Below are positions 1 through 64,000 of a DNA stretch of 64,000 bases, piece after piece. The translations under genes were made by a program, and so were the position numbers. The DNA comes from Nocardia nova SH22a (lineage in GTDB: Bacteria > Actinomycetota > Actinomycetes > Mycobacteriales > Mycobacteriaceae). The notes under the pieces were generated by a model that was not told the DNA's origin, searched no databases, and saw only the letters and a program-made list of their open reading frames with translations. How positions within the stretch are numbered: the stretch's first letter is position 1; every line of letters starts with the position of its first letter. Where the stretch lies: NCBI RefSeq assembly GCF_000523235.1, contig NZ_CP006850.1, positions 1,488,001 through 1,552,000 of the forward strand, in the 5' to 3' direction.

Positions 1-1
1 C

Positions 2-1051
2 ATCCGGGCGGGACTGTTCGCGGCCAATCCGGATCAGTCGGGCCGCTATCTGGCGAGCCTCAACATGTTGCTGCGCACCTTGATGATCGGCCGCTCCCGC
101 AAACAGGCGCTGGCCATGTATCGGGAGCGGTATTCGGCCTGGACCACTCCGGCCATGACGACCAGGTTGCGCGAAACCCCCATCGAGGAACTGGAATTCA
201 CCAGCAAAACCCTTGCCGCCCTGGTGAAGCTGGAATGCGCGACCCTGGAGCGGGCCGGTTATCTGACCCAGCAGCAGATCCTCTACCAGACCTCCGGCGA
301 TCTGACCACGATCGAGGAGATCAACTGGAAGCTCGGGCTCGTGGGGCTCAAGCCGCTGGCCGCGGGCGCGCTGGCCGACCCGCCCTCCAAACCGATGGAG
401 ATCGCGACCTCCTACGGTGCGCTGAGCGTGCGCTGCGCCTCGGCGGACGCCGTGGCGCGGGTGCGGGCGGCGGTGATCGAGGCCTACGCGGCCGACGGCG
501 CTCGTCCGGTCGACAGCACGGCGTTCGCCGGAGTCGGTGAAAGTCATTGGCACATGCCCGATCCCACGGTCAACGACGATCCGGTTCTCGGTGACGACGT
601 GGTGATCGTCCAGCGCGCCGGTGGGAGCTGGGTATCGGTGATGAGCCTGTTCTGGGAACTCGCCCCGACCGGCAGAAATCCACTGGCACTGCGGCTTTCG
701 CAGCAGTGGCCGGTGATGGCGGTGAACACCACCGAGAATCTGGCCTACGAATTGTGCTGGTACGACGAGGGAATCGCCAAGCAGTACGCGGCCCTGGGGC
801 GCCCGGCCGGTCAGGCTCCGCTGGAAACACCGCTGGCGCCTTTGGATTTCGCCATGCTGGCCGATTACGGCGCCGACTACGCCTCGGAGACCCAGGTCCG
901 CGCGGCCTTCGGCAACTCCGGGATGTTCGCGAAGCTGACCAATCTCCCGGCCAGCGGCATCCGGCAGGCCGGACAGGCGCGGGCGCTGGCGGAGTACGGC
1001 GATCAGGTGCTGTTCTTCCGCAAGGGGGACGCCGCCCCGAACGGGCAGTGA
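2..1051 (+). CDS. Unknown protein, 5' end cut off by the window edge
   Basis: The reading frame is open from base 2, and the residues before the first internal ATG (base 65) read as normal protein (IRAGLFAANPDQSGRYL), so the true start lies upstream; 349 residues are visible. I see no signal peptide, transmembrane segment or catalytic motif. The first 120 residues look helical and charged; the rest is mixed, with a Trp-rich stretch around bases 540-720. Codon use is typical of the window. It ends 43 bases before the DUF72 gene and may be co-transcribed with it. I do not recognise the family. Confidence 0.75.
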   Translation: MRAGLFAANPDQSGRYLASLNMLLRTLMIGRSRKQALAMYRERYSAWTTPAMTTRLRETPIEELEFTSKTLAALVKLECATLERAGYLTQQQILYQTSGDLTTIEEINWKLGLVGLKPLAAGALADPPSKPMEIATSYGALSVRCASADAVARVRAAVIEAYAADGARPVDSTAFAGVGESHWHMPDPTVNDDPVLGDDVVIVQRAGGSWVSVMSLFWELAPTGRNPLALRLSQQWPVMAVNTTENLAYELCWYDEGIAKQYAALGRPAGQAPLETPLAPLDFAMLADYGADYASETQVRAAFGNSGMFAKLTNLPASGIRQAGQARALAEYGDQVLFFRKGDAAPNGQ

Positions 1052-1094
1052 ACCCGCACCGAAGTTGTCACCGCCCGGGGTTACGGTCGAGGCC

Positions 1095-1934
1095 GTGAAA
1101 CTCTCGGTGGGATGTGCGCAGTGGACGCACGAGGCATGGCGCGCACGGCAACCCGATGCGCGGCGCCGCCTGGCGGCCTATGCCGAGCACTGCACCGCGG
1201 TGGAGGGCAACACGACCTTTTACGCGACGCCCGGTCCGAGCACCGTGCGGTCGTGGGCCGAGCAGACCGACGAGGACTTCCGCTTCGTGCTGAAACTGCC
1301 TCGCACCGTCACCCACGACCACCGGATGCGCGGGGCCGAGGCCGAATTGGCGGAATTCCTGACCGCGATCGAACCCCTCGGCCCGCGTGTGCATGCGCTG
1401 TGGGTGCAGCTTCCCGCCTCGTTCGGGCCGGGCGATCTCGGTGTCCTCGCCGGATTCCTGGGCCGATTACCGGACGGGTACCGGTATGCCGTGGAAGTCC
1501 GCCACTCCGCGTTCTTCACCGATCCCGATACCGCGGGCCGGTTGGAATACGTGCTGGAACGCACCGGCAGCGAATGGATTCCGTTCGACACCACGACGCT
1601 GTTCGCCGCGCCGCCGGGCAGTCCGGGCGAGTTCGAGGCGGGGTCGAAGAAGCCGCGCTTGCCGCGCCGGTTGCGGGCGCTCACCGATCGGCCGATCGTG
1701 CGCTATCACGGCCGTCACGACATCGATGCGACGGTGGCGGGGTGGGAGCCCTGGCGGGAGATCGTGGTCGACTGGTTGCGGGAAGGGCGCTCGCCGACCG
1801 TTTTCATCCACACTCCGGACAATGCGGCCTCCCTGCTCCTGGCCCGGCGGTTCTACGACGAGGTGCGGTCGATGTGCCCGGAGCTGCCGCCGCAGCCGGA
1901 ACCGGCCGCGACCGAGCCGATGACCTTGTTCTGA
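1095..1934 (+). CDS. DUF72 (YecE-like) family protein
   Basis: Protein of 279 residues with DUF72 hallmarks: an N-terminal strand followed by GCAQWTHEAW, the VEGNTTFYATP segment, FRFVLKLPRTVTHD, and a late RYHGRHD motif. DUF72 proteins are predicted TIM-barrel enzymes of unknown reaction. A TTG at 1065 is in frame, but the family begins just before the first strand (KLSVGCAQW), so GTG 1095 is preferred. There is no export signal, so it should be cytosolic. The downstream MFS gene has its own operator-bearing promoter, which makes this gene the likely end of its transcript. Family assignment is firm; function is unknown. Confidence 0.88.
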   Translation: MKLSVGCAQWTHEAWRARQPDARRRLAAYAEHCTAVEGNTTFYATPGPSTVRSWAEQTDEDFRFVLKLPRTVTHDHRMRGAEAELAEFLTAIEPLGPRVHALWVQLPASFGPGDLGVLAGFLGRLPDGYRYAVEVRHSAFFTDPDTAGRLEYVLERTGSEWIPFDTTTLFAAPPGSPGEFEAGSKKPRLPRRLRALTDRPIVRYHGRHDIDATVAGWEPWREIVVDWLREGRSPTVFIHTPDNAASLLLARRFYDEVRSMCPELPPQPEPAATEPMTLF

Positions 1935-1965
1935 GAGCGTGACCGGTGATTGTCCGCCGTCTGTA

Positions 1966-1984
1966 TAGTTGGCGCGGGCAACTA
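1966..1984. promoter_or_regulatory. Inverted repeat TAGTTG-N7-CAACTA, probable MarR operator
   Basis: A perfect 6-bp inverted repeat with 7-bp spacer lies about 110 bases before the MFS start at 2092. The same half-sites with the same spacer, inside the same context (TGTATAGTTGG), occur in front of the marR gene at 11846. Shared spacing and flanks in two promoters of paralogous exporters argue for one MarR-type regulator acting on both. Binding is inferred. Confidence 0.6.
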
Positions 1985-2091
1985 TTTGTACGCGCCGTCA
2001 CTGTTACTGCGCTCCACGACGCCGATCGGCGCGGCGGCCAGTTGATCCGATTCATCCATCTGTGACCGAACCGAATTAGGGCTCGAGACAT

Positions 2092-4698
2092 ATGACTACA
2101 TCGACCACCCGGGAACCGGCAGCGCAGCCGGGCCCGGGCGCAGCCCCCGGCACCGCACTGTCGCATCGGCAGATTTTGACTATTTTGTCCGGTTTGTTGC
2201 TGGGGATGTTCTTGGCGGCGCTGGATCAGAATATTGTGAGTGTGGCGATTGTTCGGATCGCGAATGATTTGCATGGTTTCGATCAGCAGGCGTGGGCGAC
2301 GACGGCGTATTTGATCACGGCGACGATTTCGACGCCGTTGTATGGCAAGTTGGCCGATATTTATGGTCGTAAGCCGTTTTATCTGTTGGCGATCGGTATT
2401 TTCGTGGTGGGTTCGGCGGCGTGTACGTTCGCGACGTCGATGTACGAGCTGGCCGGGTTCCGTGCCTTCCAGGGTCTGGGCGCCGGTGGCCTGATGTCGT
2501 TGGCGTTCACCATCATCGGCGATATCGTGCCCGCCCGGGAGCGGGTGCGCTACCAGGGCTATTTCATGATGGTGTTCGGTACCGCGACGGTGGCCGGTCC
2601 GGTCCTGGGCGGTTTCTTCTCCGATTACGACGTCCTGTGGGGCATCAGCGGCTGGCGCTGGGTGTTCCTGGTGAACGTGCCGATCGGCGTGCTCGCGCTG
2701 GCGGTGGTGGCCAAGGTGCTGAACGTGCCGCACGAGCGCCAGCGCCAGCGGGTGGACTGGTTCGGCGCGATCATGCTGGCGATCTGTGTGGTGCCGCTGC
2801 TGATCGTGGCCGAACAAGGACGTTCGTGGGGCTGGGATTCGCCACGCGCCCTGCTCTGTTACGGCATCGGCGCGGCCGGGTTGGTGCTGTTCATCGGGGT
2901 CGAATTGCTGATGAAGGACGCGGCGCTGATCCCGTTGCGGTTGTTCCGCAGTTCCACCTTCTCGGTCACGATCCTCGGTGGCTTCATCGTCGGTATCGCG
3001 ATGTTCGGCGCGATCAGTATGGTGCCGCTGTATCTGCAGGTGGTGCGCGGCTATTCGCCCACGAAGGCCGGACTGCTGATGCTGCCGCTGGTGCTGGGCA
3101 TCATGATCGGTTCGCTGATCGCCGGGCAGATCACCAAACTCACCGGGCGCTACAAGATCCTGCCCGTGGCGGGGACCTTCATCATCGCCATCGGTGCGGC
3201 GCTGTACGCCCAGGTGCACTACGACAGCCCGCTGTGGCAGCCCCTGGTGTACAGCGCGGTGATCGGATTCGGGCTCGGCGGCTGTATGCAGACGCTGATC
3301 ATCGCGGCCCAGAATGCCGGTCCCCGTTCGGATATGGGTGTGTCGACCGCCTCGGCGACCTTCTTCCGCCAGATGGGCGGCACGCTGGGCGTGGCGCTGT
3401 TCCTGACGATTCTGTTCAACCTGCTGCCGAACAAGATCATCGACGCGTTCGGCGGGGTGCTGCCGCCGGGATTCGATGCGGGACAGCTGGATCGGTTGCA
3501 GGCCAACACCTCCGGGATCGCCGCACTGCCATCACAGATCAAGGATCCGATCCTGATCGGCTTCACCGACTCCCTGCACGGCGTGTTCTATGCCGCGGCG
3601 GGAGTGGCCCTGCTGTCGTGCCTGGTGCTGTTGTTCATGAAGGAGATTCCGCTGCAGGACTCCCCGGTCCCGCCGCCCGAGCCACAGGCGCCGGCGGAAC
3701 CGCTGCCGGTGGCGCAGGCATCGGCGGCGCCGCTGCCGGAGGTGGAGGCCGAGCCGGAGCGTGCCGAGTCCGAGGACGCGGAGCCTTCCCCCGCGGAATA
3801 CATCACCGAGCCGCTGCCGGTGCAGACCGCCGCGTCGGGCTCGCACCGCACCCCCATGGATTTCGCCACGGCCGTCACCGCCTCGGCGGACGGCTGGTCC
3901 GGCCTACGCGGCGAGAAGTTGTCCGGCCGGGTCCGCCGGGAGGACGGCCATCCGGTGGCGGATGCCGTGCTGACGCTGATCGATCAACGCGGGCACCAGG
4001 TTTCGCGCGCGCGGACGGACGAGGACGGAAGCTTCGCCATCGGTGCGCCGGGGGCCGGGAACTATGTGCTGATCGCGTCGGCGGGGGCGCACCGGCCCGC
4101 GGCGGTCAACGTCTCCGTGGGTGATCGGGACCGGCCGCTCGAACTGATCCTGCTCGGATCAGGGGAGGTGTCCGGTGCGGTCACCGCCGGAAGGGGTGAA
4201 CCGCTGGCGGGGGTGACGATCACCCTCACCGATCCGCACGGTGAGGTCGTCGGCGCGACGGTGTCCGGACCGGACGGTTCCTACAGCTGCCACGGTGTGG
4301 TCGCCGGGACCTACACGCTGGTCGCGGTGGCCGGGAACCGCAGGCCGAGCGCCACCTCACTGACCGTGCCCGACACCGGAGCCCTGCGTCACGACATCGA
4401 ACTGGCGGCCTCGACGACACTGTCCGGCCGGGTCCGATCCGAGGGCGGTCCGGTGGCGAACGCCTATGTGGCCGTGCTGAATTCGGGCGGTGCGGTGGTG
4501 GCGTCCGCGGTGACCGAACCGGACGGTCACTACCGCATCACCGATCTGCCGGAGGGGGACTACACCCTCGTCGCCCGCGGCTACCCGCCGGTCAGCGACC
4601 GGGTCCTGGTCTCCGGTGGCGGCGCCGATCACGATGTGCGCCTGAGCTACCGCCGGGCGGACCGGTACGACTACAGCGGGGTCCCCGACAGGTCGTGA
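2092..4698 (+). CDS. MFS (DHA2-type) exporter fused to three carboxypeptidase-regulatory-like domains
   Basis: 868 residues. Residues about 23-525 are a drug:H+ antiporter-2 type MFS transporter, expected to have 14 helices; visible family features are LAALDQNIVSVA in the first helix, GKLADIYGRKP in the first cytoplasmic loop, and an ending at FMKEIPLQD. A Pro/Glu/Ala-rich linker (about 525-600) leads to three transthyretin-like carboxypeptidase regulatory repeats (about 605-690, 690-765, 766-850), each with G.V....G.P.A.A and a DG.Y...GL..G.Y.L pattern. Such fusions exceed the usual ~500 residues of DHA2 proteins. The gene is solitary but shares its operator and a 296-bp identical tract with the paralogue at 12412. 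Substrate unknown; the YceI partner of the paralogue suggests a lipid or isoprenoid, as an inference only. Confidence 0.9.
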   Translation: MTTSTTREPAAQPGPGAAPGTALSHRQILTILSGLLLGMFLAALDQNIVSVAIVRIANDLHGFDQQAWATTAYLITATISTPLYGKLADIYGRKPFYLLAIGIFVVGSAACTFATSMYELAGFRAFQGLGAGGLMSLAFTIIGDIVPARERVRYQGYFMMVFGTATVAGPVLGGFFSDYDVLWGISGWRWVFLVNVPIGVLALAVVAKVLNVPHERQRQRVDWFGAIMLAICVVPLLIVAEQGRSWGWDSPRALLCYGIGAAGLVLFIGVELLMKDAALIPLRLFRSSTFSVTILGGFIVGIAMFGAISMVPLYLQVVRGYSPTKAGLLMLPLVLGIMIGSLIAGQITKLTGRYKILPVAGTFIIAIGAALYAQVHYDSPLWQPLVYSAVIGFGLGGCMQTLIIAAQNAGPRSDMGVSTASATFFRQMGGTLGVALFLTILFNLLPNKIIDAFGGVLPPGFDAGQLDRLQANTSGIAALPSQIKDPILIGFTDSLHGVFYAAAGVALLSCLVLLFMKEIPLQDSPVPPPEPQAPAEPLPVAQASAAPLPEVEAEPERAESEDAEPSPAEYITEPLPVQTAASGSHRTPMDFATAVTASADGWSGLRGEKLSGRVRREDGHPVADAVLTLIDQRGHQVSRARTDEDGSFAIGAPGAGNYVLIASAGAHRPAAVNVSVGDRDRPLELILLGSGEVSGAVTAGRGEPLAGVTITLTDPHGEVVGATVSGPDGSYSCHGVVAGTYTLVAVAGNRRPSATSLTVPDTGALRHDIELAASTTLSGRVRSEGGPVANAYVAVLNSGGAVVASAVTEPDGHYRITDLPEGDYTLVARGYPPVSDRVLVSGGGADHDVRLSYRRADRYDYSGVPDRS
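2158..2453 (+). repeat. 296-bp tract identical to 12487-12782 (copy 1)
   Basis: Base-for-base comparison shows no mismatch over 296 bp against the second MFS gene, at a constant offset of 10329. One mismatch (2454) is followed by 38 more identical bases. A further 69-bp identical block is at 3282-3350. The tract encodes helices 1-3 and uses many TTG, ATT, AAT, TTT and AGT codons, unlike the strongly G/C-ending codons elsewhere in both genes. Confidence 0.93.
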
Positions 4699-5057
4699 CC
4701 GGTGTTGCGGCGCCGCCGCGACGACACCGTGCCGCGGTGCGGCGGCGGCACCGGCGCACGGCCGGGTTCCGGGGTGCGCTCGATGACCCGGGCGCACAGC
4801 CGGATCACCACATCGTCCATGGAGATGCCCAGTTCGGCCGCGTGCAGGGCGGCCATCTCGAGGGCGGTCATATCGTCGACGAGGTCGAGATCGGAGAGGA
4901 TGTCGTCGACCAGCATGCCGCTGTGCGCCTGTTCGCGGGTCAGCAGTTCCCCGGGCAGCCAGCTCAGCATCCAGCCTCCCGGATGTGAGACCAGCCGGTG
5001 GGCGGATTCGGGGGAGACATCACTGGTGATCTTCCAGTCGGTGATGTGAAGCGTCAT
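4671..5057 (-). CDS. Small protein of unknown function (128 aa)
   Basis: Begins with ATG at 5057 and ends inside the last 28 bases of the convergent MFS gene. The first ~95 residues look like a folded acidic helical domain (LVDDILSDLDLVDDMTALEM); the last 30 are basic and Pro/Arg-rich. No export signal or known motif. Upstream is an unusually AT-rich spacer that probably holds its promoter. Coding character is supported by third-position GC and by the acidic domain, but the family is not recognised. Confidence 0.65.
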   Translation of the reverse strand: MTLHITDWKITSDVSPESAHRLVSHPGGWMLSWLPGELLTREQAHSGMLVDDILSDLDLVDDMTALEMAALHAAELGISMDDVVIRLCARVIERTPEPGRAPVPPPHRGTVSSRRRRNTGHDLSGTPL

Positions 5058-5445
5058 GGGCGTTCCCCTTCCACCATCCGGCCGCTGCGGCGGTCGTTGC
5101 CGCTCCGGGAAATCGGAGGGCCGGTGGCTATAGCTAAATGCTAAGGACGGCTTTCGAAGGCTGTCAACTAAGCATCAGTGCACAACTGAGATATCTTCGA
5201 TGCATTGACGCTCATATCGAATCAGATATGCATGGCAAATATCTTCTGTGATTAGAAGGTGGGGTCGGCCCGGTGTGAAAGTTGGCTCTGCTGAACGGAT
5301 CAGGGCTTCTCTGTGGCGCATGCGGCAGCACGCCAGGCGCATTCGAGCTACCGGTGAGCTGTGTCGACCCGCGTTCATCGCAGTAATGAAAAATTGATGT
5401 TTAGCTGATGATGTGGTGCGCTACATGTGATTAGAATTCCGCACC
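5058..5445. other. AT-rich divergent intergenic region
   Basis: This 388-bp spacer separates the divergent 5057 and 5446 genes and is clearly poorer in GC than its surroundings. It contains the palindrome CATATC-N6-GATATG at 5213-5230 and a near-repeat pair around ATGCTAAG/CTAAGCAT at about 5140-5175. These are candidate regulator sites. A 67-codon frame on the minus strand (5175-5378) does not look like protein. No RNA gene was recognised. Confidence 0.5.
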
Positions 5446-6495
5446 GTGACACAATCTGGCACGGGCAGTGGCGAACGGATCGGCGAACTGGTGCGCCGGC
5501 TCCGTACCGAATCCGGTCTCACCCAGGCCGCGCTGGCGAAGCAGGCGGACTGTTCGCGCAGCCTCGTGCAGCAGATCGAGAACGGCACCCGGGTGCCGCC
5601 GTTGCCGCTGCGGGAGCGGCTGAGTTCGGCGCTGGGGCAGGAGCTCCCGATGGACGGCGCCGCCGGATCGGACGATCCGGGCGGTCACTACGACCTGCGC
5701 ATGCGGTTCAATGTGCTCCTCGGCAAGGATTCCGAGGTGGTCGACCGGGTGCTGACGATCGCCCAGACCATTCTCGACGCGCGGGGCGCCCGCGAAGAGG
5801 TGGAACCGTTGCGCCTGATCGCCGCCCGCCAGCTCGAGCGCGCCGAAGAACTGCTGGCACAGATACCTTCCCGCAGTGCGACGGTGTGGGAGTGGAATAC
5901 GGTCAACGACTGGCTGACCATCCTGGAGCAGGCGCAGGAATCGGTGCGCGCCATCCACACCGCCGATCTCGGCACCATCGGCGGCGATGTCGGCGACGAC
6001 TATCACGCCGCGATCGTGCGCCTGGCCGATTCCGTCCATCAGCCGCGGATCACGGTGCGGCGCATGTATGTCCTCGACACCATCGAGGACGTCTGGCCCT
6101 ACGACGAGAAACTGTGGTGGCAGGCGCGCTCGGGCGTGGAGAGTGTGCTGGTGAAGCGCGAGCACGCGCGCAATGCGCAGAGCATGCTGGTGGTCGACGA
6201 CCGGTATGTGTGCATCGGTGAATACGACTACTCCCGCCAGACCCGGGTGGCCACACGGTTCTCGGTGCTCAAGCACGATGTGGCGTTCGCGGTGCGCCGG
6301 TTCGAGAAGCTCTACGATCTGCGGCGGACCGGTTCGGCGATCGTGATCAACGATCTGCTGACCGATCCGGAGCTGTCGCGCTTCGATCGCCTCGACGACG
6401 GTGCGGGACGAGACCTGTTCCGCGAGAAGCTTGTCCGGGCCTGGAGCGAGATTCCCGCACCCGGCCGCCCGCCGACCGGAACCGGGCGGCTGTGA
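5446..6495 (+). CDS. XRE-family transcriptional regulator with large effector domain
   Basis: 349 residues from a GTG. Residues about 10-60 form an XRE helix-turn-helix (IGELVRRLRTESGLTQAALA, then CSRSLVQQIENGTRVPP). A central helical part (about 85-175) is followed by a mixed domain (VRRMYVLDTIEDVWPYDEKLW, then MLVVDDRYVCIGEYDYS) that resembles the C-terminal half seen in some actinobacterial XRE regulators with a degenerate phospholipase-D-like fold, though I cannot assign it firmly. Its stop overlaps the aminotransferase start by 4 bases, so regulator and enzymes are translationally coupled, an arrangement typical of a pathway-specific regulator. Confidence 0.82.
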   Translation: MTQSGTGSGERIGELVRRLRTESGLTQAALAKQADCSRSLVQQIENGTRVPPLPLRERLSSALGQELPMDGAAGSDDPGGHYDLRMRFNVLLGKDSEVVDRVLTIAQTILDARGAREEVEPLRLIAARQLERAEELLAQIPSRSATVWEWNTVNDWLTILEQAQESVRAIHTADLGTIGGDVGDDYHAAIVRLADSVHQPRITVRRMYVLDTIEDVWPYDEKLWWQARSGVESVLVKREHARNAQSMLVVDDRYVCIGEYDYSRQTRVATRFSVLKHDVAFAVRRFEKLYDLRRTGSAIVINDLLTDPELSRFDRLDDGAGRDLFREKLVRAWSEIPAPGRPPTGTGRL

Positions 6496-7883
6496 GGACC
6501 GGCGCCGCGCCCGCCGAGTGGACCGCCGAGGCGACCCTGCGTTCCGAGCGGCGCAAGAAGGAACTGCGCCGGGACCTGTCGGCGGCGGCGTTCATCGGGC
6601 GGTCCGGCCGGTGCCGGCACGATGTGCTGGACGCCTATCACGGGGAAACCGGATTCGATATCGATCCGGCGGCTGCCCGGGCCCTGCGGCGGGCGTGGAA
6701 CGATCTGTCTCCCCAGCGGATTCGGCATCAGGGGCTGCCGGACTACGACAAGCGGCAACCGCTCGAGTTGCGCGAACTGGCCGCGGCCACCCTGTTCGAT
6801 CACTTGGCCGCCCCCGTGGAGGGAGTGCCCGGCGTCCGGGTCGGTCCCGAAGAGGTTGTCGTCTGCCCGTATTCGAGCATGTTGCTGCTCGAGGAGGTGA
6901 TCGCCACCGTGGTGCGCCCCGGGGGAGTGATCGTCTGCCCCGAGGGGTTCTACAAGAATTTCGCGGTCCACATCGCGAAGTTCGATGTGCGCGTGGTGGT
7001 TCCGGCGGCCACGCCCGACGATGCGTTCCGGATCGACCCGCGAGCGCTGGCGCGGGAACTGGAGTATCACGGCGATGCGGTGTGTGCGGTGCTGCTCACC
7101 TTGCCGGGTAATCCGGTCGTCGCGCGATATTCACCGGCAGAACTGCTCGAGCTCGCGCACGTCCTGGTCGCCGCCGAGGTTCCGGTGGTGTGCGATATGG
7201 CGTTCGATCGGATCGCCGACCACATTCCACTCGCCGCCCTAGAGGTGCCGACCGCGGGTGGTCCGGTGCGACTCTACGACCGGATGGTGTCGGTCACCGG
7301 TAATTCCAAGGGATACAACGCATTCGGCCCATGTAAGCTCGGTGCGGCCTGTTCCGGTGATGCGGAGTGGCTGGCCCGGATCCGGGCGCGTCTGACCATC
7401 TCGTTCCAGCGGGAGAGCACACATCTGGTGCGCGCGGTGCTGGAGCACACGCCCGAGTCGTACTTCGAGCACAATCGCAAACTGGTGCGCGAGCAGTTCG
7501 ACACCGCGCTCGACCGGATCGCTGCGATCAACGCCGAGTTCGGGCCGGATACCTTGCGGCCCTTGGGCTCCGGCGCCAGTATGTTCCTGTCCGTGGTCGC
7601 CGATCCGGCGTTACTGGCGGGGGCCGGTGTCCGGACCAGCGCCGAACTCGAGGACCTGCTGCTGGCCGGGGCGGGGATCGACAGTGTCGCGCTGGGGCGC
7701 ACCGGATCGTCGCGAATCGGGGTGCGGCTCAACGTACTCGCCCCCAGGCACGGTCCGGGCACCGAGTCGCGGGAGCTGATCGACGAGCTGTTCGATCGGC
7801 TGGCCGGGCTCGTCGGCGTCCTGCGCGGCGGTGACACCTATTCCGGGATCCTGCGGCGGCGCGGCATTCCGGTCGCATCGTGA
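6492..7883 (+). CDS. PLP-dependent aminotransferase, class I/II
   Basis: 463 residues from a GTG overlapping the upstream stop. Fold-type I features: GLPDYDKRQPLELRELAA near the N-terminus; a substrate/cofactor Asn-Pro region (LLTLPGNPVVARYSPAELLE); CDMAFDRI with the PLP-pyridine Asp; and SVTGNSKGYNAFGPCKLGAA, where the lysine of NSKG is the probable Schiff-base residue. The enzyme should move an amino group between an amino acid and a 2-oxo acid in the cytosol. Substrate unknown. It shares 4-base overlaps with genes on both sides, so its work is probably linked to the dehydrogenase-like product that follows. Confidence 0.85.
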   Translation: MRTGAAPAEWTAEATLRSERRKKELRRDLSAAAFIGRSGRCRHDVLDAYHGETGFDIDPAAARALRRAWNDLSPQRIRHQGLPDYDKRQPLELRELAAATLFDHLAAPVEGVPGVRVGPEEVVVCPYSSMLLLEEVIATVVRPGGVIVCPEGFYKNFAVHIAKFDVRVVVPAATPDDAFRIDPRALARELEYHGDAVCAVLLTLPGNPVVARYSPAELLELAHVLVAAEVPVVCDMAFDRIADHIPLAALEVPTAGGPVRLYDRMVSVTGNSKGYNAFGPCKLGAACSGDAEWLARIRARLTISFQRESTHLVRAVLEHTPESYFEHNRKLVREQFDTALDRIAAINAEFGPDTLRPLGSGASMFLSVVADPALLAGAGVRTSAELEDLLLAGAGIDSVALGRTGSSRIGVRLNVLAPRHGPGTESRELIDELFDRLAGLVGVLRGGDTYSGILRRRGIPVAS

Positions 7884-8845
7884 TCGTCGGTGTCCTGCGT
7901 GAAACGGCCGCCCGGGAGCGGCGGGTCGCGCTGATCCCGGAAGATGTTCGGCGCCTGACCGATTCGGGTGTCCGGGTGGTCGTGGAGGCAGGCGCCGGGC
8001 GGGCCGCCGGATTCGCCGAGGCGGACTATCGGATCGCCGGGGCGACGATCGCGGCCGACCCCGCCGGTGTGGTGGCGGCCTGCGATGTGCTGGCCTGGGT
8101 GAAGCCGACGGCACACGATCTGCGGACGATGGCCCGGCGGCCGGGGCTGGTGCTGATCGGATTCCAGGATCCGCTGTATCGCGCGGCGCAGATCGACGAG
8201 CTGCGGGCGCTGGGGGTGGAATCCCTTGCCTTCGAACTGTTCTCCGGAACCTCCGACGAACTGGACGCTCTGTCGGCGATGAGCCGGATCGCCGGAGGTG
8301 TGGCCTATCTGGCGGGGCGGCGACTGGTGCCGCGCACGGTGCACCGGCCGGTGCGCTCGCTGATTCTCGGCTGCGGCCGCGCCGGTCGGGCGGCGATCGG
8401 CGCGGCCGCCGCCTGCGGAGCCGAACCGCCGATCGTGCTGGCGCGCCGCGACGATCAGCGCGCCGCGGCAGACGCGCAGGGCCCGAACATCTTTCACCGC
8501 GTGCCCGAGATCGGCGTCGCGCAGGTGCTCGAACACATCCGCGCGGCCAAGCCCGACCTGGTCTTCTGCGCCGCGGTGCGGCGCGGGCACCGGGCGCCGC
8601 TCCTGGTGGATCGTGCCGCACTGGACGCGCTCGGCGACGGCGCGGTCGTGGTGGATCTGACCGCGAAGGCCGGTGGCAACTGCTCGGCGACCGTCACCGA
8701 TGCCACCGTGGTCCTGGACAACGGCGTCGTGGTGACGCATCGATCGAACTATCCCGCGCGTCGGCCCGCCCAGGCCAGCCGGGCGTACAGCGCGGCGGTT
8801 GCTGCGGCGATACTGAGTCTGTCCGCGGACCGTCGACCCTGGTGA
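7880..8845 (+). CDS. Alanine dehydrogenase / PntA-like NAD(P)-binding protein
   Basis: 321 residues. The N-terminus (VGVLRETAARERRVALIPEDV) and VLAWVKPTAHDL match the alanine dehydrogenase/transhydrogenase-alpha N-domain; ILGCGRAGRAA is the dinucleotide-binding Gly motif; the C-terminal GGNCSATVTD followed by NYPARRPAQAS is the arrangement of PntA. No gene for the membrane partner PntB is nearby and there is no C-terminal membrane part, so it is probably not part of an energy-linked transhydrogenase. In this operon an amino-acid dehydrogenase or cyclodeaminase-type role next to the aminotransferase is plausible but inferred. Confidence 0.78.
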   Translation: MIVGVLRETAARERRVALIPEDVRRLTDSGVRVVVEAGAGRAAGFAEADYRIAGATIAADPAGVVAACDVLAWVKPTAHDLRTMARRPGLVLIGFQDPLYRAAQIDELRALGVESLAFELFSGTSDELDALSAMSRIAGGVAYLAGRRLVPRTVHRPVRSLILGCGRAGRAAIGAAAACGAEPPIVLARRDDQRAAADAQGPNIFHRVPEIGVAQVLEHIRAAKPDLVFCAAVRRGHRAPLLVDRAALDALGDGAVVVDLTAKAGGNCSATVTDATVVLDNGVVVTHRSNYPARRPAQASRAYSAAVAAAILSLSADRRPW

Positions 8846-8910
8846 GGGTGCGGCGGTTCCGCGCCCGGACGGCCGCCTCGCAGGCCCGGCGGGACTCCGA
8901 CGCCGCGGGC

Positions 8911-9546
8911 CTACCGGGCTTCGAAGGCTTCCGCGACGATCGGGCGGACCCGATCCATCCCGCTCCCCGGGCTCTCCCGCTGCACGGAGGTCATGTCGAC
9001 GTCGGGGAGTCCGCAGGCCACCGCCCAGCGCCAGGGTTCGAGATCGCCGTCGACGTTGAGGGCGAATCCGTGACTGGTCACACCGCGGCTCTGCCGCATT
9101 CCGATGGATACGATCTTGCGACCCGTTTCCACGGTCCAGACGCCCGTGAGCAGCTCCGAGCCGGGTGGGGTGTCGCGCCGCTGGGCCCGGATGCCGAGTT
9201 CGCCGAGGGCGGCGACCAGACGGTGCTCGACCTCGCGGATGTAGTCGACCACGCCTTCACCCTCGTCGAGCTTCACGATGAGATATCCGACCAGCTGGCC
9301 CGGGCCGTGATAGGTGAGCTGCCCGCCGCGGGTGGTCTCGACCACGGGAATGCCGTGCTCGGGATCGGGCAGATGGGCGTCGGGCGTGCGCCGGCCGATC
9401 GTGTACACCTGCGGGTGGCTCAGCAGCCACAGGGTGTCGGCCAGCTCGTCGCGTTGCCGTCGCTGTACCAGTTCGACCATGTGCGCCATGGCCTTGTCGT
9501 AGTCGACGAGTTCGTCCTGGATCAGTGACAGCGGCCGTGACCTCAT
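8911..9546 (-). CDS. lipB: Octanoyltransferase LipB
   Basis: 211 residues, the usual LipB length. It transfers octanoyl from acyl carrier protein to lipoyl domains, the first step of lipoate synthesis, in the cytosol. Visible motifs: HPQVYTIGRR, TTRGGQLTYHGPGQLVGY, the lysine-containing GRKIVSIGM with SHGFALNV, and ACGLPDVDMTS with the probable nucleophilic Cys. The segment TTRGGQLTYHG differs slightly from the common RGGDVTYHG. lipA, often next to lipB in mycobacteria, is not within the window. The neighbour upstream is a DUF475 membrane protein, separated by 43 bases. Confidence 0.93.
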   Translation of the reverse strand: MRSRPLSLIQDELVDYDKAMAHMVELVQRRQRDELADTLWLLSHPQVYTIGRRTPDAHLPDPEHGIPVVETTRGGQLTYHGPGQLVGYLIVKLDEGEGVVDYIREVEHRLVAALGELGIRAQRRDTPPGSELLTGVWTVETGRKIVSIGMRQSRGVTSHGFALNVDGDLEPWRWAVACGLPDVDMTSVQRESPGSGMDRVRPIVAEAFEAR

Positions 9547-9589
9547 GATCCGAGAATACGACCACCGCGGCGGGGCGCCGCCACGGCGC

Positions 9590-10882
9590 TCAGAATGCCT
9601 CGGTGTTGAGCTTGTCGCGTCGTGGAAGTGCCCTGGCCCGCAAGGTCATCCGGTCCAGGGCGAATTCGCCGTCCAGTTCGCTCAGGTCGACCTCGTCCCG
9701 CAGTGACATGTCCGCGGCTTCGGGTGCGAGGGCCGGTGCGTCGGCGGGCCGGGCGCCCTCGGCCGGTGCGCCGGTGGTCGCGGGATCGGCCGCCGGGGTG
9801 CCGACGATCGGCGATTCGGCGATCTGCGTGGCCGGATGCCGCCTGTTGTGGATGAGGCTGCTGACATAGGCCGCGACGATGATGCCCACGCCCAGCAGGC
9901 CGGTGACCATCTCGTTGAGGTGGTGGCCGGTGGAGACGAGCAGGACCGCGGCCAGGGCGCCGATCGCCCAGTGCGCGCCGTGTTCGAGGTAGATGTACTC
10001 CGACAGGGTGCCCTTGCGGACCAGATACACCGTGATCGAGCGGACGAACATCGCGCCGATCAGGCCCAGGCCGAGGGCGATGATGATCGGATCCGCGCTG
10101 ATCGCGAAGGCCCCGATCACCCCGTCGAACGAGAACGACGCGTCCAGCACTTCGAGGTAGATGAAACCGAAGAAGGCCGCCCGCCCGGTCAGCAGTGCGG
10201 CGCGAGACGGCCCGCTGTGGTTCTCGTTCTCGAAATGCGCGCCCAGACCGTCCACGAGGAAGTAGGTCGCCATACCGAGCGCTCCGGAGACCATGACCAC
10301 GTCGGCCTTGGTGTTCGGCGCCAGGAAGCCCGCGGTGAGCACCAGTGCGATCAGCGCGATGACGATGGCGAACGTCGAGAACCGCCCGATCCGGGCGAGC
10401 GGCCGCTCCAGCCAGCTCAGCCAGGTGACCTCACGCGGCGTGCAGATGAAGTTCAGGAACAACAGCAGCAGGAACATGCCGCCGAAGGTCGCGATCTTGG
10501 GATTGGCGTCGTTGAGCAGGGTCTCGTAACTCGGTGTGCCGTCCGGGAAGAACGGGGCGCCGTGGGCGGGCGGATTCATCGCCAGGTCCAGGGCGCGGAT
10601 CGGATCCAGGTGCGCGCCGACGCCCACCACCACCAGCGGAAACACCAGGCGCATACCGAAAACCGCGACGACCATGCCGAGCGTCAGGAAGATGCGCTGC
10701 CAGAACTCGCTCATCCGTTGCAGCACACCGGCGTTGACGACGGCGTTGTCGAACGACAGGGACACTTCGAGGATTCCGAGTGCTGCCACGAGCACCACCG
10801 CCTCGACCCCGCCGTACAGCAGCGCGACTACCAGTGACGCCGCGGCGACGATGAACGACAGGGCGAAAACTCGCACGAACAT
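9590..10882 (-). CDS. DUF475 family (TerC-like) integral membrane protein
   Basis: The start at ATG 10882 gives MFVRVFALSFIV, which matches how DUF475 proteins begin; an in-frame upstream extension to 10936 looks non-native. There are about nine hydrophobic segments. The conserved acidic ILEVSLSFDNAVVNA and, later, LEVLDASFSFDGVIGAFAI motifs are the two SFDNA/SFDGV signatures of the TerC-like family, linked to tellurium resistance and metal-ion handling. The last ~100 residues are an Ala/Pro-rich, probably disordered cytoplasmic tail ending in charged residues. A TerD gene is about 9 kb away, not in an operon with it. Confidence 0.87.
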   Translation of the reverse strand: MFVRVFALSFIVAAASLVVALLYGGVEAVVLVAALGILEVSLSFDNAVVNAGVLQRMSEFWQRIFLTLGMVVAVFGMRLVFPLVVVGVGAHLDPIRALDLAMNPPAHGAPFFPDGTPSYETLLNDANPKIATFGGMFLLLLFLNFICTPREVTWLSWLERPLARIGRFSTFAIVIALIALVLTAGFLAPNTKADVVMVSGALGMATYFLVDGLGAHFENENHSGPSRAALLTGRAAFFGFIYLEVLDASFSFDGVIGAFAISADPIIIALGLGLIGAMFVRSITVYLVRKGTLSEYIYLEHGAHWAIGALAAVLLVSTGHHLNEMVTGLLGVGIIVAAYVSSLIHNRRHPATQIAESPIVGTPAADPATTGAPAEGARPADAPALAPEAADMSLRDEVDLSELDGEFALDRMTLRARALPRRDKLNTEAF

Positions 10883-11005
10883 GCCGATGCCTTTCGTCAA
10901 TCCGACACCCGCGGGGGTTACGACTCCGCGGGTCACAGCAATCAGAGTGCTCGCAACCCTGACATCGATTGTGACAGTTGAAGCGGCCGAACGACAATCG
11001 TTGCG

Positions 11006-11494
11006 CTAGTACCAACCGTGGGACTGCCAGAAGGCCCAAGCCCCGTCCGGCCCACCGTACCGCTCGATCATGTAGTCGTAGGCCCAGCGTATCTGGGTCA
11101 CCGGATTGACCAGCCAGTCGGGTCCCGCCGCGGCCATCTTCTCCGGCGGCAGCGCCTGTCCGAGGCCGTAAGCACCGGATTTCGGGTTGACGGCGTAGGG
11201 ATTCCAGCTGCTCTCGTGACTGATCACGCTGTCGAAGGCGGGGAATTGCGGGAGCGGGACGATGGTCAGTGCCACCGCCCTGGCCGGCAGGCCCAGGATC
11301 GCCCCGGCCGATCCCGACGCCATGGATCCGGTGGCCGATCCGGACGCCGAGCCGGAGGCGTCGGCGCAAGCGCTGCCGCACTGGGCCTGCGCGGGCGCCG
11401 CCAGGGTGACCGATGCGGCTGTGACGCACATCGCACAGATCATCGTCCAGGCGGCCGTGCGGGCGCCGTGGAACGCCGATGTAGCTTGCGTCAC
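11006..11494 (-). CDS. Secreted transglycosylase-like (SLT-fold) protein
   Basis: 162 residues if started at GTG 11494, which gives a clean signal peptide (TAAWTMICAMCVTAASVTLA then APAQA). A Gly/Ser/Ala-rich linker with a Cys pair (QCGSACADA) leads to a C-terminal lysozyme-like domain: FDSVISHESSWNPYAVNPKS with the candidate catalytic Glu of HESSW, AYGLGQ, and IRWAYDYMIERYGGPDGAW. The protein probably acts on peptidoglycan outside the membrane. Longer in-frame starts up to 11749 would bury the signal peptide and are rejected. Confidence 0.85.
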   Translation of the reverse strand: MTQATSAFHGARTAAWTMICAMCVTAASVTLAAPAQAQCGSACADASGSASGSATGSMASGSAGAILGLPARAVALTIVPLPQFPAFDSVISHESSWNPYAVNPKSGAYGLGQALPPEKMAAAGPDWLVNPVTQIRWAYDYMIERYGGPDGAWAFWQSHGWY

Positions 11495-11909
11495 AATTGC
11501 GCTACGGCCGGATGTAGTGCCGCCGGGTGGCGGCGAAATAGCCGGGCGGCTGACAGGCGTGTCCGGCGCCGCGCGATTCGGTGTCCGATCGGCCCGAATT
11601 TTGGTCTGATTTGTCGGATGGGCCGGAATTCGAACGGGTTCCGAACGAGTGTCGAACGGGTTTCGGGGCGCGCACATCGTCAACTCGGTCCTTCCGCGTC
11701 GACTGGTCGAGCTTGTGGAGTCGGTAACGCGATGGATCGAGCAAACCACCGGTAATCCCGAGATGTCCGGATTGCGGTCGGTGTGTCCGGGTTCGTCTTC
11801 CCGGCCGGGCTCGGGGTATGTGCGGGAGGTGTCGCACGGTATGTATAGTTGGCCTCAGCAACTAGTTGTAGATGCTAATCAAATGTCGCGGGGAGAAGGA
11901 AACTCGATC
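11495..11909. other. Divergent intergenic region with MarR operator
   Basis: This 415-bp region lies between the divergent transglycosylase-like gene and marR. Apart from the TAGTTG inverted repeat at 11846-11868 and a strong Shine-Dalgarno (GGAGAAGGA at about 11892) in front of marR, I see no RNA or protein gene in it. Confidence 0.5.
11846..11868. promoter_or_regulatory. Inverted/tandem TAGTTG operator before marR
   Basis: TAGTTG-N7-CAACTA at 11846-11864 matches the element at 1966; here a third half-site overlaps, making CAACTAGTTG (11859-11868) a perfect palindrome. It lies about 40 bases before the marR start, the normal place for an autoregulatory MarR site. Confidence 0.65.
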
Positions 11910-12401
11910 ATGGTCGTTGAGGCCTGTGATCCCGCCGGCATCGCGGAACAGGATGTGGCCGATCGACTCGGCGCACAGCTGGTCCGGTTGATGCGGGCGA
12001 TCGGCAGAACCAAATCGCACATAGCCAAGTACGGTCCGGACGGTCTGGAGCGGCTGGCCTATGCGGTGCTGTTCTGCCTGGTCCACGACGGTCCGCAGCG
12101 CACGGGGAAGCTGGCGGACACACTGCATGCCGAAACGTCGACCATCAGCAGGCAGACCAGGTCGCTGGTGGCGCACGGCCTGGTGGAACGCCGGGCCGAT
12201 CCGGTGGACGGGCGCGCATGCGTGCTGGCGCCCACCGCCGAAGGGGTGCGGGTGTTCGAGGAGAACCGCCGCAACCGCAACCGCTGGCTGGCCGAGGTGA
12301 TGGCCGATTGGCCCGAATCAGAACGGGCGCAATTGACCGATCTCCTCGAGCTGCTCGTCAGCGGCATCGAAAAATCCACTGCTCCAGCCGATTCGAATTA
12401 G
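11910..12401 (+). CDS. MarR-family transcriptional regulator
   Basis: 163 residues. ATG 11910 has a good ribosome-binding site 9 bases upstream; longer in-frame starts would cross the operator. Winged-helix MarR features: LAYAVLFCLVHDGPQRTGKL, the recognition helix ETSTISRQTRSLVAHGLVER, and the wing DPVDGRACVLAPTAEG. It should bind DNA as a dimer and release it when a small hydrophobic ligand binds. Only 10 bases separate it from the MFS-fusion gene, and the operator lies in its own promoter, so autoregulation and control of the exporter are likely; the identical site at 1966 suggests control of the distant paralogue in trans. Confidence 0.9.
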   Translation: MVVEACDPAGIAEQDVADRLGAQLVRLMRAIGRTKSHIAKYGPDGLERLAYAVLFCLVHDGPQRTGKLADTLHAETSTISRQTRSLVAHGLVERRADPVDGRACVLAPTAEGVRVFEENRRNRNRWLAEVMADWPESERAQLTDLLELLVSGIEKSTAPADSN

Positions 12402-12411
12402 GGCCAGGTAC

Positions 12412-15084
12412 ATGACGACTGCGACTACGCAGGCTCCGGCGGCGCCGCCGGGCCCCGTTGCGACACAGGCGGATAGGAGTCCCTATCTGTCGCATCGGCA
12501 GATTTTGACTATTTTGTCCGGTTTGTTGCTGGGGATGTTCTTGGCGGCGCTGGATCAGAATATTGTGAGTGTGGCGATTGTTCGGATCGCGAATGATTTG
12601 CATGGTTTCGATCAGCAGGCGTGGGCGACGACGGCGTATTTGATCACGGCGACGATTTCGACGCCGTTGTATGGCAAGTTGGCCGATATTTATGGTCGTA
12701 AGCCGTTTTATCTGTTGGCGATCGGTATTTTCGTGGTGGGTTCGGCGGCGTGTACGTTCGCGACGTCGATGTACGAGCTGGCGGGGTTCCGTGCCTTCCA
12801 GGGTCTGGGCGCCGGTGGCCTCATGTCACTGGCGATGACCATCGTCGGCGATATCGTCCCGCCTCGTGAACGCGCCCGCTACCAGGGCTACTTCATGATG
12901 GTGTTCGGCACCTCGACCGTTCTGGGCCCGGTGCTCGGCGGCCTGTTCTCCGATTACGACGTCCTGTGGGGTATCGACGGCTGGCGCTGGGTGTTCCTGG
13001 TGAACGTGCCGATCGGCGTGATCGCGCTGGCGGTCGTCGCGAAGGTGCTCAACGTCCCGCACCAGCGGCAGAAACTCAATGTCGACTGGTGGGGCGCCAT
13101 CGCGCTGGCGATCTGCGTGGTGCCGCTGCTGATCGTCGCCGAACAGGGCCGCAGCTGGGGCTGGGGCTCCGGCGATTCCGTCATCTGCTACATCATCGGC
13201 GGGCTCGGCCTGCTGTTGTTCATCGGTGTGGAATACCTGATGAAGGATTCCGCGCTGATCCCGCTGCGGCTGTTCAAGAACTCCACCTTCTCGGTCGTGA
13301 TGATCGGCGGATTCATCGTCGGTATCGCGATGTTCGGCGCGATCAGCATGGTGCCGCTCTACCTCCAGGTGGTGCGCGGTTATTCGCCGACCGAGGCCGG
13401 TCTGCTGATGCTGCCGCTGGTGATGGGCATCATGGTCGGCTCGCTGATCTCGGGCCAGGTCGTCAAGCGCACCGGGCGCTACAAGATCCTGCCGGTGATC
13501 GGCACCTTCCTGGTGACGGTCGGCGCGCTGCTCTACGCCCAGCTGCACTTCGACAGCGCCATGTGGCAGGTGCTGGCGATCGGCGCACTGGTCGGCCTGG
13601 GTCTGGGCTGCTGTATGCAGACGCTGATCATCGCGGCCCAGAATGCCGGTCCCCGTTCGGATATGGGTGTGTCGACCGCGTCGGCGACCTTCTTCCGGCA
13701 GGTCGGCGGCACGCTCGGTGTCGCGGTGTTCCTGACGATCCTGTTCAACCTGCTGCCGCACAAGATCACCGACGCCTTCGGCGGACATCTGCCGCCGGGA
13801 CTGGACGCCGGCAAGCTGAACCAGCTGCAGGCCAACACCGCGGGCATCGCCTCGCTGCCACAGCAGATCAAGGATCCGATCCTGATCGGTTTCACCAACT
13901 CGATGCACGGTGTGTTCTACGCCGCGGCAGGCGTGGCCCTGCTGGCCTGCATCATCATGGCGTTCATGAAAGAGATTCCGCTGCAGGACGCTTCGGCCCC
14001 CGCACCGGCGCCGAAGGATCCGCTCGAGGCCGCCGAGGCCGAGTGGGCCGAGGACCAGGTCTGGGAGGGCGCCGCGCAGGCGATCTCCGAGCCCGAGCCG
14101 GTGCTGGCCGCTGCCGCGGCCGGTCGCCATGCGGCGGGCAACGGTCATGAACCACATCGAATTGCGGAGGTTTCGGCAATGACCAATTCCCCTGTCGTCA
14201 ACTCCCACGGCAGCGGCCACGCCATCGGCGGGCAGGTGCAGCGGGCCGACGGGCGACCGGTAGCGGGCGCCGCGCTGACACTGATCGACCAACGCGGACA
14301 TCAGGTTTCGCGGGCGACCGGCGACGGCAGCGGACGTTATTCGATCGAGCCGCCCGCCGCGGGCAACTACGTGCTGATCGTGTCGGCGAACGGACATCAG
14401 CCCGCCGCGGTCAACGTCACCGCGGACGGCCGTACCCAGCGGCTCGATCTGACGCTGCAGGGCTCCGGCGAACTGTCCGGTGTGGTGCGCTCGGCCGGTG
14501 CGGGCCGCCCGGTGGCCGGTGCCACGGTCACCCTGACCGATCTGCGCGGTGAGGTCGTCGGCGCGGCGGTCACCACCGAGGGCGGTGACTACACCTGCCA
14601 CGGCGTCGTCTCGGGTACCTACACCCTGGTCGCGGTGGCCGAGCACATGCGTCCGGCCGCGACGGCACTGGTCGTCCCCGACAGCGGTCTGCTCCGGCAC
14701 GACATCGAGCTGAGCCCGCTGGCGATGCTGACCGGAACCGTGCTCGCCGACGGCGGCGTGGTCCCGGACGCACAGGTCACGGTGCTCGACCGGTCGGGCA
14801 ACGCGGTCGCCACCGCGCGCACCGACGAGAACGGCCGCTACGAGCTGACCGATCTCGCCGAGGGCGAGTACACCGTGGTCGCACGCGGCTATCCGCCGGT
14901 GACCAGCGGAATCACCGTCGGCGGCGGCGAGCTCGAGCACGATGTGCGGCTGGGTTACGAGGCCGGGGAAGCCACGGACAACGGTCACGGCGTGAACGGT
15001 GTCTCGGCCAATGGAGAAAGGAACGGGATCCGGCACAATGGTGCGGAGCCCAGTGGTGTCGATCAGAACACGGAGCTGTCATGA
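12412..15084 (+). CDS. MFS (DHA2-type) exporter fused to three carboxypeptidase-regulatory-like domains (paralogue 2)
   Basis: 890 residues with the same plan as the protein at 2092: a DHA2 transporter (about 25-530, same LAALDQNIVSVA, GKLADIYGRKP and FMKEIPLQD landmarks), an acidic linker containing an internal Met-rich start-like segment, then three transthyretin-like repeats from about residue 600 to 850 and an Asn/Gly-rich tail. It is the middle gene of marR / MFS / yceI; its stop overlaps the yceI start (ATGA). With 14 helices both ends should be cytoplasmic, so the accessory domains would lie inside the cell, unusual for this fold. Substrate is not known; a hydrophobic compound is likely given the MarR and YceI partners. 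Confidence 0.9.
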   Translation: MTTATTQAPAAPPGPVATQADRSPYLSHRQILTILSGLLLGMFLAALDQNIVSVAIVRIANDLHGFDQQAWATTAYLITATISTPLYGKLADIYGRKPFYLLAIGIFVVGSAACTFATSMYELAGFRAFQGLGAGGLMSLAMTIVGDIVPPRERARYQGYFMMVFGTSTVLGPVLGGLFSDYDVLWGIDGWRWVFLVNVPIGVIALAVVAKVLNVPHQRQKLNVDWWGAIALAICVVPLLIVAEQGRSWGWGSGDSVICYIIGGLGLLLFIGVEYLMKDSALIPLRLFKNSTFSVVMIGGFIVGIAMFGAISMVPLYLQVVRGYSPTEAGLLMLPLVMGIMVGSLISGQVVKRTGRYKILPVIGTFLVTVGALLYAQLHFDSAMWQVLAIGALVGLGLGCCMQTLIIAAQNAGPRSDMGVSTASATFFRQVGGTLGVAVFLTILFNLLPHKITDAFGGHLPPGLDAGKLNQLQANTAGIASLPQQIKDPILIGFTNSMHGVFYAAAGVALLACIIMAFMKEIPLQDASAPAPAPKDPLEAAEAEWAEDQVWEGAAQAISEPEPVLAAAAAGRHAAGNGHEPHRIAEVSAMTNSPVVNSHGSGHAIGGQVQRADGRPVAGAALTLIDQRGHQVSRATGDGSGRYSIEPPAAGNYVLIVSANGHQPAAVNVTADGRTQRLDLTLQGSGELSGVVRSAGAGRPVAGATVTLTDLRGEVVGAAVTTEGGDYTCHGVVSGTYTLVAVAEHMRPAATALVVPDSGLLRHDIELSPLAMLTGTVLADGGVVPDAQVTVLDRSGNAVATARTDENGRYELTDLAEGEYTVVARGYPPVTSGITVGGGELEHDVRLGYEAGEATDNGHGVNGVSANGERNGIRHNGAEPSGVDQNTELS
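12487..12782 (+). repeat. 296-bp tract identical to 2158-2453 (copy 2)
   Basis: Perfect partner of the tract in the first MFS gene; identity stops sharply at both ends (mismatches at 12486 and 12783). The second shared block is at 13611-13679. Outside these blocks the two genes differ at many third positions, so recent gene conversion or strong constraint on this DNA is implied. Confidence 0.93.
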
Positions 15085-15902
15085 GCGGTCTATCCGCACA
15101 GGTTCGCAATCCCGAAGGCTGGCCGGTGCCGGGCGCGCTGCTGACCGTGACCGATCTGAACGGTCGTCAGCTCGCCCGCGCGGTGGCCGATGAGACCGGG
15201 GCCGCGGTGACCGAGGCGCTGCCCGCGGGCATGCACACCGCGGTGGTGACCGCGCCCGGTTATCAGCCGGTGGCGCAGATCGCGCGGATCTCGGCCTCCG
15301 GGTCGGGGCAGCTGGGCACGGTGTCGCTGCAGTCGGAGGCCAGCTCCGTCGGCACGCCCGCGCCCGGCATCTGGACCATCGATCCGGTGCACTCGAATGT
15401 CGTGGCCACCGCCCGGCATCTGGGCATCGCGAGTATCAAGGCGCGCTTCCCGGAGGTGAACGGCCGCCTGGAGGTGGCCCGGAACTTCGAGCAGACAACG
15501 GGTTTCGCGGAAATCAAGGCCGCCGCCATCGACACCGGCATCGGTATGCGCGACGACCACCTGCGGTCGGCGGAATTCCTCGATGTCGAGCACTATCCGC
15601 TGATCGGCTTCACCGGGTCCGGACTGCGGCGCACCGGCGCCGACACCTGGGTGATGGCCGGTTCGCTGGAGTTGCACGGACAGAGCCGCGCGGTGGAGCT
15701 CGACCTCACCTACGGCGGTTCGGGCCCAGATCCGTGGGGTGGCGTCCGAGCGGCCTTCCACGCCGAAACCCTGTTGCACCGCAACGATTTCGCGATCGAC
15801 TACAACGCGATGGTCCGGGCCGGTGTCGCGGCGATCGGCACCACGGTGAAGATCGATCTGGACATCGAACTGGTGCAGGGAGATTCGCTGCCGCAGATGT
15901 GA
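15081..15902 (+). CDS. YceI-family lipid-binding protein with N-terminal carboxypeptidase-regulatory-like domain
   Basis: 273 residues. Residues 1-90 are a transthyretin-like repeat (AQVRNPEGWPVPGALLTVTD, LPAGMHTAVVTAPGYQPV) of the same type as on the adjacent transporter. From about 97 follows a YceI lipocalin-like barrel: GIWTIDPVHSNVVATARHLG, then VNGRLEVA, DHLRSAEFLDVEHYPLIGF, GSLELHGQSRAVELDL, and RNDFAIDY. YceI proteins bind polyisoprenoid or amphiphilic lipids in their barrel and are usually exported; this one has no signal peptide, so it is probably cytosolic. Coupling to the exporter (4-base overlap, shared domain) suggests that it hands a lipid-like substrate to the transporter. Confidence 0.88.
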   Translation: MSGLSAQVRNPEGWPVPGALLTVTDLNGRQLARAVADETGAAVTEALPAGMHTAVVTAPGYQPVAQIARISASGSGQLGTVSLQSEASSVGTPAPGIWTIDPVHSNVVATARHLGIASIKARFPEVNGRLEVARNFEQTTGFAEIKAAAIDTGIGMRDDHLRSAEFLDVEHYPLIGFTGSGLRRTGADTWVMAGSLELHGQSRAVELDLTYGGSGPDPWGGVRAAFHAETLLHRNDFAIDYNAMVRAGVAAIGTTVKIDLDIELVQGDSLPQM

Positions 15903-15919
15903 GGCGCGCGGCCCGCGGC

Positions 15920-16243
15920 TCAGCTCGCGTGCCGCTCCGGAATGACCCAGATGTGCGCGAGAGCGGGAAGTTCCATGGTGGCGGCCGCCGGATCGACCTC
16001 CGGTACGCCTGCCTGGGGATACCAACGACTCACGCCCGCAAGCGGATTCGCCGGGGCGATCGGATCGAGGTATAGCTCGATGGTGTCGGAGAACGGATCG
16101 ACCATCGCGGCGTGCCGCCCGGACGGCGCGGTGCGCGCCGGAATGCGGAGCCGGTCGATGAAGTCGTCGACGGAGCTGTATCCGGCCTCGTAGATCTCAG
16201 CCAGCAATCGTTCGGCGGGAGACGGGGCGGGAGAGCGGCGCAT
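15920..16243 (-). CDS. Small protein of unknown function (107 aa)
   Basis: Begins with ATG at 16243 (MRRSPAPSPAERLLAEIYEA) and is convergent with the YceI gene, 17 bases apart. A short helical start is followed by a Pro/Asp-rich part (DPFSDTIELYLDPIAPANPL) and a hydrophobic end (LPALAHIWVIPERH). No export signal or membrane helix. Codon use matches the neighbours, and antisense frames are poor. Family not recognised. Confidence 0.6.
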   Translation of the reverse strand: MRRSPAPSPAERLLAEIYEAGYSSVDDFIDRLRIPARTAPSGRHAAMVDPFSDTIELYLDPIAPANPLAGVSRWYPQAGVPEVDPAAATMELPALAHIWVIPERHAS

Positions 16244-16292
16244 ACTGTCCCTCGATCTATCGGTGTTTCACAATAGGTGCCTGTTCAGGGGC

Positions 16293-16323
16293 GATGGGGG
16301 CCGTCGGGGACGCAGCCCCCATC
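16293..16323 (-). terminator. Hairpin downstream of the PucR-type gene
   Basis: A perfect 9-bp stem (GATGGGGGC / GCCCCCATC) with a 13-base loop lies about 120 bases past the stop of the minus-strand regulator gene. No clear T-run follows, so termination is a guess based on position and stem strength. Confidence 0.4.
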
Positions 16324-16446
16324 TGACCTGATGTTGCGACAGCGGGAAGCTGTGGGCATGGCAACCCGCTCTGCAAGCCCCGAGCAACCGGGGCAGTTCG
16401 AGCGTAGGCCAACTCGGAGCAACCGCACGGCATTTCGGCCGAAACT

Positions 16447-17727
16447 TCACTGATTCGCAGAGGCGCCGTTCGCCGCGGTGCGACGTACCAATCGGTCGTA
16501 TTGGATCGCCCACCAGACCTGCGCGCCGGTATGGGCCTGGCGCAGATCGCACCCGGTCAGCTCCTCGAACCGTCCGATCCGGTAGCGAACCGTATTGGGA
16601 TGCACGATCAATCGCCGCGCGGTGACCTCGATGCGCATGCCGGTGTCGAGATAGTCGGTGACGGTATCGATCAGCACCGTCGCGGACGAACCGGTGCCGA
16701 GCGGGGACAGATAGCGGCGAACCAGTTCCGCGCCGAGTTCGGGGTCGGCGGCGACGCCGGGGAGCAGGCCCAGTCCGTCGAATTCGCAGGCGCCGGTGCG
16801 GCCCAGTGCGGTGGCGGTGGCCAGGGCGCGACCGGCCAGCCGGAACGAGTGCGCGGCCTCGCCGAGCGGACGCGGTGGGCCGAAGGCCAGCGGCGCAGTA
16901 CCCGGGATCCGGACCGTGCGGTCGGTGAATCCGGCGTAGTCCCCGTCGATGACGGTGCGGAAGGCGTGATCGGCATGCAACGGCCGCAGCAGGCGGTCGA
17001 ATTCCGCCGGTGCGGCGGCATCCGCAGGCGCCCGGAAGGCCCGGTACTCACCGTCGGCGCGCAGTCCGTACCGCTGGATGCCGAGTCGCAGTTCGGTGGC
17101 AGACACGGTGCCGGTGAGCACGGCCCGGGTGAATTCGGCTCGCCGGGCCCGGTCCTGGTCGGCGTGGTCGCGCTCGGCCTCGTGATGGGCATCGGAGAAC
17201 GAGGCCGCGGCATTGTCGACCAGCGCCAGCAGATCGCGGGTGATCTCCAGCAGGACCGCGTCGTCGGCGTCGCATTCGGCGGCCACGGCGGTGAGCGTTT
17301 CCAGATGTAGCCGTTCGGCCATTCGCCACGCGCGCAGCAGCGCCTCCATGGATATGGCCTGACCTGCGCGGATGCGGCCGTAGTCGGTGAGCTGGGTCGA
17401 GGCGGGGTTGCGCTCGGCCACCGCGTTACCGGCCAGCACGGCGAACACCCGGTCCAGGATCGCGGTGGTGGTGGGTAGCAGATCGGCGGTGGGGATCGCG
17501 CGGTAATCGGGAATCTCGGCACGGGCGCGCGCGACGATCCGGGCCGCCAGTTCATCGCGCTCGGCGTACATGCGCCGGAGGAGCCGCTCCCGCGGTGACA
17601 TCGCCGCGGTGTCGTCGGCGGGCACGGCCGCGGTGTCGGCTGGGGCTGTCGTGGTGCTGTTACCGGGCGCGGCCGTATCCGCTGCCGGTGGTTTCCGCGG
17701 GGGTTCTGCGGTGGGCGGCTCGCTCAT
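16447..17727 (-). CDS. PucR/CdaR-type transcriptional regulator
   Basis: 426 residues from ATG 17727 (MSEPPTAEPPRKPP), chosen because the in-frame extension to 17808 runs into the promoter shared with the acyl-CoA ligase. After a low-complexity head, helices from MSPRERLLRRMYAERDEL onward form a sensing domain; a GGDEF-like central fold is followed by the C-terminal PucR helix-turn-helix (IEVTARRLIVHPNTVRYRIG, then RFEELTGCDL). PucR-type regulators control catabolic and lipid genes. It is divergent from the fadD gene across 177 bases that hold a palindrome, which makes that gene its likely target. Confidence 0.87.
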   Translation of the reverse strand: MSEPPTAEPPRKPPAADTAAPGNSTTTAPADTAAVPADDTAAMSPRERLLRRMYAERDELAARIVARARAEIPDYRAIPTADLLPTTTAILDRVFAVLAGNAVAERNPASTQLTDYGRIRAGQAISMEALLRAWRMAERLHLETLTAVAAECDADDAVLLEITRDLLALVDNAAASFSDAHHEAERDHADQDRARRAEFTRAVLTGTVSATELRLGIQRYGLRADGEYRAFRAPADAAAPAEFDRLLRPLHADHAFRTVIDGDYAGFTDRTVRIPGTAPLAFGPPRPLGEAAHSFRLAGRALATATALGRTGACEFDGLGLLPGVAADPELGAELVRRYLSPLGTGSSATVLIDTVTDYLDTGMRIEVTARRLIVHPNTVRYRIGRFEELTGCDLRQAHTGAQVWWAIQYDRLVRRTAANGASANQ

Positions 17728-17749
17728 GACATGGCCGAGGATACGACGG

Positions 17750-17765
17750 TGGTTTGGAGAAACCA
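17750..17765. promoter_or_regulatory. Palindrome TGGTTT-N4-AAACCA between divergent genes
   Basis: A perfect 6-bp inverted repeat 23 bases upstream of the PucR-type start and about 140 bases upstream of fadD. Its place suits an operator for the divergent regulator, but nothing in the sequence proves which protein binds. Confidence 0.4.
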
Positions 17766-17904
17766 ACAAAACGCCGGTCGCCGACTTCGGCTCTGGATCC
17801 ATGGTCACCGGGCCGATCAGCGATCACACTCGACTCTGTTCGCCGATGGTGGTCGCCATCACATCGGCGGATGTCGTTCCGACCGGCGTAGGAGAAGGAA
17901 TCGC

Positions 17905-19449
17905 ATGTACCTCACCCAGGGATTGCACCGGGCCGTCCAGCAGAACCCGAACGGGATCATGACGATCTGCGGTGATCGGGTCCGGACGTTCGCCGAGGGG
18001 GCCGACCGGGTGGCGCGGCTGGCCTCGGGACTGCGGGGGCTCGGCGTCGGTGAGGGGGATCGGGTGGCGATCCTGGCGCTCAACAGCGATCGCTACCTGG
18101 AGTATCTGCTCGCGGTGCCGTGGGCCGGGGGCGCGGTGAATCCGGTGAACATTCGCTGGAGTCCGGCCGAGATCGCCTACTCGCTGGTGGACTCCGACAC
18201 CGCCGTGCTGCTGGTCGACGACGCCTTCGCGCCGATGATCCCGGCCCTGCGCGCGGCCGCGCCGGTGCTGCGGACGGTGGTGCACTGCGGTGACGGCCCG
18301 GCCCCCGAGGGCACGGTGTCCTACGAGGACCTGATCGCCGGTTCCGAACCGGTCGAGGATGTGCGCCGCGGCGGTGACGCACCGGCCGGGATCTTCTACA
18401 CCGGCGGCACCACCGGCCATCCCAAGGGTGTCGTCCTCAGCCACGCCAACCTGCAGATCTCCGGACTGGGCAGTCTGTCCAGCGGCTTTCTGGCGGAACC
18501 GGGCGCGGTCTATCTGCACGCGGCGCCGATGTTCCATCTGGCCGATCTCGCCGGATGCGTCACCCAGATCCTGATGGGCGGCGCGCAGGTGATGGTGCCC
18601 GCCTTCGAGCCCGTCGCGGTGATGAATGCCATTGCGGCACACGGCGTCACCGACACCCTGCTGGTGCCGGTGATGGTTCAGATGATCGTCGACCACCCGC
18701 GGGTCGCGGAATTCGACCTGTCGAGTGTGCGCGGAATCGTCTACGGCGCCTCGCCGATCGCGCAGGCGGTGCTCGAGCGCGCATTGCGGACCTTCCCGCA
18801 GGCGCGATTCACCCAAGCCTACGGAATGACCGAATTGTCGCCGGTGGCAACGCTACTCGGCCCCGACGACCATGTGGCCGGACGGCTGCGCTCGGCGGGC
18901 CGGGCGGCGCCGCACGCCGAGGTGCGCATCGCCGACACCGAGGACAACGAGGTGCCGCGCGGTAGCGTCGGCGAGATCCTGGTGCGCGGCGGACATGTGA
19001 TGCTCGGCTACTGGAACCGCCCGCAGGAAACGGCCGAGGCGCTGCGCGGCGGCTGGATGCACACCGGCGACGGCGGTTACATGGACGAGGAAGGCTATGT
19101 CTACATCGTCGACCGGATGAAGGACATGATCGTCAGCGGCGGTGAGAACGTGTACTCCGCCGAGGTGGAGAATGCCGTCGCCGCCCATCCGGCCGTCGCC
19201 TCCTGCGCGGTGATCGGTGTGCCGGACGAGGAGTGGGGTGAGCGGGTGCACGCGGTGATCGTGTGCCATCCGGGCGCGACGGTGACCGTCGAGGAGATCC
19301 GGGCCCACGCCAAGGAACTGATCGCCGGATACAAGGCGCCGCGCACCATCGAGGTGGTCGACACCCTGCCCGTCTCCGGCGCGGGCAAGATCCTCAAACG
19401 CGAACTGCGCAAACAGTATTGGGGTGCGGGCGAACGTCAGGTGCACTGA
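17905..19449 (+). CDS. Fatty-acyl-CoA ligase / acyl-AMP synthetase (FadD-type)
   Basis: 514 residues. ATG 17905 follows AGGAGAAGGA at proper spacing. It activates a carboxylic acid with ATP to acyl-AMP and then CoA thioester in the cytosol. Motifs: P-loop-like FYTGGTTGHPKGVVLSHANL, FTQAYGMTELSP, the hinge region GDGGYMDEEGYVYIVDRMKD, SGGENVYSAEVE, and the C-terminal catalytic lysine region SGAGKILKRELR. Length is normal for the short/medium/long-chain ligase family, whose substrate cannot be read from sequence. It is divergent from a PucR-type regulator that probably controls it. Confidence 0.92.
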   Translation: MYLTQGLHRAVQQNPNGIMTICGDRVRTFAEGADRVARLASGLRGLGVGEGDRVAILALNSDRYLEYLLAVPWAGGAVNPVNIRWSPAEIAYSLVDSDTAVLLVDDAFAPMIPALRAAAPVLRTVVHCGDGPAPEGTVSYEDLIAGSEPVEDVRRGGDAPAGIFYTGGTTGHPKGVVLSHANLQISGLGSLSSGFLAEPGAVYLHAAPMFHLADLAGCVTQILMGGAQVMVPAFEPVAVMNAIAAHGVTDTLLVPVMVQMIVDHPRVAEFDLSSVRGIVYGASPIAQAVLERALRTFPQARFTQAYGMTELSPVATLLGPDDHVAGRLRSAGRAAPHAEVRIADTEDNEVPRGSVGEILVRGGHVMLGYWNRPQETAEALRGGWMHTGDGGYMDEEGYVYIVDRMKDMIVSGGENVYSAEVENAVAAHPAVASCAVIGVPDEEWGERVHAVIVCHPGATVTVEEIRAHAKELIAGYKAPRTIEVVDTLPVSGAGKILKRELRKQYWGAGERQVH

Positions 19450-19455
19450 CCGCCG

Positions 19456-19998
19456 TCAGAGCAGCGGCGGCAGCTGCGGCAGCGCCTCGACCGGATGGGC
19501 GGCCGTGATCCCGGTGGCGACGGCGCGGAAGGTCCAGCCGTCGCCGGTGCGGCGGAAGATCCCGGCGATCATGCCGGTCTCGGCGCGCGCGGACAGGTCG
19601 TGGTCGGCGAGTGCGGCACCGGCGCCGTCGACGATCCGGCAGCGCGGATTCGCGACATCGGCGAAAGTCTGTCCGCTGTAACAGGTGACGACCACCGCGA
19701 CCGCGTTCACCTCGGGCCGGATCCGGCTCAGGCCGAGGGTGATGATCTCGTCGTCGCCCTCGTCCTCGCCGGTGACACTGTCGCCGAGCAGTCGCACCGC
19801 GCCGTCGGCGGAGATGAGTTGCTGGTGGTAGACGACCTCCAGCGGTTCGGTGTCGCTGAGCAGTACCGCCGCCACATTGAGGTCGACGGCCGCCCGGCGC
19901 GCGCCGTACCAGCGCCTGCCGTGTGCGGGATCCCAGCTCAGCCCCACCCGCGCGAACTCGAGTGCGGTACTCGGCTCGGTTCGTCCCTGCTCGGTCAT
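19456..19998 (-). CDS. TerD-family stress protein
   Basis: 180 residues. TerD features: ARVGLSWD near the start, VDLNVAAVLL (D-D-A-type strand), the acidic Ca2+-binding stretch GEDEGDDEIITLGLSRI, and VVTCYSGQTFADVANPRCRI. Family members bind calcium and are linked to tellurite and envelope stress responses. It is a lone copy, convergent with the acyl-CoA ligase (6 bases between stops), with no other ter gene next to it. Assignment is good; role here is unknown. Confidence 0.88.
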   Translation of the reverse strand: MTEQGRTEPSTALEFARVGLSWDPAHGRRWYGARRAAVDLNVAAVLLSDTEPLEVVYHQQLISADGAVRLLGDSVTGEDEGDDEIITLGLSRIRPEVNAVAVVVTCYSGQTFADVANPRCRIVDGAGAALADHDLSARAETGMIAGIFRRTGDGWTFRAVATGITAAHPVEALPQLPPLL

Positions 19999-20099
19999 CG
20001 GTCTCCACCTTCACGCCACCGGATTCCCCGCGCTCGGGGTGACCCGTATTGTCCCATCGTGGCGGGCGATATGCGAAAGATCTTGCCGAACAGCAGATT

Positions 20100-22166
20100 T
20101 CAGCCGACAGGACGATCGGTCGGCAGATTCACGAAACTCGGTGCGTTCGGATCCAGCCGCAGATGCTGGGGTTTGAGTTCGGAATCGTTGAGCATCGGCC
20201 GGAACGGCATCGACTTGGGCGCGTCGGAGGCGAACAGATCGATGCGCAGCCGATGCCCGATCTGCAGCCGCGCCTGGGTCGGGATCACCGCGATGTCGAG
20301 GCCCACCGGCTGTCCGGGCGTCACGGTCTCCCGGGAGGCGGCGGTGATGGGGTGGAACGGAATCGTGTAGTCGCCGTTGGCCGATCGGGTGCTGCGGGAC
20401 TCGTCGATCGCCCGCATCGAGACGGTGAGCTGCCCGGTGGTCAGCGCCGTGGAGGTGCCGTCGGGCGCGACATCGTTGACCGTCGCGCTCCAGAATCCGT
20501 CGGTGGCGTCGTGCACCGATTGCAGATGGATGTCGATCGGCCCGGAGATCGCGGTCGGCGCGGCGACCGGCGCGCTGGTGAAGGTGAGCGCGTCGTGTTC
20601 GGCGATGCGCGAATCCTTGGCGCAGGCATCGAGTATCGCGCCCGAACCCGCCGAGCCCTGGGCTGCGTCACGCGAGCAGACCGTCGCCAGGCCGGGGGCG
20701 ACGGTCAGCGAGTCGGCCGCGGTAGGCGGTGCGGCGCTCAGCGATCCGTCGTACGCGCTGCCCGCACCGGTGCCACTGGCGGCCGCGTTCAGATAGACGC
20801 GGCGATGCTCGACGCCCGGCTGCGGATATTCCGGCATGGTCACCCAGCCGCCGCCCTGTTCCTTCAACACGATCGGGCCGTAACCGTCGATACCGTTGTC
20901 GATGTCCTTGAGCCACTTGTCGAACCACGCCCGCTGCAGCACCTCGAGTCGCGGCGGCGCGCCCGGCACACCGGTTCCGGCGCCCGGATTCGCGTGGTAG
21001 GTGTCGCCGACCACGAGTTGTTTGCGCCCCGGGGCCAGCGGCAGGGCCTGGTAGATCTTGGTCGCGCTGTCGGCGAAGATGTCGTGCCAGCCGCCGTAGA
21101 CGAAGGTGGGCACGGTGACCCGTTCCGGATGGCCGGTGATGGCCTGGCGGAAGGCGCTCTGCTCGTCGAGTGCGTTCGACAGCGCCGGAGGCATGTGGTC
21201 CAGCGACGGGGTGAGCAGCGCCGCGGCCAGCAGATCGACATTGGTGGCCGGATCGGCCATGCGCGCGGTGAGCCACTTCCAGTCGAAGCCGCCGGTGAGC
21301 ATCGCCTTCAGATCGGGAATCAGCTTGAGCTGATTGACCGTATTGAGCCACATGGGCAGGAAGGTGGTCCCGACGCCGCCGCCGGGCGCGACCACATCGC
21401 GCATCAGATCGCTGCCGGGCACCACCGGGAAGATGGCCTTCAGGGCGGCGGGCGCGTCCTCGGCCGCCTGCAACTGGTTGATCGCGGCGTAGGAACCACC
21501 GCTCATCGCCACCTTGCCGTTCGAGAAGGGTTGTGCCGCAGACCAATCGATCAGTTCGCGGGTGTCGAGCTGTTCCCGGTCGCTCAGCGTCTCCCACTGC
21601 CCCTGCGATTGCCCGGTGCCGCGGACATCGGCCACCACGAGGGTGTAGCCGCTGCGGATCAGATTGCGGTCCAGGCCCAGAACGGTCGGGACGGTGCCGC
21701 CGTCGAGGGCGTGCAGTAGGTCGCCGAAGCTGCTGATCGGGGTGCCGGACAGATTGACCTGCTTCACCAATGCCATGACCAGCGGTTGCAGTGCGGGATT
21801 CTCGACGGCGGAACCGACCAGATCGGTCATGAGTTTGGTGTAGGGGGTGAGATTCACGATCGTCGGCATCGGCTGGGTGACCACCGCGCCGGTGACATCG
21901 ACCGGGCGATAGATGTTCGCCTTCAGCACGATGCCGTCACTCATCCGGATCGGCACATCCGCGTCCATGTGCACGTCCGGAAATTGTTGCGGACCGTCGT
22001 GCACGGCGGTCCACTGTTCCTCCCGACCGGCCAGATTCGGCTCGCCGGAATGCGGAATCCCGCCGAACAGCGCGGTCGCGGTGGCGGAGATCCCCACCGC
22101 CGCAACGGCTATCAGGGTTCGTACGGGCACGATGGATTTACGCGATCGCAGCTGCCCGGACATCAT
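20100..22166 (-). CDS. Secreted CocE/NonD-family hydrolase (S15 X-Pro peptidase fold)
   Basis: 688 residues. A basic start followed by a hydrophobic segment (about 15-34) indicates export or an N-terminal anchor. The catalytic alpha/beta domain shows VVADVRGTGQSQG, then the nucleophile motif MSGGSYAA (Ser225), GGWHDIFADSA with the probable acid, and DTYHANPG with the probable His. The C-terminal third is a jelly-roll domain typical of the S15/CocE family (GPIDIHLQSVHDATDGFWSA, GHRLRIDLFASD). It probably cleaves an ester or peptide outside the cell membrane. Monocistronic; upstream of it lies the end of the conservon operon. Confidence 0.9.
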   Translation of the reverse strand: MMSGQLRSRKSIVPVRTLIAVAAVGISATATALFGGIPHSGEPNLAGREEQWTAVHDGPQQFPDVHMDADVPIRMSDGIVLKANIYRPVDVTGAVVTQPMPTIVNLTPYTKLMTDLVGSAVENPALQPLVMALVKQVNLSGTPISSFGDLLHALDGGTVPTVLGLDRNLIRSGYTLVVADVRGTGQSQGQWETLSDREQLDTRELIDWSAAQPFSNGKVAMSGGSYAAINQLQAAEDAPAALKAIFPVVPGSDLMRDVVAPGGGVGTTFLPMWLNTVNQLKLIPDLKAMLTGGFDWKWLTARMADPATNVDLLAAALLTPSLDHMPPALSNALDEQSAFRQAITGHPERVTVPTFVYGGWHDIFADSATKIYQALPLAPGRKQLVVGDTYHANPGAGTGVPGAPPRLEVLQRAWFDKWLKDIDNGIDGYGPIVLKEQGGGWVTMPEYPQPGVEHRRVYLNAAASGTGAGSAYDGSLSAAPPTAADSLTVAPGLATVCSRDAAQGSAGSGAILDACAKDSRIAEHDALTFTSAPVAAPTAISGPIDIHLQSVHDATDGFWSATVNDVAPDGTSTALTTGQLTVSMRAIDESRSTRSANGDYTIPFHPITAASRETVTPGQPVGLDIAVIPTQARLQIGHRLRIDLFASDAPKSMPFRPMLNDSELKPQHLRLDPNAPSFVNLPTDRPVG

Positions 22167-22224
22167 GTCCCTTCTCGGTCGGATTCCTCGCGCACGACTG
22201 GCCGGTCACCGACGATAGCAATCC

Positions 22225-22245
22225 GCTACCGGCAAATCCGGTAGC
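22225..22245 (-). terminator. Hairpin after the conservon P450 gene
   Basis: A perfect stem GCTACCGG / CCGGTAGC with loop CAAAT lies 30 bases past the stop of the last conservon gene and about 60 bases before the CocE-family start. It could end the conservon transcript, or be an operator of the hydrolase; no T-run is present. Confidence 0.45.
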
Positions 22246-22274
22246 CGGGCCGTGGTGTCGTGCGCGAGATGCCG

Positions 22275-23504
22275 CTATCCGAGCCGGACGGGGAACTCCG
22301 CCAGATCGTTCTGGGTCAGCACCGGAAGGTTGCGGATCTGATCCACCGGCACTCCGAGGGACAGGTCCGGGAACCGTTCGAACAGCGCGGGCAGTGCGAT
22401 CGCGGCCTCGAGCCGGGCCAGGGCGGCGCCCGGGCAGATGTGCGGGCCGTATCCGAAACTGATGTGGCGCTTGGCCGTCGGCCGGGTGATGTCGAAGGCG
22501 TCGGCGTCCGGTCCGTGCACGGCGGTGTCGCGGCCGATGGTCCGATACGACATGACCACGCCCGCACCCTCTTCGATGACGGTGTCACCCACGGCGATGT
22601 CCTCGGTGGCGAAGCGCATCAGCAGATGGATGACCGGGCCGTCCCAGCGCAGCGCCTCCTCGATCGCCGTCTCCCAGCCGACCTGTCCGGATCGCACGAG
22701 CTCGAACTGTTCGGGATGGGCGAGCAGGGCCCGGACGGTGGTGAGGATCAGCGACACCGTGGTCTCGTGCCCCGCGGCCACGAGGGCCTGGAGATTGCCG
22801 ACGACCTCGGCCTCGGTGAGCCGCGCGCCGCCGTCGGTGGCCTGGATCAGCGCACTGGTCAGATCGTCGGCGGGTGCGGCGGTTTTGGCGCGCACCATCG
22901 CGGTGAAGTACTCGCCCATCCGCTCGATCACCGCCAGACGTTCGTCCTGCGGGGTGAGCAGGGAGAAGAATTTCTTGTACCAGTCCAGCAGCATCGGATG
23001 ATCGGCGTGATCGACGCCCATGAGCTCGCTGACCACGCGCATCGGCAGGGGATAGGCGAAGACGGATTTCAGATCGACCGGACCATCGCCCGCGGCGGCC
23101 AGATCGTCGAGCAGATCGGTGACGGTGGACTCGATGAACGGACGGATCTCGTCGAGCCGCCGCGAGGTCAGCGCCTGGGTGGTCTTGATCCGCAGGCGGC
23201 GGTGTTCGGGCCCGTCCACGGTGAACATCGAGACCCCGACATCGATCATGCCGATCAGCGGCCACTGCCGGGTGACCACGCCGTCGCGCCACAGCGACCA
23301 GGAGCCGATGTCCTTGACCAGCCGCGGATCGACCAGCAATCGGCGGGCCAGGCCGTGCCCGGTGACGGTCCAGGCCGGAACGCCCAGTAATTCGATGCGG
23401 GTCAGTTCACCGGCCTCGCGTAATCGGGCGGTCTCACCGGCGAGGTCGCCGACGAGCGGATCTATCACCAGCGGCGCGGCATCATGCGGGCACGTCGGAT
23501 TCAC
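22275..23504 (-). CDS. Cytochrome P450 (second P450 of the conservon)
   Basis: 409 residues, starting at GTG 23504, whose first bases overlap the upstream stop (GTGA). Typical bacterial soluble P450: I-helix oxygen-binding segment VAAGHETTVSL, ExxR in EEALRWDG, and the heme-binding FGYGPHICPGAALARLE with the axial Cys. It would oxidise a small hydrophobic substrate with electrons from a ferredoxin not encoded here. As the last gene of a cvnA-B-C-D-P450-P450 operon, it corresponds to the P450s often attached to Streptomyces conservons. Confidence 0.92.
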   Translation of the reverse strand: MNPTCPHDAAPLVIDPLVGDLAGETARLREAGELTRIELLGVPAWTVTGHGLARRLLVDPRLVKDIGSWSLWRDGVVTRQWPLIGMIDVGVSMFTVDGPEHRRLRIKTTQALTSRRLDEIRPFIESTVTDLLDDLAAAGDGPVDLKSVFAYPLPMRVVSELMGVDHADHPMLLDWYKKFFSLLTPQDERLAVIERMGEYFTAMVRAKTAAPADDLTSALIQATDGGARLTEAEVVGNLQALVAAGHETTVSLILTTVRALLAHPEQFELVRSGQVGWETAIEEALRWDGPVIHLLMRFATEDIAVGDTVIEEGAGVVMSYRTIGRDTAVHGPDADAFDITRPTAKRHISFGYGPHICPGAALARLEAAIALPALFERFPDLSLGVPVDQIRNLPVLTQNDLAEFPVRLG

Positions 23505-24772
23505 GGGGTACCTCCCACGGTACGGACGGGTGTGAAGGTGACCGGTAGCGCCGTCATCCCGCGCAGGAACGGCGACGGCCGCCGGGTCAGCGCGGTGGGG
23601 TCGACCGCGAGATCGAGGTCCGGCAGCCGGTCCAGCAGGACCTCGATGCCGGTACGCGCGATGATCTCGGCGATCTGCTGCGCGGGGAAGGGACAGCGGT
23701 ATTCGCCGTAGCTGAACGCGAAGTGCGCGCTGTTGCCGCTGTGCGCGGGCGCGAGAGAATCGGAAAGATCCTGGCGCACATGGGGATCGGCGTTGGCACC
23801 GGCCAGGCCGAGCAGCAGCATGTCGCCGCGGCGGATGGTCTTGTCGGCCAGCCGGGTGTCGCGGGCCGCCCAGCGCCCGGCCAGGATCTGGGTGGGCGTG
23901 TCCTCCCACAGCACCTCGTTCATGGCCTGGCCGATGCTGTGCCGGCCGCCGCCCAGGGCCGCGGCGAAACGATCGTCGGTCAGCATCAGCCGCACCGAAT
24001 TGCCCAGCCAGTCACTGGTCGGCAGATGGCCCGCGGCGGTGATCGCCATCAGGTCCAGCGCGTACTCCTCATCGCTGAATCGCTGGCCCGAGCGCAACAT
24101 CCGGGAGGTGAGATCGTCGTCGGGACGGGTCTTCTTCATCGCCACCAGCCGCTGCATGTGCTCGGCGAAGCGGGCGTAGGCGCGCTGTGCCTCGGCGCCG
24201 CCGTCGGCCAGGGTCTTCATCGTCCAGGCCAGATCCGCGCCCTGGTCGTCGGGAAAGCCGATCACCCACGCCAGCGCCAGTACCGGCAGCGGTTCGGCGT
24301 ATTCGGCGATCAGCTCCGCGCGCCCGCGCCCGCAGAAGCCGTCGATCAGCCGATCCGCGCAATCCTCACAGGCCCTGCGTAATCCGAAGGGGTCGACCTG
24401 ATCGAGTGCGGGTTCCACCATGGCCAGATGGCGCAGGTGCTCGGCGCCCGCGGTGAAGTAGATCGACGGCATGGGCTGCCCGACCATCGGCAGCAGCGGC
24501 CAGTCCTCGGGGATGTTGGGCCACTGGTTCCAGCGCGCCACATCGCGCGGGAACAGTTCCGGATCGCTGGTCACCTGATGGACCTCGCGATATCCGATCA
24601 CCAGCCAGGCCGGAATGCCACCGGCCAGCTCGACCGCGACGACCGGACCGTGGGAGCTGCGCATCTCCCGGTACAGGTCCTGCGGGTCGGTGTGAAAACG
24701 CGGTCCGCTCAACGGAACCGCGTCCACCGGTGCTACGGGGCAGCCTCCGGTGGCGGGGAACGGCGTGGTCAT
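23501..24772 (-). CDS. Cytochrome P450 with atypical I-helix (first P450 of the conservon)
   Basis: 423 residues from ATG 24772, overlapping cvnD by 4 bases. The heme-binding loop FSYGEYRCPFPAQQIAE holds the axial Cys, but the usual AGxxTT of the I-helix reads AAGHLPTSDW, with Pro and a single Thr, and the segment after the heme Cys lacks the common GxxLAR. This divergent form is typical for conservon-linked P450s; whether it is a normal mono-oxygenase is unclear. The N-terminus (TGGCPVAPVD) and YFTAGAEHLRHLAMVEPALD fit the family. Confidence 0.9.
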   Translation of the reverse strand: MTTPFPATGGCPVAPVDAVPLSGPRFHTDPQDLYREMRSSHGPVVAVELAGGIPAWLVIGYREVHQVTSDPELFPRDVARWNQWPNIPEDWPLLPMVGQPMPSIYFTAGAEHLRHLAMVEPALDQVDPFGLRRACEDCADRLIDGFCGRGRAELIAEYAEPLPVLALAWVIGFPDDQGADLAWTMKTLADGGAEAQRAYARFAEHMQRLVAMKKTRPDDDLTSRMLRSGQRFSDEEYALDLMAITAAGHLPTSDWLGNSVRLMLTDDRFAAALGGGRHSIGQAMNEVLWEDTPTQILAGRWAARDTRLADKTIRRGDMLLLGLAGANADPHVRQDLSDSLAPAHSGNSAHFAFSYGEYRCPFPAQQIAEIIARTGIEVLLDRLPDLDLAVDPTALTRRPSPFLRGMTALPVTFTPVRTVGGTP

Positions 24773-25437
24773 CGGGTGGACTCCGGGGTGGGTGTGATGC
24801 GCGGGGCGGCGGCGTAGAGATGTTCGACGAGGGCGATCAGGACGCGTTTGCCCGAATCGCGGGAGCGGGCGTCGCAGGCGATCAGGGGTACGCCCGAATC
24901 CAGGTCCAGGGCGCCGCGCACCTGTGCGTCGTCGTGGCGGGCGGGCCCGAATGCGTTGCACGCCACCACGAACGGCGTCCGCTGATGTTCGAGCCGGTCG
25001 ATGGCGTACCAGGAATCGGTGATGCGGGCCGGATCGACCAGCACGATCGCGCCGAGCGCGCCGGTGAACAGCCGGTCCCACAGGAACCAGAACCGCTCCT
25101 GTCCGGGCGCGCCGAACAGGTACAGCACATGTTCGGCGTCGATGGTGATGCGCCCGAAGTCGAAGGCGACGGTGGTGGTGGTCTTCGCCGGGGCGCCGGC
25201 CGGATTGTCGATGCCGACGCCGAGGGAGGTCATCGTCGCCTCGGTGTCCAGTGGCCGGATCTCGCTGACCGCGCGGACCATGGTGGTCTTGCCGACGCCG
25301 AATCCGCCGACGATGACAACCTTGAGGCCGTGCCGGGCGGTGGCGGCCAGCGGTAGTTGTGCGCGGGCGGGACGATCGCCGGGCCCCGGAGCGGGCGCCG
25401 GGGAGGTGGCGGAAGTTTCAGAGGTTGCGGAGTCCAA
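24769..25437 (-). CDS. cvnD: Conservon GTP-binding protein CvnD
   Basis: 222 residues from a TTG start at 25437, overlapping cvnC by 20 bases as is usual in conservons; longer frames only add cvnC-antisense-like sequence. Small Ras-like fold: P-loop VGGFGVGKTTMV, switch-II equivalent FGAPGQERFWFLWDRLF, and VLVDPARITDSW. The NKxD guanine-specificity motif is replaced by VACNAFGP, so nucleotide preference is uncertain. In conservons CvnD works with CvnA-C as a membrane-associated signalling complex. Confidence 0.9.
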   Translation of the reverse strand: MDSATSETSATSPAPAPGPGDRPARAQLPLAATARHGLKVVIVGGFGVGKTTMVRAVSEIRPLDTEATMTSLGVGIDNPAGAPAKTTTTVAFDFGRITIDAEHVLYLFGAPGQERFWFLWDRLFTGALGAIVLVDPARITDSWYAIDRLEHQRTPFVVACNAFGPARHDDAQVRGALDLDSGVPLIACDARSRDSGKRVLIALVEHLYAAAPRITPTPESTR

Positions 25438-25783
25438 CGAGTACCTTCTCCAGGGTTGCGGTGTCGGGCAACGAATTCCACGGTTCCCAGTCCGATGCGG
25501 AGTGCGGGTGGCGCACCGTGATCTTGCCCGCGGCCAGCAGATCGGCCAGCAACACCATGGCGATACCGACGGGCAGCCGGAGTTCGGCGGCGATCTCCAC
25601 CACGGCGGTCGGCGCCCGGCAGATGCCGAGGATCGCGACCTGTTCGGATTGCATACCCGGTGTCGGATCCGATTCGGCCACAACGAGAGTCACCAGATCG
25701 AAGGCGTCGGTATCGGGATGGCTGCGGCCGCCGGTGAGGGTGTAGAGCCGGTCCGGTGCGTCGTCACGTCCCGGCCTGGTCAT
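25418..25783 (-). CDS. cvnC: Conservon DUF742 protein CvnC
   Basis: 121 residues. DUF742 features: RLYTLTGGRSHPD at the start, DLVTLVVA, the winged-helix-like SEQVAILGICRAPTAVVEIA and LPVGIAMVLLADLLAAGKI, and the diagnostic end LEKVLVGLRNL. It sits between cvnB and cvnD and is thought to be a component of the Cvn complex; no enzymatic activity is known. Confidence 0.92.
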   Translation of the reverse strand: MTRPGRDDAPDRLYTLTGGRSHPDTDAFDLVTLVVAESDPTPGMQSEQVAILGICRAPTAVVEIAAELRLPVGIAMVLLADLLAAGKITVRHPHSASDWEPWNSLPDTATLEKVLVGLRNL

Positions 25784-25793
25784 CGCGAGCGCC

Positions 25794-26198
25794 TCACGGC
25801 CGGGTCCGGGGCGCGGCGGACAGATGTTCGCCCAACTGCTCGACCAGTTCGCTCATATTGTGGCCGACCAGGCCCGCGTCCGCCTCGGCCGCGGCGACCA
25901 CGGCGATGTGGGCGCCCATCCCGGCCTCGACGATGAACAGGATGCCGCCGTAGAACTCGGTCATCGACTGCCGGACGCCGCTGCGGCCGTCGCCGAATTC
26001 CACCGAGGCGCCGTGCGACAGGCTCTGGATACCGGCCGCGATCGCGGCGAGCTGATCGGCCTTGTCCGCCGAGAGTTCCGGGGTGTGGCAGATCTTGAGG
26101 CCGTCGCTGGACAGCAGCAGCGCGTGCCGGGTGCGCGGGGTGCGGGCCAGCAGCTGGTCCAGCAGCCAATCCAGTTGTGCCGGTACGGAAGTGGTCAT
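25794..26198 (-). CDS. cvnB: Conservon roadblock/LC7 protein CvnB
   Basis: 134 residues with the roadblock/LC7 fold: LDWLLDQLLARTPRTRHALL, LSSDGLKIC, and ADQLAAIAAGIQSLSHGAS. Such proteins act as regulators of the partner GTPase (here CvnD). The start overlaps the cvnA stop by 4 bases, so translation is coupled. Confidence 0.93.
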   Translation of the reverse strand: MTTSVPAQLDWLLDQLLARTPRTRHALLLSSDGLKICHTPELSADKADQLAAIAAGIQSLSHGASVEFGDGRSGVRQSMTEFYGGILFIVEAGMGAHIAVVAAAEADAGLVGHNMSELVEQLGEHLSAAPRTRP

Positions 26199-27628
26199 CG
26201 GTCGTTCTCCAGAACGGTCGGAGGGGCGGGTGATTCCGGCACCGATACCGCGCGCTGGAAGGCGCCCAGGGCCGACGGGCGCGCCGGTGGGTAGGCGGAA
26301 CCCTCGGCGGCCGAGGGGTGCAGGCCATCGGGGTGGACGGCGGCGAAGGTGCTGCCGCGTCGGCGCTTCGGAAGCGGATCGGGCGGTGACAGTGGTTGTG
26401 CCGCTGCGGTATCGGTGGTTTCGGCGACCGTCGTGACGAGTTCGGGTGTGTCGGTCACCGCGGCGACCGGAGGGCCGAAGGGACTTCCGGCGGGCAGCGC
26501 CGCGGTGGCCGGAGCCGGTGCGGCGGGCGGCAGTTCCAGCGATGTGGTCGAACCGGGGGAGCGGTCCAGGCGGGTGGTGAGATCGCGCGGGACCACCACG
26601 ACGACGGCGGTGCCGCCGATCGCCGAGGGACGGTACGACACGGTCAACGAGTGCTTGCGGGCCAGATTGCCGACCACCGCGAGCCCGAGCCGGGTGCCGG
26701 TCAGCGAGGACAGATCGGCCTCGGGACCGCGGCCGACCGGACCGCCGGACACCGCCTGCTCGGCCCGGCGCAGTGCCGAATCGCTCATCACCAGCCCGCT
26801 GTCCTCGATGGTGACGACGACACCGGCCGGTACCTCGGCGGCGTAGACGTGGACCTCGGTGGTCGGCGGGGAGAAGTTGCAGGCGTTGTCGATCAGCTCG
26901 GCCAGCGTGTGCATCACGCCTTCGGCGGCGTGTCCGGCGATCGCGATCTCGGCGATCGCGCGCAGCCGCACGCGCCGATAGCCCGCGACCCGCCCCATCG
27001 CACCGCGCAGAATCGATTCCATGGCAATGGGTTTGGCCCAGCGCCGCCCCGAGCGCGCGCCGCTGAGCACCGCCACGCTGTCGGCGAGGCGCCCGGCCTG
27101 GGCGGTGCGGTGGTCCAGGGTCAGCAGATCGGCCAGGACCGACGGATCGCCGTGGCGGTGTTCCATCTCGCGCAGTTCGGCCAGCATGGAGGTGGTCATC
27201 GCCTGCATGCGCCCGGCGGCGCCGGCGAACGCGGCCATCGCGGCCACCCGGCGGCCCTCACTGCCGGTGGCGTCCCGGCTCGCGGCGGCGACGGCGTCGT
27301 GGGCGGCGGCGAGGCGGGCGTCGCCCGCGGCGATCCGGTCGGCTGCGGCCCGTTCGGCCTGTTCGGTCGCGTCGTGACAGCGAATCAGCTGATCGCGCAG
27401 GTGGGCGGCGAGGCCGGTCGACACCGCGAGGGTGAGTGCGGCGGCTCCGGTGGCGACGGTGAGGAGCACCCGCTCGGTGCCGGGAACCAGTCGCAGAACC
27501 GCGGCGCAGGCGGCGGCGCCGGCGAGGACGCAGATCAGAGCGGGCAGGAGGGCGGCGGGCAGCCGCCGGGGCCGTGCTGACGGGTTGGGGTGTGGATGGG
27601 GCTGCTGCGAAGTCGCTGAACGGTTCAC
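26195..27628 (-). CDS. cvnA: Conservon sensor histidine-kinase-like protein CvnA
   Basis: 477 residues if started at GTG 27628, which has GGAAG upstream; an ATG at 27757 in the same frame would add 43 residues from AT-richer DNA and is the alternative. Two N-terminal membrane helices (LPAALLPALICVLAGAAACA and a second from LLTVATGAAAL) flank a very short loop, then a coiled coil, and an HATPase domain with the N-box ELIDNACNFSPP, IEDSGLVMSD, and GLAVVGNLARKHSL. The ~110-residue tail is Pro/Thr-rich and disordered. In conservons CvnA is the membrane component that recruits CvnB-D. Confidence 0.88.
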   Translation of the reverse strand: MNRSATSQQPHPHPNPSARPRRLPAALLPALICVLAGAAACAAVLRLVPGTERVLLTVATGAAALTLAVSTGLAAHLRDQLIRCHDATEQAERAAADRIAAGDARLAAAHDAVAAASRDATGSEGRRVAAMAAFAGAAGRMQAMTTSMLAELREMEHRHGDPSVLADLLTLDHRTAQAGRLADSVAVLSGARSGRRWAKPIAMESILRGAMGRVAGYRRVRLRAIAEIAIAGHAAEGVMHTLAELIDNACNFSPPTTEVHVYAAEVPAGVVVTIEDSGLVMSDSALRRAEQAVSGGPVGRGPEADLSSLTGTRLGLAVVGNLARKHSLTVSYRPSAIGGTAVVVVVPRDLTTRLDRSPGSTTSLELPPAAPAPATAALPAGSPFGPPVAAVTDTPELVTTVAETTDTAAAQPLSPPDPLPKRRRGSTFAAVHPDGLHPSAAEGSAYPPARPSALGAFQRAVSVPESPAPPTVLENDR

Positions 27629-28096
27629 GGTTTGGGGTACTTCCGGATCCCTGTCCACCGGTGCGGAGACGGCATCGTTGCCGTCAACCTTCCGCTGGGT
27701 ACGGATGTGCTCGAATATGCGGACTGCCAGACGATTTCGAAATTCGGGCATGAGCATAACGCTGTCTCGGTGGCCGCGCTACTCGGAAGTGTGCTGGCCG
27801 ATTCGATGATTCGGAATGCAATATTGCACTCGCTTTTTCGTTTTCCGCATCCCGGCAGCAACCGTCCGGGTTTGCCGAATGTGCTGGTAGGCAAGGGATT
27901 CAGCGAGGTGCCCGGCGTTCTCGTGGTGGTCGACTCGCGCCTATCACGATCCGAAAACGCTGCGACGCAGGATATTTCACGAAATTTAGTGAACAGTGTT
28001 CATTTCACCTCTGAACGGCTCTTTTGTCTTCTGGTCGGGTGTCCGGTGAGCGGGAGTGCGCACCGGCGGTGAACCTGTTTCAGTTACCGTCTCGCC
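27629..28096. other. Divergent intergenic region before cvnA and the SDR gene
   Basis: This 468-bp spacer is less GC-rich than its surroundings. It holds the promoters of the conservon (minus) and the SDR operon (plus), and the TGAAC-AGT-GTTCA palindrome at 27990. Open frames on both strands (for example 27632-28072) lack protein-like composition. No RNA gene was recognised. Confidence 0.5.
27990..28002. promoter_or_regulatory. Palindrome TGAAC-AGT-GTTCA, TetR-type operator candidate
   Basis: A perfect 5-bp inverted repeat with 3-bp spacer in an AT-rich context, about 95 bases before the SDR start. AAC...GTT spacing like this is common for TetR-family repressors of lipid and redox genes in mycolata. 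No TetR gene is in the window, so the regulator would be encoded elsewhere. Confidence 0.45.
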
Positions 28097-28921
28097 ATGG
28101 CCGCAGAACCGAACGAGAACATCGATCCGCACCGCTACGGACCCTGGGCCGTGATCGCGGGCGGTTCGGAAGGCGTCGGCGCCGAATTCGCCGCCCGGCT
28201 CGCCGCGGCCGGTATCGGTATCGTCCTGCTGGCGCGCCGCGAGGGCCCGCTCGCCGGGACCGCCGAGCGGATCCGGGCGGCCGGTGGGCAGGTCCGGACG
28301 CTGGCCGTCGACCTCACCGCGCCGGACGCCGCCGAGCGGGTCGCCGCCGCCACCGCGGACATCGAGGTCGGCCTGCTGATCTACAACGCCGGGGCCAACA
28401 CCCACAGCGCCGAATTCCTGGACGGCGACCCGGCCGCCTTCGCCGCCATGAACGCGCTCAACGTCACCGCCCCGCTGGCACTGGTCCATCATTTCGGGCG
28501 CGGGATGCGCGAGCGCGGTCGCGGCGGCATCGTCCTGGTCGGCTCGCTCACCGGCTACTGCGGTTCGGCCCGCCACACCGTCTACGGCGGATCCAAGGCT
28601 TATCTGCGGATCTTCGCCGAGAGCCTGTGGCTGGAACTGCGCGAGTACGGCGTCGATGTCCTGCATCTCGTCCTGGGCGTCACCCGCACCCCGGCCATGG
28701 CGCGGGTGGGCCTGAACTTCGACATCCCGGGCATGCGGGTCGCCGAACCCGCCGATGTGGCGCGCGAGGGTCTGGCCAATCTGGCCGCCGGTCCGGTGTT
28801 CGTCGCGGGCGGTAATGCGGAGACCGCGGCGCGCAGCAGCGGCCCGGATCGCGCCGCGATCGTGCTCGGCGGACATCGCCGGATGCAGAAGCTGATCGGA
28901 TCGCAGGCGGACCTGCCGTGA
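28097..28921 (+). CDS. Short-chain dehydrogenase/reductase
   Basis: 274 residues. Rossmann motif VIAGGSEGVGAEFAARLA (GGxxGxG type), VDLTAPDAAE acidic turn, YNAGAN (NAG), the catalytic Ser in VLVGSLTGYCG, and the Tyr-Lys pair YGGSKAYL. It should reduce or oxidise a carbonyl/alcohol with NAD(P). It is the first gene of a three-gene operon; its stop overlaps the start of the F420-type oxidoreductase gene by 4 bases. It resembles the SDR at 47655 in size and layout (both begin with ...RYGPWA). Confidence 0.9.
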   Translation: MAAEPNENIDPHRYGPWAVIAGGSEGVGAEFAARLAAAGIGIVLLARREGPLAGTAERIRAAGGQVRTLAVDLTAPDAAERVAAATADIEVGLLIYNAGANTHSAEFLDGDPAAFAAMNALNVTAPLALVHHFGRGMRERGRGGIVLVGSLTGYCGSARHTVYGGSKAYLRIFAESLWLELREYGVDVLHLVLGVTRTPAMARVGLNFDIPGMRVAEPADVAREGLANLAAGPVFVAGGNAETAARSSGPDRAAIVLGGHRRMQKLIGSQADLP

Positions 28922-29784
28922 GCGTGCCGCGGCTGGCCCTGTCCTCACCGATCGTGGTGCGGTTTCCCGGGCAGTGCTCACCCTGGGAGGCGACCGCCGG
29001 AATCGAGGAGCTCGCACTCATCGCCGAAACCGCCGACCGGCTCGGATTCGACCATCTGACCTGCAGTGAACACACGGCGGTGCCGGCCGCGGCGGAGCAG
29101 GTGCGCGGGGCCACCTATTGGGATCCCATCGCCACGCTGTCGTATCTCGCCGCGCGCACGACCCGGATCCGGCTGGCCACCTCCGTGCTGGTGCTGCCGT
29201 ACCACCACCCGCTCGAGATCGCCAAGCGCTACGGAACCCTCGACATGATCAGCGGCGGCCGGGTCGTGCTCGGTGTCGGAGTCGGCTCGCTCGCCGAGGA
29301 ATTCGAGCTGCTGGACGCGCCGTGGGCCGGACGCGGTGACCGCGCCGACGATGCGATCGAGGCGCTGCGCGCATCCTTCGGCGTGCGCGAACCCTCCTAT
29401 GCCGGAACGCATTACACCTTCTCCGGCATGGTCGTCGAACCGCACGGGGTGCAGGCGCGGGTGCCGATCTGGGTCGGCGGGCGCACCCTGCGGTCGCTGC
29501 GGCGCGCCGTGCGCGCGGGCGACGGCTGGATGCCGTTCGGGCTCGGTACGGCGGATCTGAAAAAGATGCTGGCCCAGGTGGATTCGCCGCCGGAGTTCGA
29601 GGTGGTGCTGCCCACCGGCGCGCTCGATCCGCTGGGCACGCCGGATCGGGTCCTGCGGCGGCTGTCGGCGCTGGCCGATGCCGGGGCCACGCTGGCCGGA
29701 TGTACGGTCGTCGCGGAATCGGCCGCCCACTACTGTGAACAGCTCGCCGCGCTGGCGGAGCTGTCGAGCCGATCGGGAGGATGA
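28918..29784 (+). CDS. LLM-class (probably F420-dependent) oxidoreductase
   Basis: 288 residues from a GTG overlapping the SDR stop. Luciferase-like TIM barrel: LALIAETADRLGFDHLTCSE, LSYLAARTTRIRLATSVLVL, YHHPLEIAKRYGTLDMISGG, and VGVGSLAEEFELLDAPWAGR. Members of this actinobacterial subgroup use F420 or FMN to reduce small organic compounds. Coupled to an SDR and a SnoaL-like protein, it probably belongs to a short redox pathway on a lipid or xenobiotic substrate. Confidence 0.9.
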   Translation: MSVPRLALSSPIVVRFPGQCSPWEATAGIEELALIAETADRLGFDHLTCSEHTAVPAAAEQVRGATYWDPIATLSYLAARTTRIRLATSVLVLPYHHPLEIAKRYGTLDMISGGRVVLGVGVGSLAEEFELLDAPWAGRGDRADDAIEALRASFGVREPSYAGTHYTFSGMVVEPHGVQARVPIWVGGRTLRSLRRAVRAGDGWMPFGLGTADLKKMLAQVDSPPEFEVVLPTGALDPLGTPDRVLRRLSALADAGATLAGCTVVAESAAHYCEQLAALAELSSRSGG

Positions 29785-29785
29785 T

Positions 29786-30271
29786 GTGACCGCCGCCGAG
29801 ATCGCCGAGGTGCTGCGGCGTCTGCGCCGGGTCGAGGACGAACTCGCGATCATGCGCCTGATCGCCTCCTACGGCCCGCTGGTCGACGCCGGAGCGGCCG
29901 AGGCCACCGCCGAATTATGGTGCGCCGACGGTGAATACGAGGTCGAGGGCTGGCAGATGCGCGGCCGCGACCAGGTCCGCGCGATGGTGGACTCGCCCTC
30001 GCATCAGGGCCTGATCGCGGGCGGTTCCGCGCACTTCCAGGGCCCGGCCCGTATCGAAGTCGACGGCGACACGGCCCTGGCAGTCTTCGAATCCCTGCTG
30101 GTCCATCGCGAGGAAGACGGTTACCGGGTGCTGCGTGCCAGCGTGCACCGCCTGGAGCTGCGCCGGGAGACCGACGGCTGGCGGGTGGCGCGGCGCACCG
30201 GACGACTGCTGGACGGCGGCCCGCAGGCCCGCGAGCTGCTGGCTACCTTCGCACCGGATCCGCGCGACTGA
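29786..30271 (+). CDS. SnoaL-like (NTF2-fold) protein
   Basis: 161 residues. GTG 29786 follows CGGGAGG and begins 1 base after the upstream stop. NTF2/SnoaL features: EDELAIMRLIASYGPLVDAG, LWCADGEYEVEGWQMRG, SAHFQGPARIEVDGDTALAV, and a late strand pair ending LELRRETDGWRVARR. Such proteins are cyclases, isomerases or hydratases with a cone-shaped pocket; the reaction here is unknown. Its stop codon lies within a strong hairpin. Confidence 0.88.
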   Translation: MTAAEIAEVLRRLRRVEDELAIMRLIASYGPLVDAGAAEATAELWCADGEYEVEGWQMRGRDQVRAMVDSPSHQGLIAGGSAHFQGPARIEVDGDTALAVFESLLVHREEDGYRVLRASVHRLELRRETDGWRVARRTGRLLDGGPQARELLATFAPDPRD

Positions 30272-30299
30272 GCACCGCCGCGGACCGCGGCGGTGCTCA
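30269..30299. terminator. Bidirectional hairpin covering two convergent stop codons
   Basis: A perfect 13-bp stem (TGAGCACCGCCGC / GCGGCGGTGCTCA) with loop GGACC. The left arm begins with the TGA of the SnoaL-like gene and the right arm ends with the reverse TGA of the small minus-strand gene, so the same symmetric element closes both. Confidence 0.75.
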
Positions 30300-30542
30300 G
30301 ACTCGCCTGCCGAACCACCGCCGCTTCGGCCGCCGCCGATAGACGACGGCCGTGATCCGCGGGCCCAGGGACTCGGTCACGTAGAAGCTGTCCCCGCCGA
30401 TTTCGGCGGCACGACGAGCGACCTCGTCGACGGAGCCGTGAATATCTCCCGCACCGAACCGGCTCAATGCCATCTCGACCTCGCCCACCCGGTCGAATCC
30501 GCTGGCAGGAGGGCTGTCGAGTTCACGGGCCCGGGCGATCAC
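30297..30542 (-). CDS. Small protein of unknown function (81 aa)
   Basis: GTG start at 30542, stop at the convergent hairpin. The core (GDIHGSVDEVARRAAEIGGD, FYVTESLGPRITAVVYRRR) has the alpha-beta character of the YdgH/BhsA-like DUF1471 fold, but it lacks a signal peptide, and similarity is too weak to be sure. It lies 31 bases downstream of the oleate hydratase gene on the same strand and may be co-transcribed with it. Confidence 0.55.
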   Translation of the reverse strand: MIARARELDSPPASGFDRVGEVEMALSRFGAGDIHGSVDEVARRAAEIGGDSFYVTESLGPRITAVVYRRRPKRRWFGRRV

Positions 30543-30573
30543 GACTCCACTGTCGCCCGCGACGCGGCGGTCG

Positions 30574-32358
30574 TCAAGAGCGCTGGGCGCCCTCCTCGTC
30601 CGGGATGAGTCCGTACTCGGCGAGGAGCTGGCCGACCTCGGAACTCTCCAATCGGCCGATGATCTTGCGGCGCACGATATCGGGTCCCGGAATGTTCAGC
30701 GCCCCGCCGTCGCGCATATGGCTGACGGCGTTGAGCAGGCTGCGGACGTCGTAGGTGGAGTTGAACACCTCCGGCACACCGCGCTCGATGCCGAGCAGCC
30801 GATAGACCGCCTCCATCCCGGTGCGCACGGAGTACTCGGTGGTGAAGATGCAATCGCGGCTCGTCTCGGCGAACTGTCCGATGAAGGCGAAGTTCACCGC
30901 GCCCTCGGGCACCACATCGGGCCGGTCGCCGGCCTGGCGGGGCATGAAGAACGAGGTCACGTACGGCATCATCACCGGTACGCAGGTGGCGGCCTCGGCG
31001 GCCAGTCGCGGGATGTCGTCGAGCGGAACTCCCAAGTGGTACAACCATTCCTGGGTGATCTCCTCGCCGGTGCACTCCTGCATCGTCTTGGGCACATAGT
31101 CGCCGGGACGGTCGACGAACAGCGAATACACCCACACCACGATCTGATCGGCGGGCTGCTGTTTGAAATGCGGTTGCCGGTTCACCGTCCAGCTCATCAG
31201 CCAGCGCGAGTCCCTGGCGGTGACGATCCCGCCGGTGACGACCTTGCCGCTGAACGGATCCCGCTTGCAGATCTTGCGGATGTATTCGGGAATGCGGCGG
31301 TCCAGGGTGGTGACGGTCGCGGATTCCCATTTCGTCTCGGGGATATGGGATCCGAACACATCCGGCCGGCCGAATGCCGGATCGTTGGCGGCGATCCGGC
31401 GCCACAGCTCCCACGCCGGTGCGGGACTCTCGTCGAGTTTCGCCGCGGTGTGCTGATCGCCCTCGTCGGAGTTCTCCACGAGGGATCCGATCGTGGTGAA
31501 CAGCAGATCGCCGGGACCGAGGTCGACACCGCCCGCGACGCCGTCGGCCACCCAGTGGATTCTGGTGGCCTGCTTGCGATCCGGGGAGATGTCGAAGTCG
31601 ACGTCGGTGACCTCGGTGTCGAAGCGAATCGTCACCCCCTGGTCGAGCAACCACCGGTACAGCGGCAGCACCAGCGACTCGTACTGGTTGTACTTGGTGA
31701 ACTTCAGCGCCGAGAAGTCCGGCAGCCCGCCGATGTGATGGACGAACCGGTGCAGGTACAACTTCATCTCCAGCGCGCTGTGCCACTCCTCGAAGGCGAA
31801 CATGGTGCGCCAGTACAGCCAGAAGTTGCTGTCCAGGAAGTCCTTTCCGAACACCTCGTCGATGCGCTTGTTCTCCATCTCCTCGCGGGTGGCGAGGAAG
31901 ATCTTGGCGATGTCCTTCTGCGCCTTGTCGTTCAGCGCGAACAGGCCGTCGGTGTGCGCGTCCTCGCCGCGGTTGATCGTCGCGCGTTGCAGCGAGTAGT
32001 TCGGATCGTCCTTGTTGAGCCAGTAGAACTCGTCGAGCACACTGGCCCCGGAGATCTCGATCGACGGTATCGAGCGGAACAGATCCCACAGGCATTCGAA
32101 ATGGTTCTCCATCTCGCGCCCGCCCCGGATCACGAAACCCTTGGTGGGCTTCTTGATTCCGTCCAGCGCACCACCGGGCAGCGGCAGCCGTTCCAGGACG
32201 GTGATGCGGTCGCCGGACATCTGCCCGTCGCGGATCAGAAAGGCGGCTCCGGACAGTGAGGCCAGTCCGGCGCCGACGAACCAGGCAGTCTTGTCATCGA
32301 CGCCCTCCGGCTTGCGCGGGCGGGCGAACGCTTCGTAGTTGCCACTGCTGTAGTACAT
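30574..32358 (-). CDS. ohyA: Oleate hydratase
   Basis: 594 residues, matching the family. FAD-dependent hydratase adding water to the cis-9 double bond of unsaturated fatty acids to give 10-hydroxystearate-type products. The FAD-binding motif VGAGLASLSGAAFLI is at about 28-42, ERLPLPGGALDG follows, then the diagnostic RGGREMENHFECLWDLF with catalytic Glu; WSVL-type, LPLYRWLLDQGV and SFFMPRQAGDRP are other family segments. Cytosolic. It precedes a 3-hydroxyacyl-CoA dehydrogenase transcribed in the same direction, consistent with fatty-acid breakdown or detoxification. Confidence 0.95.
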   Translation of the reverse strand: MYYSSGNYEAFARPRKPEGVDDKTAWFVGAGLASLSGAAFLIRDGQMSGDRITVLERLPLPGGALDGIKKPTKGFVIRGGREMENHFECLWDLFRSIPSIEISGASVLDEFYWLNKDDPNYSLQRATINRGEDAHTDGLFALNDKAQKDIAKIFLATREEMENKRIDEVFGKDFLDSNFWLYWRTMFAFEEWHSALEMKLYLHRFVHHIGGLPDFSALKFTKYNQYESLVLPLYRWLLDQGVTIRFDTEVTDVDFDISPDRKQATRIHWVADGVAGGVDLGPGDLLFTTIGSLVENSDEGDQHTAAKLDESPAPAWELWRRIAANDPAFGRPDVFGSHIPETKWESATVTTLDRRIPEYIRKICKRDPFSGKVVTGGIVTARDSRWLMSWTVNRQPHFKQQPADQIVVWVYSLFVDRPGDYVPKTMQECTGEEITQEWLYHLGVPLDDIPRLAAEAATCVPVMMPYVTSFFMPRQAGDRPDVVPEGAVNFAFIGQFAETSRDCIFTTEYSVRTGMEAVYRLLGIERGVPEVFNSTYDVRSLLNAVSHMRDGGALNIPGPDIVRRKIIGRLESSEVGQLLAEYGLIPDEEGAQRS

Positions 32359-32430
32359 GCCGTTCCTCTCCTGCGGTTGTGTGCCTACCCCCGAACTCCG
32401 ATCCGAAATATGGTGTGCGATAACGAATTA

Positions 32431-33285
32431 CTACGAGTAGCGGTAGAAGCCCTCGCCGGTGGCGAGACCGAGCTTGCCCTTGTCGATGTATTCCGACTTC
32501 AGCCACGCGGCCAGCTTCTGCCCGTCCTCGCCGCCGTTGACCAGGATGTTGTAGGGCGTGGTGAGGCCGACGATGTCGAGGATCTGGAACGGCCCGGCGG
32601 GTGCTCCGGTGCCGATGCGCCAGGTCTCGTCGACCGCCTTCGGCTCGGCGTACCCACCGGCGGCCAGCGCCATGGCCGAGTTCAGGAACGGCACCAGCAG
32701 CGAGTTGAGGACGTAACCGGCCTTCTCCTTGTGCAATTCGATCGGCACCATTCCGATGGCGCGGGCGAACTCCACCACCGCCTGGTAGACCTTCGGATCG
32801 GTGTCCGCGGTGCCCATCACCTCGGCGGTGTTGAAATGCCACACCTGATTCGCGAAATGCAGCGCCAGGAAGCGGTCCGGGCGCCCGGTCGAGTCCTCGA
32901 TATCGCTGGGCAGCAGGGTGGAGGAGTTGGTGGCGAAGATGGTGCGCTCGGGCGCGACGGCCGCGAGCTTGCGGTAGGTGTCCTGTTTGATCGACAGCAC
33001 CTCGGGCACCGCCTCGATGATCAGATCGGCGTCTCGGGCCGCCTCGGCCAGATCCGCGGTGAGCGCGATACCGGCCGCGGTGGCCTCGGCCTTACCGTCC
33101 CCGCCGCCCTCGACCTGGTCGCGATAGGTGACCGCCAGCTTGTCGAACCGATCGCGCGCGGCGGCCAGCGCCTCGTCGCTGATGTCGTAGGAGGTGACCT
33201 CGAATCCGTGGAACGCGGTCTGGAACGCGATCTGCGAACCGAGAACACCCGTCCCGAGGACGGTCACCTTGCGAATGCCGGTCAT
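32431..33285 (-). CDS. 3-hydroxyacyl-CoA dehydrogenase
   Basis: 284 residues. NAD-binding VTVLGTGVLGSQIAFQTAF at the N-terminus, then AEAARDADLIIEAVPEVLSI, IFATNSSTLLPSDI, FLALHFANQVWHFNTAEVMG with the catalytic His (usually HFFNP), and the C-terminal GYVLNSLLVPFLNSAMALA. Monofunctional form that oxidises 3-hydroxyacyl-CoA to 3-ketoacyl-CoA. It lies 72 bases upstream of oleate hydratase in the same direction, so the two may share a transcript. Confidence 0.92.
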   Translation of the reverse strand: MTGIRKVTVLGTGVLGSQIAFQTAFHGFEVTSYDISDEALAAARDRFDKLAVTYRDQVEGGGDGKAEATAAGIALTADLAEAARDADLIIEAVPEVLSIKQDTYRKLAAVAPERTIFATNSSTLLPSDIEDSTGRPDRFLALHFANQVWHFNTAEVMGTADTDPKVYQAVVEFARAIGMVPIELHKEKAGYVLNSLLVPFLNSAMALAAGGYAEPKAVDETWRIGTGAPAGPFQILDIVGLTTPYNILVNGGEDGQKLAAWLKSEYIDKGKLGLATGEGFYRYS

Positions 33286-33520
33286 TGTGGCTCCGTTCTG
33301 TGAAATCTGTTGCAGGACAGAAAACTACCCGCTCACCTCGGACGCGGCGGCCGTGCGTCCGGTGCTCGGGCCCCGCGACCGGGATCGCACCGGCAGGCGG
33401 GCCCCGGGCGCCGGGCCGCGAAACGGCCGTGGCCCGTGGTGGGCGTGGGTGGTGCCGATATGGAGCATACTCACGGTTATCGCAGGTGGTACGACGTCGT
33501 GGTGACCGAGGAGGACCGGG

Positions 33521-34507
33521 ATGGGCGTGATGGCGGGATCGGAACGGGAGATCACCCGGGCGGTCGATCTGTGTACCGCGAACGGCAGGCTGAACCCGGA
33601 GGCGGTCGGCTGGACCCGCAAACCGCTGCATCGCGCGAATCTGCGGGGCTGGGGGCGGTGCAAGCGGTGGGAGTACTGGGGCATCGTCACCCCCGAGTAC
33701 ATCATCGGCATCGTGCTGACATCACTGGATTACGCTGGGCTGCAAGGGATCTACCTGCTCGATCGGCGCGACGGCACCGAGGTCGTCAAGGATGTGGTGA
33801 GCCCGCTCGCGCGCGGTGTGCACCTGCCCGATCGCAGCGGCGAGGGCACCGCCTCCGGACATGCCGGCGACGTGGTGATCGAACTGCGGAATGATGTGGG
33901 CGGCACCAGAATTCACGCCACCACGCCGCGTATCGACATCGATCTGCGGGCCCTGTTGCCGGTGGAGCACGAATCGCTGGGCGTCGTGGTGCCGTGGAAC
34001 GACCGCCGGTTCCAGTACACGGTCAAGGACCTCGGCCGTCCGGTGTCGGGCACGCTGACCATAGACGGTGTCGCGCACGTGATCGACGACGGTTTCGCCG
34101 TCCTGGATCACGGCCGGGGCAAATGGCCCTATTCGATCGCCTGGAACTGGGCGGCGGGTTGTGGTCCCGGAATCGGAATCCAGTTGGGCGGCAAGTGGAC
34201 CGACGGCACCGGCGCCACCGAGAACGCGGTGTTCGTCGGCGGCCGCCTGCACAGGATCGGTGACGAACTCGAGTGGGACTACGACCGCCGCGACTGGCTG
34301 CGCCCGTGGCGGATCACCGGCCCGCGGGTCGAGGTCGAGTTCACGCCGTTCCATCTGCGCGAGGCGAAGACCGCGCTGGGCGTGCTGGCCAACGAGACCC
34401 ATCAGTGCTTCGGTCATTTCACCGGCCGAGCCCGCATCGACGACGGCCACTGGGTGGAGTTCGACGGGCTCACGGGGTGGGCCGAGGAGGCCCGCAACCG
34501 CTGGTGA
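33521..34507 (+). CDS. DUF2804 family protein
   Basis: 328 residues; ATG 33521 follows GAGGAGGACC. DUF2804 features: NGRLNPEAVGWTRKPLHRAN near the start, WEYWGIVTPEYIIG, HGRGKWPYSIAWNWAAGCG (a highly conserved segment) and WLRPWRITGPRVEVEFTPFH. These proteins are widespread in actinobacteria and predicted beta-rich and calycin-like; function unknown. It is divergent from the 3-hydroxyacyl-CoA dehydrogenase and precedes the mce operon by 245 bases. Confidence 0.88.
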   Translation: MGVMAGSEREITRAVDLCTANGRLNPEAVGWTRKPLHRANLRGWGRCKRWEYWGIVTPEYIIGIVLTSLDYAGLQGIYLLDRRDGTEVVKDVVSPLARGVHLPDRSGEGTASGHAGDVVIELRNDVGGTRIHATTPRIDIDLRALLPVEHESLGVVVPWNDRRFQYTVKDLGRPVSGTLTIDGVAHVIDDGFAVLDHGRGKWPYSIAWNWAAGCGPGIGIQLGGKWTDGTGATENAVFVGGRLHRIGDELEWDYDRRDWLRPWRITGPRVEVEFTPFHLREAKTALGVLANETHQCFGHFTGRARIDDGHWVEFDGLTGWAEEARNRW

Positions 34508-34752
34508 TCGGGCCCCGGATCTGAAACATCACCTGCGTAGATCTGCTATTGCGTTCTTGTTCTAGGGATGTAGCATTATCGAAACCGAGAATGAGATTTC
34601 CGACACTGCGGTCGAGGCGTAACCGGGCTCCGGGAGGTAGCCGTGCCGAGCCCGGTGCCGGCGGTAATGGCTACGGGAGCGGGGACGTCGATGATCCATG
34701 TCAGGAACGGATCCGCGGATCGATTCACCGACCGGCGGCGGACGGGGCCGAC

Positions 34753-35550
34753 ATGGCGATGACGCTGCCGGGCTGGTCCCGCAAGGTTTCCCGGCGATCG
34801 TCCAACGGTCTGCAGTTGGTCGGCGGATTCTTCGCCATGTCGGCCGATGCCGTGCGGTTCGCCTTCCGCCGCCCGTTCCAGACTCGGGAATTCCTGGAAC
34901 AGGCATGGTTCGTCGCCCGGGTCTCGCTGATCCCGACGCTCCTGGTCGCCATCCCGTTCACGGTGCTGGTGAGTTTCACCCTCAACATCCTGCTGCGCGA
35001 GCTGGGCGCGGCCGATCTCAGCGGCGCGGGCGCGGCCTTCGGCGCGGTCACCCAGGTCGGTCCGATGGTCACGGTGCTGATCGTCGCGGGCTCGGGCGCC
35101 ACGGCGATGTGCGCGGATCTGGGCTCACGCACCATCCGTGAGGAGATCGCCGCCATGGAGGTGCTGGGCATCGACCCGGTGCAGCGCCTGGTCACCCCGC
35201 GCATGCTCGCCTCCGGGCTGGTGGCACTGCTGCTGAACAGCCTGGTCTGCATCATCGGCATCGCGGGCGGTTATGTGTTCTCCGTCTATGTGCAGAACGT
35301 GAATCCGGGCGCCTTCGCCAACGGCATCACCCTGCTGACCGGACTGAGCGAGGTCGTGATCTCCGCGGTCAAGGCGGTGCTGTTCGGGCTGGTGGCCGGG
35401 CTCATCGCCTGCTATCGCGGACTGATCGTGACCGGCGGCGCCAAGGCCGTCGGCAATGCGGTGAACGAGACCGTCGTCCTCGCGTTCGTGGCGTTGTTCG
35501 TCATCAATGTCATGGTCACCGCCATCGGCATCCAGATGACGGCCAAGTGA
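34753..35550 (+). CDS. yrbEA: YrbE-type ABC permease (MlaE family), first subunit
   Basis: 265 residues from ATG 34753; the in-frame extension back to 34549 is rich in Arg and poor in family similarity, so it is not used, though no strong ribosome-binding site marks 34753. MlaE fold with about five helices and the conserved cytoplasmic segment GSGATAMCADLGSRTIREEI (EExDA-type) followed by AMEVLGIDPVQRLVTPRMLA. Forms the membrane channel of an Mce lipid importer; the ATPase (MceG/Mkl) is encoded elsewhere. The stop overlaps the next start by 4 bases. Confidence 0.92.
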   Translation: MAMTLPGWSRKVSRRSSNGLQLVGGFFAMSADAVRFAFRRPFQTREFLEQAWFVARVSLIPTLLVAIPFTVLVSFTLNILLRELGAADLSGAGAAFGAVTQVGPMVTVLIVAGSGATAMCADLGSRTIREEIAAMEVLGIDPVQRLVTPRMLASGLVALLLNSLVCIIGIAGGYVFSVYVQNVNPGAFANGITLLTGLSEVVISAVKAVLFGLVAGLIACYRGLIVTGGAKAVGNAVNETVVLAFVALFVINVMVTAIGIQMTAK

Positions 35551-36407
35551 GGGAGACGGCTGTGGTTCTGGAAGCGAGATATCCGCGTGCCTTCCGGCGG
35601 ATGCGGGTGCCGGTGCGAAGCCTGGGAAATATCGGCGATCACACCCTCTTCTACTTCCGGGCGCTGTTCGGCGCACCGTTCGCGGCCTGGCGCTACAAGA
35701 AGGAGACCATCCGGCTCATCGCCGAATTCAGTATGGGCTCGGGCGCTTTGGCGGTCTTCGGCGGCACCGTGGTGATCGTCGGCTTCCTCACCCTGGCCAC
35801 CGGCGGCACGCTCGCCGTGCAGGGCTACAGCTCACTGGGCAATATCGGCATCGAGGCGCTGACCGGATTCCTGTCCGCGTTCATCAATGTGCGGATCTCG
35901 GCGCCGGTGGTGGCCGGTATCGGCCTGGCGGCCACCTTCGGCGCGGGCGCCACCGCGCAACTGGGCGCCATGCGGATCAACGAGGAGATCGACGCACTGG
36001 AATCCATTGCGATCGAACCGATCTCGTATCTGGTCGGAACCCGCATCGTCGCCGGGATGATCGCCATCACGCCGCTGTACTCACTGGCGGTCGTCGGTTC
36101 CTTCCTGGCCAGCCGGGTCACCACGGTCTTCCTGCTCGGCCAGTCCTCGGGGCTGTACGACCACTACTTCGCCACCTTCCTCAATCCGCTGGATCTGGTG
36201 TGGTCGTTCGTGCAGGCGATCCTCATGGCACTGACAATTCTGCTGATACACAGCTACTTCGGCTTCTTCGCCGCCGGTGGCCCCTCGGGTGTCGGCACCG
36301 CGGTCGGCAACGCGGTGCGGACCTCGCTGATCGCCGTCGTCTCGGTGACCCTGCTGGTCTCGCTGGCGATCTACGGTTCCAACGGCAATTTCAACCTGTC
36401 GGGCTAG
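35547..36407 (+). CDS. yrbEB: YrbE-type ABC permease (MlaE family), second subunit
   Basis: 286 residues, starting at GTG within GTGA of yrbEA. MlaE features: TGGTLAVQGYSSLGNIGIEA, LAATFGAGATAQLGAMRINE, EIDALESIAIEPISYLVGTR, and five to six helices. Pairs with the first YrbE subunit in the cytoplasmic membrane. Ends 10 bases before mceA. Confidence 0.94.
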   Translation: MRETAVVLEARYPRAFRRMRVPVRSLGNIGDHTLFYFRALFGAPFAAWRYKKETIRLIAEFSMGSGALAVFGGTVVIVGFLTLATGGTLAVQGYSSLGNIGIEALTGFLSAFINVRISAPVVAGIGLAATFGAGATAQLGAMRINEEIDALESIAIEPISYLVGTRIVAGMIAITPLYSLAVVGSFLASRVTTVFLLGQSSGLYDHYFATFLNPLDLVWSFVQAILMALTILLIHSYFGFFAAGGPSGVGTAVGNAVRTSLIAVVSVTLLVSLAIYGSNGNFNLSG

Positions 36408-36417
36408 GTGAGATGGC

Positions 36418-37584
36418 ATGCTGCGCAACATTTTACGTCCGGTCGTCGGCCTGCTCTCGATCGCCGCGCTGGTGGGGGTGGTGACGCTCGCGGTGGTGAT
36501 GTTCCGGGGCGGATTCGCCGACACCGTGCGGATCACCGTGCTGTCCCCGCGCGCGGGCCTGGTCATGTATCCCGATGCGAAGGTGAAGATGCGCGGGGTC
36601 ACCGTCGGAAAGGTGGCCTCGGTCGACGAACGCGACGACGGCACCGCCGCGATCCAGCTCGCGATCAATTCCGATCAGGTCCGGCGCATTCCGTCCAACA
36701 TCTCCGTGGACATCGCCTCCAGCACGGTGTTCGGTGCGAAATTCATCGAATTGCTGCCGCCCGCACAGCGATCCGCGACCTCGATCCACGCCGGGCAGAT
36801 CTTCGACTCCGGACATGTCACCGTCGAGATCAACACCATCTTCGAGCGCCTGACGGCGGTGCTGGGGCAGATCGAACCGGAGAAGCTGAACGAGACCCTC
36901 GGCGCCCTCGCCGGTGCGACCGACGGGCGGGGTGAGCAGGTGGGCCAGATGCTCACCGATCTCGACTCCTTCCTCGCCAAGGTCGAGCCCGCCTATCCGG
37001 CACTGAGCGGTGAGATCGCCGCCGGTCCGAAGGTGGCCGCCTCCTACGCCGACGCCGCGCCGGATCTCACCGCCACCGCCGCGAACGCCACGACCTTCAG
37101 CAAGACGATCACCGACGAGCAGAAGAATCTGGACGCCCTGCTGGTCAGCGCCATCGGCCTGGGTGATGTCGGTAATCAGGTGCTCGGCGACAACGGGCCC
37201 ACGCTGACCTCGATGCTGCACATGCTGGTGCCCACCACGGATCTGGTGAACGAATACGGGCCCGGCCTGAAATGTTCGATCGAGGGCCTGGACTACCTCG
37301 ATCACGTCCCGCCCGCCCAGGTGCCGGGCATCGGCCTGACGGTCAACTTCCTCTGGGGCGCACCGAAATACGAGTATCCCCGCGATCTGCCCAAGGTGGC
37401 CGCGACCGGCGGGCCGCAGTGTTCGGTGCTGCCGGTGCCCTACAACGGGCACCCGCCGTTCCTGGTCGTCGACGACGGCGCCGTGCCGTTCCCGAACACG
37501 AACCGCACGGTCCAGCTGGGGCCCGATCTGCTGCGCGACGTCCTGCTCGCGCCGCCCCCCGCACCGAACGGAGCCCCGAAATGA
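36418..37584 (+). CDS. mceA: MceA-type protein of the Mce lipid-import complex
   Basis: 388 residues. One N-terminal helix (VVGLLSIAALVGVVTLAVVM), then the MCE/MlaD domain (DTVRITVLSPRAGLVMYPDA, VKMRGVTVGKVASVDER, INSDQVRRIPSNISVDIASS, VFGAKFIELLPP) and a long helical tail up to about residue 250, ending in a C-terminal domain with VNEYGPGLKCSIEGLDYLD. Mce subunits build a hexameric tube reaching from the YrbE permease towards the mycomembrane to carry lipids such as sterols or fatty acids. Stop overlaps the mceB start (ATGA). Confidence 0.94.
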   Translation: MLRNILRPVVGLLSIAALVGVVTLAVVMFRGGFADTVRITVLSPRAGLVMYPDAKVKMRGVTVGKVASVDERDDGTAAIQLAINSDQVRRIPSNISVDIASSTVFGAKFIELLPPAQRSATSIHAGQIFDSGHVTVEINTIFERLTAVLGQIEPEKLNETLGALAGATDGRGEQVGQMLTDLDSFLAKVEPAYPALSGEIAAGPKVAASYADAAPDLTATAANATTFSKTITDEQKNLDALLVSAIGLGDVGNQVLGDNGPTLTSMLHMLVPTTDLVNEYGPGLKCSIEGLDYLDHVPPAQVPGIGLTVNFLWGAPKYEYPRDLPKVAATGGPQCSVLPVPYNGHPPFLVVDDGAVPFPNTNRTVQLGPDLLRDVLLAPPPAPNGAPK

Positions 37585-38603
37585 GCCCGCGCAGTGCACC
37601 ACTGCTGAAATTCAGCGCCTTCGCCGTCGTGATGGTGGTGCTGTCGGCCTTCCTGGTTCTGGTGTTCGGCCAGTACCGGACGGGGTCGACCAACAGTTAT
37701 TCGGCGGTCTTCACCGATTCCTCGGGTGTGCATTCCGGGGAGAGTGTGCGGGTGGCCGGGGTGGAGGTCGGCAAGATCCGCGGCGTTCACCTGCGCGACG
37801 ATCAGAAGGTGGTCGTCGATTTCGACGCCGATCGCGATGTCGTCCTCACCGGCGGCACCAAGGTGGCCATCCGCTATCTGAATCTGGTCGGTGACCGCTA
37901 TCTGGAACTCACCGACGGTCCCGGATCGACCCAGGTGCTGCGGCCCGGCTCGCGGATCCCGCTCGCGCAGACCACCCCCGCACTGGATCTGGATCTGCTG
38001 CTGGGCGGTCTGAAACCCGTTCTGCAGGGCCTGAATCCGAATGATGTGAACTCGCTGACCTGGTCGCTGGTGCAGATCGTGCAGGGCCAGGAGAACACGA
38101 TGGATTCGCTGCTGACCAAGACCGCCTCGTTCTCGTCCAAACTGGCCGACACCAGCGATGTGGTAGGCAAGCTGATCGACAATCTGAACATCGTCATGAA
38201 GACGTTGTCCGACAACGGATCCCAGTTCTCCGACGCCATCGACCGGCTCGAGCAGCTGATAACCCAGCTGTCCCAGGATCGCGACCCCATCGGATCGGCG
38301 ATCGACGCCCTGGACAAGGGCACCGCCTCGGTCGCCGATCTGCTCACCCAGGCCCGGCCGTCACTGGCCGCAAATATCGAACAATTGTCGCGGCTGGCCC
38401 CGGCCGTGGACAACAACAAGGGTGAACTCGATGCCGCGCTGGGGCGCGCGCCGGAGAACTTCCGCAAGATGGTCCGCACCGGCGCCTACGGCAGCTTCAT
38501 CCAGTACTTCGTCTGCGGACTGACCATCCGGGTCAACGATCCCTCGGGCCAGGTCGTCCAGTTGCCCTGGATCGAAACCAAAACGGGAAGGTGCGCACCG
38601 TAA
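37581..38603 (+). CDS. mceB: MceB-type protein
   Basis: 340 residues from ATG 37581. N-terminal helix (FSAFAVVMVVLSAFLVLVFG), MCE domain (NSYSAVFTDSSGVHSGESVR, VAGVEVGKIRGVHLRDDQKV, YLNLVGDRYLELTDG), then helices with the repeated heptad-like part IDNLNIVMKTLSDNGSQFSD, and a typical end with a Cys (FVCGLTIRVND). The stop is directly followed by the mceC start, without any spacer. Confidence 0.94.
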   Translation: MSPRSAPLLKFSAFAVVMVVLSAFLVLVFGQYRTGSTNSYSAVFTDSSGVHSGESVRVAGVEVGKIRGVHLRDDQKVVVDFDADRDVVLTGGTKVAIRYLNLVGDRYLELTDGPGSTQVLRPGSRIPLAQTTPALDLDLLLGGLKPVLQGLNPNDVNSLTWSLVQIVQGQENTMDSLLTKTASFSSKLADTSDVVGKLIDNLNIVMKTLSDNGSQFSDAIDRLEQLITQLSQDRDPIGSAIDALDKGTASVADLLTQARPSLAANIEQLSRLAPAVDNNKGELDAALGRAPENFRKMVRTGAYGSFIQYFVCGLTIRVNDPSGQVVQLPWIETKTGRCAP

Positions 38604-39638
38604 ATGTTGCACTATCGCGGCGCTCACCTGCTGCGCCCGGGACTCGTCGGCATCGTGGTCATCGTCTGCGTGATCATGATCGGCCTGCAGTCCCAGAAGT
38701 TCATCTCCTGGGGCACCACCGTCCGATACAAGGCGTTGTTCGCCGAGGCGGCCGGACTCGCCGTCGGCGACGACGTGATCGTCTCCGGCGTGCGGGTCGG
38801 CAAGGTACAGAAGATCGGACTGGAGAACGGGGATGCCGCCGTGGTGTTCTCGGTCGATTCCACGATCCGGCTGGGCGCCGACACCTCGGCGCACATCAAG
38901 ACCAATTCGCTGCTGGGCAAACGGGATCTGACGGTCGTCTCGGGGGGATCGGGACGATTGCACACGCTCGACACGATTCCCGAGAACCGGACCTCGGCGC
39001 CCTATTCGCTCACCGACGCGGTCGGGGATCTCACCACCAAGACCGCCGCGGTGGACACCGACGCGCTCAACCGCTCCCTCGACATGCTCTCGCAGACACT
39101 CGATCACATCGCCCCGCAGGTGGGACCGGCCTTCGACGGACTGACGGAGTTGTCGAAGACCATCAACAGCCGCAACCAATCACTGCGCGATCTGCTCGGC
39201 AGCGCGAGCACGGTGACCTCGGTGCTGTCCCAGCGCAGTCAACAGGTGAATTCGCTTATCCTGAACGCGAATTCGCTGCTGGAGGTGCTGGCGGCGCGAC
39301 GCCAGGAGATCGTCGAGCTGCTGGCCAACACCTCGGCGGTGGCCAAACAGCTCTCGGGTCTGGTCGCCGACAACGAGGCCCAGCTCGGGCCCACCCTGGA
39401 CCGGTTGAATTCGGTGGCCGCGATGCTCGAGAAGAACCGCGACAACATCGGCAAGGCGATACCCGGGTACGCCAAAGTGGCGCTGACCCAGGGCGAAGCG
39501 GTGTCCGGTGGTCGTTTCTACAACGCGTACGTCGCGAATCTCATCGACGGCAACGATATTCAGCCCTTCATCGACGCCGCCTTCGGTGTGAATCCGCCTG
39601 CCCCGTTCCCGATACCGCATCCGGAGCCGCCGCGATGA
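38604..39638 (+). CDS. mceC: MceC-type protein
   Basis: 344 residues. Helix LVGIVVIVCVIMIGLQ, MCE domain (VRYKALFAEAAGLAVGDDVI, VSGVRVGKVQKIGLENGDAA, NSLLGKRDLTVVSGG), coiled helical region with a RDLLGSASTVTSVLSQRSQQ segment, and the Pro-rich end PPAPFPIPHPEPPR typical of MceC. Overlaps mceD by 4 bases. Confidence 0.94.
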   Translation: MLHYRGAHLLRPGLVGIVVIVCVIMIGLQSQKFISWGTTVRYKALFAEAAGLAVGDDVIVSGVRVGKVQKIGLENGDAAVVFSVDSTIRLGADTSAHIKTNSLLGKRDLTVVSGGSGRLHTLDTIPENRTSAPYSLTDAVGDLTTKTAAVDTDALNRSLDMLSQTLDHIAPQVGPAFDGLTELSKTINSRNQSLRDLLGSASTVTSVLSQRSQQVNSLILNANSLLEVLAARRQEIVELLANTSAVAKQLSGLVADNEAQLGPTLDRLNSVAAMLEKNRDNIGKAIPGYAKVALTQGEAVSGGRFYNAYVANLIDGNDIQPFIDAAFGVNPPAPFPIPHPEPPR

Positions 39639-40870
39639 ACAAGACCTGGATACTGCGGATCGCCGGTGCCGTGATCGCCGTCGTGGTGGTCGTCACCGGA
39701 GGGGTGATCGGATATCGGGAGCTGTTCGGCCCCAAGCATTTCACCGCGATCTTCAGCACCGCCACCGCCATCTATCCCGGTGACGATGTGCGGGTCGCGG
39801 GGGTGCGGGTGGGCCGGATCGCCTCGATCCAGCCGCAGGGCACCACCACGAAAATGGTGCTCGATGTGGACCGGGGGGTGAATATCCCGGCCGACGCGAA
39901 GGCGGTGATCGTGGCGCAGAGCCTGATCGCGGCCCGATACGTCCAGCTCACCCCTTCCTACAAGTCGAGCGGACCGACCCTGGCCGACAATGCGGTTATT
40001 CCGTTACAGCGCACCGCGGTACCGGTCGAATGGGACGAGATCAAATCCCAGTTGACCAAGCTGGCAACGAGTCTGGGCCCCAACGGCGACTCGCAGAGCA
40101 GTTCGATGGGACGTTTCATCGACAGTACCGCCGGCGCCCTGGGCGGTAACGGTGAGAAGCTGCGCGCCATGCTCGCCCAATTGTCCGGGGTGGGCCGCAT
40201 CCTCGCCGACGGCAGCGGCAATATCGTCGATATCCTGCAGAATCTGCAGACCTTCGTGAGCGCATTGCAGAACAGTGGCGCCGAGATCGTGCAGTTCGAG
40301 AATCGGCTCGCGACGCTGACCAGCGTTGTCGACGACAGTAAGACGGATTTGGACGCGGCGGTGAAGAATCTGTCGGTCGCGGTCGGCGAGGTGCAGCGAT
40401 TCGTGTCCGAAAACCGGGACAGGACCAGTGAGCAGGTGCAGCGACTGGCGAATGTGACGCAGAATCTGGTCGACCATCGCGGCGATCTGGAGAATCTGCT
40501 GCACATCGCGCCGAACAGCATCGCGAACTTCTATCACATCTACAATCCCGACACCGGTACCGAGGCAGGCGCTTTCGAGCTGAACAACTTCACGAATCCG
40601 ATGCAGTTCATCTGCGCGGGCGTGGGAGCCATCGAGAATGCGACGGCCGCCGAATCCGCGCAGAAATGCCGCCAGTATCTGGGGCCGATCCTGCCGCTGA
40701 TCTCGTTCAACTATCTGCCGTTCCCGTTCAGTCCGGGAATGGGACCGGCGCCGGATCCGAAGAACATCATCTACAGCGAACCGAGTCTGATACCGAATGC
40801 CGCTGCGCAACAACCCGGTCCGCCGCCACCGGCCTCGGTCGGCGAACTGCTGCAGCCGTGGGGAAGGTGA
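39635..40870 (+). CDS. mceD: MceD-type protein
   Basis: 411 residues from ATG 39635; longer frames lie in mceC shadow sequence. Helix WILRIAGAVIAVVVVVTGGV, MCE domain (FTAIFSTATAIYPGDDVRVA, GVRVGRIASIQPQGTTTKMV, IVAQSLIAARYVQLTP), long helical part, and the MceD C-terminus with ANFYHIYNPDTGTEAGAFEL, two Cys residues (FICAGVG, QKCRQYLGP) and a Pro-rich tail. Confidence 0.94.
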   Translation: MNKTWILRIAGAVIAVVVVVTGGVIGYRELFGPKHFTAIFSTATAIYPGDDVRVAGVRVGRIASIQPQGTTTKMVLDVDRGVNIPADAKAVIVAQSLIAARYVQLTPSYKSSGPTLADNAVIPLQRTAVPVEWDEIKSQLTKLATSLGPNGDSQSSSMGRFIDSTAGALGGNGEKLRAMLAQLSGVGRILADGSGNIVDILQNLQTFVSALQNSGAEIVQFENRLATLTSVVDDSKTDLDAAVKNLSVAVGEVQRFVSENRDRTSEQVQRLANVTQNLVDHRGDLENLLHIAPNSIANFYHIYNPDTGTEAGAFELNNFTNPMQFICAGVGAIENATAAESAQKCRQYLGPILPLISFNYLPFPFSPGMGPAPDPKNIIYSEPSLIPNAAAQQPGPPPPASVGELLQPWGR

Positions 40871-42009
40871 GCACGATGAGGATCCGGCAACTCGCCGTAG
40901 GGCTCTGCGTGCTGCTCGCCACCGCCGGTTGCGGCTGGCACGGGGTGGATTCGCTGCCGCTGCCCGGTGCCACCGGCCGCGGTTCCGGCGCCGCCGTCTA
41001 TCACGTCGAGATGGCGAATGTCGGTACGCTGGTATCGAATTCGCCGGTGATGATCGACGATGTCACGGTCGGCAGCGTGGGCGCCATCAGCGTGCGCGGC
41101 TGGCATGCCGATGTCGAGGTGTCGGTGAAACCCGATGTGGTGGTGCCCGCGAATGTGGTGGCCACCATCGGCCAGACCAGTCTGCTGGGCTCGACCCACC
41201 TGGCGCTGAATCCGCCGCCCGGCGCCGCGCCCAGCGGACGGCTGCAACCCGGCGCGACCGTGCCGATCGACCGGACCTCGACCTATCCGTCCACCGAACA
41301 GACCCTGGCCTCGCTGTCGGTGGTCCTCAACGGCGGCGGGATGGGGCAGATCAACGACATCATCCACAATCTGAACGCCGCCTTCTCCGGGAGAGAAGGC
41401 GCGATCCACGATCTGATTCCGCGCCTCGACGCGTTCATGACGGTGCTCGATCAGCAGCGCGACAATCTCCTGGCGACCGTGACCCAGCTGAATCGGATGT
41501 CGGAAACCTTTGCCCAGCAACGCGATACGGTCAGCGAGACATTGCAGAAGATCGGCCCCGCACTCGATGTGCTGTTGAAGGAACGCCCCAACATCACCAC
41601 CGCGCTGGACAAACTGCACACCTTCAGCGATACCGCGACGGGTGTGATCTCGCAGGTGCAGTCGGATCTGCTGACGAACCTGCGCAATCTGGAACCGGCC
41701 CTGCAACAGCTGGCCGATGTGGGGCCCAAGATCCCGAGCGCGGCCTCGTTCCTCACCGTGTTCCCCTACGGCCAGTACGGCATCGACCACGGCATCAAGG
41801 GCGATTACATCAACCTGTTCGCCACCATCGACCTCACCGTGCCGCGCCTGCAACGCGAACTGCTGCTCGGCACCCCGTGGGGTGATCCGAACGCGGTGGT
41901 GCAGGCCATGGTCGGCGATCCCGGTTACGGAAAACAGACCAACGATCCGCTGGGGGCGCCGCTGCAGCCGCCTGCCGATTCGCCGGCACCGAACGGAGGC
42001 GGCCGATGA
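40867..42009 (+). CDS. mceE: MceE-type lipoprotein
   Basis: 380 residues from GTG 40867 (GTGA overlap with mceD; ATG 40876 is the alternative). The lipobox LLATAGC at about residues 16-22 predicts lipid attachment, as is typical for MceE. MCE domain: VYHVEMANVGTLVSNSPVMI, DDVTVGSVGAISVRGWHADV, IGQTSLLGSTHLALNPP; then helices and the family end (FLTVFPYGQYGIDHGIKGDY, INLFATIDLTVP). Confidence 0.94.
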   Translation: MSTMRIRQLAVGLCVLLATAGCGWHGVDSLPLPGATGRGSGAAVYHVEMANVGTLVSNSPVMIDDVTVGSVGAISVRGWHADVEVSVKPDVVVPANVVATIGQTSLLGSTHLALNPPPGAAPSGRLQPGATVPIDRTSTYPSTEQTLASLSVVLNGGGMGQINDIIHNLNAAFSGREGAIHDLIPRLDAFMTVLDQQRDNLLATVTQLNRMSETFAQQRDTVSETLQKIGPALDVLLKERPNITTALDKLHTFSDTATGVISQVQSDLLTNLRNLEPALQQLADVGPKIPSAASFLTVFPYGQYGIDHGIKGDYINLFATIDLTVPRLQRELLLGTPWGDPNAVVQAMVGDPGYGKQTNDPLGAPLQPPADSPAPNGGGR

Positions 42010-43544
42010 TTCTCACCCGGTTCGTGCGCGCGCAATTGGTCATCTTCGCGATCCTCGCGGTGATCGGCATGGTCGCGATGGCCGTGCAGTACATGAAACT
42101 GCCGACCCTCGCCGGAGTCGGCACGATGAAGGTGACACTGGAACTGCCGACCTCGGGTGGTCTGTACCGGTTCGGCAATGTGACCTACCGCGGTGTCCAG
42201 ATCGGCAAGGTGACCTCGGTGGACCTCACCGACAACGGCGTGAAGGCGACGCTGGCCATCGACGGCGGGCACAAGATCCCCGCCGACCTCGAGGCCGAGG
42301 TGCGCAGCGTGTCCGCGGTCGGTGAGCAGTACGTCGATCTGCGTCCGCGCACCGACGCGGCGCCCTATCTGCACGACGGCTCGGTCATCGACGTGCGGGC
42401 GGCCACCGTGCCGCAGCCGGTCGGCCCGATGCTCGACAAGCTGGACAGCCTGGTCTCGAGCATTCCGAAGGACAAACTGCACAATATGCTCGGCGAGATG
42501 TTCACCGGGCTCAACGGCGCCGGGTACGACCTGCAATCGCTGCTGGACTCGGCGTCGAAGGTCGCCGCCGACGCTGACAAGACCGGCGACACCACCCGGG
42601 CACTGCTGGAAGGCGCACAGCCACTGGTGGATTCGCAGGACCAGTCCGCCGACGCCATCCGGATCTGGGCACGCAGCCTCGCCGGGGTCACCGGACAGCT
42701 CTCCGCCGACGACTCCCAGGTGCGTTCACTGCTCGACAAGGGACCGGGTGCGTTACAAGAGTCGACCAAACTGCTCAATTCGGTGAAACTCACACTGCCC
42801 GTGCTGTTGTCGAACCTGACCTCGGTCGCGCAACTGGGCGTGACCTACCACGCCAACCTGGAACAGATCCTGGTGCTGCTCCCGCCGGAGGTCTCCATCG
42901 TCGAGGCCGTGCAGCCCACCAAGAACGCACAGGGACTGGGACTCGGCGACTTCCGGATCAGCGGCGTCTCCGACCCGCCCGCGTGCACGGTCGGCTTCCT
43001 ACCCCCGTCCCAGTGGCGCGACCCGTCCGACACCACCACCATCGACACCCCCGACAACCTGTACTGCAAACTGCCACAGGACTCGCCGGTGGCAGTGCGC
43101 GGAGTGCGCAACTTCCCGTGCGCGACCCATCCCGGGAAGCGGGCGCCGACGGCCGAGATGTGCAACAGCGACCAGGATTTCGTGCCGGTGGCGCCGGATC
43201 AGCCGGTGGTGGGGCCGTATCCGCGCGACCCGAATCTGGAATCCCAAGGGGTGCCGCCGGATACGCGGCCGTTCCCGACACCGTCCGACCCGCCGCCGCC
43301 ACCGCTCGTGCCGCAGCTTCCGCCGTTGCCGCAGCTTCCCAAGATTCCGTTGCCGCAGATTCCGGGGCTTCCGGCACCCGCCGCCGCACCCGCTTCCGCC
43401 ACCGGAAAGACCACTCCCTCAGTGGCATTCGCGCACTATGACCCGCATACGGGGAAGTACTTGGGGCCGGACGGGACGATGTATCGGCAACAGGACTTGG
43501 CCGCTACCCGGCCTGCTGGGTGGAAGGATTTGGTGCTGCACTGA
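42006..43544 (+). CDS. mceF: MceF-type protein
   Basis: 512 residues, last gene of the operon, ATGA overlap with mceE. N-terminal helix (LVIFAILAVIGMVAMAVQYM), MCE domain (TLELPTSGGLYRFGNVTYRG, VQIGKVTSVDLTDNGVKATL, VSAVGEQYVDLRPR), helices, a Cys-containing domain (SDPPACTVGFLPPSQWRDP, NLYCKLPQDSPVAVRGVRNF), and a Pro-rich tail from about residue 410 ending HYDPHTGKYLGPDGTMY. The stop codon lies inside the first copy of a 19-bp tandem repeat. Confidence 0.94.
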   Translation: MILTRFVRAQLVIFAILAVIGMVAMAVQYMKLPTLAGVGTMKVTLELPTSGGLYRFGNVTYRGVQIGKVTSVDLTDNGVKATLAIDGGHKIPADLEAEVRSVSAVGEQYVDLRPRTDAAPYLHDGSVIDVRAATVPQPVGPMLDKLDSLVSSIPKDKLHNMLGEMFTGLNGAGYDLQSLLDSASKVAADADKTGDTTRALLEGAQPLVDSQDQSADAIRIWARSLAGVTGQLSADDSQVRSLLDKGPGALQESTKLLNSVKLTLPVLLSNLTSVAQLGVTYHANLEQILVLLPPEVSIVEAVQPTKNAQGLGLGDFRISGVSDPPACTVGFLPPSQWRDPSDTTTIDTPDNLYCKLPQDSPVAVRGVRNFPCATHPGKRAPTAEMCNSDQDFVPVAPDQPVVGPYPRDPNLESQGVPPDTRPFPTPSDPPPPPLVPQLPPLPQLPKIPLPQIPGLPAPAAAPASATGKTTPSVAFAHYDPHTGKYLGPDGTMYRQQDLAATRPAGWKDLVLH

Positions 43545-43564
43545 AGATTTGGTGCTGCACTGAA
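43527..43564 (+). repeat. 19-bp perfect tandem duplication across the mceF stop
   Basis: The unit starting GATTTGGTGCTGCACTGAA occurs at 43527-43545 and again at 43546-43564 without mismatch; the first copy contains the mceF stop. Degenerate relatives (GGTGCGTTGAAG, GGTGCGCTGAAG, GGTGCTGCACCTGAAG) follow up to about 43700. Confidence 0.9.
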
Positions 43565-44443
43565 GGGGCTGCGGTGAACGGGTGGGGTGCGTTGAAGTGG
43601 GTGTGATGGCGCGGTTGGTGGGTGGTGCCGTGCTGGCGGTGTGAGGCGGGCTGAGAAGGATCGGTGGTGCGCTGAAGAGAGTGGTGCTGCACCTGAAGGT
43701 TGTGGGTGTACTGCCTCAGAAAGGTATTGGCTGTATTTTTGGCCTCCGCTTCGCTCCGGCGGGGTTGGCGGCCCCTGAGTCTCGCCGATCGGCACCCGTC
43801 GCTTGCTCCTTCGTCGCGTACGCGACGGGCACCGATCGGCGAGACGGCCGCCAACCCACCCAGTCGAACTACCCCGGAACGCTTTTGGCGTGCCCGCTCA
43901 CCTCGAGCTCGCAAGGTCACCCTTTTGAGGTTTGTGGTTGCCGGGAGTGCTTTTCGCGTGCCGATTCTGGTTTTCGTGGACTCTAGGCGTGGGGCGGCAG
44001 TGGGTGTGCCTGCCGGGCTTCTGTCAGCCGCTCGGCAGTCGCCGGGGGCAACGTTTCCGAGAGGGTGCGCCGAGGGCGGGCCGACCCCCCAGCCAGCGCA
44101 CCCCAAACGGCGACCTCACACACTCAACGTGCCCCGGCACGCTGAAAGCGTTTCCGAGGTAGTCCCACTGGGTGGTTTCGCGGCCGAGACTCAGGGGCCG
44201 CGAAACCCGCCGGAGCGAAGCGGAGGCCAAAAATACAGCTAGCACCTTTTTGGGCAGTGCTCCCCAGGCCCCAATACATCCCAAAGGCAACGTCATCCAC
44301 AACCAGCAACCCACCCCACCTCAGACACCCACCCAGCCAATCCACCCCCCACCTACTTCGGGTACCGCATCACCTCAACCCCTATACGCCACCTACTAAG
44401 GCACCGCCCCAAATCTCAGGCGTCGCGCCCACCCCACCCTCAC
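43545..44443. other. 0.9-kb non-coding spacer with strand-skewed, repeat-rich DNA
   Basis: Between the convergent mceF and mas genes. Bases 43545-43720 are strongly G/T-rich on the plus strand and 44255-44440 strongly C/A-rich, so the whole spacer is roughly mirror-symmetric. It holds the tandem repeats after mceF, a long imperfect inverted repeat (43710-44258) and a nested hairpin (43782-43842). Open frames across it are low-complexity and not protein-like. Confidence 0.7.
43710..44258. repeat. Large inverted-repeat element with nested hairpin
   Basis: Left arm 43710-43784 pairs with right arm 44185-44258. Within these arms 43731-43763 and 44206-44238 are perfect 33-bp complements (ending CTGTATTTTTGGCCTCCGC on the left), and 43768-43784 pairs perfectly with 44185-44201. 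The pairing resumes imperfectly further in (about 43847-43888 with 44143-44185). The left arm carries an extra hairpin, 43782-43802 with 43822-43842 (two mismatches). No transposase frame lies between the arms. Confidence 0.8.
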
Positions 44444-45076
44444 CTACACCGGATCGAACGCCGAAATCTTCCACTCCCCGCCCACCCGCCGCAGCGACAC
44501 CTTCACACTGCTCGAAGTCATAGACGGATCAGGCTTGTCCTTGGTCGTAGTCGTCTGATTGATGAACACCAGCACTACCGCAGAATCCGGATGCATCTCC
44601 TGAACCGCCGACCGCACCACCGTCGCGGCGGTCTTCACCGCCTTGTCCTTGGCCGCCGGCGCCACCACCTGATCGGTGAATTGCCCGTAATACGTGGCGA
44701 AGTCGCCGGTGATGAACGACTTGGCGTTGCCGAGGTCGTGGTCGAGAGTGTCCGGCGCGTAGGACAGGATCGCGACCGAGCCGTTCGATGCCGCCGCGCT
44801 GGCCGCCTTCTGCGCGCTGTCGTCGGTCTGCTGATCGGTGCGGTAGTCGGTGAAATACAACGTCGTGGCCGCGACCACCGAAGCGACGGCGAGTGTGCCG
44901 AGAGCGCCGATGCCGAGGCCGGACCGATGCTCGCGGATCCATGCGAGTGCCGTCCGGGTGCGCCCGGTGCGAGTGGGCGGGGTGCTCGCGGATTCGGCAG
45001 CGGGGGACTCCGCGCTCACCGAGTCGGCATCGGGATCTGCCGCGTCACGGTCTTCGGATTCGATTGCTGTGCTCAC
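44444..45076 (-). CDS. Mce-associated membrane protein (distal)
   Basis: 210 residues from GTG 45076, overlapping the upstream gene by 4 bases. An acidic Ser/Ala-rich cytoplasmic head (~60 residues), one helix ([20 protein letters not shown]), then the Mas/Mce-associated alpha-beta domain: [40 protein letters not shown], and [20 protein letters not shown] at the end. Proteins of this type accompany mce operons and stabilise the transporter. It faces mceF instead of following it. Confidence 0.85.
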
Positions 45077-46077
45077 GGTACGAACTCCACCTTCGACATC
45101 TTGAGCTGTCCGTCGACCCGCTGCACGGTGACGCTGAGCCGCCATGCGCGCGGTTCCTGTTTCGCCCCTGCGGAATTGGTGACCTTCGAGGTCGCCGCGA
45201 CCAGTACCACGGCGGAGTCACCGGACATCGACTGCACCGCAGCGGAGTTCACGTGACCCTCGGTGGCGACCTTGGACTGCTGGATCACCTTCGCGAAATC
45301 GTCTGCGCGGGTTTGGAAGTCGTCGCGGAAGGTGCCGGTCGAATCGTCGAGGACCCGCTTCACATCGTCGGCGGCGTGATTGAAATCCAGGGAGGTCAGG
45401 CTCGTCACGCCCTGGCGGGCCGCGGCGACGAACTCGGCTTCCCGATGCTGTTTCGCGGTGACATCGTGGTGCTGCCACATGATGTAGCCGCTGCTGACCA
45501 GGCCCGCGCACAGCACCACGGCAGCCACTGCGACGCCCGCACCGCGGCGGGTGATGCGCGGCAGGGCGACCGGCAATCGCCGCAGGCGCCGCTTGCGGTC
45601 GTCGCGCCCGGTATCGGCGAGATCGGGATCGTCGGAGGCGGCGGAGCCGGAAGCGCCGTCACCGGAAGCATCGACGCCGGAAGCCTTGACGCTGGAAGCG
45701 CCACCGTCGGATATGCCCGCCGAGGCAACATTTCCGGATGCCGTGTCTGTACTTGCGCGATCGCCGCCGGACGCGTCCGACTCCGGCACGGGGGTATCGT
45801 CAGCCGCGGCGCCCACTGCCAAAGTCTCGATCTTCGTTGTCGCCCTGTCGGATTCGGCAGGTGCGGGTTCCGCTTCGCCGCCGGATGCCGCGTCCGCCGA
45901 CTCCCCGGCACCGGCCGCGGCGTGGTGGCGTAACCGGGCGGCTCGGGCCCGGGCGCGCGCCGCCGCGGCCGTCGCCTCGGCGGCTTCCGCTTCGGCTTCG
46001 GCGAGCAGGAGCTCACTGTCGGTGTCGGCCGGAGCTTCCGGGGCATCCGGCGGTGACGAGTGGTTACCGGACATCAC
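45073..46077 (-). CDS. Mce-associated membrane protein (proximal)
   Basis: 334 residues. A very long Ala/Asp/Ser/Gly low-complexity head (about 1-165, with [19 protein letters not shown] repeats) precedes one helix ([20 protein letters not shown]) and the Mas domain ([58 protein letters not shown], and a final [20 protein letters not shown]). Same domain as the following gene, so the pair is a tandem duplication with different linkers. Starts ATG 46077 or 46074. Confidence 0.85.
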
Positions 46078-46227
46078 TGCGTGCTCCGTTCGTAGAGCCG
46101 GTGGCAGGGCAGACCTGCGAGAACAATATTTCCACGCATTGAGAACAGTACTCTACCCACGTCTGTGGCCATTTGCTGTGGATATTGCCGGATCCGCATA
46201 TGTGGGCGGGGATTGTCATTGTCTAAA

Positions 46228-46248
46228 TGAGAGAATATCCTTCTCTCA
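46228..46248. promoter_or_regulatory. Perfect palindrome TGAGAGAA-N5-TTCTCTCA upstream of the P450
   Basis: 8-bp arms without mismatch, 5-bp spacer, about 100 bases before the P450 start and 150 bases upstream of the divergent mas gene. Symmetry and position suit a dimeric repressor operator. No regulator gene is adjacent. Confidence 0.55.
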
Positions 46249-46349
46249 CGGTGGAGGGAGGCGCCATGACGCGAGGTCGGCGGTTGCCTGCCTGTGTCGA
46301 ATCCGCGGCGGAGCCGCAATCCGGATCAGTCCCGCAAGAGGTGAATCAG

Positions 46350-47552
46350 GTGACCATCAGCGCGGCCAGCGATGTCCACTACGACCCGTACGACGTCGAA
46401 CTCAATGCCGATCCCTATCCCATGTTCAAGCGGCTCCGCGAGGAGCTGCCGCTCTACTACAACGAACAGCACGACTTCTATCTGCTGAGTCGATTCGCCG
46501 ACGTCAACGCGGGCCTGATCGACAAGGACACCTTCCTCTCCAGCCGCGGCGCGATCCTCGAGCTGATCAAGGCGAATATCGAGATCCCCTCCGGCGTGCT
46601 GCTTTTCGAGGACCCACCGGTCCACACCATCCACCGCAAACTGCTGTCGCGGATGTTCACCCCGCGCAAGATCGCGGCCCTGGAGGCCAAGGTCCGGGAT
46701 TTCTGCGCGGCCAGCCTGGATCCGCTCGTCGGCACCGGGAAGATCGACTTCATCGACGATCTCGGCGCCCAGATGCCGATGCGCACGATCAGCATGCTGC
46801 TGGGTATTCCGGAAGAGGATCAGGAGGCGATCCGCGACTTCGCCAACGAGCAGATGCGCACCGAGGAGGGCGGGCAGATGAAGGCCGCCTCCGAGGGCAT
46901 GGCCTCCGGTGACATCTTCGGGCCCTACATCGACTGGCGCGTCGAGCACCCCTCCGACGACATCATGACCGAACTGCTCAACGTCGAATTCGTCGACGAG
47001 ACCGGCGCCGAACGCAAACTGAGCCGGGACGAACTGCTGATGTATGTGAGCGTGGTGGCGGGCGCCGGAAACGAGACCACCACGCGGCTGATCGGCTGGG
47101 CCGGAAAGGTTCTCGCCGAACATCCCGACCAGCGGCGCATGCTGGCGGAGAACCCGTCGCTGATCCCGCAGGCCATCGAGGAACTGCTGCGCTACGAATC
47201 GCCCGCACCGCACGCCTGCCGCTACGTCGCCCGCGAGGTCGAGTACTACGGCCAGAAGGTGCCCGAGGGCTCGGTGATGATGTTCCTGATCGGCGCCGCC
47301 AACCGCGATCATCGCCAATTCGCGCCCGACGGTGACGTTTTCGACATCACCCGGGCGCCGCAGCCGCACCTGGCCTTCAGCGTCGGCACCCACTTCTGCC
47401 TGGGTTCGGCGCTGGCGCGGCTGGAGGGCCGGATCGCCCTCGAGGAGATCCTGAAGCGATTCCCGGAATGGGAGGTCGACATGTCCGCGGCGCGGCTGTC
47501 GCCGACCTCGACGGTACGCGGCTGGGAGCATCTGCCCGCTCGCACAGCCTGA
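46350..47552 (+). CDS. Cytochrome P450
   Basis: 400 residues from GTG 46350, which follows AAGAGGTG; in-frame upstream starts run through the palindrome. P450 landmarks: YDPYDVELNADPYPMFKRLR at the start, C-helix region FEDPPVHTIHRKLLSRMFTP, I-helix VVAGAGNETTTRLIGW, ExxR in EELLRYESP, and heme loop FSVGTHFCLGSALARLE. Soluble, monooxygenase-type. The next gene, an SDR 102 bases on, could further oxidise an alcohol it makes, but hairpin and palindrome between them argue for separate control. Confidence 0.92.
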   Translation: MTISAASDVHYDPYDVELNADPYPMFKRLREELPLYYNEQHDFYLLSRFADVNAGLIDKDTFLSSRGAILELIKANIEIPSGVLLFEDPPVHTIHRKLLSRMFTPRKIAALEAKVRDFCAASLDPLVGTGKIDFIDDLGAQMPMRTISMLLGIPEEDQEAIRDFANEQMRTEEGGQMKAASEGMASGDIFGPYIDWRVEHPSDDIMTELLNVEFVDETGAERKLSRDELLMYVSVVAGAGNETTTRLIGWAGKVLAEHPDQRRMLAENPSLIPQAIEELLRYESPAPHACRYVAREVEYYGQKVPEGSVMMFLIGAANRDHRQFAPDGDVFDITRAPQPHLAFSVGTHFCLGSALARLEGRIALEEILKRFPEWEVDMSAARLSPTSTVRGWEHLPARTA

Positions 47553-47588
47553 TTCACACCACCTCAGGCGCACGGGCTTCGCATCGGT

Positions 47589-47610
47589 CATCCGGCGTCC
47601 GCGCCGGATG
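47589..47610 (+). terminator. Hairpin after the P450 gene
   Basis: Perfect 9-bp stem CATCCGGCG / CGCCGGATG with loop TCCG, 36 bases past the stop. GC-rich, without T-run, as is common for actinobacterial terminators. Confidence 0.55.
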
Positions 47611-47613
47611 CGA

Positions 47614-47641
47614 TGATCGGACACGAATTCGTTTCTGATCA
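47614..47641. promoter_or_regulatory. 28-bp imperfect palindrome just before the SDR gene
   Basis: TGATC...ACGAATTCGT...GATCA, 11 of 14 positions symmetric, centred on AATT and ending 13 bases before the SDR start at 47655, directly upstream of the ribosome-binding site. A repressor bound here would block the SDR transcript. Confidence 0.45.
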
Positions 47642-47654
47642 TCGAGGAGTACAG

Positions 47655-48452
47655 ATGAGCTATCCGCAGCGATACGGTCCGTGGGCGCTGGTGGTGGGTG
47701 CCGCGGTCGGGCTGGGGGCCGAATTCTGCCGGCAGCTCGCCGAACGCGGCCTGAACCTGATCATGGTCGCGCTGGAGAAGGACGAACTCGACACGCTCGC
47801 AACGGATGTGGCGCGGCGCTACGGTGTGCGCACCGAGGCGATCACCGGCGACATCACCGACGCCGAGGTGTTCGAATCGGTGGCGGGGCTGGTCGGTGAC
47901 GTCGAACTCGGGATGATCGTCTACAACGCCGGGCTCTCGGTCTGCGGCCGGTGGCTGGACACGCCGCTCGAGCGCCACCGCAAGGTGGTCGACATCAACG
48001 TCGTCGCGATGATGACGGTCCTGCATTGTTTCGTCCCGCCGATGATCGAACGCGGCCGGGGCGGGGTGGTGCTGCTCAGCTCGATGTCGGGACTGATCGG
48101 CACCCCCATGTACGGCTCGTACGCGGGCACCAAGGCCCTCACCCTCAATCTCGCCGAAACCCTGTGGGACGAATGGCGTTCGGCGGGAGTCGACGTCGTC
48201 GCGGTCATCCCGGGCCCGACCGACACACCCGGTTACCGGGCGGACGCGCCGCGGCAGATCCGCCGGTCGCCGAAGGTGATGCCGGTCGGCCCGGTGGTGG
48301 CCGCGGGACTGGCCGCCCTCGGCAGGCAGCCGTCGGTGATTCCCGGGCGCGCCAACCGATTCAGCGGTCTGCTGCTGTCCCGATGGCTGCCGCGCAAGAA
48401 GGCCGTCGGCATCATGGGGGAGACGATGCGCGAGATCTACGCGGGCAGATGA
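47655..48452 (+). CDS. Short-chain dehydrogenase/reductase
   Basis: 265 residues; ATG 47655 follows GAGGAG. Rossmann motif VVGAAVGLGAEFCRQLA (GAxxGLG), TGDITDAEVF, YNAGLS, catalytic Ser in VLLSSMSGLIG, YAGTKALTL with the Tyr-Lys pair, and a C-terminal basic patch (SRWLPRKKAVGIM). Similar in size and start (RYGPWALV) to the SDR at 28097, though the sequences differ. Acts on an unknown alcohol or ketone. Confidence 0.9.
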   Translation: MSYPQRYGPWALVVGAAVGLGAEFCRQLAERGLNLIMVALEKDELDTLATDVARRYGVRTEAITGDITDAEVFESVAGLVGDVELGMIVYNAGLSVCGRWLDTPLERHRKVVDINVVAMMTVLHCFVPPMIERGRGGVVLLSSMSGLIGTPMYGSYAGTKALTLNLAETLWDEWRSAGVDVVAVIPGPTDTPGYRADAPRQIRRSPKVMPVGPVVAAGLAALGRQPSVIPGRANRFSGLLLSRWLPRKKAVGIMGETMREIYAGR

Positions 48453-48565
48453 CGCGAGCGGCCGCCAGCGGTGGTCAGGCTCATCCGAAACGTGGGATGC
48501 TCTGATCACGCGGCGCCGATAACCTCGGTGCCCGGACCCGCAGGCCGAACCGAAGGGAATCGTCC

Positions 48566-49462
48566 ATGAGCGAGGAATCGACCGCACACCGTGGTGAAGA
48601 ACCGCCCGACATGCCCATCGTGGTCGCCGCAGACGGCTCCGAGATCGCCAATCAGGCGGTCGCGTGGGCCGCGGTCGACGCGACATTGCACGGGCGGCGG
48701 CTCGACATCATCACCTCCGCCACCCTGCCCGCGGGGTTCGGCGCCGAGATCTGGGCGGGCGGCGCCGACTGGATCCGCGAGGACGGCGAACGCATCATCG
48801 CCGAGGCGCACCGGATCGCCGGACTGGTGAACGGTCCGCCCGAGATCCGCACCGAACTCGTCTTCGACCCCATCATCCCGACCCTCGTCGCCCGTTCGGA
48901 ACAGGCATACCGCCTGGTCGTCGGCAGCCGCGGCCGCGGCGCCGTGCGGCGCGCGCTGCTGGGCTCGGTGAGTTCGGCGGTGGTGCAGCGGGCGCGCTGC
49001 CCGGTCACCGTGGTCCCCGGCAACTCGGCCACCGATCTGGTGACCGCCGCCCAACCGGTGGTGGTCGGCGTGGACGGCACCGAGAACAGCGAGCCCGCGA
49101 TCGGCGTGGCCTTCGACGAGGCGTCGCGGCGGAAGGTGCCGCTGATCGCCGTGCACACCTGGAGCGATATCAGTCTGCCCGAGGTGGCGGTCGCGGGCTG
49201 GGACACCCTGCGCGAATCCGAACGCGCCGCGCTGTCGGAGAGCCTGGCCGGATGGCGCGAACAATATCCGGATGTGGATGTGCGGCCGGTGGTCTGGGCC
49301 GACCGGCCCGCGCGCGCCCTGCTGGCCGAGTCCGAGCACGCGCAGCTGGTCGTGATCGGCAGCCACGGCCGCGGCGGATTCTCCGGCATGCTGCTGGGAT
49401 CCACCGGGCACGCGCTGTTGCAGTCGGCCGAATGCCCGGTCGTGGTGGTGCGCAAGCGCTGA
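48566..49462 (+). CDS. Universal stress protein with two Usp domains
   Basis: 298 residues. Domain 1 (about 12-150) shows PIVVAADGSEIANQAVAWA and VVGSRGRGAVRRALLGSVS (ATP-binding GxxGRGxxxxxxxGSVS); domain 2 (about 158-298) shows PVVVGVDGTENSEPAIGVA and VIGSHGRGGFSGMLLGSTG. Both G-loops are intact, so ATP binding is expected. Length fits mycobacterial dormancy-type USPs. A strong hairpin follows the stop. Confidence 0.93.
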   Translation: MSEESTAHRGEEPPDMPIVVAADGSEIANQAVAWAAVDATLHGRRLDIITSATLPAGFGAEIWAGGADWIREDGERIIAEAHRIAGLVNGPPEIRTELVFDPIIPTLVARSEQAYRLVVGSRGRGAVRRALLGSVSSAVVQRARCPVTVVPGNSATDLVTAAQPVVVGVDGTENSEPAIGVAFDEASRRKVPLIAVHTWSDISLPEVAVAGWDTLRESERAALSESLAGWREQYPDVDVRPVVWADRPARALLAESEHAQLVVIGSHGRGGFSGMLLGSTGHALLQSAECPVVVVRKR

Positions 49463-49471
49463 GATCCGGAG

Positions 49472-49498
49472 CGCGCCGGGCGATGTCCGCCCGGCGCG
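49472..49498 (+). terminator. Terminator of the universal stress protein gene
   Basis: Perfect 11-bp stem CGCGCCGGGCG / CGCCCGGCGCG, loop ATGTC, starting 10 bases after the stop codon. Confidence 0.75.
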
Positions 49499-50032
49499 AT
49501 ATCTCTCGTCGAACGTGGCAAACCTGGGGCGACAGCATCACTCCCGGGGAATGAGCGGCCCGGTGCGCATCGGCGGGGCGAGCACTTGCACCGGGTCTTG
49601 TGACCAGGAAAAGCCAACGGGGGGAACGATTTCGGTCGCCGGCCGGGGAGACCGGCGCCCGGGCGGGCTTTTCGTCACGACCATCGCGCACGGGCCATGT
49701 GGCCGGTGAACCAGTCTCTGCGGGTCCCGTTTGCCCGATTCCCGCGCACCCGGACGGACTCGCGGCGGTACCGGAAAAGAATTTTCCTTCGCAAACGAAC
49801 GGTTTGTGACTCGAGCCAGGGCGCCGCGGCGATCGTTCGGGCCGGAGGACAAGAGTTCCGGGATACTTCCGGCCGGAATTGAAAAGTATTGCGGAGCAAG
49901 GTAACTGGACGGCGCGATTGCCACGCCGGGCGGCGTGTCCGGTCCGGTCGTCCGATCCTGCGGTGACAGCTGTTAGCGGAAAAGTAGCTGAACTCGACGG
50001 TAACCCCCGGTCATATATTTAGAGGAACTGCT

Positions 50033-50061
50033 TGCTTGAAAACTGGGCGCTTGATATGTTG
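50033..50061 (+). promoter_or_regulatory. Possible promoter of the small-protein pair
   Basis: TTGCTT (50033-50038) and TATGTT (50056-50061) are 17 bases apart, the ideal spacing for a primary sigma factor, in the most AT-rich part of the spacer. This would give a leader of about 90 bases before the first ATG. Confidence 0.35.
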
Positions 50062-50159
50062 CCTGCGTCACTGTCGATACCGGACCGTGACCTTTGAACT
50101 CTCAGGCGTGATTCCGGCGACTGAGGGCGATTGGACATGCGCACAAAGGAGATTTGTCA

Positions 50160-50273
50160 ATGGGTTCGTTGAGTGACGTGCTTACAGCCATTATCCCCGC
50201 TCTGGGTTCTGCTGTGGCGGGCGACGGGCTGTGGGACACATTCCTCGGCTCGCTCGGGGCCATCGTCAAGTAG
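50160..50273 (+). CDS. 37-residue hydrophobic protein, candidate mycomembrane (PorA/PorH-like) protein
   Basis: ATG 50160 follows AAAGGAG at ideal spacing; stop TAG at 50271. The product begins MGSLSDVLTAIIPALGSAVA and ends in FLGSLGAIVK. It is Gly/Ser/Ala/Leu-rich, has no signal peptide and could form one amphipathic helix. The second small gene 76 bases on starts with the same MGSLxDxL pattern, and a mycolyltransferase follows. Corynebacterial PorA and PorH are similarly tiny, signal-less, adjacent to each other and O-mycoloylated on Ser; Ser17 in ALGSAVAG would be a comparable site. No sequence identity to PorA/PorH is claimed. Too short for normal gene-finding limits. Confidence 0.75.
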   Translation: MGSLSDVLTAIIPALGSAVAGDGLWDTFLGSLGAIVK

Positions 50274-50349
50274 GCATCGCAGAACTTGGTTCGACCATCG
50301 GTATTTCCGGCGTGGAATTCCGGTGCACGAGAAATTTAGGAGAAATAAT

Positions 50350-50466
50350 ATGGGATCGCTCGTCGATATTCTCGGCCAGGGCATCGGTAGTGCAGCCCCC
50401 ATCGGCACCAATATCGTGAATGCGCTCATCACTCTGAGTGGTGGCACTCCGGCTGCCGGTAAGTAA
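50350..50466 (+). CDS. 38-residue hydrophobic protein, paralogue of the preceding one
   Basis: ATG 50350 follows TTAGGAGAAAT; stop TAA at 50464. It begins MGSLVDILGQGIGSAAPIG and ends GGTPAAGK. Position-by-position likeness to the upstream protein covers MGSL.D.L and the later GSA (Ser14 here, Ser17 there), with a C-terminal Lys in both. A longer frame runs upstream to 50173 but would overlap the first small gene; the ribosome-binding site decides for 50350. A strong hairpin follows 12 bases after the stop. Probably a cell-envelope protein acting with its partner. Confidence 0.75.
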   Translation: MGSLVDILGQGIGSAAPIGTNIVNALITLSGGTPAAGK

Positions 50467-50478
50467 TTCAGCTGCCGA

Positions 50479-50517
50479 CCGCGGGGGCGCACCCGATCGC
50501 CGGGTGCGCCCCCGCGG
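50479..50517 (+). terminator. Strong hairpin after the small-protein pair
   Basis: Perfect 16-bp stem (CCGCGGGGGCGCACCC / GGGTGCGCCCCCGCGG) with 7-base loop, between the second small gene and the mycolyltransferase. It would end most transcripts from the small genes, giving them higher expression than the enzyme downstream. Confidence 0.85.
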
Positions 50518-50531
50518 CGGTGTCAGGGTCG

Positions 50532-51584
50532 ATGGTGTGTGAGGCGATGGCGGTGTTTGCAGACAAGGTGCGCGGGACAGTGCGCTGGATGGCGTGTCCG
50601 GTGGTGGCGGCGCTGATCGCGATCGCGTTCGCGCCCACGGCGGCGGCCGCGCCCGCGGCCCGGATCGTCACCGAAACCCCCGGCCCGGGACGAATTCTCG
50701 AGATCGGCGTGTACTCCCCGTCGATGGACCGCGTGATACCGCTGCAGGTCCTGCGGGCCGCCGACACGTCGACCCCGGCGCCCACGCTGTATCTGCTCAA
50801 CGGCGCCGGCGGCGGCGAGGACGCCGCCACCTGGCTGAAGCAGACCGACGCCTCGGACTTCTTCACCGGTAAGCACGTCAACGTCGTGGTCCCGATGGAA
50901 GGGGCGTTCAGTTACTACACCGACTGGGAGCGCCCCGACGAGGGCCTGGCGAAGAAGCTGAACAACAACGGCCGGAACATGTGGGCGACCTTCCTCACCG
51001 AGGAACTGCCGCCCGTGATCGACGCGGCCCTGCACACCACCGGTGCCAACGCGCTGGCCGGTATCTCCATGGCCGGGACGTCGGTGCTGGATCTGGCGAT
51101 CCGGGCGCCGCGGCTCTACCGCAGCGTGGCCGCCTACAGCGGATGCGCGATGACCAGCGATCCGCTCGGGCAGTCGTTCGTATCCCTGGTCGTCGGCCTG
51201 GGCAAGGGCGATCCGCGCAACATGTGGGGTCCGACCGGCGGCCCGGGCTGGCGCGAACACGACCCCTACCTGCACGCCGACCGGCTGCCGGACATTCCCA
51301 TGTACATCTCCAGCGGCAGCGGACTGCCCGGCAGGCACGACACCCTCGGCGATCCCGGCGTGGGTGACGACGGCCGCGTCCTCGCGAACCAGGTGGTGCT
51401 CGGTGGCGGCATCGAATCCGCGGCCAACTACTGCACGGCCAGACTCGCCGAGCGCACCCGGCAGCTGGGGCGTACCGACATCACCTACAACTTCCATCCC
51501 GCCGGCACCCACTCCTGGGGCTATTGGCAGGACGACCTGCACAAATCCTGGCCGATGATGGCGGCCGCCATCGCCGTCGGCTAG
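50532..51584 (+). CDS. Antigen-85-type mycolyltransferase / secreted esterase
   Basis: 350 residues from ATG 50532; GTG 50520 (2 bases after the hairpin) and ATG 50547 are alternatives in frame. A signal peptide (WMACPVVAALIAIAFAPTAA, then AAAP) exports it. Ag85 features: LYLLNGAGGGEDAATWLKQT, VNVVVPMEGAFSYYTDWERP, TFLTEELPPVIDAAL, nucleophile GISMAGTSVLDLA, and the His motif AGTHSWGYWQDDLHK. It would move mycolic acid from trehalose monomycolate to an acceptor: trehalose, arabinogalactan, or protein serine. Its place right after two PorA/PorH-sized proteins suggests protein O-mycoloylation, as an inference. Stop overlaps that of the convergent WS/DGAT gene. Confidence 0.9.
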   Translation: MVCEAMAVFADKVRGTVRWMACPVVAALIAIAFAPTAAAAPAARIVTETPGPGRILEIGVYSPSMDRVIPLQVLRAADTSTPAPTLYLLNGAGGGEDAATWLKQTDASDFFTGKHVNVVVPMEGAFSYYTDWERPDEGLAKKLNNNGRNMWATFLTEELPPVIDAALHTTGANALAGISMAGTSVLDLAIRAPRLYRSVAAYSGCAMTSDPLGQSFVSLVVGLGKGDPRNMWGPTGGPGWREHDPYLHADRLPDIPMYISSGSGLPGRHDTLGDPGVGDDGRVLANQVVLGGGIESAANYCTARLAERTRQLGRTDITYNFHPAGTHSWGYWQDDLHKSWPMMAAAIAVG

Positions 51585-53047
51585 TCGCCGTCGGCGTGCG
51601 GCACCAGGCTCTCGGCCCGGATCGCGGCGGTGAGTTCGCGTAGCGACCGCACCAGCAGCTCACCGTAGTGCTGCGGATCGGGCAGCATCGCGGCATCGGA
51701 ACTGACCGAGATCACCAGCTGATCGCCCTGTGAGGTGATCAGATGCCGCAGCCCGTCGCCGTCCATGACCGGCAGGACGCCGAAGACGCTGACCACCGGC
51801 GCGCCGAGGAATTCCAGCCGGGTCGCGACCGGCGGCACATTGCTGATCGTGGTGTTGGTCAGCGGCACCGTGTCCACCTCGTCGAATACGCGCTGCGACC
51901 GGGCCCAGCCCGCCAGGCGCAACAGCCACGCCGGTGCGGTCTGCATCCGGCCCTCGCGCACGATCACCGCGTCATCGCGGTAGCGCTGTTTCTCCCGCTC
52001 GGCCGACCCGCGGATCGCGCGCAGCCGGGCCACCGGATCGTCCAGATCGGTGTGCAGATCCACCGACATCTGGCACAGCTGGTTCGCCGAATCCCACTGT
52101 GCGATACCGCGCATCGAGATCGGCACCATGGCCGCCAGGGTCGCGGGCGGCGCCTCGCCGCGTTCGGTGAGATAGGTGGTCAGCGCGCCGGAGACGACGG
52201 TGAGCAGCAGATCGTTGATCGTGACGCGCTCGATGAAGGCGTCCTTCGCGGCGCGGACCTCCGGCAGCGGCACGGTGACCAGATCGAAGATCGGCGCCGG
52301 GGTGATCCGGCGGTTGAAGCGGGTGGCCGGGCGCAGCGGTTCGGGCTCGCGCAGCAGGTCCTCGGCGACCCGGGCGCGCACGGTATCGGCCGCGGCGCGG
52401 GTGCGGACGAGGCCGCCGACGAACCGCGCGCACCGCAGCGGCGTCACCGCGGCGGCGCGGGCCGCGGCGGTCGGCGCCGACCAGCCGCTCTCGACCGTGG
52501 GCAGGGGCGGATATTCGCCGTCCACGCCGAACAGTTTCAGCTCCAGTTCCCGGGTGGCGACCCCGTCACCGGCACTGTGGTGGAACTTCAGCACCACGAT
52601 CGTCACCGGCGCCGCGGTATCGGGGAATCCGGTGACGCCGTCGAAGACGTACAGTTCCCAGGGCGGCCGGGTGAGATCCATACGGGCGCCGGTGATCTCG
52701 GCCATGCGATTGCGCACGACCGGCCAGGACTGCGACGCCTCGGCGAGCGTCACGTGATCGTCGATGTCGAACTCGGCGTCGGGCACCCAGTACGGCAGAT
52801 CGAGGTCGCCGGGCAGCCGTTCGAGCCGGCGGCGGAACAGCGGCGAACAGCCCAGCCGCTCCCGCATCCAGGCGCGTACCTGAGCCCGGCTGATCGGGCC
52901 GCCCGCACCGCCGAAAACATATGCGGCGACGATATTCGACGGATGACGGTCGAACTCGTCGTAGACGAATACCGCATCCCGCGGCGCCAGTTGTTCGGCG
53001 GTGATACGCGCTCCGCCACCGGCCCCGTGGACCGATTTCTTCGTCAT
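51581..53047 (-). CDS. WS/DGAT-family wax ester synthase / diacylglycerol acyltransferase
   Basis: 488 residues from ATG 53047; the in-frame extension to 53140 is Arg-rich and not family-like. The catalytic motif HHSAGDG is at 156-162 (family HHxxxDG). Other family segments: LAPRDAVFVYDEFDRHPSNI, RMDLTRPPWELYVFDG, ANQLCQMSVDLHTDLDDP, and NTTISNVPP late in the protein. It esterifies a diacylglycerol or fatty alcohol with acyl-CoA for storage lipid. Shares a 4-base stop overlap with the convergent mycolyltransferase gene. Confidence 0.93.
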   Translation of the reverse strand: MTKKSVHGAGGGARITAEQLAPRDAVFVYDEFDRHPSNIVAAYVFGGAGGPISRAQVRAWMRERLGCSPLFRRRLERLPGDLDLPYWVPDAEFDIDDHVTLAEASQSWPVVRNRMAEITGARMDLTRPPWELYVFDGVTGFPDTAAPVTIVVLKFHHSAGDGVATRELELKLFGVDGEYPPLPTVESGWSAPTAAARAAAVTPLRCARFVGGLVRTRAAADTVRARVAEDLLREPEPLRPATRFNRRITPAPIFDLVTVPLPEVRAAKDAFIERVTINDLLLTVVSGALTTYLTERGEAPPATLAAMVPISMRGIAQWDSANQLCQMSVDLHTDLDDPVARLRAIRGSAEREKQRYRDDAVIVREGRMQTAPAWLLRLAGWARSQRVFDEVDTVPLTNTTISNVPPVATRLEFLGAPVVSVFGVLPVMDGDGLRHLITSQGDQLVISVSSDAAMLPDPQHYGELLVRSLRELTAAIRAESLVPHADGD

Positions 53048-53509
53048 GACTGCTCCTGCTCGGGCATTTTTCCTCCGGCGGAGTCTACCGTTCCGGCCGG
53101 AAGTGGAGTCCGGGACCGGCGAAATGATTTCGGCGCGCATTTTCTATTGTCATCGGAAATAATTGTCCGGTGCCGAGTGATATCGATGCGCCGATCGAAG
53201 CCGTCGCCGGAGGGGAGTGGCGACCGGGCGCCGGACCGCCGCCGTGGAACGGATTCCATCCGGTAATACCTGATGTCTATAACAATGCATCGACGGGTCC
53301 GCGACGGTATCGATATCTCTGCGGTTGCCCGCAACTCGGTCCGCGGGTCACGTATCGCCGGGCGCCGACGGTCCGGCGGGTTTGCCCGAGGGTTCCATCG
53401 GCCGATACTCCCGATCCCGGGGACCGCGCCGTGTTGTGCGACCGGGGCGGTGCTGGCATCCTCGCGGGCATCGTCGTGTCGGCGGGACAATTCGGGCGTG
53501 AGGGATGTG
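53048..53509. other. Divergent intergenic region
   Basis: This 462-bp spacer lies between the WS/DGAT gene (minus) and the anchored unknown protein (plus). Open frames run through it on both strands but show no start signal or protein-like composition until the Shine-Dalgarno before 53510. I see no repeat or RNA gene. Confidence 0.45.
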
Positions 53510-54286
53510 ATGGGTGCTGACTCCGATCGGCCACCGCGGAAGGACGATCCGCAGCCGTTCGGCCCGCCGGTGGGCTCGGGTGACTGGCTCTCGGCGCCGC
53601 CACCGCCGCAGTATCGATCACGCGAATCCCGGCCCGCGGACACTCCGCCGCGGATCGTGCGCCGCGCGCCGGAACGACCGGAATGGGCCATCGACCCGAG
53701 CGCGGTCCAGCTCACCACCACCTCCCGGCGGCCGCGCCGCTCCGGCGCTCGGCGATGGATCATCGGCTGCGTGGTGGCGGTGGTGGTCGTGGCCGCCGGA
53801 ATCGTCGCAACCCTCGTCGTGACCACCCGGCCCGAACCGGGCACCCCGGCAGCGGCGGCGCCCGCAACCACCGCATCGGTGGCGCCGACCACCGCCGCGA
53901 GCGGACCGCAGATCCCGCCGTGCCCGGCCGGAACGCGGGACGGCACGACCGTCGGCAACGGCGAAGGCGGCACGGCCGACGGCCCGGCGGCGATCCTGGG
54001 CTTCGAATACGGCTACTACACCGCGCGCAGTGGCAGTCGCGCCCAGGAATTCGTCGCCCCGGACACCGTCAATGTCGCGGATGCCGCGGGACTGCAGGAG
54101 GCGATCGACACCCAGATCCCGATCGGCACCGTCTACTGCGTCCACATCGTGGCGAGGGAATCGAGTCTGTTCGACGTGGATGTCGACGAGTACCGCCCCG
54201 ACGGTGCGCGCACGGTCTATCGCCAGTCGGTGCGCACCGTGGTCCGCGACGGCCGCACCCTGCTGTACGAGATCCGCGACCGCTGA
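53510..54286 (+). CDS. Membrane-anchored protein of unknown function
   Basis: 258 residues from ATG 53510 (GTG 53507 is possible); GTGAGGG precedes it. A polar Pro/Arg-rich cytoplasmic head (~80 residues) leads to one helix (WIIGCVVAVVVVAAGIVATL), a Pro/Thr/Ala linker, and an extracytoplasmic domain of ~130 residues that begins near IPPCPAGTRDGTTVGN and includes ILGFEYGYYTARSGSRAQEF and VYCVHIVARESSLFDVDVDE. The layout resembles actinobacterial anchored DUF-type proteins with a substrate-binding or regulatory outer domain; no family could be named. Confidence 0.8.
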   Translation: MGADSDRPPRKDDPQPFGPPVGSGDWLSAPPPPQYRSRESRPADTPPRIVRRAPERPEWAIDPSAVQLTTTSRRPRRSGARRWIIGCVVAVVVVAAGIVATLVVTTRPEPGTPAAAAPATTASVAPTTAASGPQIPPCPAGTRDGTTVGNGEGGTADGPAAILGFEYGYYTARSGSRAQEFVAPDTVNVADAAGLQEAIDTQIPIGTVYCVHIVARESSLFDVDVDEYRPDGARTVYRQSVRTVVRDGRTLLYEIRDR

Positions 54287-54425
54287 GGCGGATTCGCCGG
54301 GGCCGGTTGTCCGTGCGGCCGACACTGTCCGGGGTGCGTTTGCGCACCGGCTGACCCGATCACTACGGCCGCCGGTGTGGTTGGCTGTAGCGTCAGCGGA
54401 TACGGCCGATCGACCGGAGGATGCC

Positions 54426-54641
54426 ATGGCTGAGGAAGTGCTCGCGGAGATGGTGTCGACCGTCTTCGAGATCGTCGCCGAGGAGGGTGCGACCGTGCAC
54501 GAGGGCGACACCCTGGTGCTGCTGGAATCGATGAAGATGGAGATTCCGGTGGTGGCCGAGGGCGACGGCACCGTGGCCTCGATCAATGTGAAGCCCGGGG
54601 ACGTGCTGCAGAAGGGCGACCTGATCGCGGTCATCTCGTAA
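54426..54641 (+). CDS. Biotinyl/lipoyl-type carrier protein (Rv3221c/TB7.3-like)
   Basis: 71 residues, a single biotinyl domain: VFEIVAEEGATVHEGDTLVL, then the modification motif ESMKM (Lys37) and VKPGDVLQKGDLIAVIS. It should carry biotin on Lys37 as a mobile arm for a carboxylase. Its TAA overlaps the first base of the sensor-kinase ATG, the same pairing as Rv3221c-Rv3220c in M. tuberculosis. Confidence 0.92.
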   Translation: MAEEVLAEMVSTVFEIVAEEGATVHEGDTLVLLESMKMEIPVVAEGDGTVASINVKPGDVLQKGDLIAVIS

Positions 54642-56155
54642 TGTCGACCCTCAGCGATCTGCTCGCCGAACACACCGACCTGCCCGGCGCGGCCGTCGAT
54701 CATCTGCAGCGGGTGGTCGGCGATTGGCAACTGCTCGCGGATCTGTCCTTCGCCGATCTGCAACTGTGGGTCGGTGTCGGTCCGGTACCCGACGGCGCCG
54801 ACGTGGTCTGCGTGGCCCAGTGCCGCCCCACCACCGCGGCCACGGTCCAGGTCGATGATCTGGTCGGCACGCTGGCCTCCCGTCAGGACCACCCGCAGAT
54901 CTTCGACGCCCTGAACTCGGGGGAGATCGTGCGCCTCGAAGGCGATGCCGAGTCGATCGGCGTCTACCACCCGAGCCCGGCCCGCGTCATCCGCGAAGGG
55001 ATTCCGGTTCGCGTCGGCAACGATGTCATCGCCGTACTCGGCCGCGATACCGAACTGCAGCGCCGCAAGGTCGGCGGCAACCTCGAGCACTCCTATATGA
55101 ACTGCGCCGACGATCTGTGCCAGATGATCGCCGACGGCACCTTCCCCACCCTCGAGGATCGCACCGGCTCGCATTCCAGCCCGCGGGCCGGGGACGGGTT
55201 CATCCGGCTCGACACCGACGGCCTGGTCGTCTACGCCAGCCCGAACGCGCTGTCGGCCTATCACCGCATGGGCCTGCAGAGTGAACTGGCCGGACACGAT
55301 CTGGCGCAGTCGACCCGCTCGCTGATCACCGACCCGTTCGATGCCCAGGAGGTGGTCACCGACATCCAGGCCGCGCTGGCCGGAAAGTCCGGGCGGCGCA
55401 TGGAGGTCGAGGCCCGCGGCGCGACGGTCCTGCTGCGCACCCTGGTGCTGCGCCCGCACGGTGAACTGGCCGGGGCCGCGGTCCTGGTCCGCGATGTCAC
55501 CGAGGTCAAACGCCGCGATCGCGCGCTGCTGTCCAAGGACGCCACCATCCGCGAGATCCACCACCGGGTGAAGAACAATCTGCAGACCGTCGCGGCACTG
55601 CTGCGATTGCAGGCCCGCCGCACCGAGAACGAGGAGGCCCGGGTGGCGCTCACCGAGTCGGTGCGCCGGGTCACCTCCATCGCGTCGGTGCACGAGATGC
55701 TGTCGATGTCGGTGGACGAGGAGGTCGACCTCGACGAGGTGGTGGACCGGCTGCTGCCGATCATGGCCGATGTGGCTACCGTGCACACCGCGCGGATCAA
55801 GGTGCGCCGCGAGGGATCACTCGGCGTGTTCTCCGCCGAACGCGCGACCCCGCTGGTGATGGTGCTGACCGAACTGGTGCAGAACGCCATCGAGCACGCC
55901 TTCGACGCGGGCGAAAACGGCACCGTCACAATACGTTCCGAGCGTTCGGCACGCTGGCTGGACGTGATCATCAGCGATGACGGCCGGGGTTTGCCGGAAG
56001 GTTTCAGCCTGGAGGGATCGGATCGGCTGGGATTGCAGATCGTGCGCACCCTGGTCACCGCGGAACTCGGTGGTTCGATCGGATTGCATCCGGGAGCCGA
56101 CGTCGGTACCGACGCGGTATTGCGGGTTCCGCTGGGCCGTCGCAACGTCCGCTGA
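54641..56155 (+). CDS. Sensor histidine kinase (HWE/HisKA_2 type, Rv3220c-like)
   Basis: 504 residues, no membrane helix, so soluble. The N-terminal ~145 residues form a GAF-like sensor; about 180-290 is a PAS domain (FIRLDTDGLVVYASPNALSA, VLVRDVTEVKRRDRALLSKD); the HisKA_2 box IREIHHRVKNNLQTVAALL carries the phosphorylated His307 (or 308); the ATPase domain shows ELVQNAIEHAFDAGENGTV and DDGRGLPEGFSLEGSDRLGL. No response regulator is adjacent; the mycobacterial counterpart pairs with the distant antiterminator regulator Rv1626, which may hold here too. Confidence 0.92.
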   Translation: MSTLSDLLAEHTDLPGAAVDHLQRVVGDWQLLADLSFADLQLWVGVGPVPDGADVVCVAQCRPTTAATVQVDDLVGTLASRQDHPQIFDALNSGEIVRLEGDAESIGVYHPSPARVIREGIPVRVGNDVIAVLGRDTELQRRKVGGNLEHSYMNCADDLCQMIADGTFPTLEDRTGSHSSPRAGDGFIRLDTDGLVVYASPNALSAYHRMGLQSELAGHDLAQSTRSLITDPFDAQEVVTDIQAALAGKSGRRMEVEARGATVLLRTLVLRPHGELAGAAVLVRDVTEVKRRDRALLSKDATIREIHHRVKNNLQTVAALLRLQARRTENEEARVALTESVRRVTSIASVHEMLSMSVDEEVDLDEVVDRLLPIMADVATVHTARIKVRREGSLGVFSAERATPLVMVLTELVQNAIEHAFDAGENGTVTIRSERSARWLDVIISDDGRGLPEGFSLEGSDRLGLQIVRTLVTAELGGSIGLHPGADVGTDAVLRVPLGRRNVR

Positions 56156-56255
56156 CGGGATCTCCGCGCGCACCGTAAAACAGGTGTAAATCGGAAAAAC
56201 GGAATCAGTTGCGAGAAATTCGGCGCGGGAAAGAACCCGGTTCGAAAACAGTGAA

Positions 56256-56280
56256 GCCCGGCACCTTTCCGGTGCCGGGC
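56256..56280. terminator. Hairpin between the sensor kinase and whiB1
   Basis: Perfect 10-bp stem GCCCGGCACC / GGTGCCGGGC with loop TTTCC. On the minus strand it is followed by a T-rich stretch (TTCACTGTTTTCG), so it is best as the whiB1 terminator; it also lies 100 bases past the kinase stop. Confidence 0.7.
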
Positions 56281-56341
56281 CGAAATGCGTTACGGGCCGG
56301 GGCTGTGCAGGATCGCGTGGCCGGTAACGCCGCGCGCGGTC

Positions 56342-56596
56342 TCAGACGACCGTGCGCGTACGGGTGCGGGCGTTGCGCCGCTTCAGCGCCCGGCGCTCGT
56401 CTTCGCTCATACCACCCCACACGCCGGCATCCTGTCCGGAGGACAGGGCCCAGGACAGGCAGTCGGCAGTCACGGGGCAGCGGGCGCAGACCAGCTTGGC
56501 ATCGGCAATCTGCGCGAGCGCAGGACCACTGTTACCCACCGGGAAGAACAGCTCGGGGTCCTCGTCGCGACAGATGGCCTTGTGGCGCCAGTCCAT
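56342..56596 (-). CDS. whiB1: WhiB1-type iron-sulfur regulator
   Basis: 84 residues from ATG 56596 (MDWRHKAICRDEDPELFFP), the same length as mycobacterial WhiB1; the upstream in-frame ATG at 56677 is not needed. The four cluster ligands are Cys9, Cys37, Cys40 and Cys46; the G[VI]WGG turn (GVWGGMSEDERRALKRR) and the basic C-terminal tail for DNA contact are present. WhiB1 binds a [4Fe-4S] cluster, reacts with NO and partners with the primary sigma factor. A CRP-like site lies ~90 bases upstream. Confidence 0.95.
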   Translation of the reverse strand: MDWRHKAICRDEDPELFFPVGNSGPALAQIADAKLVCARCPVTADCLSWALSSGQDAGVWGGMSEDERRALKRRNARTRTRTVV

Positions 56597-56684
56597 TCCT
56601 CTGCTCCTTTGCATGGGCGTCGCGAGACGCCGCTGGTTTGTGGTTCGTTCACTTGTGCGACTCGAATGTTTCCGCACGGTTGCT

Positions 56685-56700
56685 TGTGAATGCTTTCACG
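56685..56700. promoter_or_regulatory. CRP-type site TGTGA-N6-TCACG upstream of whiB1
   Basis: It differs in one base from the TGTGA-N6-TCACA consensus, 89 bases before the whiB1 start. Mycobacterial whiB1 is known to be controlled by the cAMP receptor protein, so conservation of the site in this genus is expected. Confidence 0.65.
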
Positions 56701-56830
56701 AACACCGTAGATGTCAATAGCCTTTTGGTGCACCGTGGGGAAGCTCACGCTCTAAAGCCCTGAAATGCCGGGCCTGCGGAGTCCTTTGTACTCGCTTGTA
56801 CCGGTTTTCGCAGCACAACTGCGATGTTTC

Positions 56831-57835
56831 TCAGTTGTGTCGATCGGATTCGGGCTTCGGAGCCACCACTTCGAGGGCTTCGGGCACGGAGGTGAAATCC
56901 ACCACGTTGCGCCGGCCGATGAAATCGCCATCGATTTGCAGACCGACCTCGGTAGCGGCCTCGATGCGCACCGTCGGCACATCGTCCACCCGAAACAGGT
57001 TACGGCCCTTGGGGTTTCCATTCTCCGCCAGGAGTTGCCGGGCAACCGACAGGGTGGACGCCACGCCCATCGTCCGCATTGCGAACACGCCGAGCCCGCG
57101 CTCGAATGTGGTATCGGGGTTTGTACGGACCGGACGGTGATCCAGATATGTCCACGGGCTCGTGTTCGTCACGAACGCGTAATGCACATCCGGCACCGGA
57201 GGGTGATCGGGTACACACACGGTGAGCGCGGGCTCGCGGCGTTTGGCACGGAAGAACTGGCGCACCGTGGTCCGCAGATAGCGCGCGGGCGTGGCGGTGT
57301 GCCCGGCCGCGCGCGAGCGGTCGATGGCCTCGCACACATCCGCGTCCAGGCCGACGCCCGCGCTGAACGCGCACCAGCGGCCGTCGGCGACCATCAGCCC
57401 GATCCGGCGGTCGCCGCCGTGACCCGCGCCGCCACCGCCGTCGAGGGACAGCAGATCGATCAGCTGATTGGTCGCGGCCACCGGATCCGCTGCGATACCC
57501 AGCGACCGCGCGAAGACGTTCGCCGAGCCGCCCGGAATGATCCCGAGCCGCGGGACGACGGCCGGGGACCGTTGTGCGGCAGCCGATCCGGCGCCGATCG
57601 CGGGCAGCGGCAGGAATCCGTTCACGGTCTCGTTGACGGTGCCGTCGCCGCCGTGCACCACGATCAGATCCATCTCCGCCTCGGTGGCCCACTGCGCCAA
57701 TTCGGCCGCGTGGCCGCGATGCTGGGTGTGCGCGACGATCAGCTGGGTGCGGCTCTCCAGCGCATGCGCGAGCAGATCCCGAGTGGCCGGAGTGGTCGAG
57801 GTGGCATTCGGATTCACGATCAGCAGCGTGCGCAC
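56831..57835 (-). CDS. Diacylglycerol/lipid kinase-like protein (DAGK catalytic domain)
   Basis: 334 residues. DAGK fold: LLIVNPNATSTTP at the start, the nucleotide loop VVHGGDGTVNETVNG (Gly62 to Thr66), LGIIPGGSANVFARSLGIA, and C-terminal VGLQIDGDFIGRRNVVDFT. It should phosphorylate a diacylglycerol or related lipid in the cytosol. In M. tuberculosis the same neighbour of whiB1 (Rv3218) is a DAGK-like protein. Divergent from the membrane protein at 57952. Confidence 0.88.
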   Translation of the reverse strand: MRTLLIVNPNATSTTPATRDLLAHALESRTQLIVAHTQHRGHAAELAQWATEAEMDLIVVHGGDGTVNETVNGFLPLPAIGAGSAAAQRSPAVVPRLGIIPGGSANVFARSLGIAADPVAATNQLIDLLSLDGGGGAGHGGDRRIGLMVADGRWCAFSAGVGLDADVCEAIDRSRAAGHTATPARYLRTTVRQFFRAKRREPALTVCVPDHPPVPDVHYAFVTNTSPWTYLDHRPVRTNPDTTFERGLGVFAMRTMGVASTLSVARQLLAENGNPKGRNLFRVDDVPTVRIEAATEVGLQIDGDFIGRRNVVDFTSVPEALEVVAPKPESDRHN

Positions 57836-57951
57836 GGGAATCAGCCTACTGAGCCGCGGTCGCTGTGTTGGATGGCGACCTTCGCGGTGCCCTGCGTGGT
57901 GACGCGAGCTGCCGCCTCCGGGCCCGTCGCTACGGTCGCTAGGCTGACCGG

Positions 57952-58383
57952 GTGGCGAAGCAGAACGCGGACGACGACAGCACCCGCGCCGATGTCCCCG
58001 GTCCGGCGGCCGGGGCGACCCCGGGCACGGTGCGCGGGGCGGGCGCCCTGGCCGCGCTCGAAGGACTGATCGGTGTGATCATCGCGATCGTGCTGGTGAT
58101 CCAGGGACACGACAAGTCGGCCTACGGAACCGCCGCGTGGTTCGTGATCCTCGCCGGTGCGGTGCTGGCGGCCGGTATCGGACTGCTGCGGGGCAGGCGC
58201 TGGGGTCGCGCCATCGTGGTGATCGCGCAGATCCTGCTGCTGCCCGCCGCCTGGTACATGCTCAGTTCGCACCGGCTGGAACTGGCGATCCCGGTCGGCC
58301 TGGCGGCCCTGGCGACGCTGGGCCTGATCTTCGCACCGGCATCGGTGCGCTGGATGGCCGCGGCCTACGACGTCACGGACTGA
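57952..58383 (+). CDS. Small integral membrane protein (Rv3217c-like position)
   Basis: 143 residues from a GTG. Four hydrophobic segments: LEGLIGVIIAIVLVI, AAWFVILAGAVLAAGIGLL, IVVIAQILLLPAAWYML, and LAIPVGLAALATLGLIFAP; the first ~35 residues are polar. Stop overlaps the convergent acetyltransferase gene by 19 bases. Function unknown. Confidence 0.85.
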   Translation: MAKQNADDDSTRADVPGPAAGATPGTVRGAGALAALEGLIGVIIAIVLVIQGHDKSAYGTAAWFVILAGAVLAAGIGLLRGRRWGRAIVVIAQILLLPAAWYMLSSHRLELAIPVGLAALATLGLIFAPASVRWMAAAYDVTD

Positions 58384-58979
58384 CGCCACATCGGCCACAG
58401 CAGCGGCCCACCGGCGGTGGCGTCGAGTTCACCGCGCTGTTCGAAACCGAAGCGCTCGTAGTAGGCGATATTGCCGAACTTGCTGGACTCCAGATAGGCG
58501 GGGGAGCCGATCTCGTCGCAGTGCGCGAGCCGCGGGGTCAGCAGCGCGTGCGCGTAGCCCTTTCCGCGCACGGCCGGATCGGTGCCGACGATCGCGAGAT
58601 ACCAGTGCGGCTCGTGCGGATGCGCTTTCGCCATCCGCTCGGACATCATCCCGGCCGCGGCCAGCCGCAGCCGGAACGCCCGCGCCAGCGACGGCAGCAT
58701 CCGCAGGGTCTGCGCCGACCCGGAATCCCAGGTGCCCGGCGGAGACCACACCGCGCCGCCGACGATCCGCCCGGCCTCGTCGAAGGCCGCGTCGACGGCC
58801 CCGTGCGGTAGGTAGAGATGCCGGATCAGCGCCTCGAACATCAGCGCCGCGCGCCGCGGCCGACCGCGGTCGGCCGGGATGCACCACCGCACCATCGGAT
58901 CGTCGTCGAATGCCAGCCCGAGCACACGCGAGAGTTCGCGCACCTGCGACGCCACGATGGGACGAACGGTGATCTCCAT
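58365..58979 (-). CDS. GNAT-family N-acetyltransferase
   Basis: 204 residues. Family features: ITVRPIVASQVRELSRVLGL at the start, HWYLAIVGTDPAVRGKGYAH with the acetyl-CoA loop (R-G-K-G-Y-A), and IAYYERFGFEQRGELDATAG. Length and position match the acetyltransferase Rv3216. Acceptor unknown. Confidence 0.88.
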   Translation of the reverse strand: MEITVRPIVASQVRELSRVLGLAFDDDPMVRWCIPADRGRPRRAALMFEALIRHLYLPHGAVDAAFDEAGRIVGGAVWSPPGTWDSGSAQTLRMLPSLARAFRLRLAAAGMMSERMAKAHPHEPHWYLAIVGTDPAVRGKGYAHALLTPRLAHCDEIGSPAYLESSKFGNIAYYERFGFEQRGELDATAGGPLLWPMWRQSVTS

Positions 58980-59175
58980 CGCTCCACCCTATGCCCGCGA
59001 CCGGCCGGTGGTGGCCGCCGAACGCCACCGTGACGCAATTTCGGTCAATCGTCCAACTTCCCCCCGGGGTGGTCCGCTGGAAAGGCCCGTCCGGCGTTGA
59101 TATCGGTCAACGGCACGCCCGGGGTCGCCGGGCGCGGCGGCGAGGTCGACGGCTCGATCAGGCGGGCCGAGTTGT

Positions 59176-60027
59176 TCACTCCGGCGGCGGCAGCCCGCGG
59201 AGGTATCCGGTGATCAACGCCGCCACCGTTCCCGGTGCCGCCAGGACCATCTCGTGAGTGGCATCGATCCGGGCCACGGTGACCGACGGCCGCTCGCGTG
59301 CCAGCGCCGCGAGTTCGACGGCGAGCCCGCGGGCGAATCCGGTGAACAACTCGTCGAGCCACGGCACCCCGCGCTCGGGTTGCCGACCGGCCTGCACCAG
59401 CAGCAGCGGACAGCTCACCCCGGCCAGCCACGCGGTGACACCGGAGGCGCCGATCCGGTCCATCTCGTCGTACATCTCGAGCGCGGCCGGTCGCTCCGGA
59501 AGCAGCTGCCAGGTCCCGTCCGGCCGTGGCCGCAGCGCCGCCCGGGCCGCGGTCTCGGCTCGCCCGGCGGGGATGCCGTATCCGGCCGCCTGCTCGACCT
59601 CTTCCGCGACATAGGTGGCCGGAACCACCGCCCCGGCCTGTGAGCGCAGCAGCGCGCCCACCCGCTCGGCGCCCGGATACTCACCCGGCCGCCCCCACCA
59701 GAATCCGTCCAGATTCACCGCGGCCCGGACCCGTTGTGCCCGTGCGTATTCGATCGCGATCATCCCGCCCAGCGAATGCCCCACCAGCACCGGTCCGGTC
59801 ACCCCGTGCGTGTCCAGCGACTCGGCGATCTCCCGCACCACGGCCGGAATCGACCACGGCGAGATGCCGGGGGAGCGACCGTGCCCCGGGAGATCGAGGG
59901 CGAGCACGCGGTATCCGTCACCGATCGCCTCGGCGACGGCATCCCAATCGGCGAGCGACCGTCCCGCGCCGTGCAGCAGTACCAGCGGCGGGCCCTCGCC
60001 CCCGTGGTCACGGATGTGCAGCGCCAT
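59176..60027 (-). CDS. Alpha/beta-fold hydrolase
   Basis: 283 residues from ATG 60027. Oxyanion region VLLHGAGRSLADWDAVAEA, ALDLPGHGRSPG, the nucleophile elbow VLVGHSLGGMIAIEYA, a lid with two Trp (GFWWGRPGEY), LLVQAGRQPE near the acid residue and DATHEMVLAAP with the catalytic His. Substrate unknown. It replaces the isochorismate synthase (entC) seen in this place in M. tuberculosis, if synteny is read correctly. Confidence 0.9.
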   Translation of the reverse strand: MALHIRDHGGEGPPLVLLHGAGRSLADWDAVAEAIGDGYRVLALDLPGHGRSPGISPWSIPAVVREIAESLDTHGVTGPVLVGHSLGGMIAIEYARAQRVRAAVNLDGFWWGRPGEYPGAERVGALLRSQAGAVVPATYVAEEVEQAAGYGIPAGRAETAARAALRPRPDGTWQLLPERPAALEMYDEMDRIGASGVTAWLAGVSCPLLLVQAGRQPERGVPWLDELFTGFARGLAVELAALARERPSVTVARIDATHEMVLAAPGTVAALITGYLRGLPPPE

Positions 60028-60059
60028 CTTTGCCTCCCCCTTCTCGACCGCGCGGACTC

Positions 60060-60533
60060 TCAGGCTCGGCCGAGCCGGTCCAGCGCCTCGCCGCTGAGCC
60101 GGAATCCGGTCCACTCGTCCTGAGCCACCGCGCCCAGCGCTCGATAGAACTCGATCGAGGGCGTATTCCAGTCCAGCACCGACCAGTCCACCCGGGTGTA
60201 GCCGTGCGCGACCGCCTCGCGGGCCAGCTCGACCAGGAGCGCCTTGCCCAGTCCGTGCCCCCGGGCCTCGGGACGCACGTAGAGGTCCTCGAGGTAGATG
60301 CCGTGTTTGCCGGTCCAGGTCGAATAGTTCAGGAACCAGATCGCGCAGCCGTCCACCCGCTCGGCCTCCGTCGTGGCGACATGGGCGAAGACCGCCGGCG
60401 TCGGGCCGAACAGCGCGGCGTGCAGATCCGCCGTGGTGAGGGCGCACTGCTCGCGGGCCTGCTCGTATTCGGCCAGGTCGTAAACCAATTCGACCAGTGC
60501 GGGCACATCGGCGGGGGTGGCCCGGCGGATCAC
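60060..60533 (-). CDS. GNAT-family N-acetyltransferase (spermidine/spermine type)
   Basis: 157 residues from GTG 60533, overlapping the upstream stop by 4 bases; the much longer frame of the same phase is shadow sequence. Features: IRRATPADVPALVELVYDLA at the start, WFLNYSTWTGKHGIYLEDLY (the signature of diamine acetyltransferase-like proteins), VRPEARGHGLGKALLVELA with the acetyl-CoA loop, and the late WNTPSIEFYRALGA. Probably acetylates a small amine. Confidence 0.9.
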   Translation of the reverse strand: MIRRATPADVPALVELVYDLAEYEQAREQCALTTADLHAALFGPTPAVFAHVATTEAERVDGCAIWFLNYSTWTGKHGIYLEDLYVRPEARGHGLGKALLVELAREAVAHGYTRVDWSVLDWNTPSIEFYRALGAVAQDEWTGFRLSGEALDRLGRA

Positions 60534-61135
60534 CGGCCCGCTCCCGGCACCAGATTGTGCGCGAGGATCGTGCGGGCCTGATGATCGTGGCCGAGAATGC
60601 TGATCGCGGCGGTCGACAGGAAGAACCGCCGTCCTTCCCGCGCCGGGAATTCCGCCCAGCGCGCGATCAGGACCCGGGAGAAGTGCCCGTGCCCCACCAG
60701 CACCACATCGCGGGTGCGCAGCGCCGGTTCCACCGATTCGAGGACCCGGTCGGCGCGCGCGGATACCTCGGTCAGCGATTCGCCGCCGGGCACCTCGCCG
60801 GTGAAGACGGTCCAGCCCGGCGCGGTCTCGCGGATCTGCGGGGTCGTCAGCCCCTCGTACTCGCCGTAGTCCCATTCGACCAGATCGTCGTCGACGCGGG
60901 CATCCGGCAGCCCGGCCAGCTCGGCGGTGCGCACGGCGCGTTTGCGCGGGCTGGTCAGGACCAGCGGATCGCTCAGCCCGAGGTCCGCCAGGACGGCTTC
61001 GGCCGCCCGCGCCTGCTCCTCGCCCCGGTCGGTGAGCGCGATATCGGTGCGCCCGGTATGCCTGCGCGCCGCCGACCACGCGGTCTCGCCGTGCCGCAGC
61101 AGCACCAGCCGATAGTCCCTGTCCGATGCACTCAT
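60530..61135 (-). CDS. gpm2: Histidine phosphatase superfamily protein (Gpm2/Rv3214-like)
   Basis: 201 residues from ATG 61135. RHG motif VLLRHGETAWSAARRHTG (His of LRHGET is phosphorylated), LTDRGEEQARAAEAVLADLG, LTSPRKRAVRTAELAG, EWDYGEYEG and the second His in VLVGHGHFSRVLIARW. The mycobacterial counterpart is a non-specific acid phosphatase, not a mutase. Operon with the GNAT gene downstream. Confidence 0.9.
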   Translation of the reverse strand: MSASDRDYRLVLLRHGETAWSAARRHTGRTDIALTDRGEEQARAAEAVLADLGLSDPLVLTSPRKRAVRTAELAGLPDARVDDDLVEWDYGEYEGLTTPQIRETAPGWTVFTGEVPGGESLTEVSARADRVLESVEPALRTRDVVLVGHGHFSRVLIARWAEFPAREGRRFFLSTAAISILGHDHQARTILAHNLVPGAGR

Positions 61136-61180
61136 GCGTCCGATCATGCCGCACCGCGGGTGGTGACGGCACCGGCCGGA

Positions 61181-62398
61181 TCAGCTGGTGCCGTAGAGCT
61201 GCCCGCCGCGCTGTTCGAGGACGACCGTTCCGGCGACCGCCAGCGAGATCGGCTCGCCGTGGTAGTCGCTGCGGTGCAAGGGGATCCGCTTCTGCGTCGC
61301 CCCGGTCGCCGGATCCACCGCCGCGATGCCGTCGGCGACCGGGATGAGGATGCTGCCCGCCGTCATCGCGGGTGCGCCCAGCGCGTCGGACACGGTCCAC
61401 TGCGGCTCGAAGGTGGTGGCGTTCAACGCGATCACGCTGTTGCCGGTGAAGACGAAATAGTCCGATCCCAGCCGGGTGACCGTGCCGGTGTCCGCGATCG
61501 GCGCGCTGAGCGGATGCGCCGCAAGGGGATTGGCCGCGGTGTCGTAGACCGCGAATTCCGGTGGGGCGGTTTCGGTTCCGGGCAGATACAGCGCGATCCG
61601 GGTGTCCGAGACCGCGAGGACCCGCGCCTTCTCGTCCACCGCGCCCGCCTCGGTCAGCACGTGCGAGCCGTACTCCTCCGGGGCGGAGGCGTCCTTCGGC
61701 GCGGGATTGAGCACGGTCAGCCGGTCGGCGGCATCGTCGGGGCAGCGTTCGAGCACGGCGAGCCTGCTGCCGCCCGACGCGGCCGACAGCAACCGGCAAT
61801 CGCGCCGGGGCTGGGTGTGCGGGTTCACCGGCGCGTCCACATAGCCGTATTCGAGGGTGCGAACCAGGTCCGACCGCCACACCTCGAGCCGATCCGGGCC
61901 CTGTGCCACCGTGTAGGTGCCGTCGGTGGACAGCCGCAGCCGGGAGTCCATATAGCTGCTGCGCGCGGTGCGCCGCTGCCCGTCCGCGGTGTCGAGCATG
62001 GTCGTCTGGCTGCAGCCGCGATCGTCGCGGAAGGTCGCGATGGCGGTGCCGAATTGGCTCTCCACCGCGCACAGCGGAATATCGCGCCGGTAGTGCCACA
62101 GTTCATGCCCGGTCACCGGATCGAGCCCGCTGACGGTCCCGCCGTCACCGGTGACGGCCACGCCGCTCGAGGTGAGCGCCCGCGCGGCAGCGCCGTCGGG
62201 CGCGTGCCAGCGTTCGGTGAGCGTTTCCGGCAGCCGGTCGGCGGCGGGCGCCGGTGTGGCCGGATGCGCCGCGGGATCCGAATCGGTCCCGCGGGCAGCG
62301 CTGTTCGCCCAGACGACAACGACCGCGATCACCACGACGACGGCGATCGCGACTGCGGCATAGAGGTCGGCGCGCGTCCGCCGCTCGGGTGCGAGCAC
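61181..62398 (-). CDS. Membrane-anchored beta-propeller protein (Rv3212-like)
   Basis: 405 residues from a GTG. One N-terminal helix (LYAAVAIAVVVVIAVVVVWA), then a PQQ-type propeller in the periplasm (repeats such as VSGLDPVTGHELWHYRRDIP, VIALNATTFEPQWTVSD, GIAAVDPATGATQKRIPL) and four Cys that could form disulfides. The mycobacterial neighbour Rv3212 has the same plan and position next to rhlE. Function unknown; an envelope scaffold or sensor is possible. Confidence 0.88.
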   Translation of the reverse strand: MLAPERRTRADLYAAVAIAVVVVIAVVVVWANSAARGTDSDPAAHPATPAPAADRLPETLTERWHAPDGAAARALTSSGVAVTGDGGTVSGLDPVTGHELWHYRRDIPLCAVESQFGTAIATFRDDRGCSQTTMLDTADGQRRTARSSYMDSRLRLSTDGTYTVAQGPDRLEVWRSDLVRTLEYGYVDAPVNPHTQPRRDCRLLSAASGGSRLAVLERCPDDAADRLTVLNPAPKDASAPEEYGSHVLTEAGAVDEKARVLAVSDTRIALYLPGTETAPPEFAVYDTAANPLAAHPLSAPIADTGTVTRLGSDYFVFTGNSVIALNATTFEPQWTVSDALGAPAMTAGSILIPVADGIAAVDPATGATQKRIPLHRSDYHGEPISLAVAGTVVLEQRGGQLYGTS

Positions 62399-62421
62399 GT
62401 CAGCGAGACTAACCGATTCGG

Positions 62422-63999
62422 CTACTGCACCGACGCGGCAGTCTGATCCGCATTCGCCGACGCGGCGCCGGAACCGGAGGCGCCGGAATCGTCCGCGGCA
62501 CCGGAATCACCGGAGCCCGCGGCGGGCTTGCGGCGACGGCGGCGACGGCGCCGAGCGGGTTTGTCGCCCTCCGGCTTGTCGTCCGAAATATCCTGTGCTG
62601 CTGCGGATTCAGGCTTGGCGGCCGAGTCGTCGGCGGCATCGGTCGCGGTGGCGGTGTTGTCGCCGTCGACCGCCTTGCCGCCACGCGTCCGGCGGCGGTT
62701 GCGGGTCCGCGGCTGCCGGGCCTCGCGCTCGACCACCACGGCATCGGCCTCGTGCACCGGGGTGCGGCGCAGAGTGCCGGTGGCACTCTCCGGGATGCCG
62801 AGATCGGCGCGCAGATGCTCCGACCGGGAGTAGGTCTCCACCGGCTCCGGAATGCCCAGTCCCAGTGCGGAATTGATGCTCTCCCAGCGGTGCAGCTCGT
62901 CCCAGTCCACCAGGGTGACCGCGACGCCGGTGCGTCCCGCGCGGCCGGTGCGGCCGATGCGGTGCACGTAGGTCTTCTCGTCCTCAGGGCACTGGTAGTT
63001 GACCACGTGGGTGACATCGTCGATATCGATACCGCGCGCGGCCACATCGGTGGCGACCAGAACGTCGATCTTGCCCTTGCGGAACTTGTCGAGCGCCTTC
63101 TCGCGGGCGATCTGGCCCAGATCGCCGTGCACCGCGCCGACCGCGAAACCGCGCTCGGCCAGATCGTCGGCGACCTTCTGCGCGGTGCGCTTGGTGCGGG
63201 TGAAGATCATGGTCGCGCCGCGGGTCTCGGCCTGCAGGATGCGGGCGATCAATTCGCTCTTGTCCAGCGCGTGCGCGCGATAGACGAATTGCGCCGTGCG
63301 ATCGTGCACCGCCGAATCGTGCGGTTCCTCGGCCCGGATATGGGTCGGCTTGGTCAGGAATGTCCGTGCCAGCGTGATGATCGGCCCCGGCATGGTGGCC
63401 GAGAACAACATCGTCTGGCGCTTTTCCGGAACCATCGACAAAATTCGCTCGATATCGGGCAGAAAGCCCAGATCGAGCATTTCGTCGGCCTCGTCCAGCA
63501 CCAGGACGCCGACCTTGCCGAGGATCAGATGCTGCTGCTCGGCCAGATCCAGCAGGCGCCCGGGCGTTCCGACGACCACGTCGACGCCCTCGCGCAGCGC
63601 CGCGATCTGCGACTCGTACGGCCGTCCGCCGTAGATCGAGGCGACCTGCAGCGGGCCCTTCTGATTGGTCAGATATTTCCCGGCATTCTCCAGGTCCTTG
63701 GTGACCTGAATGCACAACTCGCGCGTCGGCACGATGACCAATGCGCGGGGGGTGCCGTCCAATGCGACGGTGCCGGAATCGGTGGTGGAAATCCGGTGCA
63801 GCAGTGGCACGCCGAATCCGAAGGTCTTACCCATACCGGTGCGGGCCTGGCCGATCAGATCGTCACCGGCCAGCGCCAGGGGCAGGGTCAGCTCCTGAAT
63901 CGCGAAAGTACGTTCGATTCCGATCTCGCCGAGTGCGCGCACGATTTCCGGGCGCACTCCCAATTCGGCGAATGTCGGCGGGGTGTGGGTGGTGTCGAG
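62422..63999 (-). CDS. rhlE: DEAD-box RNA helicase RhlE, 5' end beyond the window
   Basis: At least 525 residues; the frame stays open to the window edge with family-like sequence (TPPTFAELGVRPEIVRAL), so the start is outside. Motifs: Q-motif region FAIQELTLPLALAG, ARTGMGKT (I), TPGRLLDL (Ib), VLDEADEML (II), FSATMPG (III), and HRIGRTGRAGRTGVA (VI). The C-terminal ~110 residues are an acidic/basic low-complexity tail with KPARRRRRRRRKPAA, probably for RNA binding. It remodels structured RNA in the cytosol. Confidence 0.93.
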   Translation of the reverse strand, partial: LDTTHTPPTFAELGVRPEIVRALGEIGIERTFAIQELTLPLALAGDDLIGQARTGMGKTFGFGVPLLHRISTTDSGTVALDGTPRALVIVPTRELCIQVTKDLENAGKYLTNQKGPLQVASIYGGRPYESQIAALREGVDVVVGTPGRLLDLAEQQHLILGKVGVLVLDEADEMLDLGFLPDIERILSMVPEKRQTMLFSATMPGPIITLARTFLTKPTHIRAEEPHDSAVHDRTAQFVYRAHALDKSELIARILQAETRGATMIFTRTKRTAQKVADDLAERGFAVGAVHGDLGQIAREKALDKFRKGKIDVLVATDVAARGIDIDDVTHVVNYQCPEDEKTYVHRIGRTGRAGRTGVAVTLVDWDELHRWESINSALGLGIPEPVETYSRSEHLRADLGIPESATGTLRRTPVHEADAVVVEREARQPRTRNRRRTRGGKAVDGDNTATATDAADDSAAKPESAAAQDISDDKPEGDKPARRRRRRRRKPAAGSGDSGAADDSGASGSGAASANADQTAASVQ

Positions 64000-64000
64000 T

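What the first reader, a model, noticed from the sequence alone, without database searches (positions are those of the whole stretch)
50160..51584. Two tiny paralogous hydrophobic proteins beside a mycolyltransferase: possible new O-mycoloylated mycomembrane pair
Seen: two ORFs of 37 and 38 codons, each with a strong ribosome-binding site, both starting MGSLxDxL and both with a GSA motif, no signal peptide, followed by a strong terminator and an antigen-85-type enzyme (GISMAG, THSWGYW). Known: C. glutamicum PorA and PorH are adjacent genes of similar size, lack signal peptides and are O-mycoloylated on serine by a mycolyltransferase. Inference: the pair is an equivalent channel-forming or coat protein system in this genus, with the enzyme as its modifier. 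No direct PorA/PorH sequence match is claimed, and such short genes are easily missed by annotation.
Basis: partly seen in the sequence, partly recalled or inferred. Interest (0 to 1): 0.82.

Follow-up and report, generated by a model that had tools for sequence, protein, structure and literature searches.

The report
Tiny protein pair with mycolate-attaching enzyme
A gene module found in a third of the sampled Nocardia genomes and in some rhodococci encodes two tiny proteins beside an enzyme predicted to attach mycolic acid to proteins; the tiny proteins are its likely substrates and are predicted to work as a pair in the outer, mycolic-acid membrane.

Summary
The 37- and 38-codon ORFs (50160-50273, 50350-50466) are conserved genes: relatives of the second occur in 45 of 401 family genomes (E<=1e-9), in 5 of 31 genera. 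The enzyme beside them is closest, among solved structures, to Cmt1/MytC, the C. glutamicum protein O-mycoloyltransferase, rather than to antigen 85. Pair-linked enzymes from five genera form one clade without the 19 paralogues of this genome. In 98 Nocardia genomes the genes are nearly all-or-none: 32 have both peptides, all 32 have the enzyme, and 30 have an adjacent WS/DGAT-type acyltransferase. The pair duplicates as A-B units; a promoter-like block precedes it, and a strong hairpin follows it in 27 of 27 loci folded. Peptide B and the first half of A score as amphipathic helices, and both have invariant Gly-Ser motifs. They do not match the PorA or PorH models. Best reading: an unnamed pair of mycomembrane mini-proteins with its own mycoloyltransferase, working like PorA/PorH but of another sequence family. 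O-mycoloylation, location and channel activity are untested. All 98 genomes also carry MspA-type porins, so the pair is not their only porin. Seven literature searches listed no description of it.

The parts
50032..50060 (+). Promoter-like block before the pair: TTGCTT (50032-50037), 17-nt spacer, TATGTT (50055-50060), about 100 bp before the first start codon
   Evidence: Upstream alignment of 12 Nocardia loci: TATGTT exact in 11 of 12 (TACGTT in L170); a TTG at or within one base of the same column in all 12, by eye. The sigma-70 consensus scan did not list it.
50145..50151 (+). Ribosome-binding site of peptide A (AAAGGAG)
   Evidence: Sequence; a GGAG-type site precedes 23 of 23 A rows
50160..50273 (+). 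Peptide A, 37 aa; predicted helix-turn-helix, invariant G2S3, G16S17, D22, L24, F28, G30S31
50350..50466 (+). Peptide B, 38 aa; one predicted amphipathic helix (4-29) and an SGGTP tail; invariant M1 G2 S3, L26, S30 G31 G32
50474..50521 (+). Strong GC-rich hairpin without U-tract between the pair and the enzyme; predicted terminator, attenuator or mRNA stabiliser
   Evidence: -51.1 kcal/mol, z -7.2; a hairpin at the same place in 27 of 27 loci folded, its sequence differing between lineages
50550..51584 (+). Cmt1/MytC-group mycoloyltransferase (ORF opens at GTG 50520; ATG 50550 is the more likely start); secretion-signal-like N-terminus by eye
   Evidence: catalytic S189/E310/H341 of Cmt1 align with S183/E299/H331 of the 354-aa ORF
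51581..53140 (-). WS/DGAT-family acyltransferase (PF03007, PF06974; HHSAGDG, which fits the HHxxxDG motif recalled for this family), convergent with the enzyme and overlapping its 3' end by 4 bp; co-conserved member of the module

Best explanation
Two conserved tiny genes and the Cmt1-group mycoloyltransferase gene beside them form one gene module, and the enzyme likely transfers mycolic acid to Gly-Ser serines of both mini-proteins, which are then predicted to pair as amphipathic helices in the mycomembrane. Shown here: the genes, their conservation and order, the group of the enzyme, the near all-or-none co-occurrence with it and with a WS/DGAT acyltransferase, duplication of the two peptides as A-B units, and helical amphipathicity by calculation (B and the first helix of A). 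Inferred: the enzyme acts after leaving the cytoplasm, using trehalose monomycolate as donor; the acceptors are among the invariant serines (A: S3, S17, S31; B: S3, S30); A and B meet 1:1; and the product is a pore or a structural coat in the mycomembrane. How the peptides cross the inner membrane is unknown, as it is for PorA/PorH. The promoter-like block before the pair and the hairpin after it would give many peptides per enzyme. The role of the WS/DGAT enzyme is open.
For: Best solved relative of the enzyme is Cmt1 (244.6 bits) against PS1/MytA 140 and Ag85A 104. Pair-linked enzymes form a 17-row clade (100/100) without the 19 own-genome paralogues, inside a 29-row group with Cmt1 (100/99); a second enzyme found beside the pair forms a 12-row clade (100/100). 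Co-occurrence in 98 Nocardia genomes: peptide B 32, peptide A 33, enzyme 33 (>=65% identity); all 32 with B have A and the enzyme (Fisher p 5e-25, not corrected for phylogeny). Tandem A-B units in two or three copies, with one odd case, A-B-A in G295. Amphipathic helix beats shuffles in 18 of 19 (A, helix 1) and 22 of 22 (B) sequences. The Gly-Ser sites resemble mapped O-mycoloylation sites, which lie among Ser, Gly and Ala without a strict motif (PMC11066868, passages). MytC alone mycoloylates PorA in vitro (PMC11927696, passages). In an order-wide sample strong matches were found in 8 of 298 genomes, all in the window's family.
Against: No direct evidence of mycoloylation, location or channel activity. 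The peptides do not match the PorA or PorH models. The genome holds 11 other Cmt1-group paralogues in the tree, and one, L090, scores slightly higher against Cmt1 than the window's enzyme (241 against 236 bits); Cmt1 sits on a long branch, so orthology is not settled. Four of the fetched loci with the pair (L072, L075, L078, L080) have only the second enzyme, which is farther from Cmt1. Two exceptions among 98: G430 has the enzyme without the peptides, G401 has peptide A alone. Peptide A helix 2 is not significantly amphipathic (1 of 19). AlphaFold models are low-confidence (pLDDT 70 and 68, pTM 0.29 and 0.33). MspA-family matches are in 98 of 98 genomes and their number does not differ with the pair (8.3 against 8.8, p 0.42). 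The WS/DGAT partner is not explained by a pure PorA/PorH analogy.
Confidence: 0.6

Rival explanations
1. Lipid-body or lipid-export peptides: the amphipathic mini-proteins coat or carry storage lipid made by the WS/DGAT enzyme, and the mycolyltransferase-like enzyme handles a related lipid such as acylglycerol or glycerol mycolate.
For: The WS/DGAT gene is almost as tightly linked as the mycoloyltransferase: 30 of 32 module genomes, 0 of 66 others at that cut-off, and it stays adjacent in convergent, downstream and upstream arrangements. Tiny amphipathic proteins could coat lipid. Peptide-B-like frames at a second locus (L083, L084) lie next to WS/DGAT genes, with mycolyltransferases about 4 kb away.
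Against: The enzyme is nearer to protein-acting Cmt1 than to PS1/MytA or Ag85. Five fetched loci with peptides have no close WS/DGAT relative nearby (none in L072 and L081; only a 26-28% identical one about 4-5 kb off in L074, L076 and L077). The mycolyltransferase has a secretion-signal-like start by eye, which would separate it from cytosolic lipid bodies.
Confidence: 0.17
2. Secreted two-peptide antimicrobial or signalling pair, like leaderless two-peptide bacteriocins.
For: Two small amphipathic glycine-rich peptides encoded side by side, patchy distribution (32 of 98 Nocardia), tandem duplication.
Against: Net charge -2 and 0, not cationic. The direct neighbours tested are a stress protein, the mycoloyltransferase and a WS/DGAT protein, not a transporter or immunity gene. 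Linkage to a mycoloyltransferase across genera is not expected.
Confidence: 0.06
3. The enzyme is a trehalose or arabinogalactan mycolyltransferase and the peptides are its membrane anchors or regulators, not its substrates.
For: Many Cmt1-group paralogues in one genome suggest varied acceptors. A small protein, Cgl2215, is reported to promote MytA activity in C. glutamicum (PMC10441969, title and abstract start in a search listing).
Against: The promoter-like block before the pair and the hairpin between the genes suggest more peptide than enzyme, which fits substrates better than regulators (inference). The peptides have invariant Gly-Ser motifs.
Confidence: 0.12
4. Chance ORFs in a GC-rich intergenic stretch.
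For: Very short; no family model matches.
Against: Conserved start, RBS and stop, purifying selection and co-occurrence.
Confidence: 0.01

Closest known systems
PorA/PorH of Corynebacterium glutamicum
   Same: Two adjacent tiny genes without recognisable signal sequence, predicted helical, in a mycolate bacterium; PorA and PorH are substrates of Cmt1/MytC (PMC12632848 and PMC11927696, passages), which is the proposal here
   Different: No match to NCBIfam PorA or PorH models; other neighbours (stress protein, mycoloyltransferase, WS/DGAT here; groEL2 and ppk2 there, PMC3792995, passages); a mycoloyltransferase in the same locus; A-B unit duplications
Cmt1/MytC protein mycoloyltransferase (PDB 4H18, 8QHF)
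   Same: Enzyme of the module groups with it, 132 of 304 aligned residues identical, catalytic S/E/H aligned
   Different: Locus-bound clade of its own, with tiny proteins beside it; one of 12 Cmt1-group genes of this genome in the tree; orthology not settled
MspA-type porins of Nocardia and Rhodococcus (NfpA/NfpB recalled; PorARr/PorBRr in PMC9233653)
   Same: Envelope channel systems of the same genera, in R. ruber also with two neighbouring genes
   Different: Those are subunits of about 20 kDa with signal peptides (PMC9233653, outline and passages); the peptides here have no Pfam match
ProtX, PorB and PorC of C. glutamicum
   Same: O-mycoloylated envelope proteins (PMC5310785 title and abstract start; PMC12632848 passages)
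   Different: Not compared in sequence here

Membership tests
PorA/PorH porins | Match to the curated PorA (NF033925) or PorH (NF033937, NF033938) models | tested here: not met
PorA/PorH porins | Two adjacent genes for proteins of about 40-60 aa | tested here: met
   37 and 38 aa, 76 bp apart; order kept in 20 of 22 fetched primary loci
PorA/PorH porins | Gene place between groEL2 and ppk2 | tested here: not met
   Direct neighbours are a Usp protein, the mycoloyltransferase and a WS/DGAT protein
PorA/PorH porins | No Sec signal peptide | tested here: inconclusive
   None seen by eye; no predictor run
PorA/PorH porins | Amphipathic helical structure | tested here: inconclusive
   Hydrophobic moment beats shuffles in 18 of 19 (A helix 1) and 22 of 22 (B), but in 1 of 19 for A helix 2; AlphaFold helices are low-confidence
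PorA/PorH porins | O-mycoloylated serine | not testable with these tools
   Needs mass spectrometry
PorA/PorH porins | Channel activity in lipid bilayers | not testable with these tools
   Needs electrophysiology
Cmt1/MytC-type mycoloyltransferases | Groups with Cmt1 apart from MytA/PS1 | tested here: met
   29-row group with Cmt1, support 100/99; PS1 lies in another group
Cmt1/MytC-type mycoloyltransferases | Catalytic Ser, Glu, His | tested here: met
   S183, E299, H331 align with S189, E310, H341
Cmt1/MytC-type mycoloyltransferases | Transfers mycolate to a protein | not testable with these tools
   Needs an in vitro assay
MspA-type porins | PF09203 match in the peptides | tested here: not met
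   0 Pfam matches for both peptides up to E 1

The most novel reading that the evidence does not exclude
A four-gene protein-lipidation module: the WS/DGAT-type acyltransferase and the mycoloyltransferase act on the same two mini-proteins, one before and one after export, so that the invariant N-terminal MGS tag and the inner Gly-Ser motifs carry different acyl chains, giving doubly acylated mini-proteins that build a mycomembrane pore or coat in Nocardia and rhodococci.
Probability: 0.08. Interest if true: 0.88.

Novelty: new variant of a known kind. Interest (0 to 1): 0.72.

Why it matters
A 2024 study of the C. glutamicum O-mycoloylome notes that Cmt1 has close orthologues in Nocardia and Rhodococcus, calls for a search for the modification outside C. 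glutamicum, and says it had not been demonstrated in mycobacteria (PMC11066868, passages). This module gives concrete candidate substrates, a candidate enzyme in the same locus and natural presence/absence strains, so the question becomes directly testable. It would also put a helical mini-protein system in genera whose described porins are MspA-type, and raises the question of what a WS/DGAT acyltransferase does beside a protein mycoloyltransferase.

Tried and rejected
Chance ORFs: rejected. PorA/PorH membership by sequence: rejected with positive controls. Plasmid or phage origin: no match of peptide B in 72,556 plasmid records at E 0.1, and none of the 421-bp pair region in 50,697 phage records at E 1e-5. 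Rfam element in 49400-53300: none at gathering scores. Similar tiny pairs beside the other mycolyltransferase paralogues of this genome: none recognised by eye among RBS-preceded ORFs of 25-90 aa in 11 fetched neighbourhoods, which hold 14 of the 19 other paralogues; the 5 at G000:C1:159552-164169 and 2843159 were not scanned. MspA loss in pair-bearing genomes as a sign of replacement: no difference. Sigma-70 and terminator scans: nothing at the pair, although the upstream alignment and folding show a promoter-like block and a hairpin. The first family sample (10 of 10 Nocardia) overstated the spread; the larger sample gives 32 of 98. Two loci do not fit the order: L081 (weak peptides, enzyme about 4.5 kb away) and L082 (peptide B only).

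Rows left out: alignment A1 lacks the long peptide-A forms (L078-L080) and L081; A2 lacks L081-L084. From the tree three duplicate rows were dropped and one long row was cut to its last 340 residues; matches under 200 aa were not taken, among them the incomplete first enzyme of L076, whose pieces were not joined. For the hairpin count 27 loci were folded; L171 and L174, which also have the pair, were not. In some searches, 3 of the peptide-A matches and 7 of the 30 WS/DGAT matches run over a stop codon; for G408 and G295 complete peptide-A ORFs were seen, the others were not examined. In one search only part of the candidates was scored per genome (19 of up to 74), so absences there are less sure than. 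The structure models are too weak for a fold search, so none was run.

Full report
What is there. The window lies in an 8.35-Mb single-contig genome of the genus that matching contig lengths identify as Nocardia. ORF A at 50160-50273 encodes MGSLSDVLTAIIPALGSAVAGDGLWDTFLGSLGAIVK; ORF B at 50350-50466 encodes MGSLVDILGQGIGSAAPIGTNIVNALITLSGGTPAAGK. Each has an AGGAG site 7-8 bases before ATG. Downstream are a mycolyltransferase (50520-51584; ATG 50550 is the likelier start) and, convergent and overlapping it by 4 bp, a WS/DGAT-family acyltransferase. Neither peptide has a Pfam or NCBIfam match.

They are genes. Searches of 151 genomes of the family found both peptides in all 10 genomes of the genus then sampled and in further genera. 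A profile of peptide B found 45 of 401 family genomes at E<=1e-9: 27 of genus g1 (Nocardia), 7 of g10, 7 of g23, 3 of g22 and 1 of g25, that is 5 of 31 genera. Named loci: 28 Nocardia records, Speluncibacter jeojiensis, Rhodococcus spelaei and R. maanshanensis, 31 in all. In an order-wide sample of 298 genomes 8 matched at E<=1e-9, all in the window's family; 5 weak matches outside it (E 7e-4 to 0.01) lie in frames of 71-732 aa, two of them with a stop inside. A GGAG-type site stands before the start in 23 of 23 A rows and 23 of 28 B rows; the other 5 B rows do not begin at a start codon and were not judged. Among 11 Nocardia sequences of each, pN/pS is 0.31 (A) and 0.46 (B), with pN<pS in 55 of 55 pairs each. 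Synonymous change is high (pS about 0.5), so the ratios are rough.

Anatomy. In 19 aligned A sequences the invariant residues are M1 G2 S3 G16 S17 D22 L24 F28 G30 S31; in 22 B sequences M1 G2 S3 L26 S30 G31 G32. The Gly-Ser motifs of A are 14 residues apart. AlphaFold gives helices 4-21 and 24-36 for A and 4-29 for B, at low confidence (pLDDT 70 and 68). Hydrophobic moments at 100 degrees beat shuffles in 18 of 19 A sequences (helix 1) and 22 of 22 B sequences, but in only 1 of 19 for A helix 2. A and B profiles share only their first 18 columns, so distant common origin is possible but weakly supported. Some g10 A proteins are 63-64 aa; a search with one found 15 database relatives, of which the 5 that bear a name are all "hypothetical protein", in Prescottella and Rhodococcus where an organism is given.

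The locus. In 20 of 22 fetched primary loci outside the window the order A, B, mycolyltransferase is kept; L081 and L082 are the exceptions. In four of the 20 (L072, L075, L078, L080) the enzyme is of a second type only. WS/DGAT relatives of 37% identity or more lie close by in 17 of the 22 loci, on either strand and on either side. Tandem copies occur as A-B units: three units in G440 and G373, two in G349, G420 and G121; G295 has A, B, A. A promoter-like block is conserved in Nocardia (TATGTT exact in 11 of 12 aligned loci). Just after B there is a hairpin in 27 of 27 loci folded, close relatives sharing it and lineages differing in sequence, with z below -2 in 26 of 27. It has no U-tract in the window, so terminator, attenuator and mRNA stabiliser all remain possible.

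The enzyme. Best solved relatives are Cmt1 (244.6 bits), then PS1/MytA (140) and Ag85A (104). The genome has 20 matches of this type, the window's own included. In a 50-row tree the pair-linked enzymes of Nocardia, Speluncibacter, g22, g23 and g10, plus a g14 gene, form one clade (17 rows, 100/100) without any of the 19 paralogues of this genome; it lies in a 29-row group with Cmt1 and 11 of those paralogues (100/99), away from PS1. The second enzyme found beside the pair in other genera forms another clade (12 rows, 100/100) outside that group. The window enzyme is not uniquely the closest paralogue to Cmt1: L090 scores 241 and the window enzyme 236 bits. The catalytic Ser, Glu and His are present.

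Co-occurrence. In 98 Nocardia genomes, B is in 32, A in 33, the module enzyme (>=65% identity) in 33 and the module WS/DGAT (>=55%) in 30. All 32 genomes with B have A and the enzyme; 30 of 32 have the WS/DGAT, each beside the enzyme by its coordinates (missing in G411, a 78%-complete genome, and G184). G430 has the enzyme alone and G401 peptide A alone. Fisher p for B with enzyme is 5e-25, without correction for shared ancestry.

Mechanism. Literature passages read: MytC/Cmt1 alone transfers mycolate from trehalose monomycolate to Ser15 of PorA (PMC11927696). PorA and PorH are tiny, lack identifiable signal sequences, and PorH surface assembly needs PorA and mycoloylation of at least one of the two (PMC12632848). 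Mapped sites are Ser, less often Thr, among small residues with no strict motif (PMC11066868). By analogy the module enzyme would mycoloylate the Gly-Ser serines of A and B, which would then pair in the mycomembrane. The group of the enzyme, its linkage and the A-B duplication are shown; the modification, location and pore or coat function are inferred. MspA-family matches in 98 of 98 genomes, in numbers that do not differ with the pair, argue against a role as the general porin.

Known or new. The peptides fail the PorA/PorH sequence models although controls pass, and their gene neighbours differ. The described Rhodococcus channels are MspA-type (PMC9233653, outline and passages). Seven literature searches listed no description of this pair; their listings were capped, the library holds open-licence papers only, and the 2013 paper on MytC was not held. 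I therefore rate it a new variant of a known kind: a separate mini-protein family with its own mycoloyltransferase and an unexplained WS/DGAT partner.

Noticed in passing
G000:C1, 20 places listed: The genome carries 20 mycolyltransferase-like matches; 12 of them, the window's included, fall in the group with Cmt1 and 5 in the group with MytA/PS1. The expansion is unexplained.
   Followed up: partly
L083:6132-6521 and L084:6286-6675: In genus g23 a second locus has a 61-aa protein starting MGSLMDILGG and a peptide-B-like frame beside two WS/DGAT genes, with mycolyltransferases about 4 kb away.
   Followed up: partly
window 50474-50521: Hairpin after peptide B is kept in place but not in sequence across lineages in 27 of 27 loci folded; could serve as a test case for U-less terminators or attenuators in Actinobacteria.
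   Followed up: partly
L168:5400-5516 (G401): A lone peptide-A relative (MGSLGGGTLLRALVPLLDSAVASDGLWATFLGSLGNLMK) without partner, module enzyme or WS/DGAT in the fetched 11 kb; possibly a remnant of a lost module.
   Followed up: partly
window 38591-43544: Upstream genes look like an mce-type operon (by eye from translations; label recalled, no search run).
   Followed up: no
window 49463-50030: Stretch of over 500 bp between the stress-protein gene and the promoter-like block in which I recognised no gene; not searched for one.
   Followed up: no
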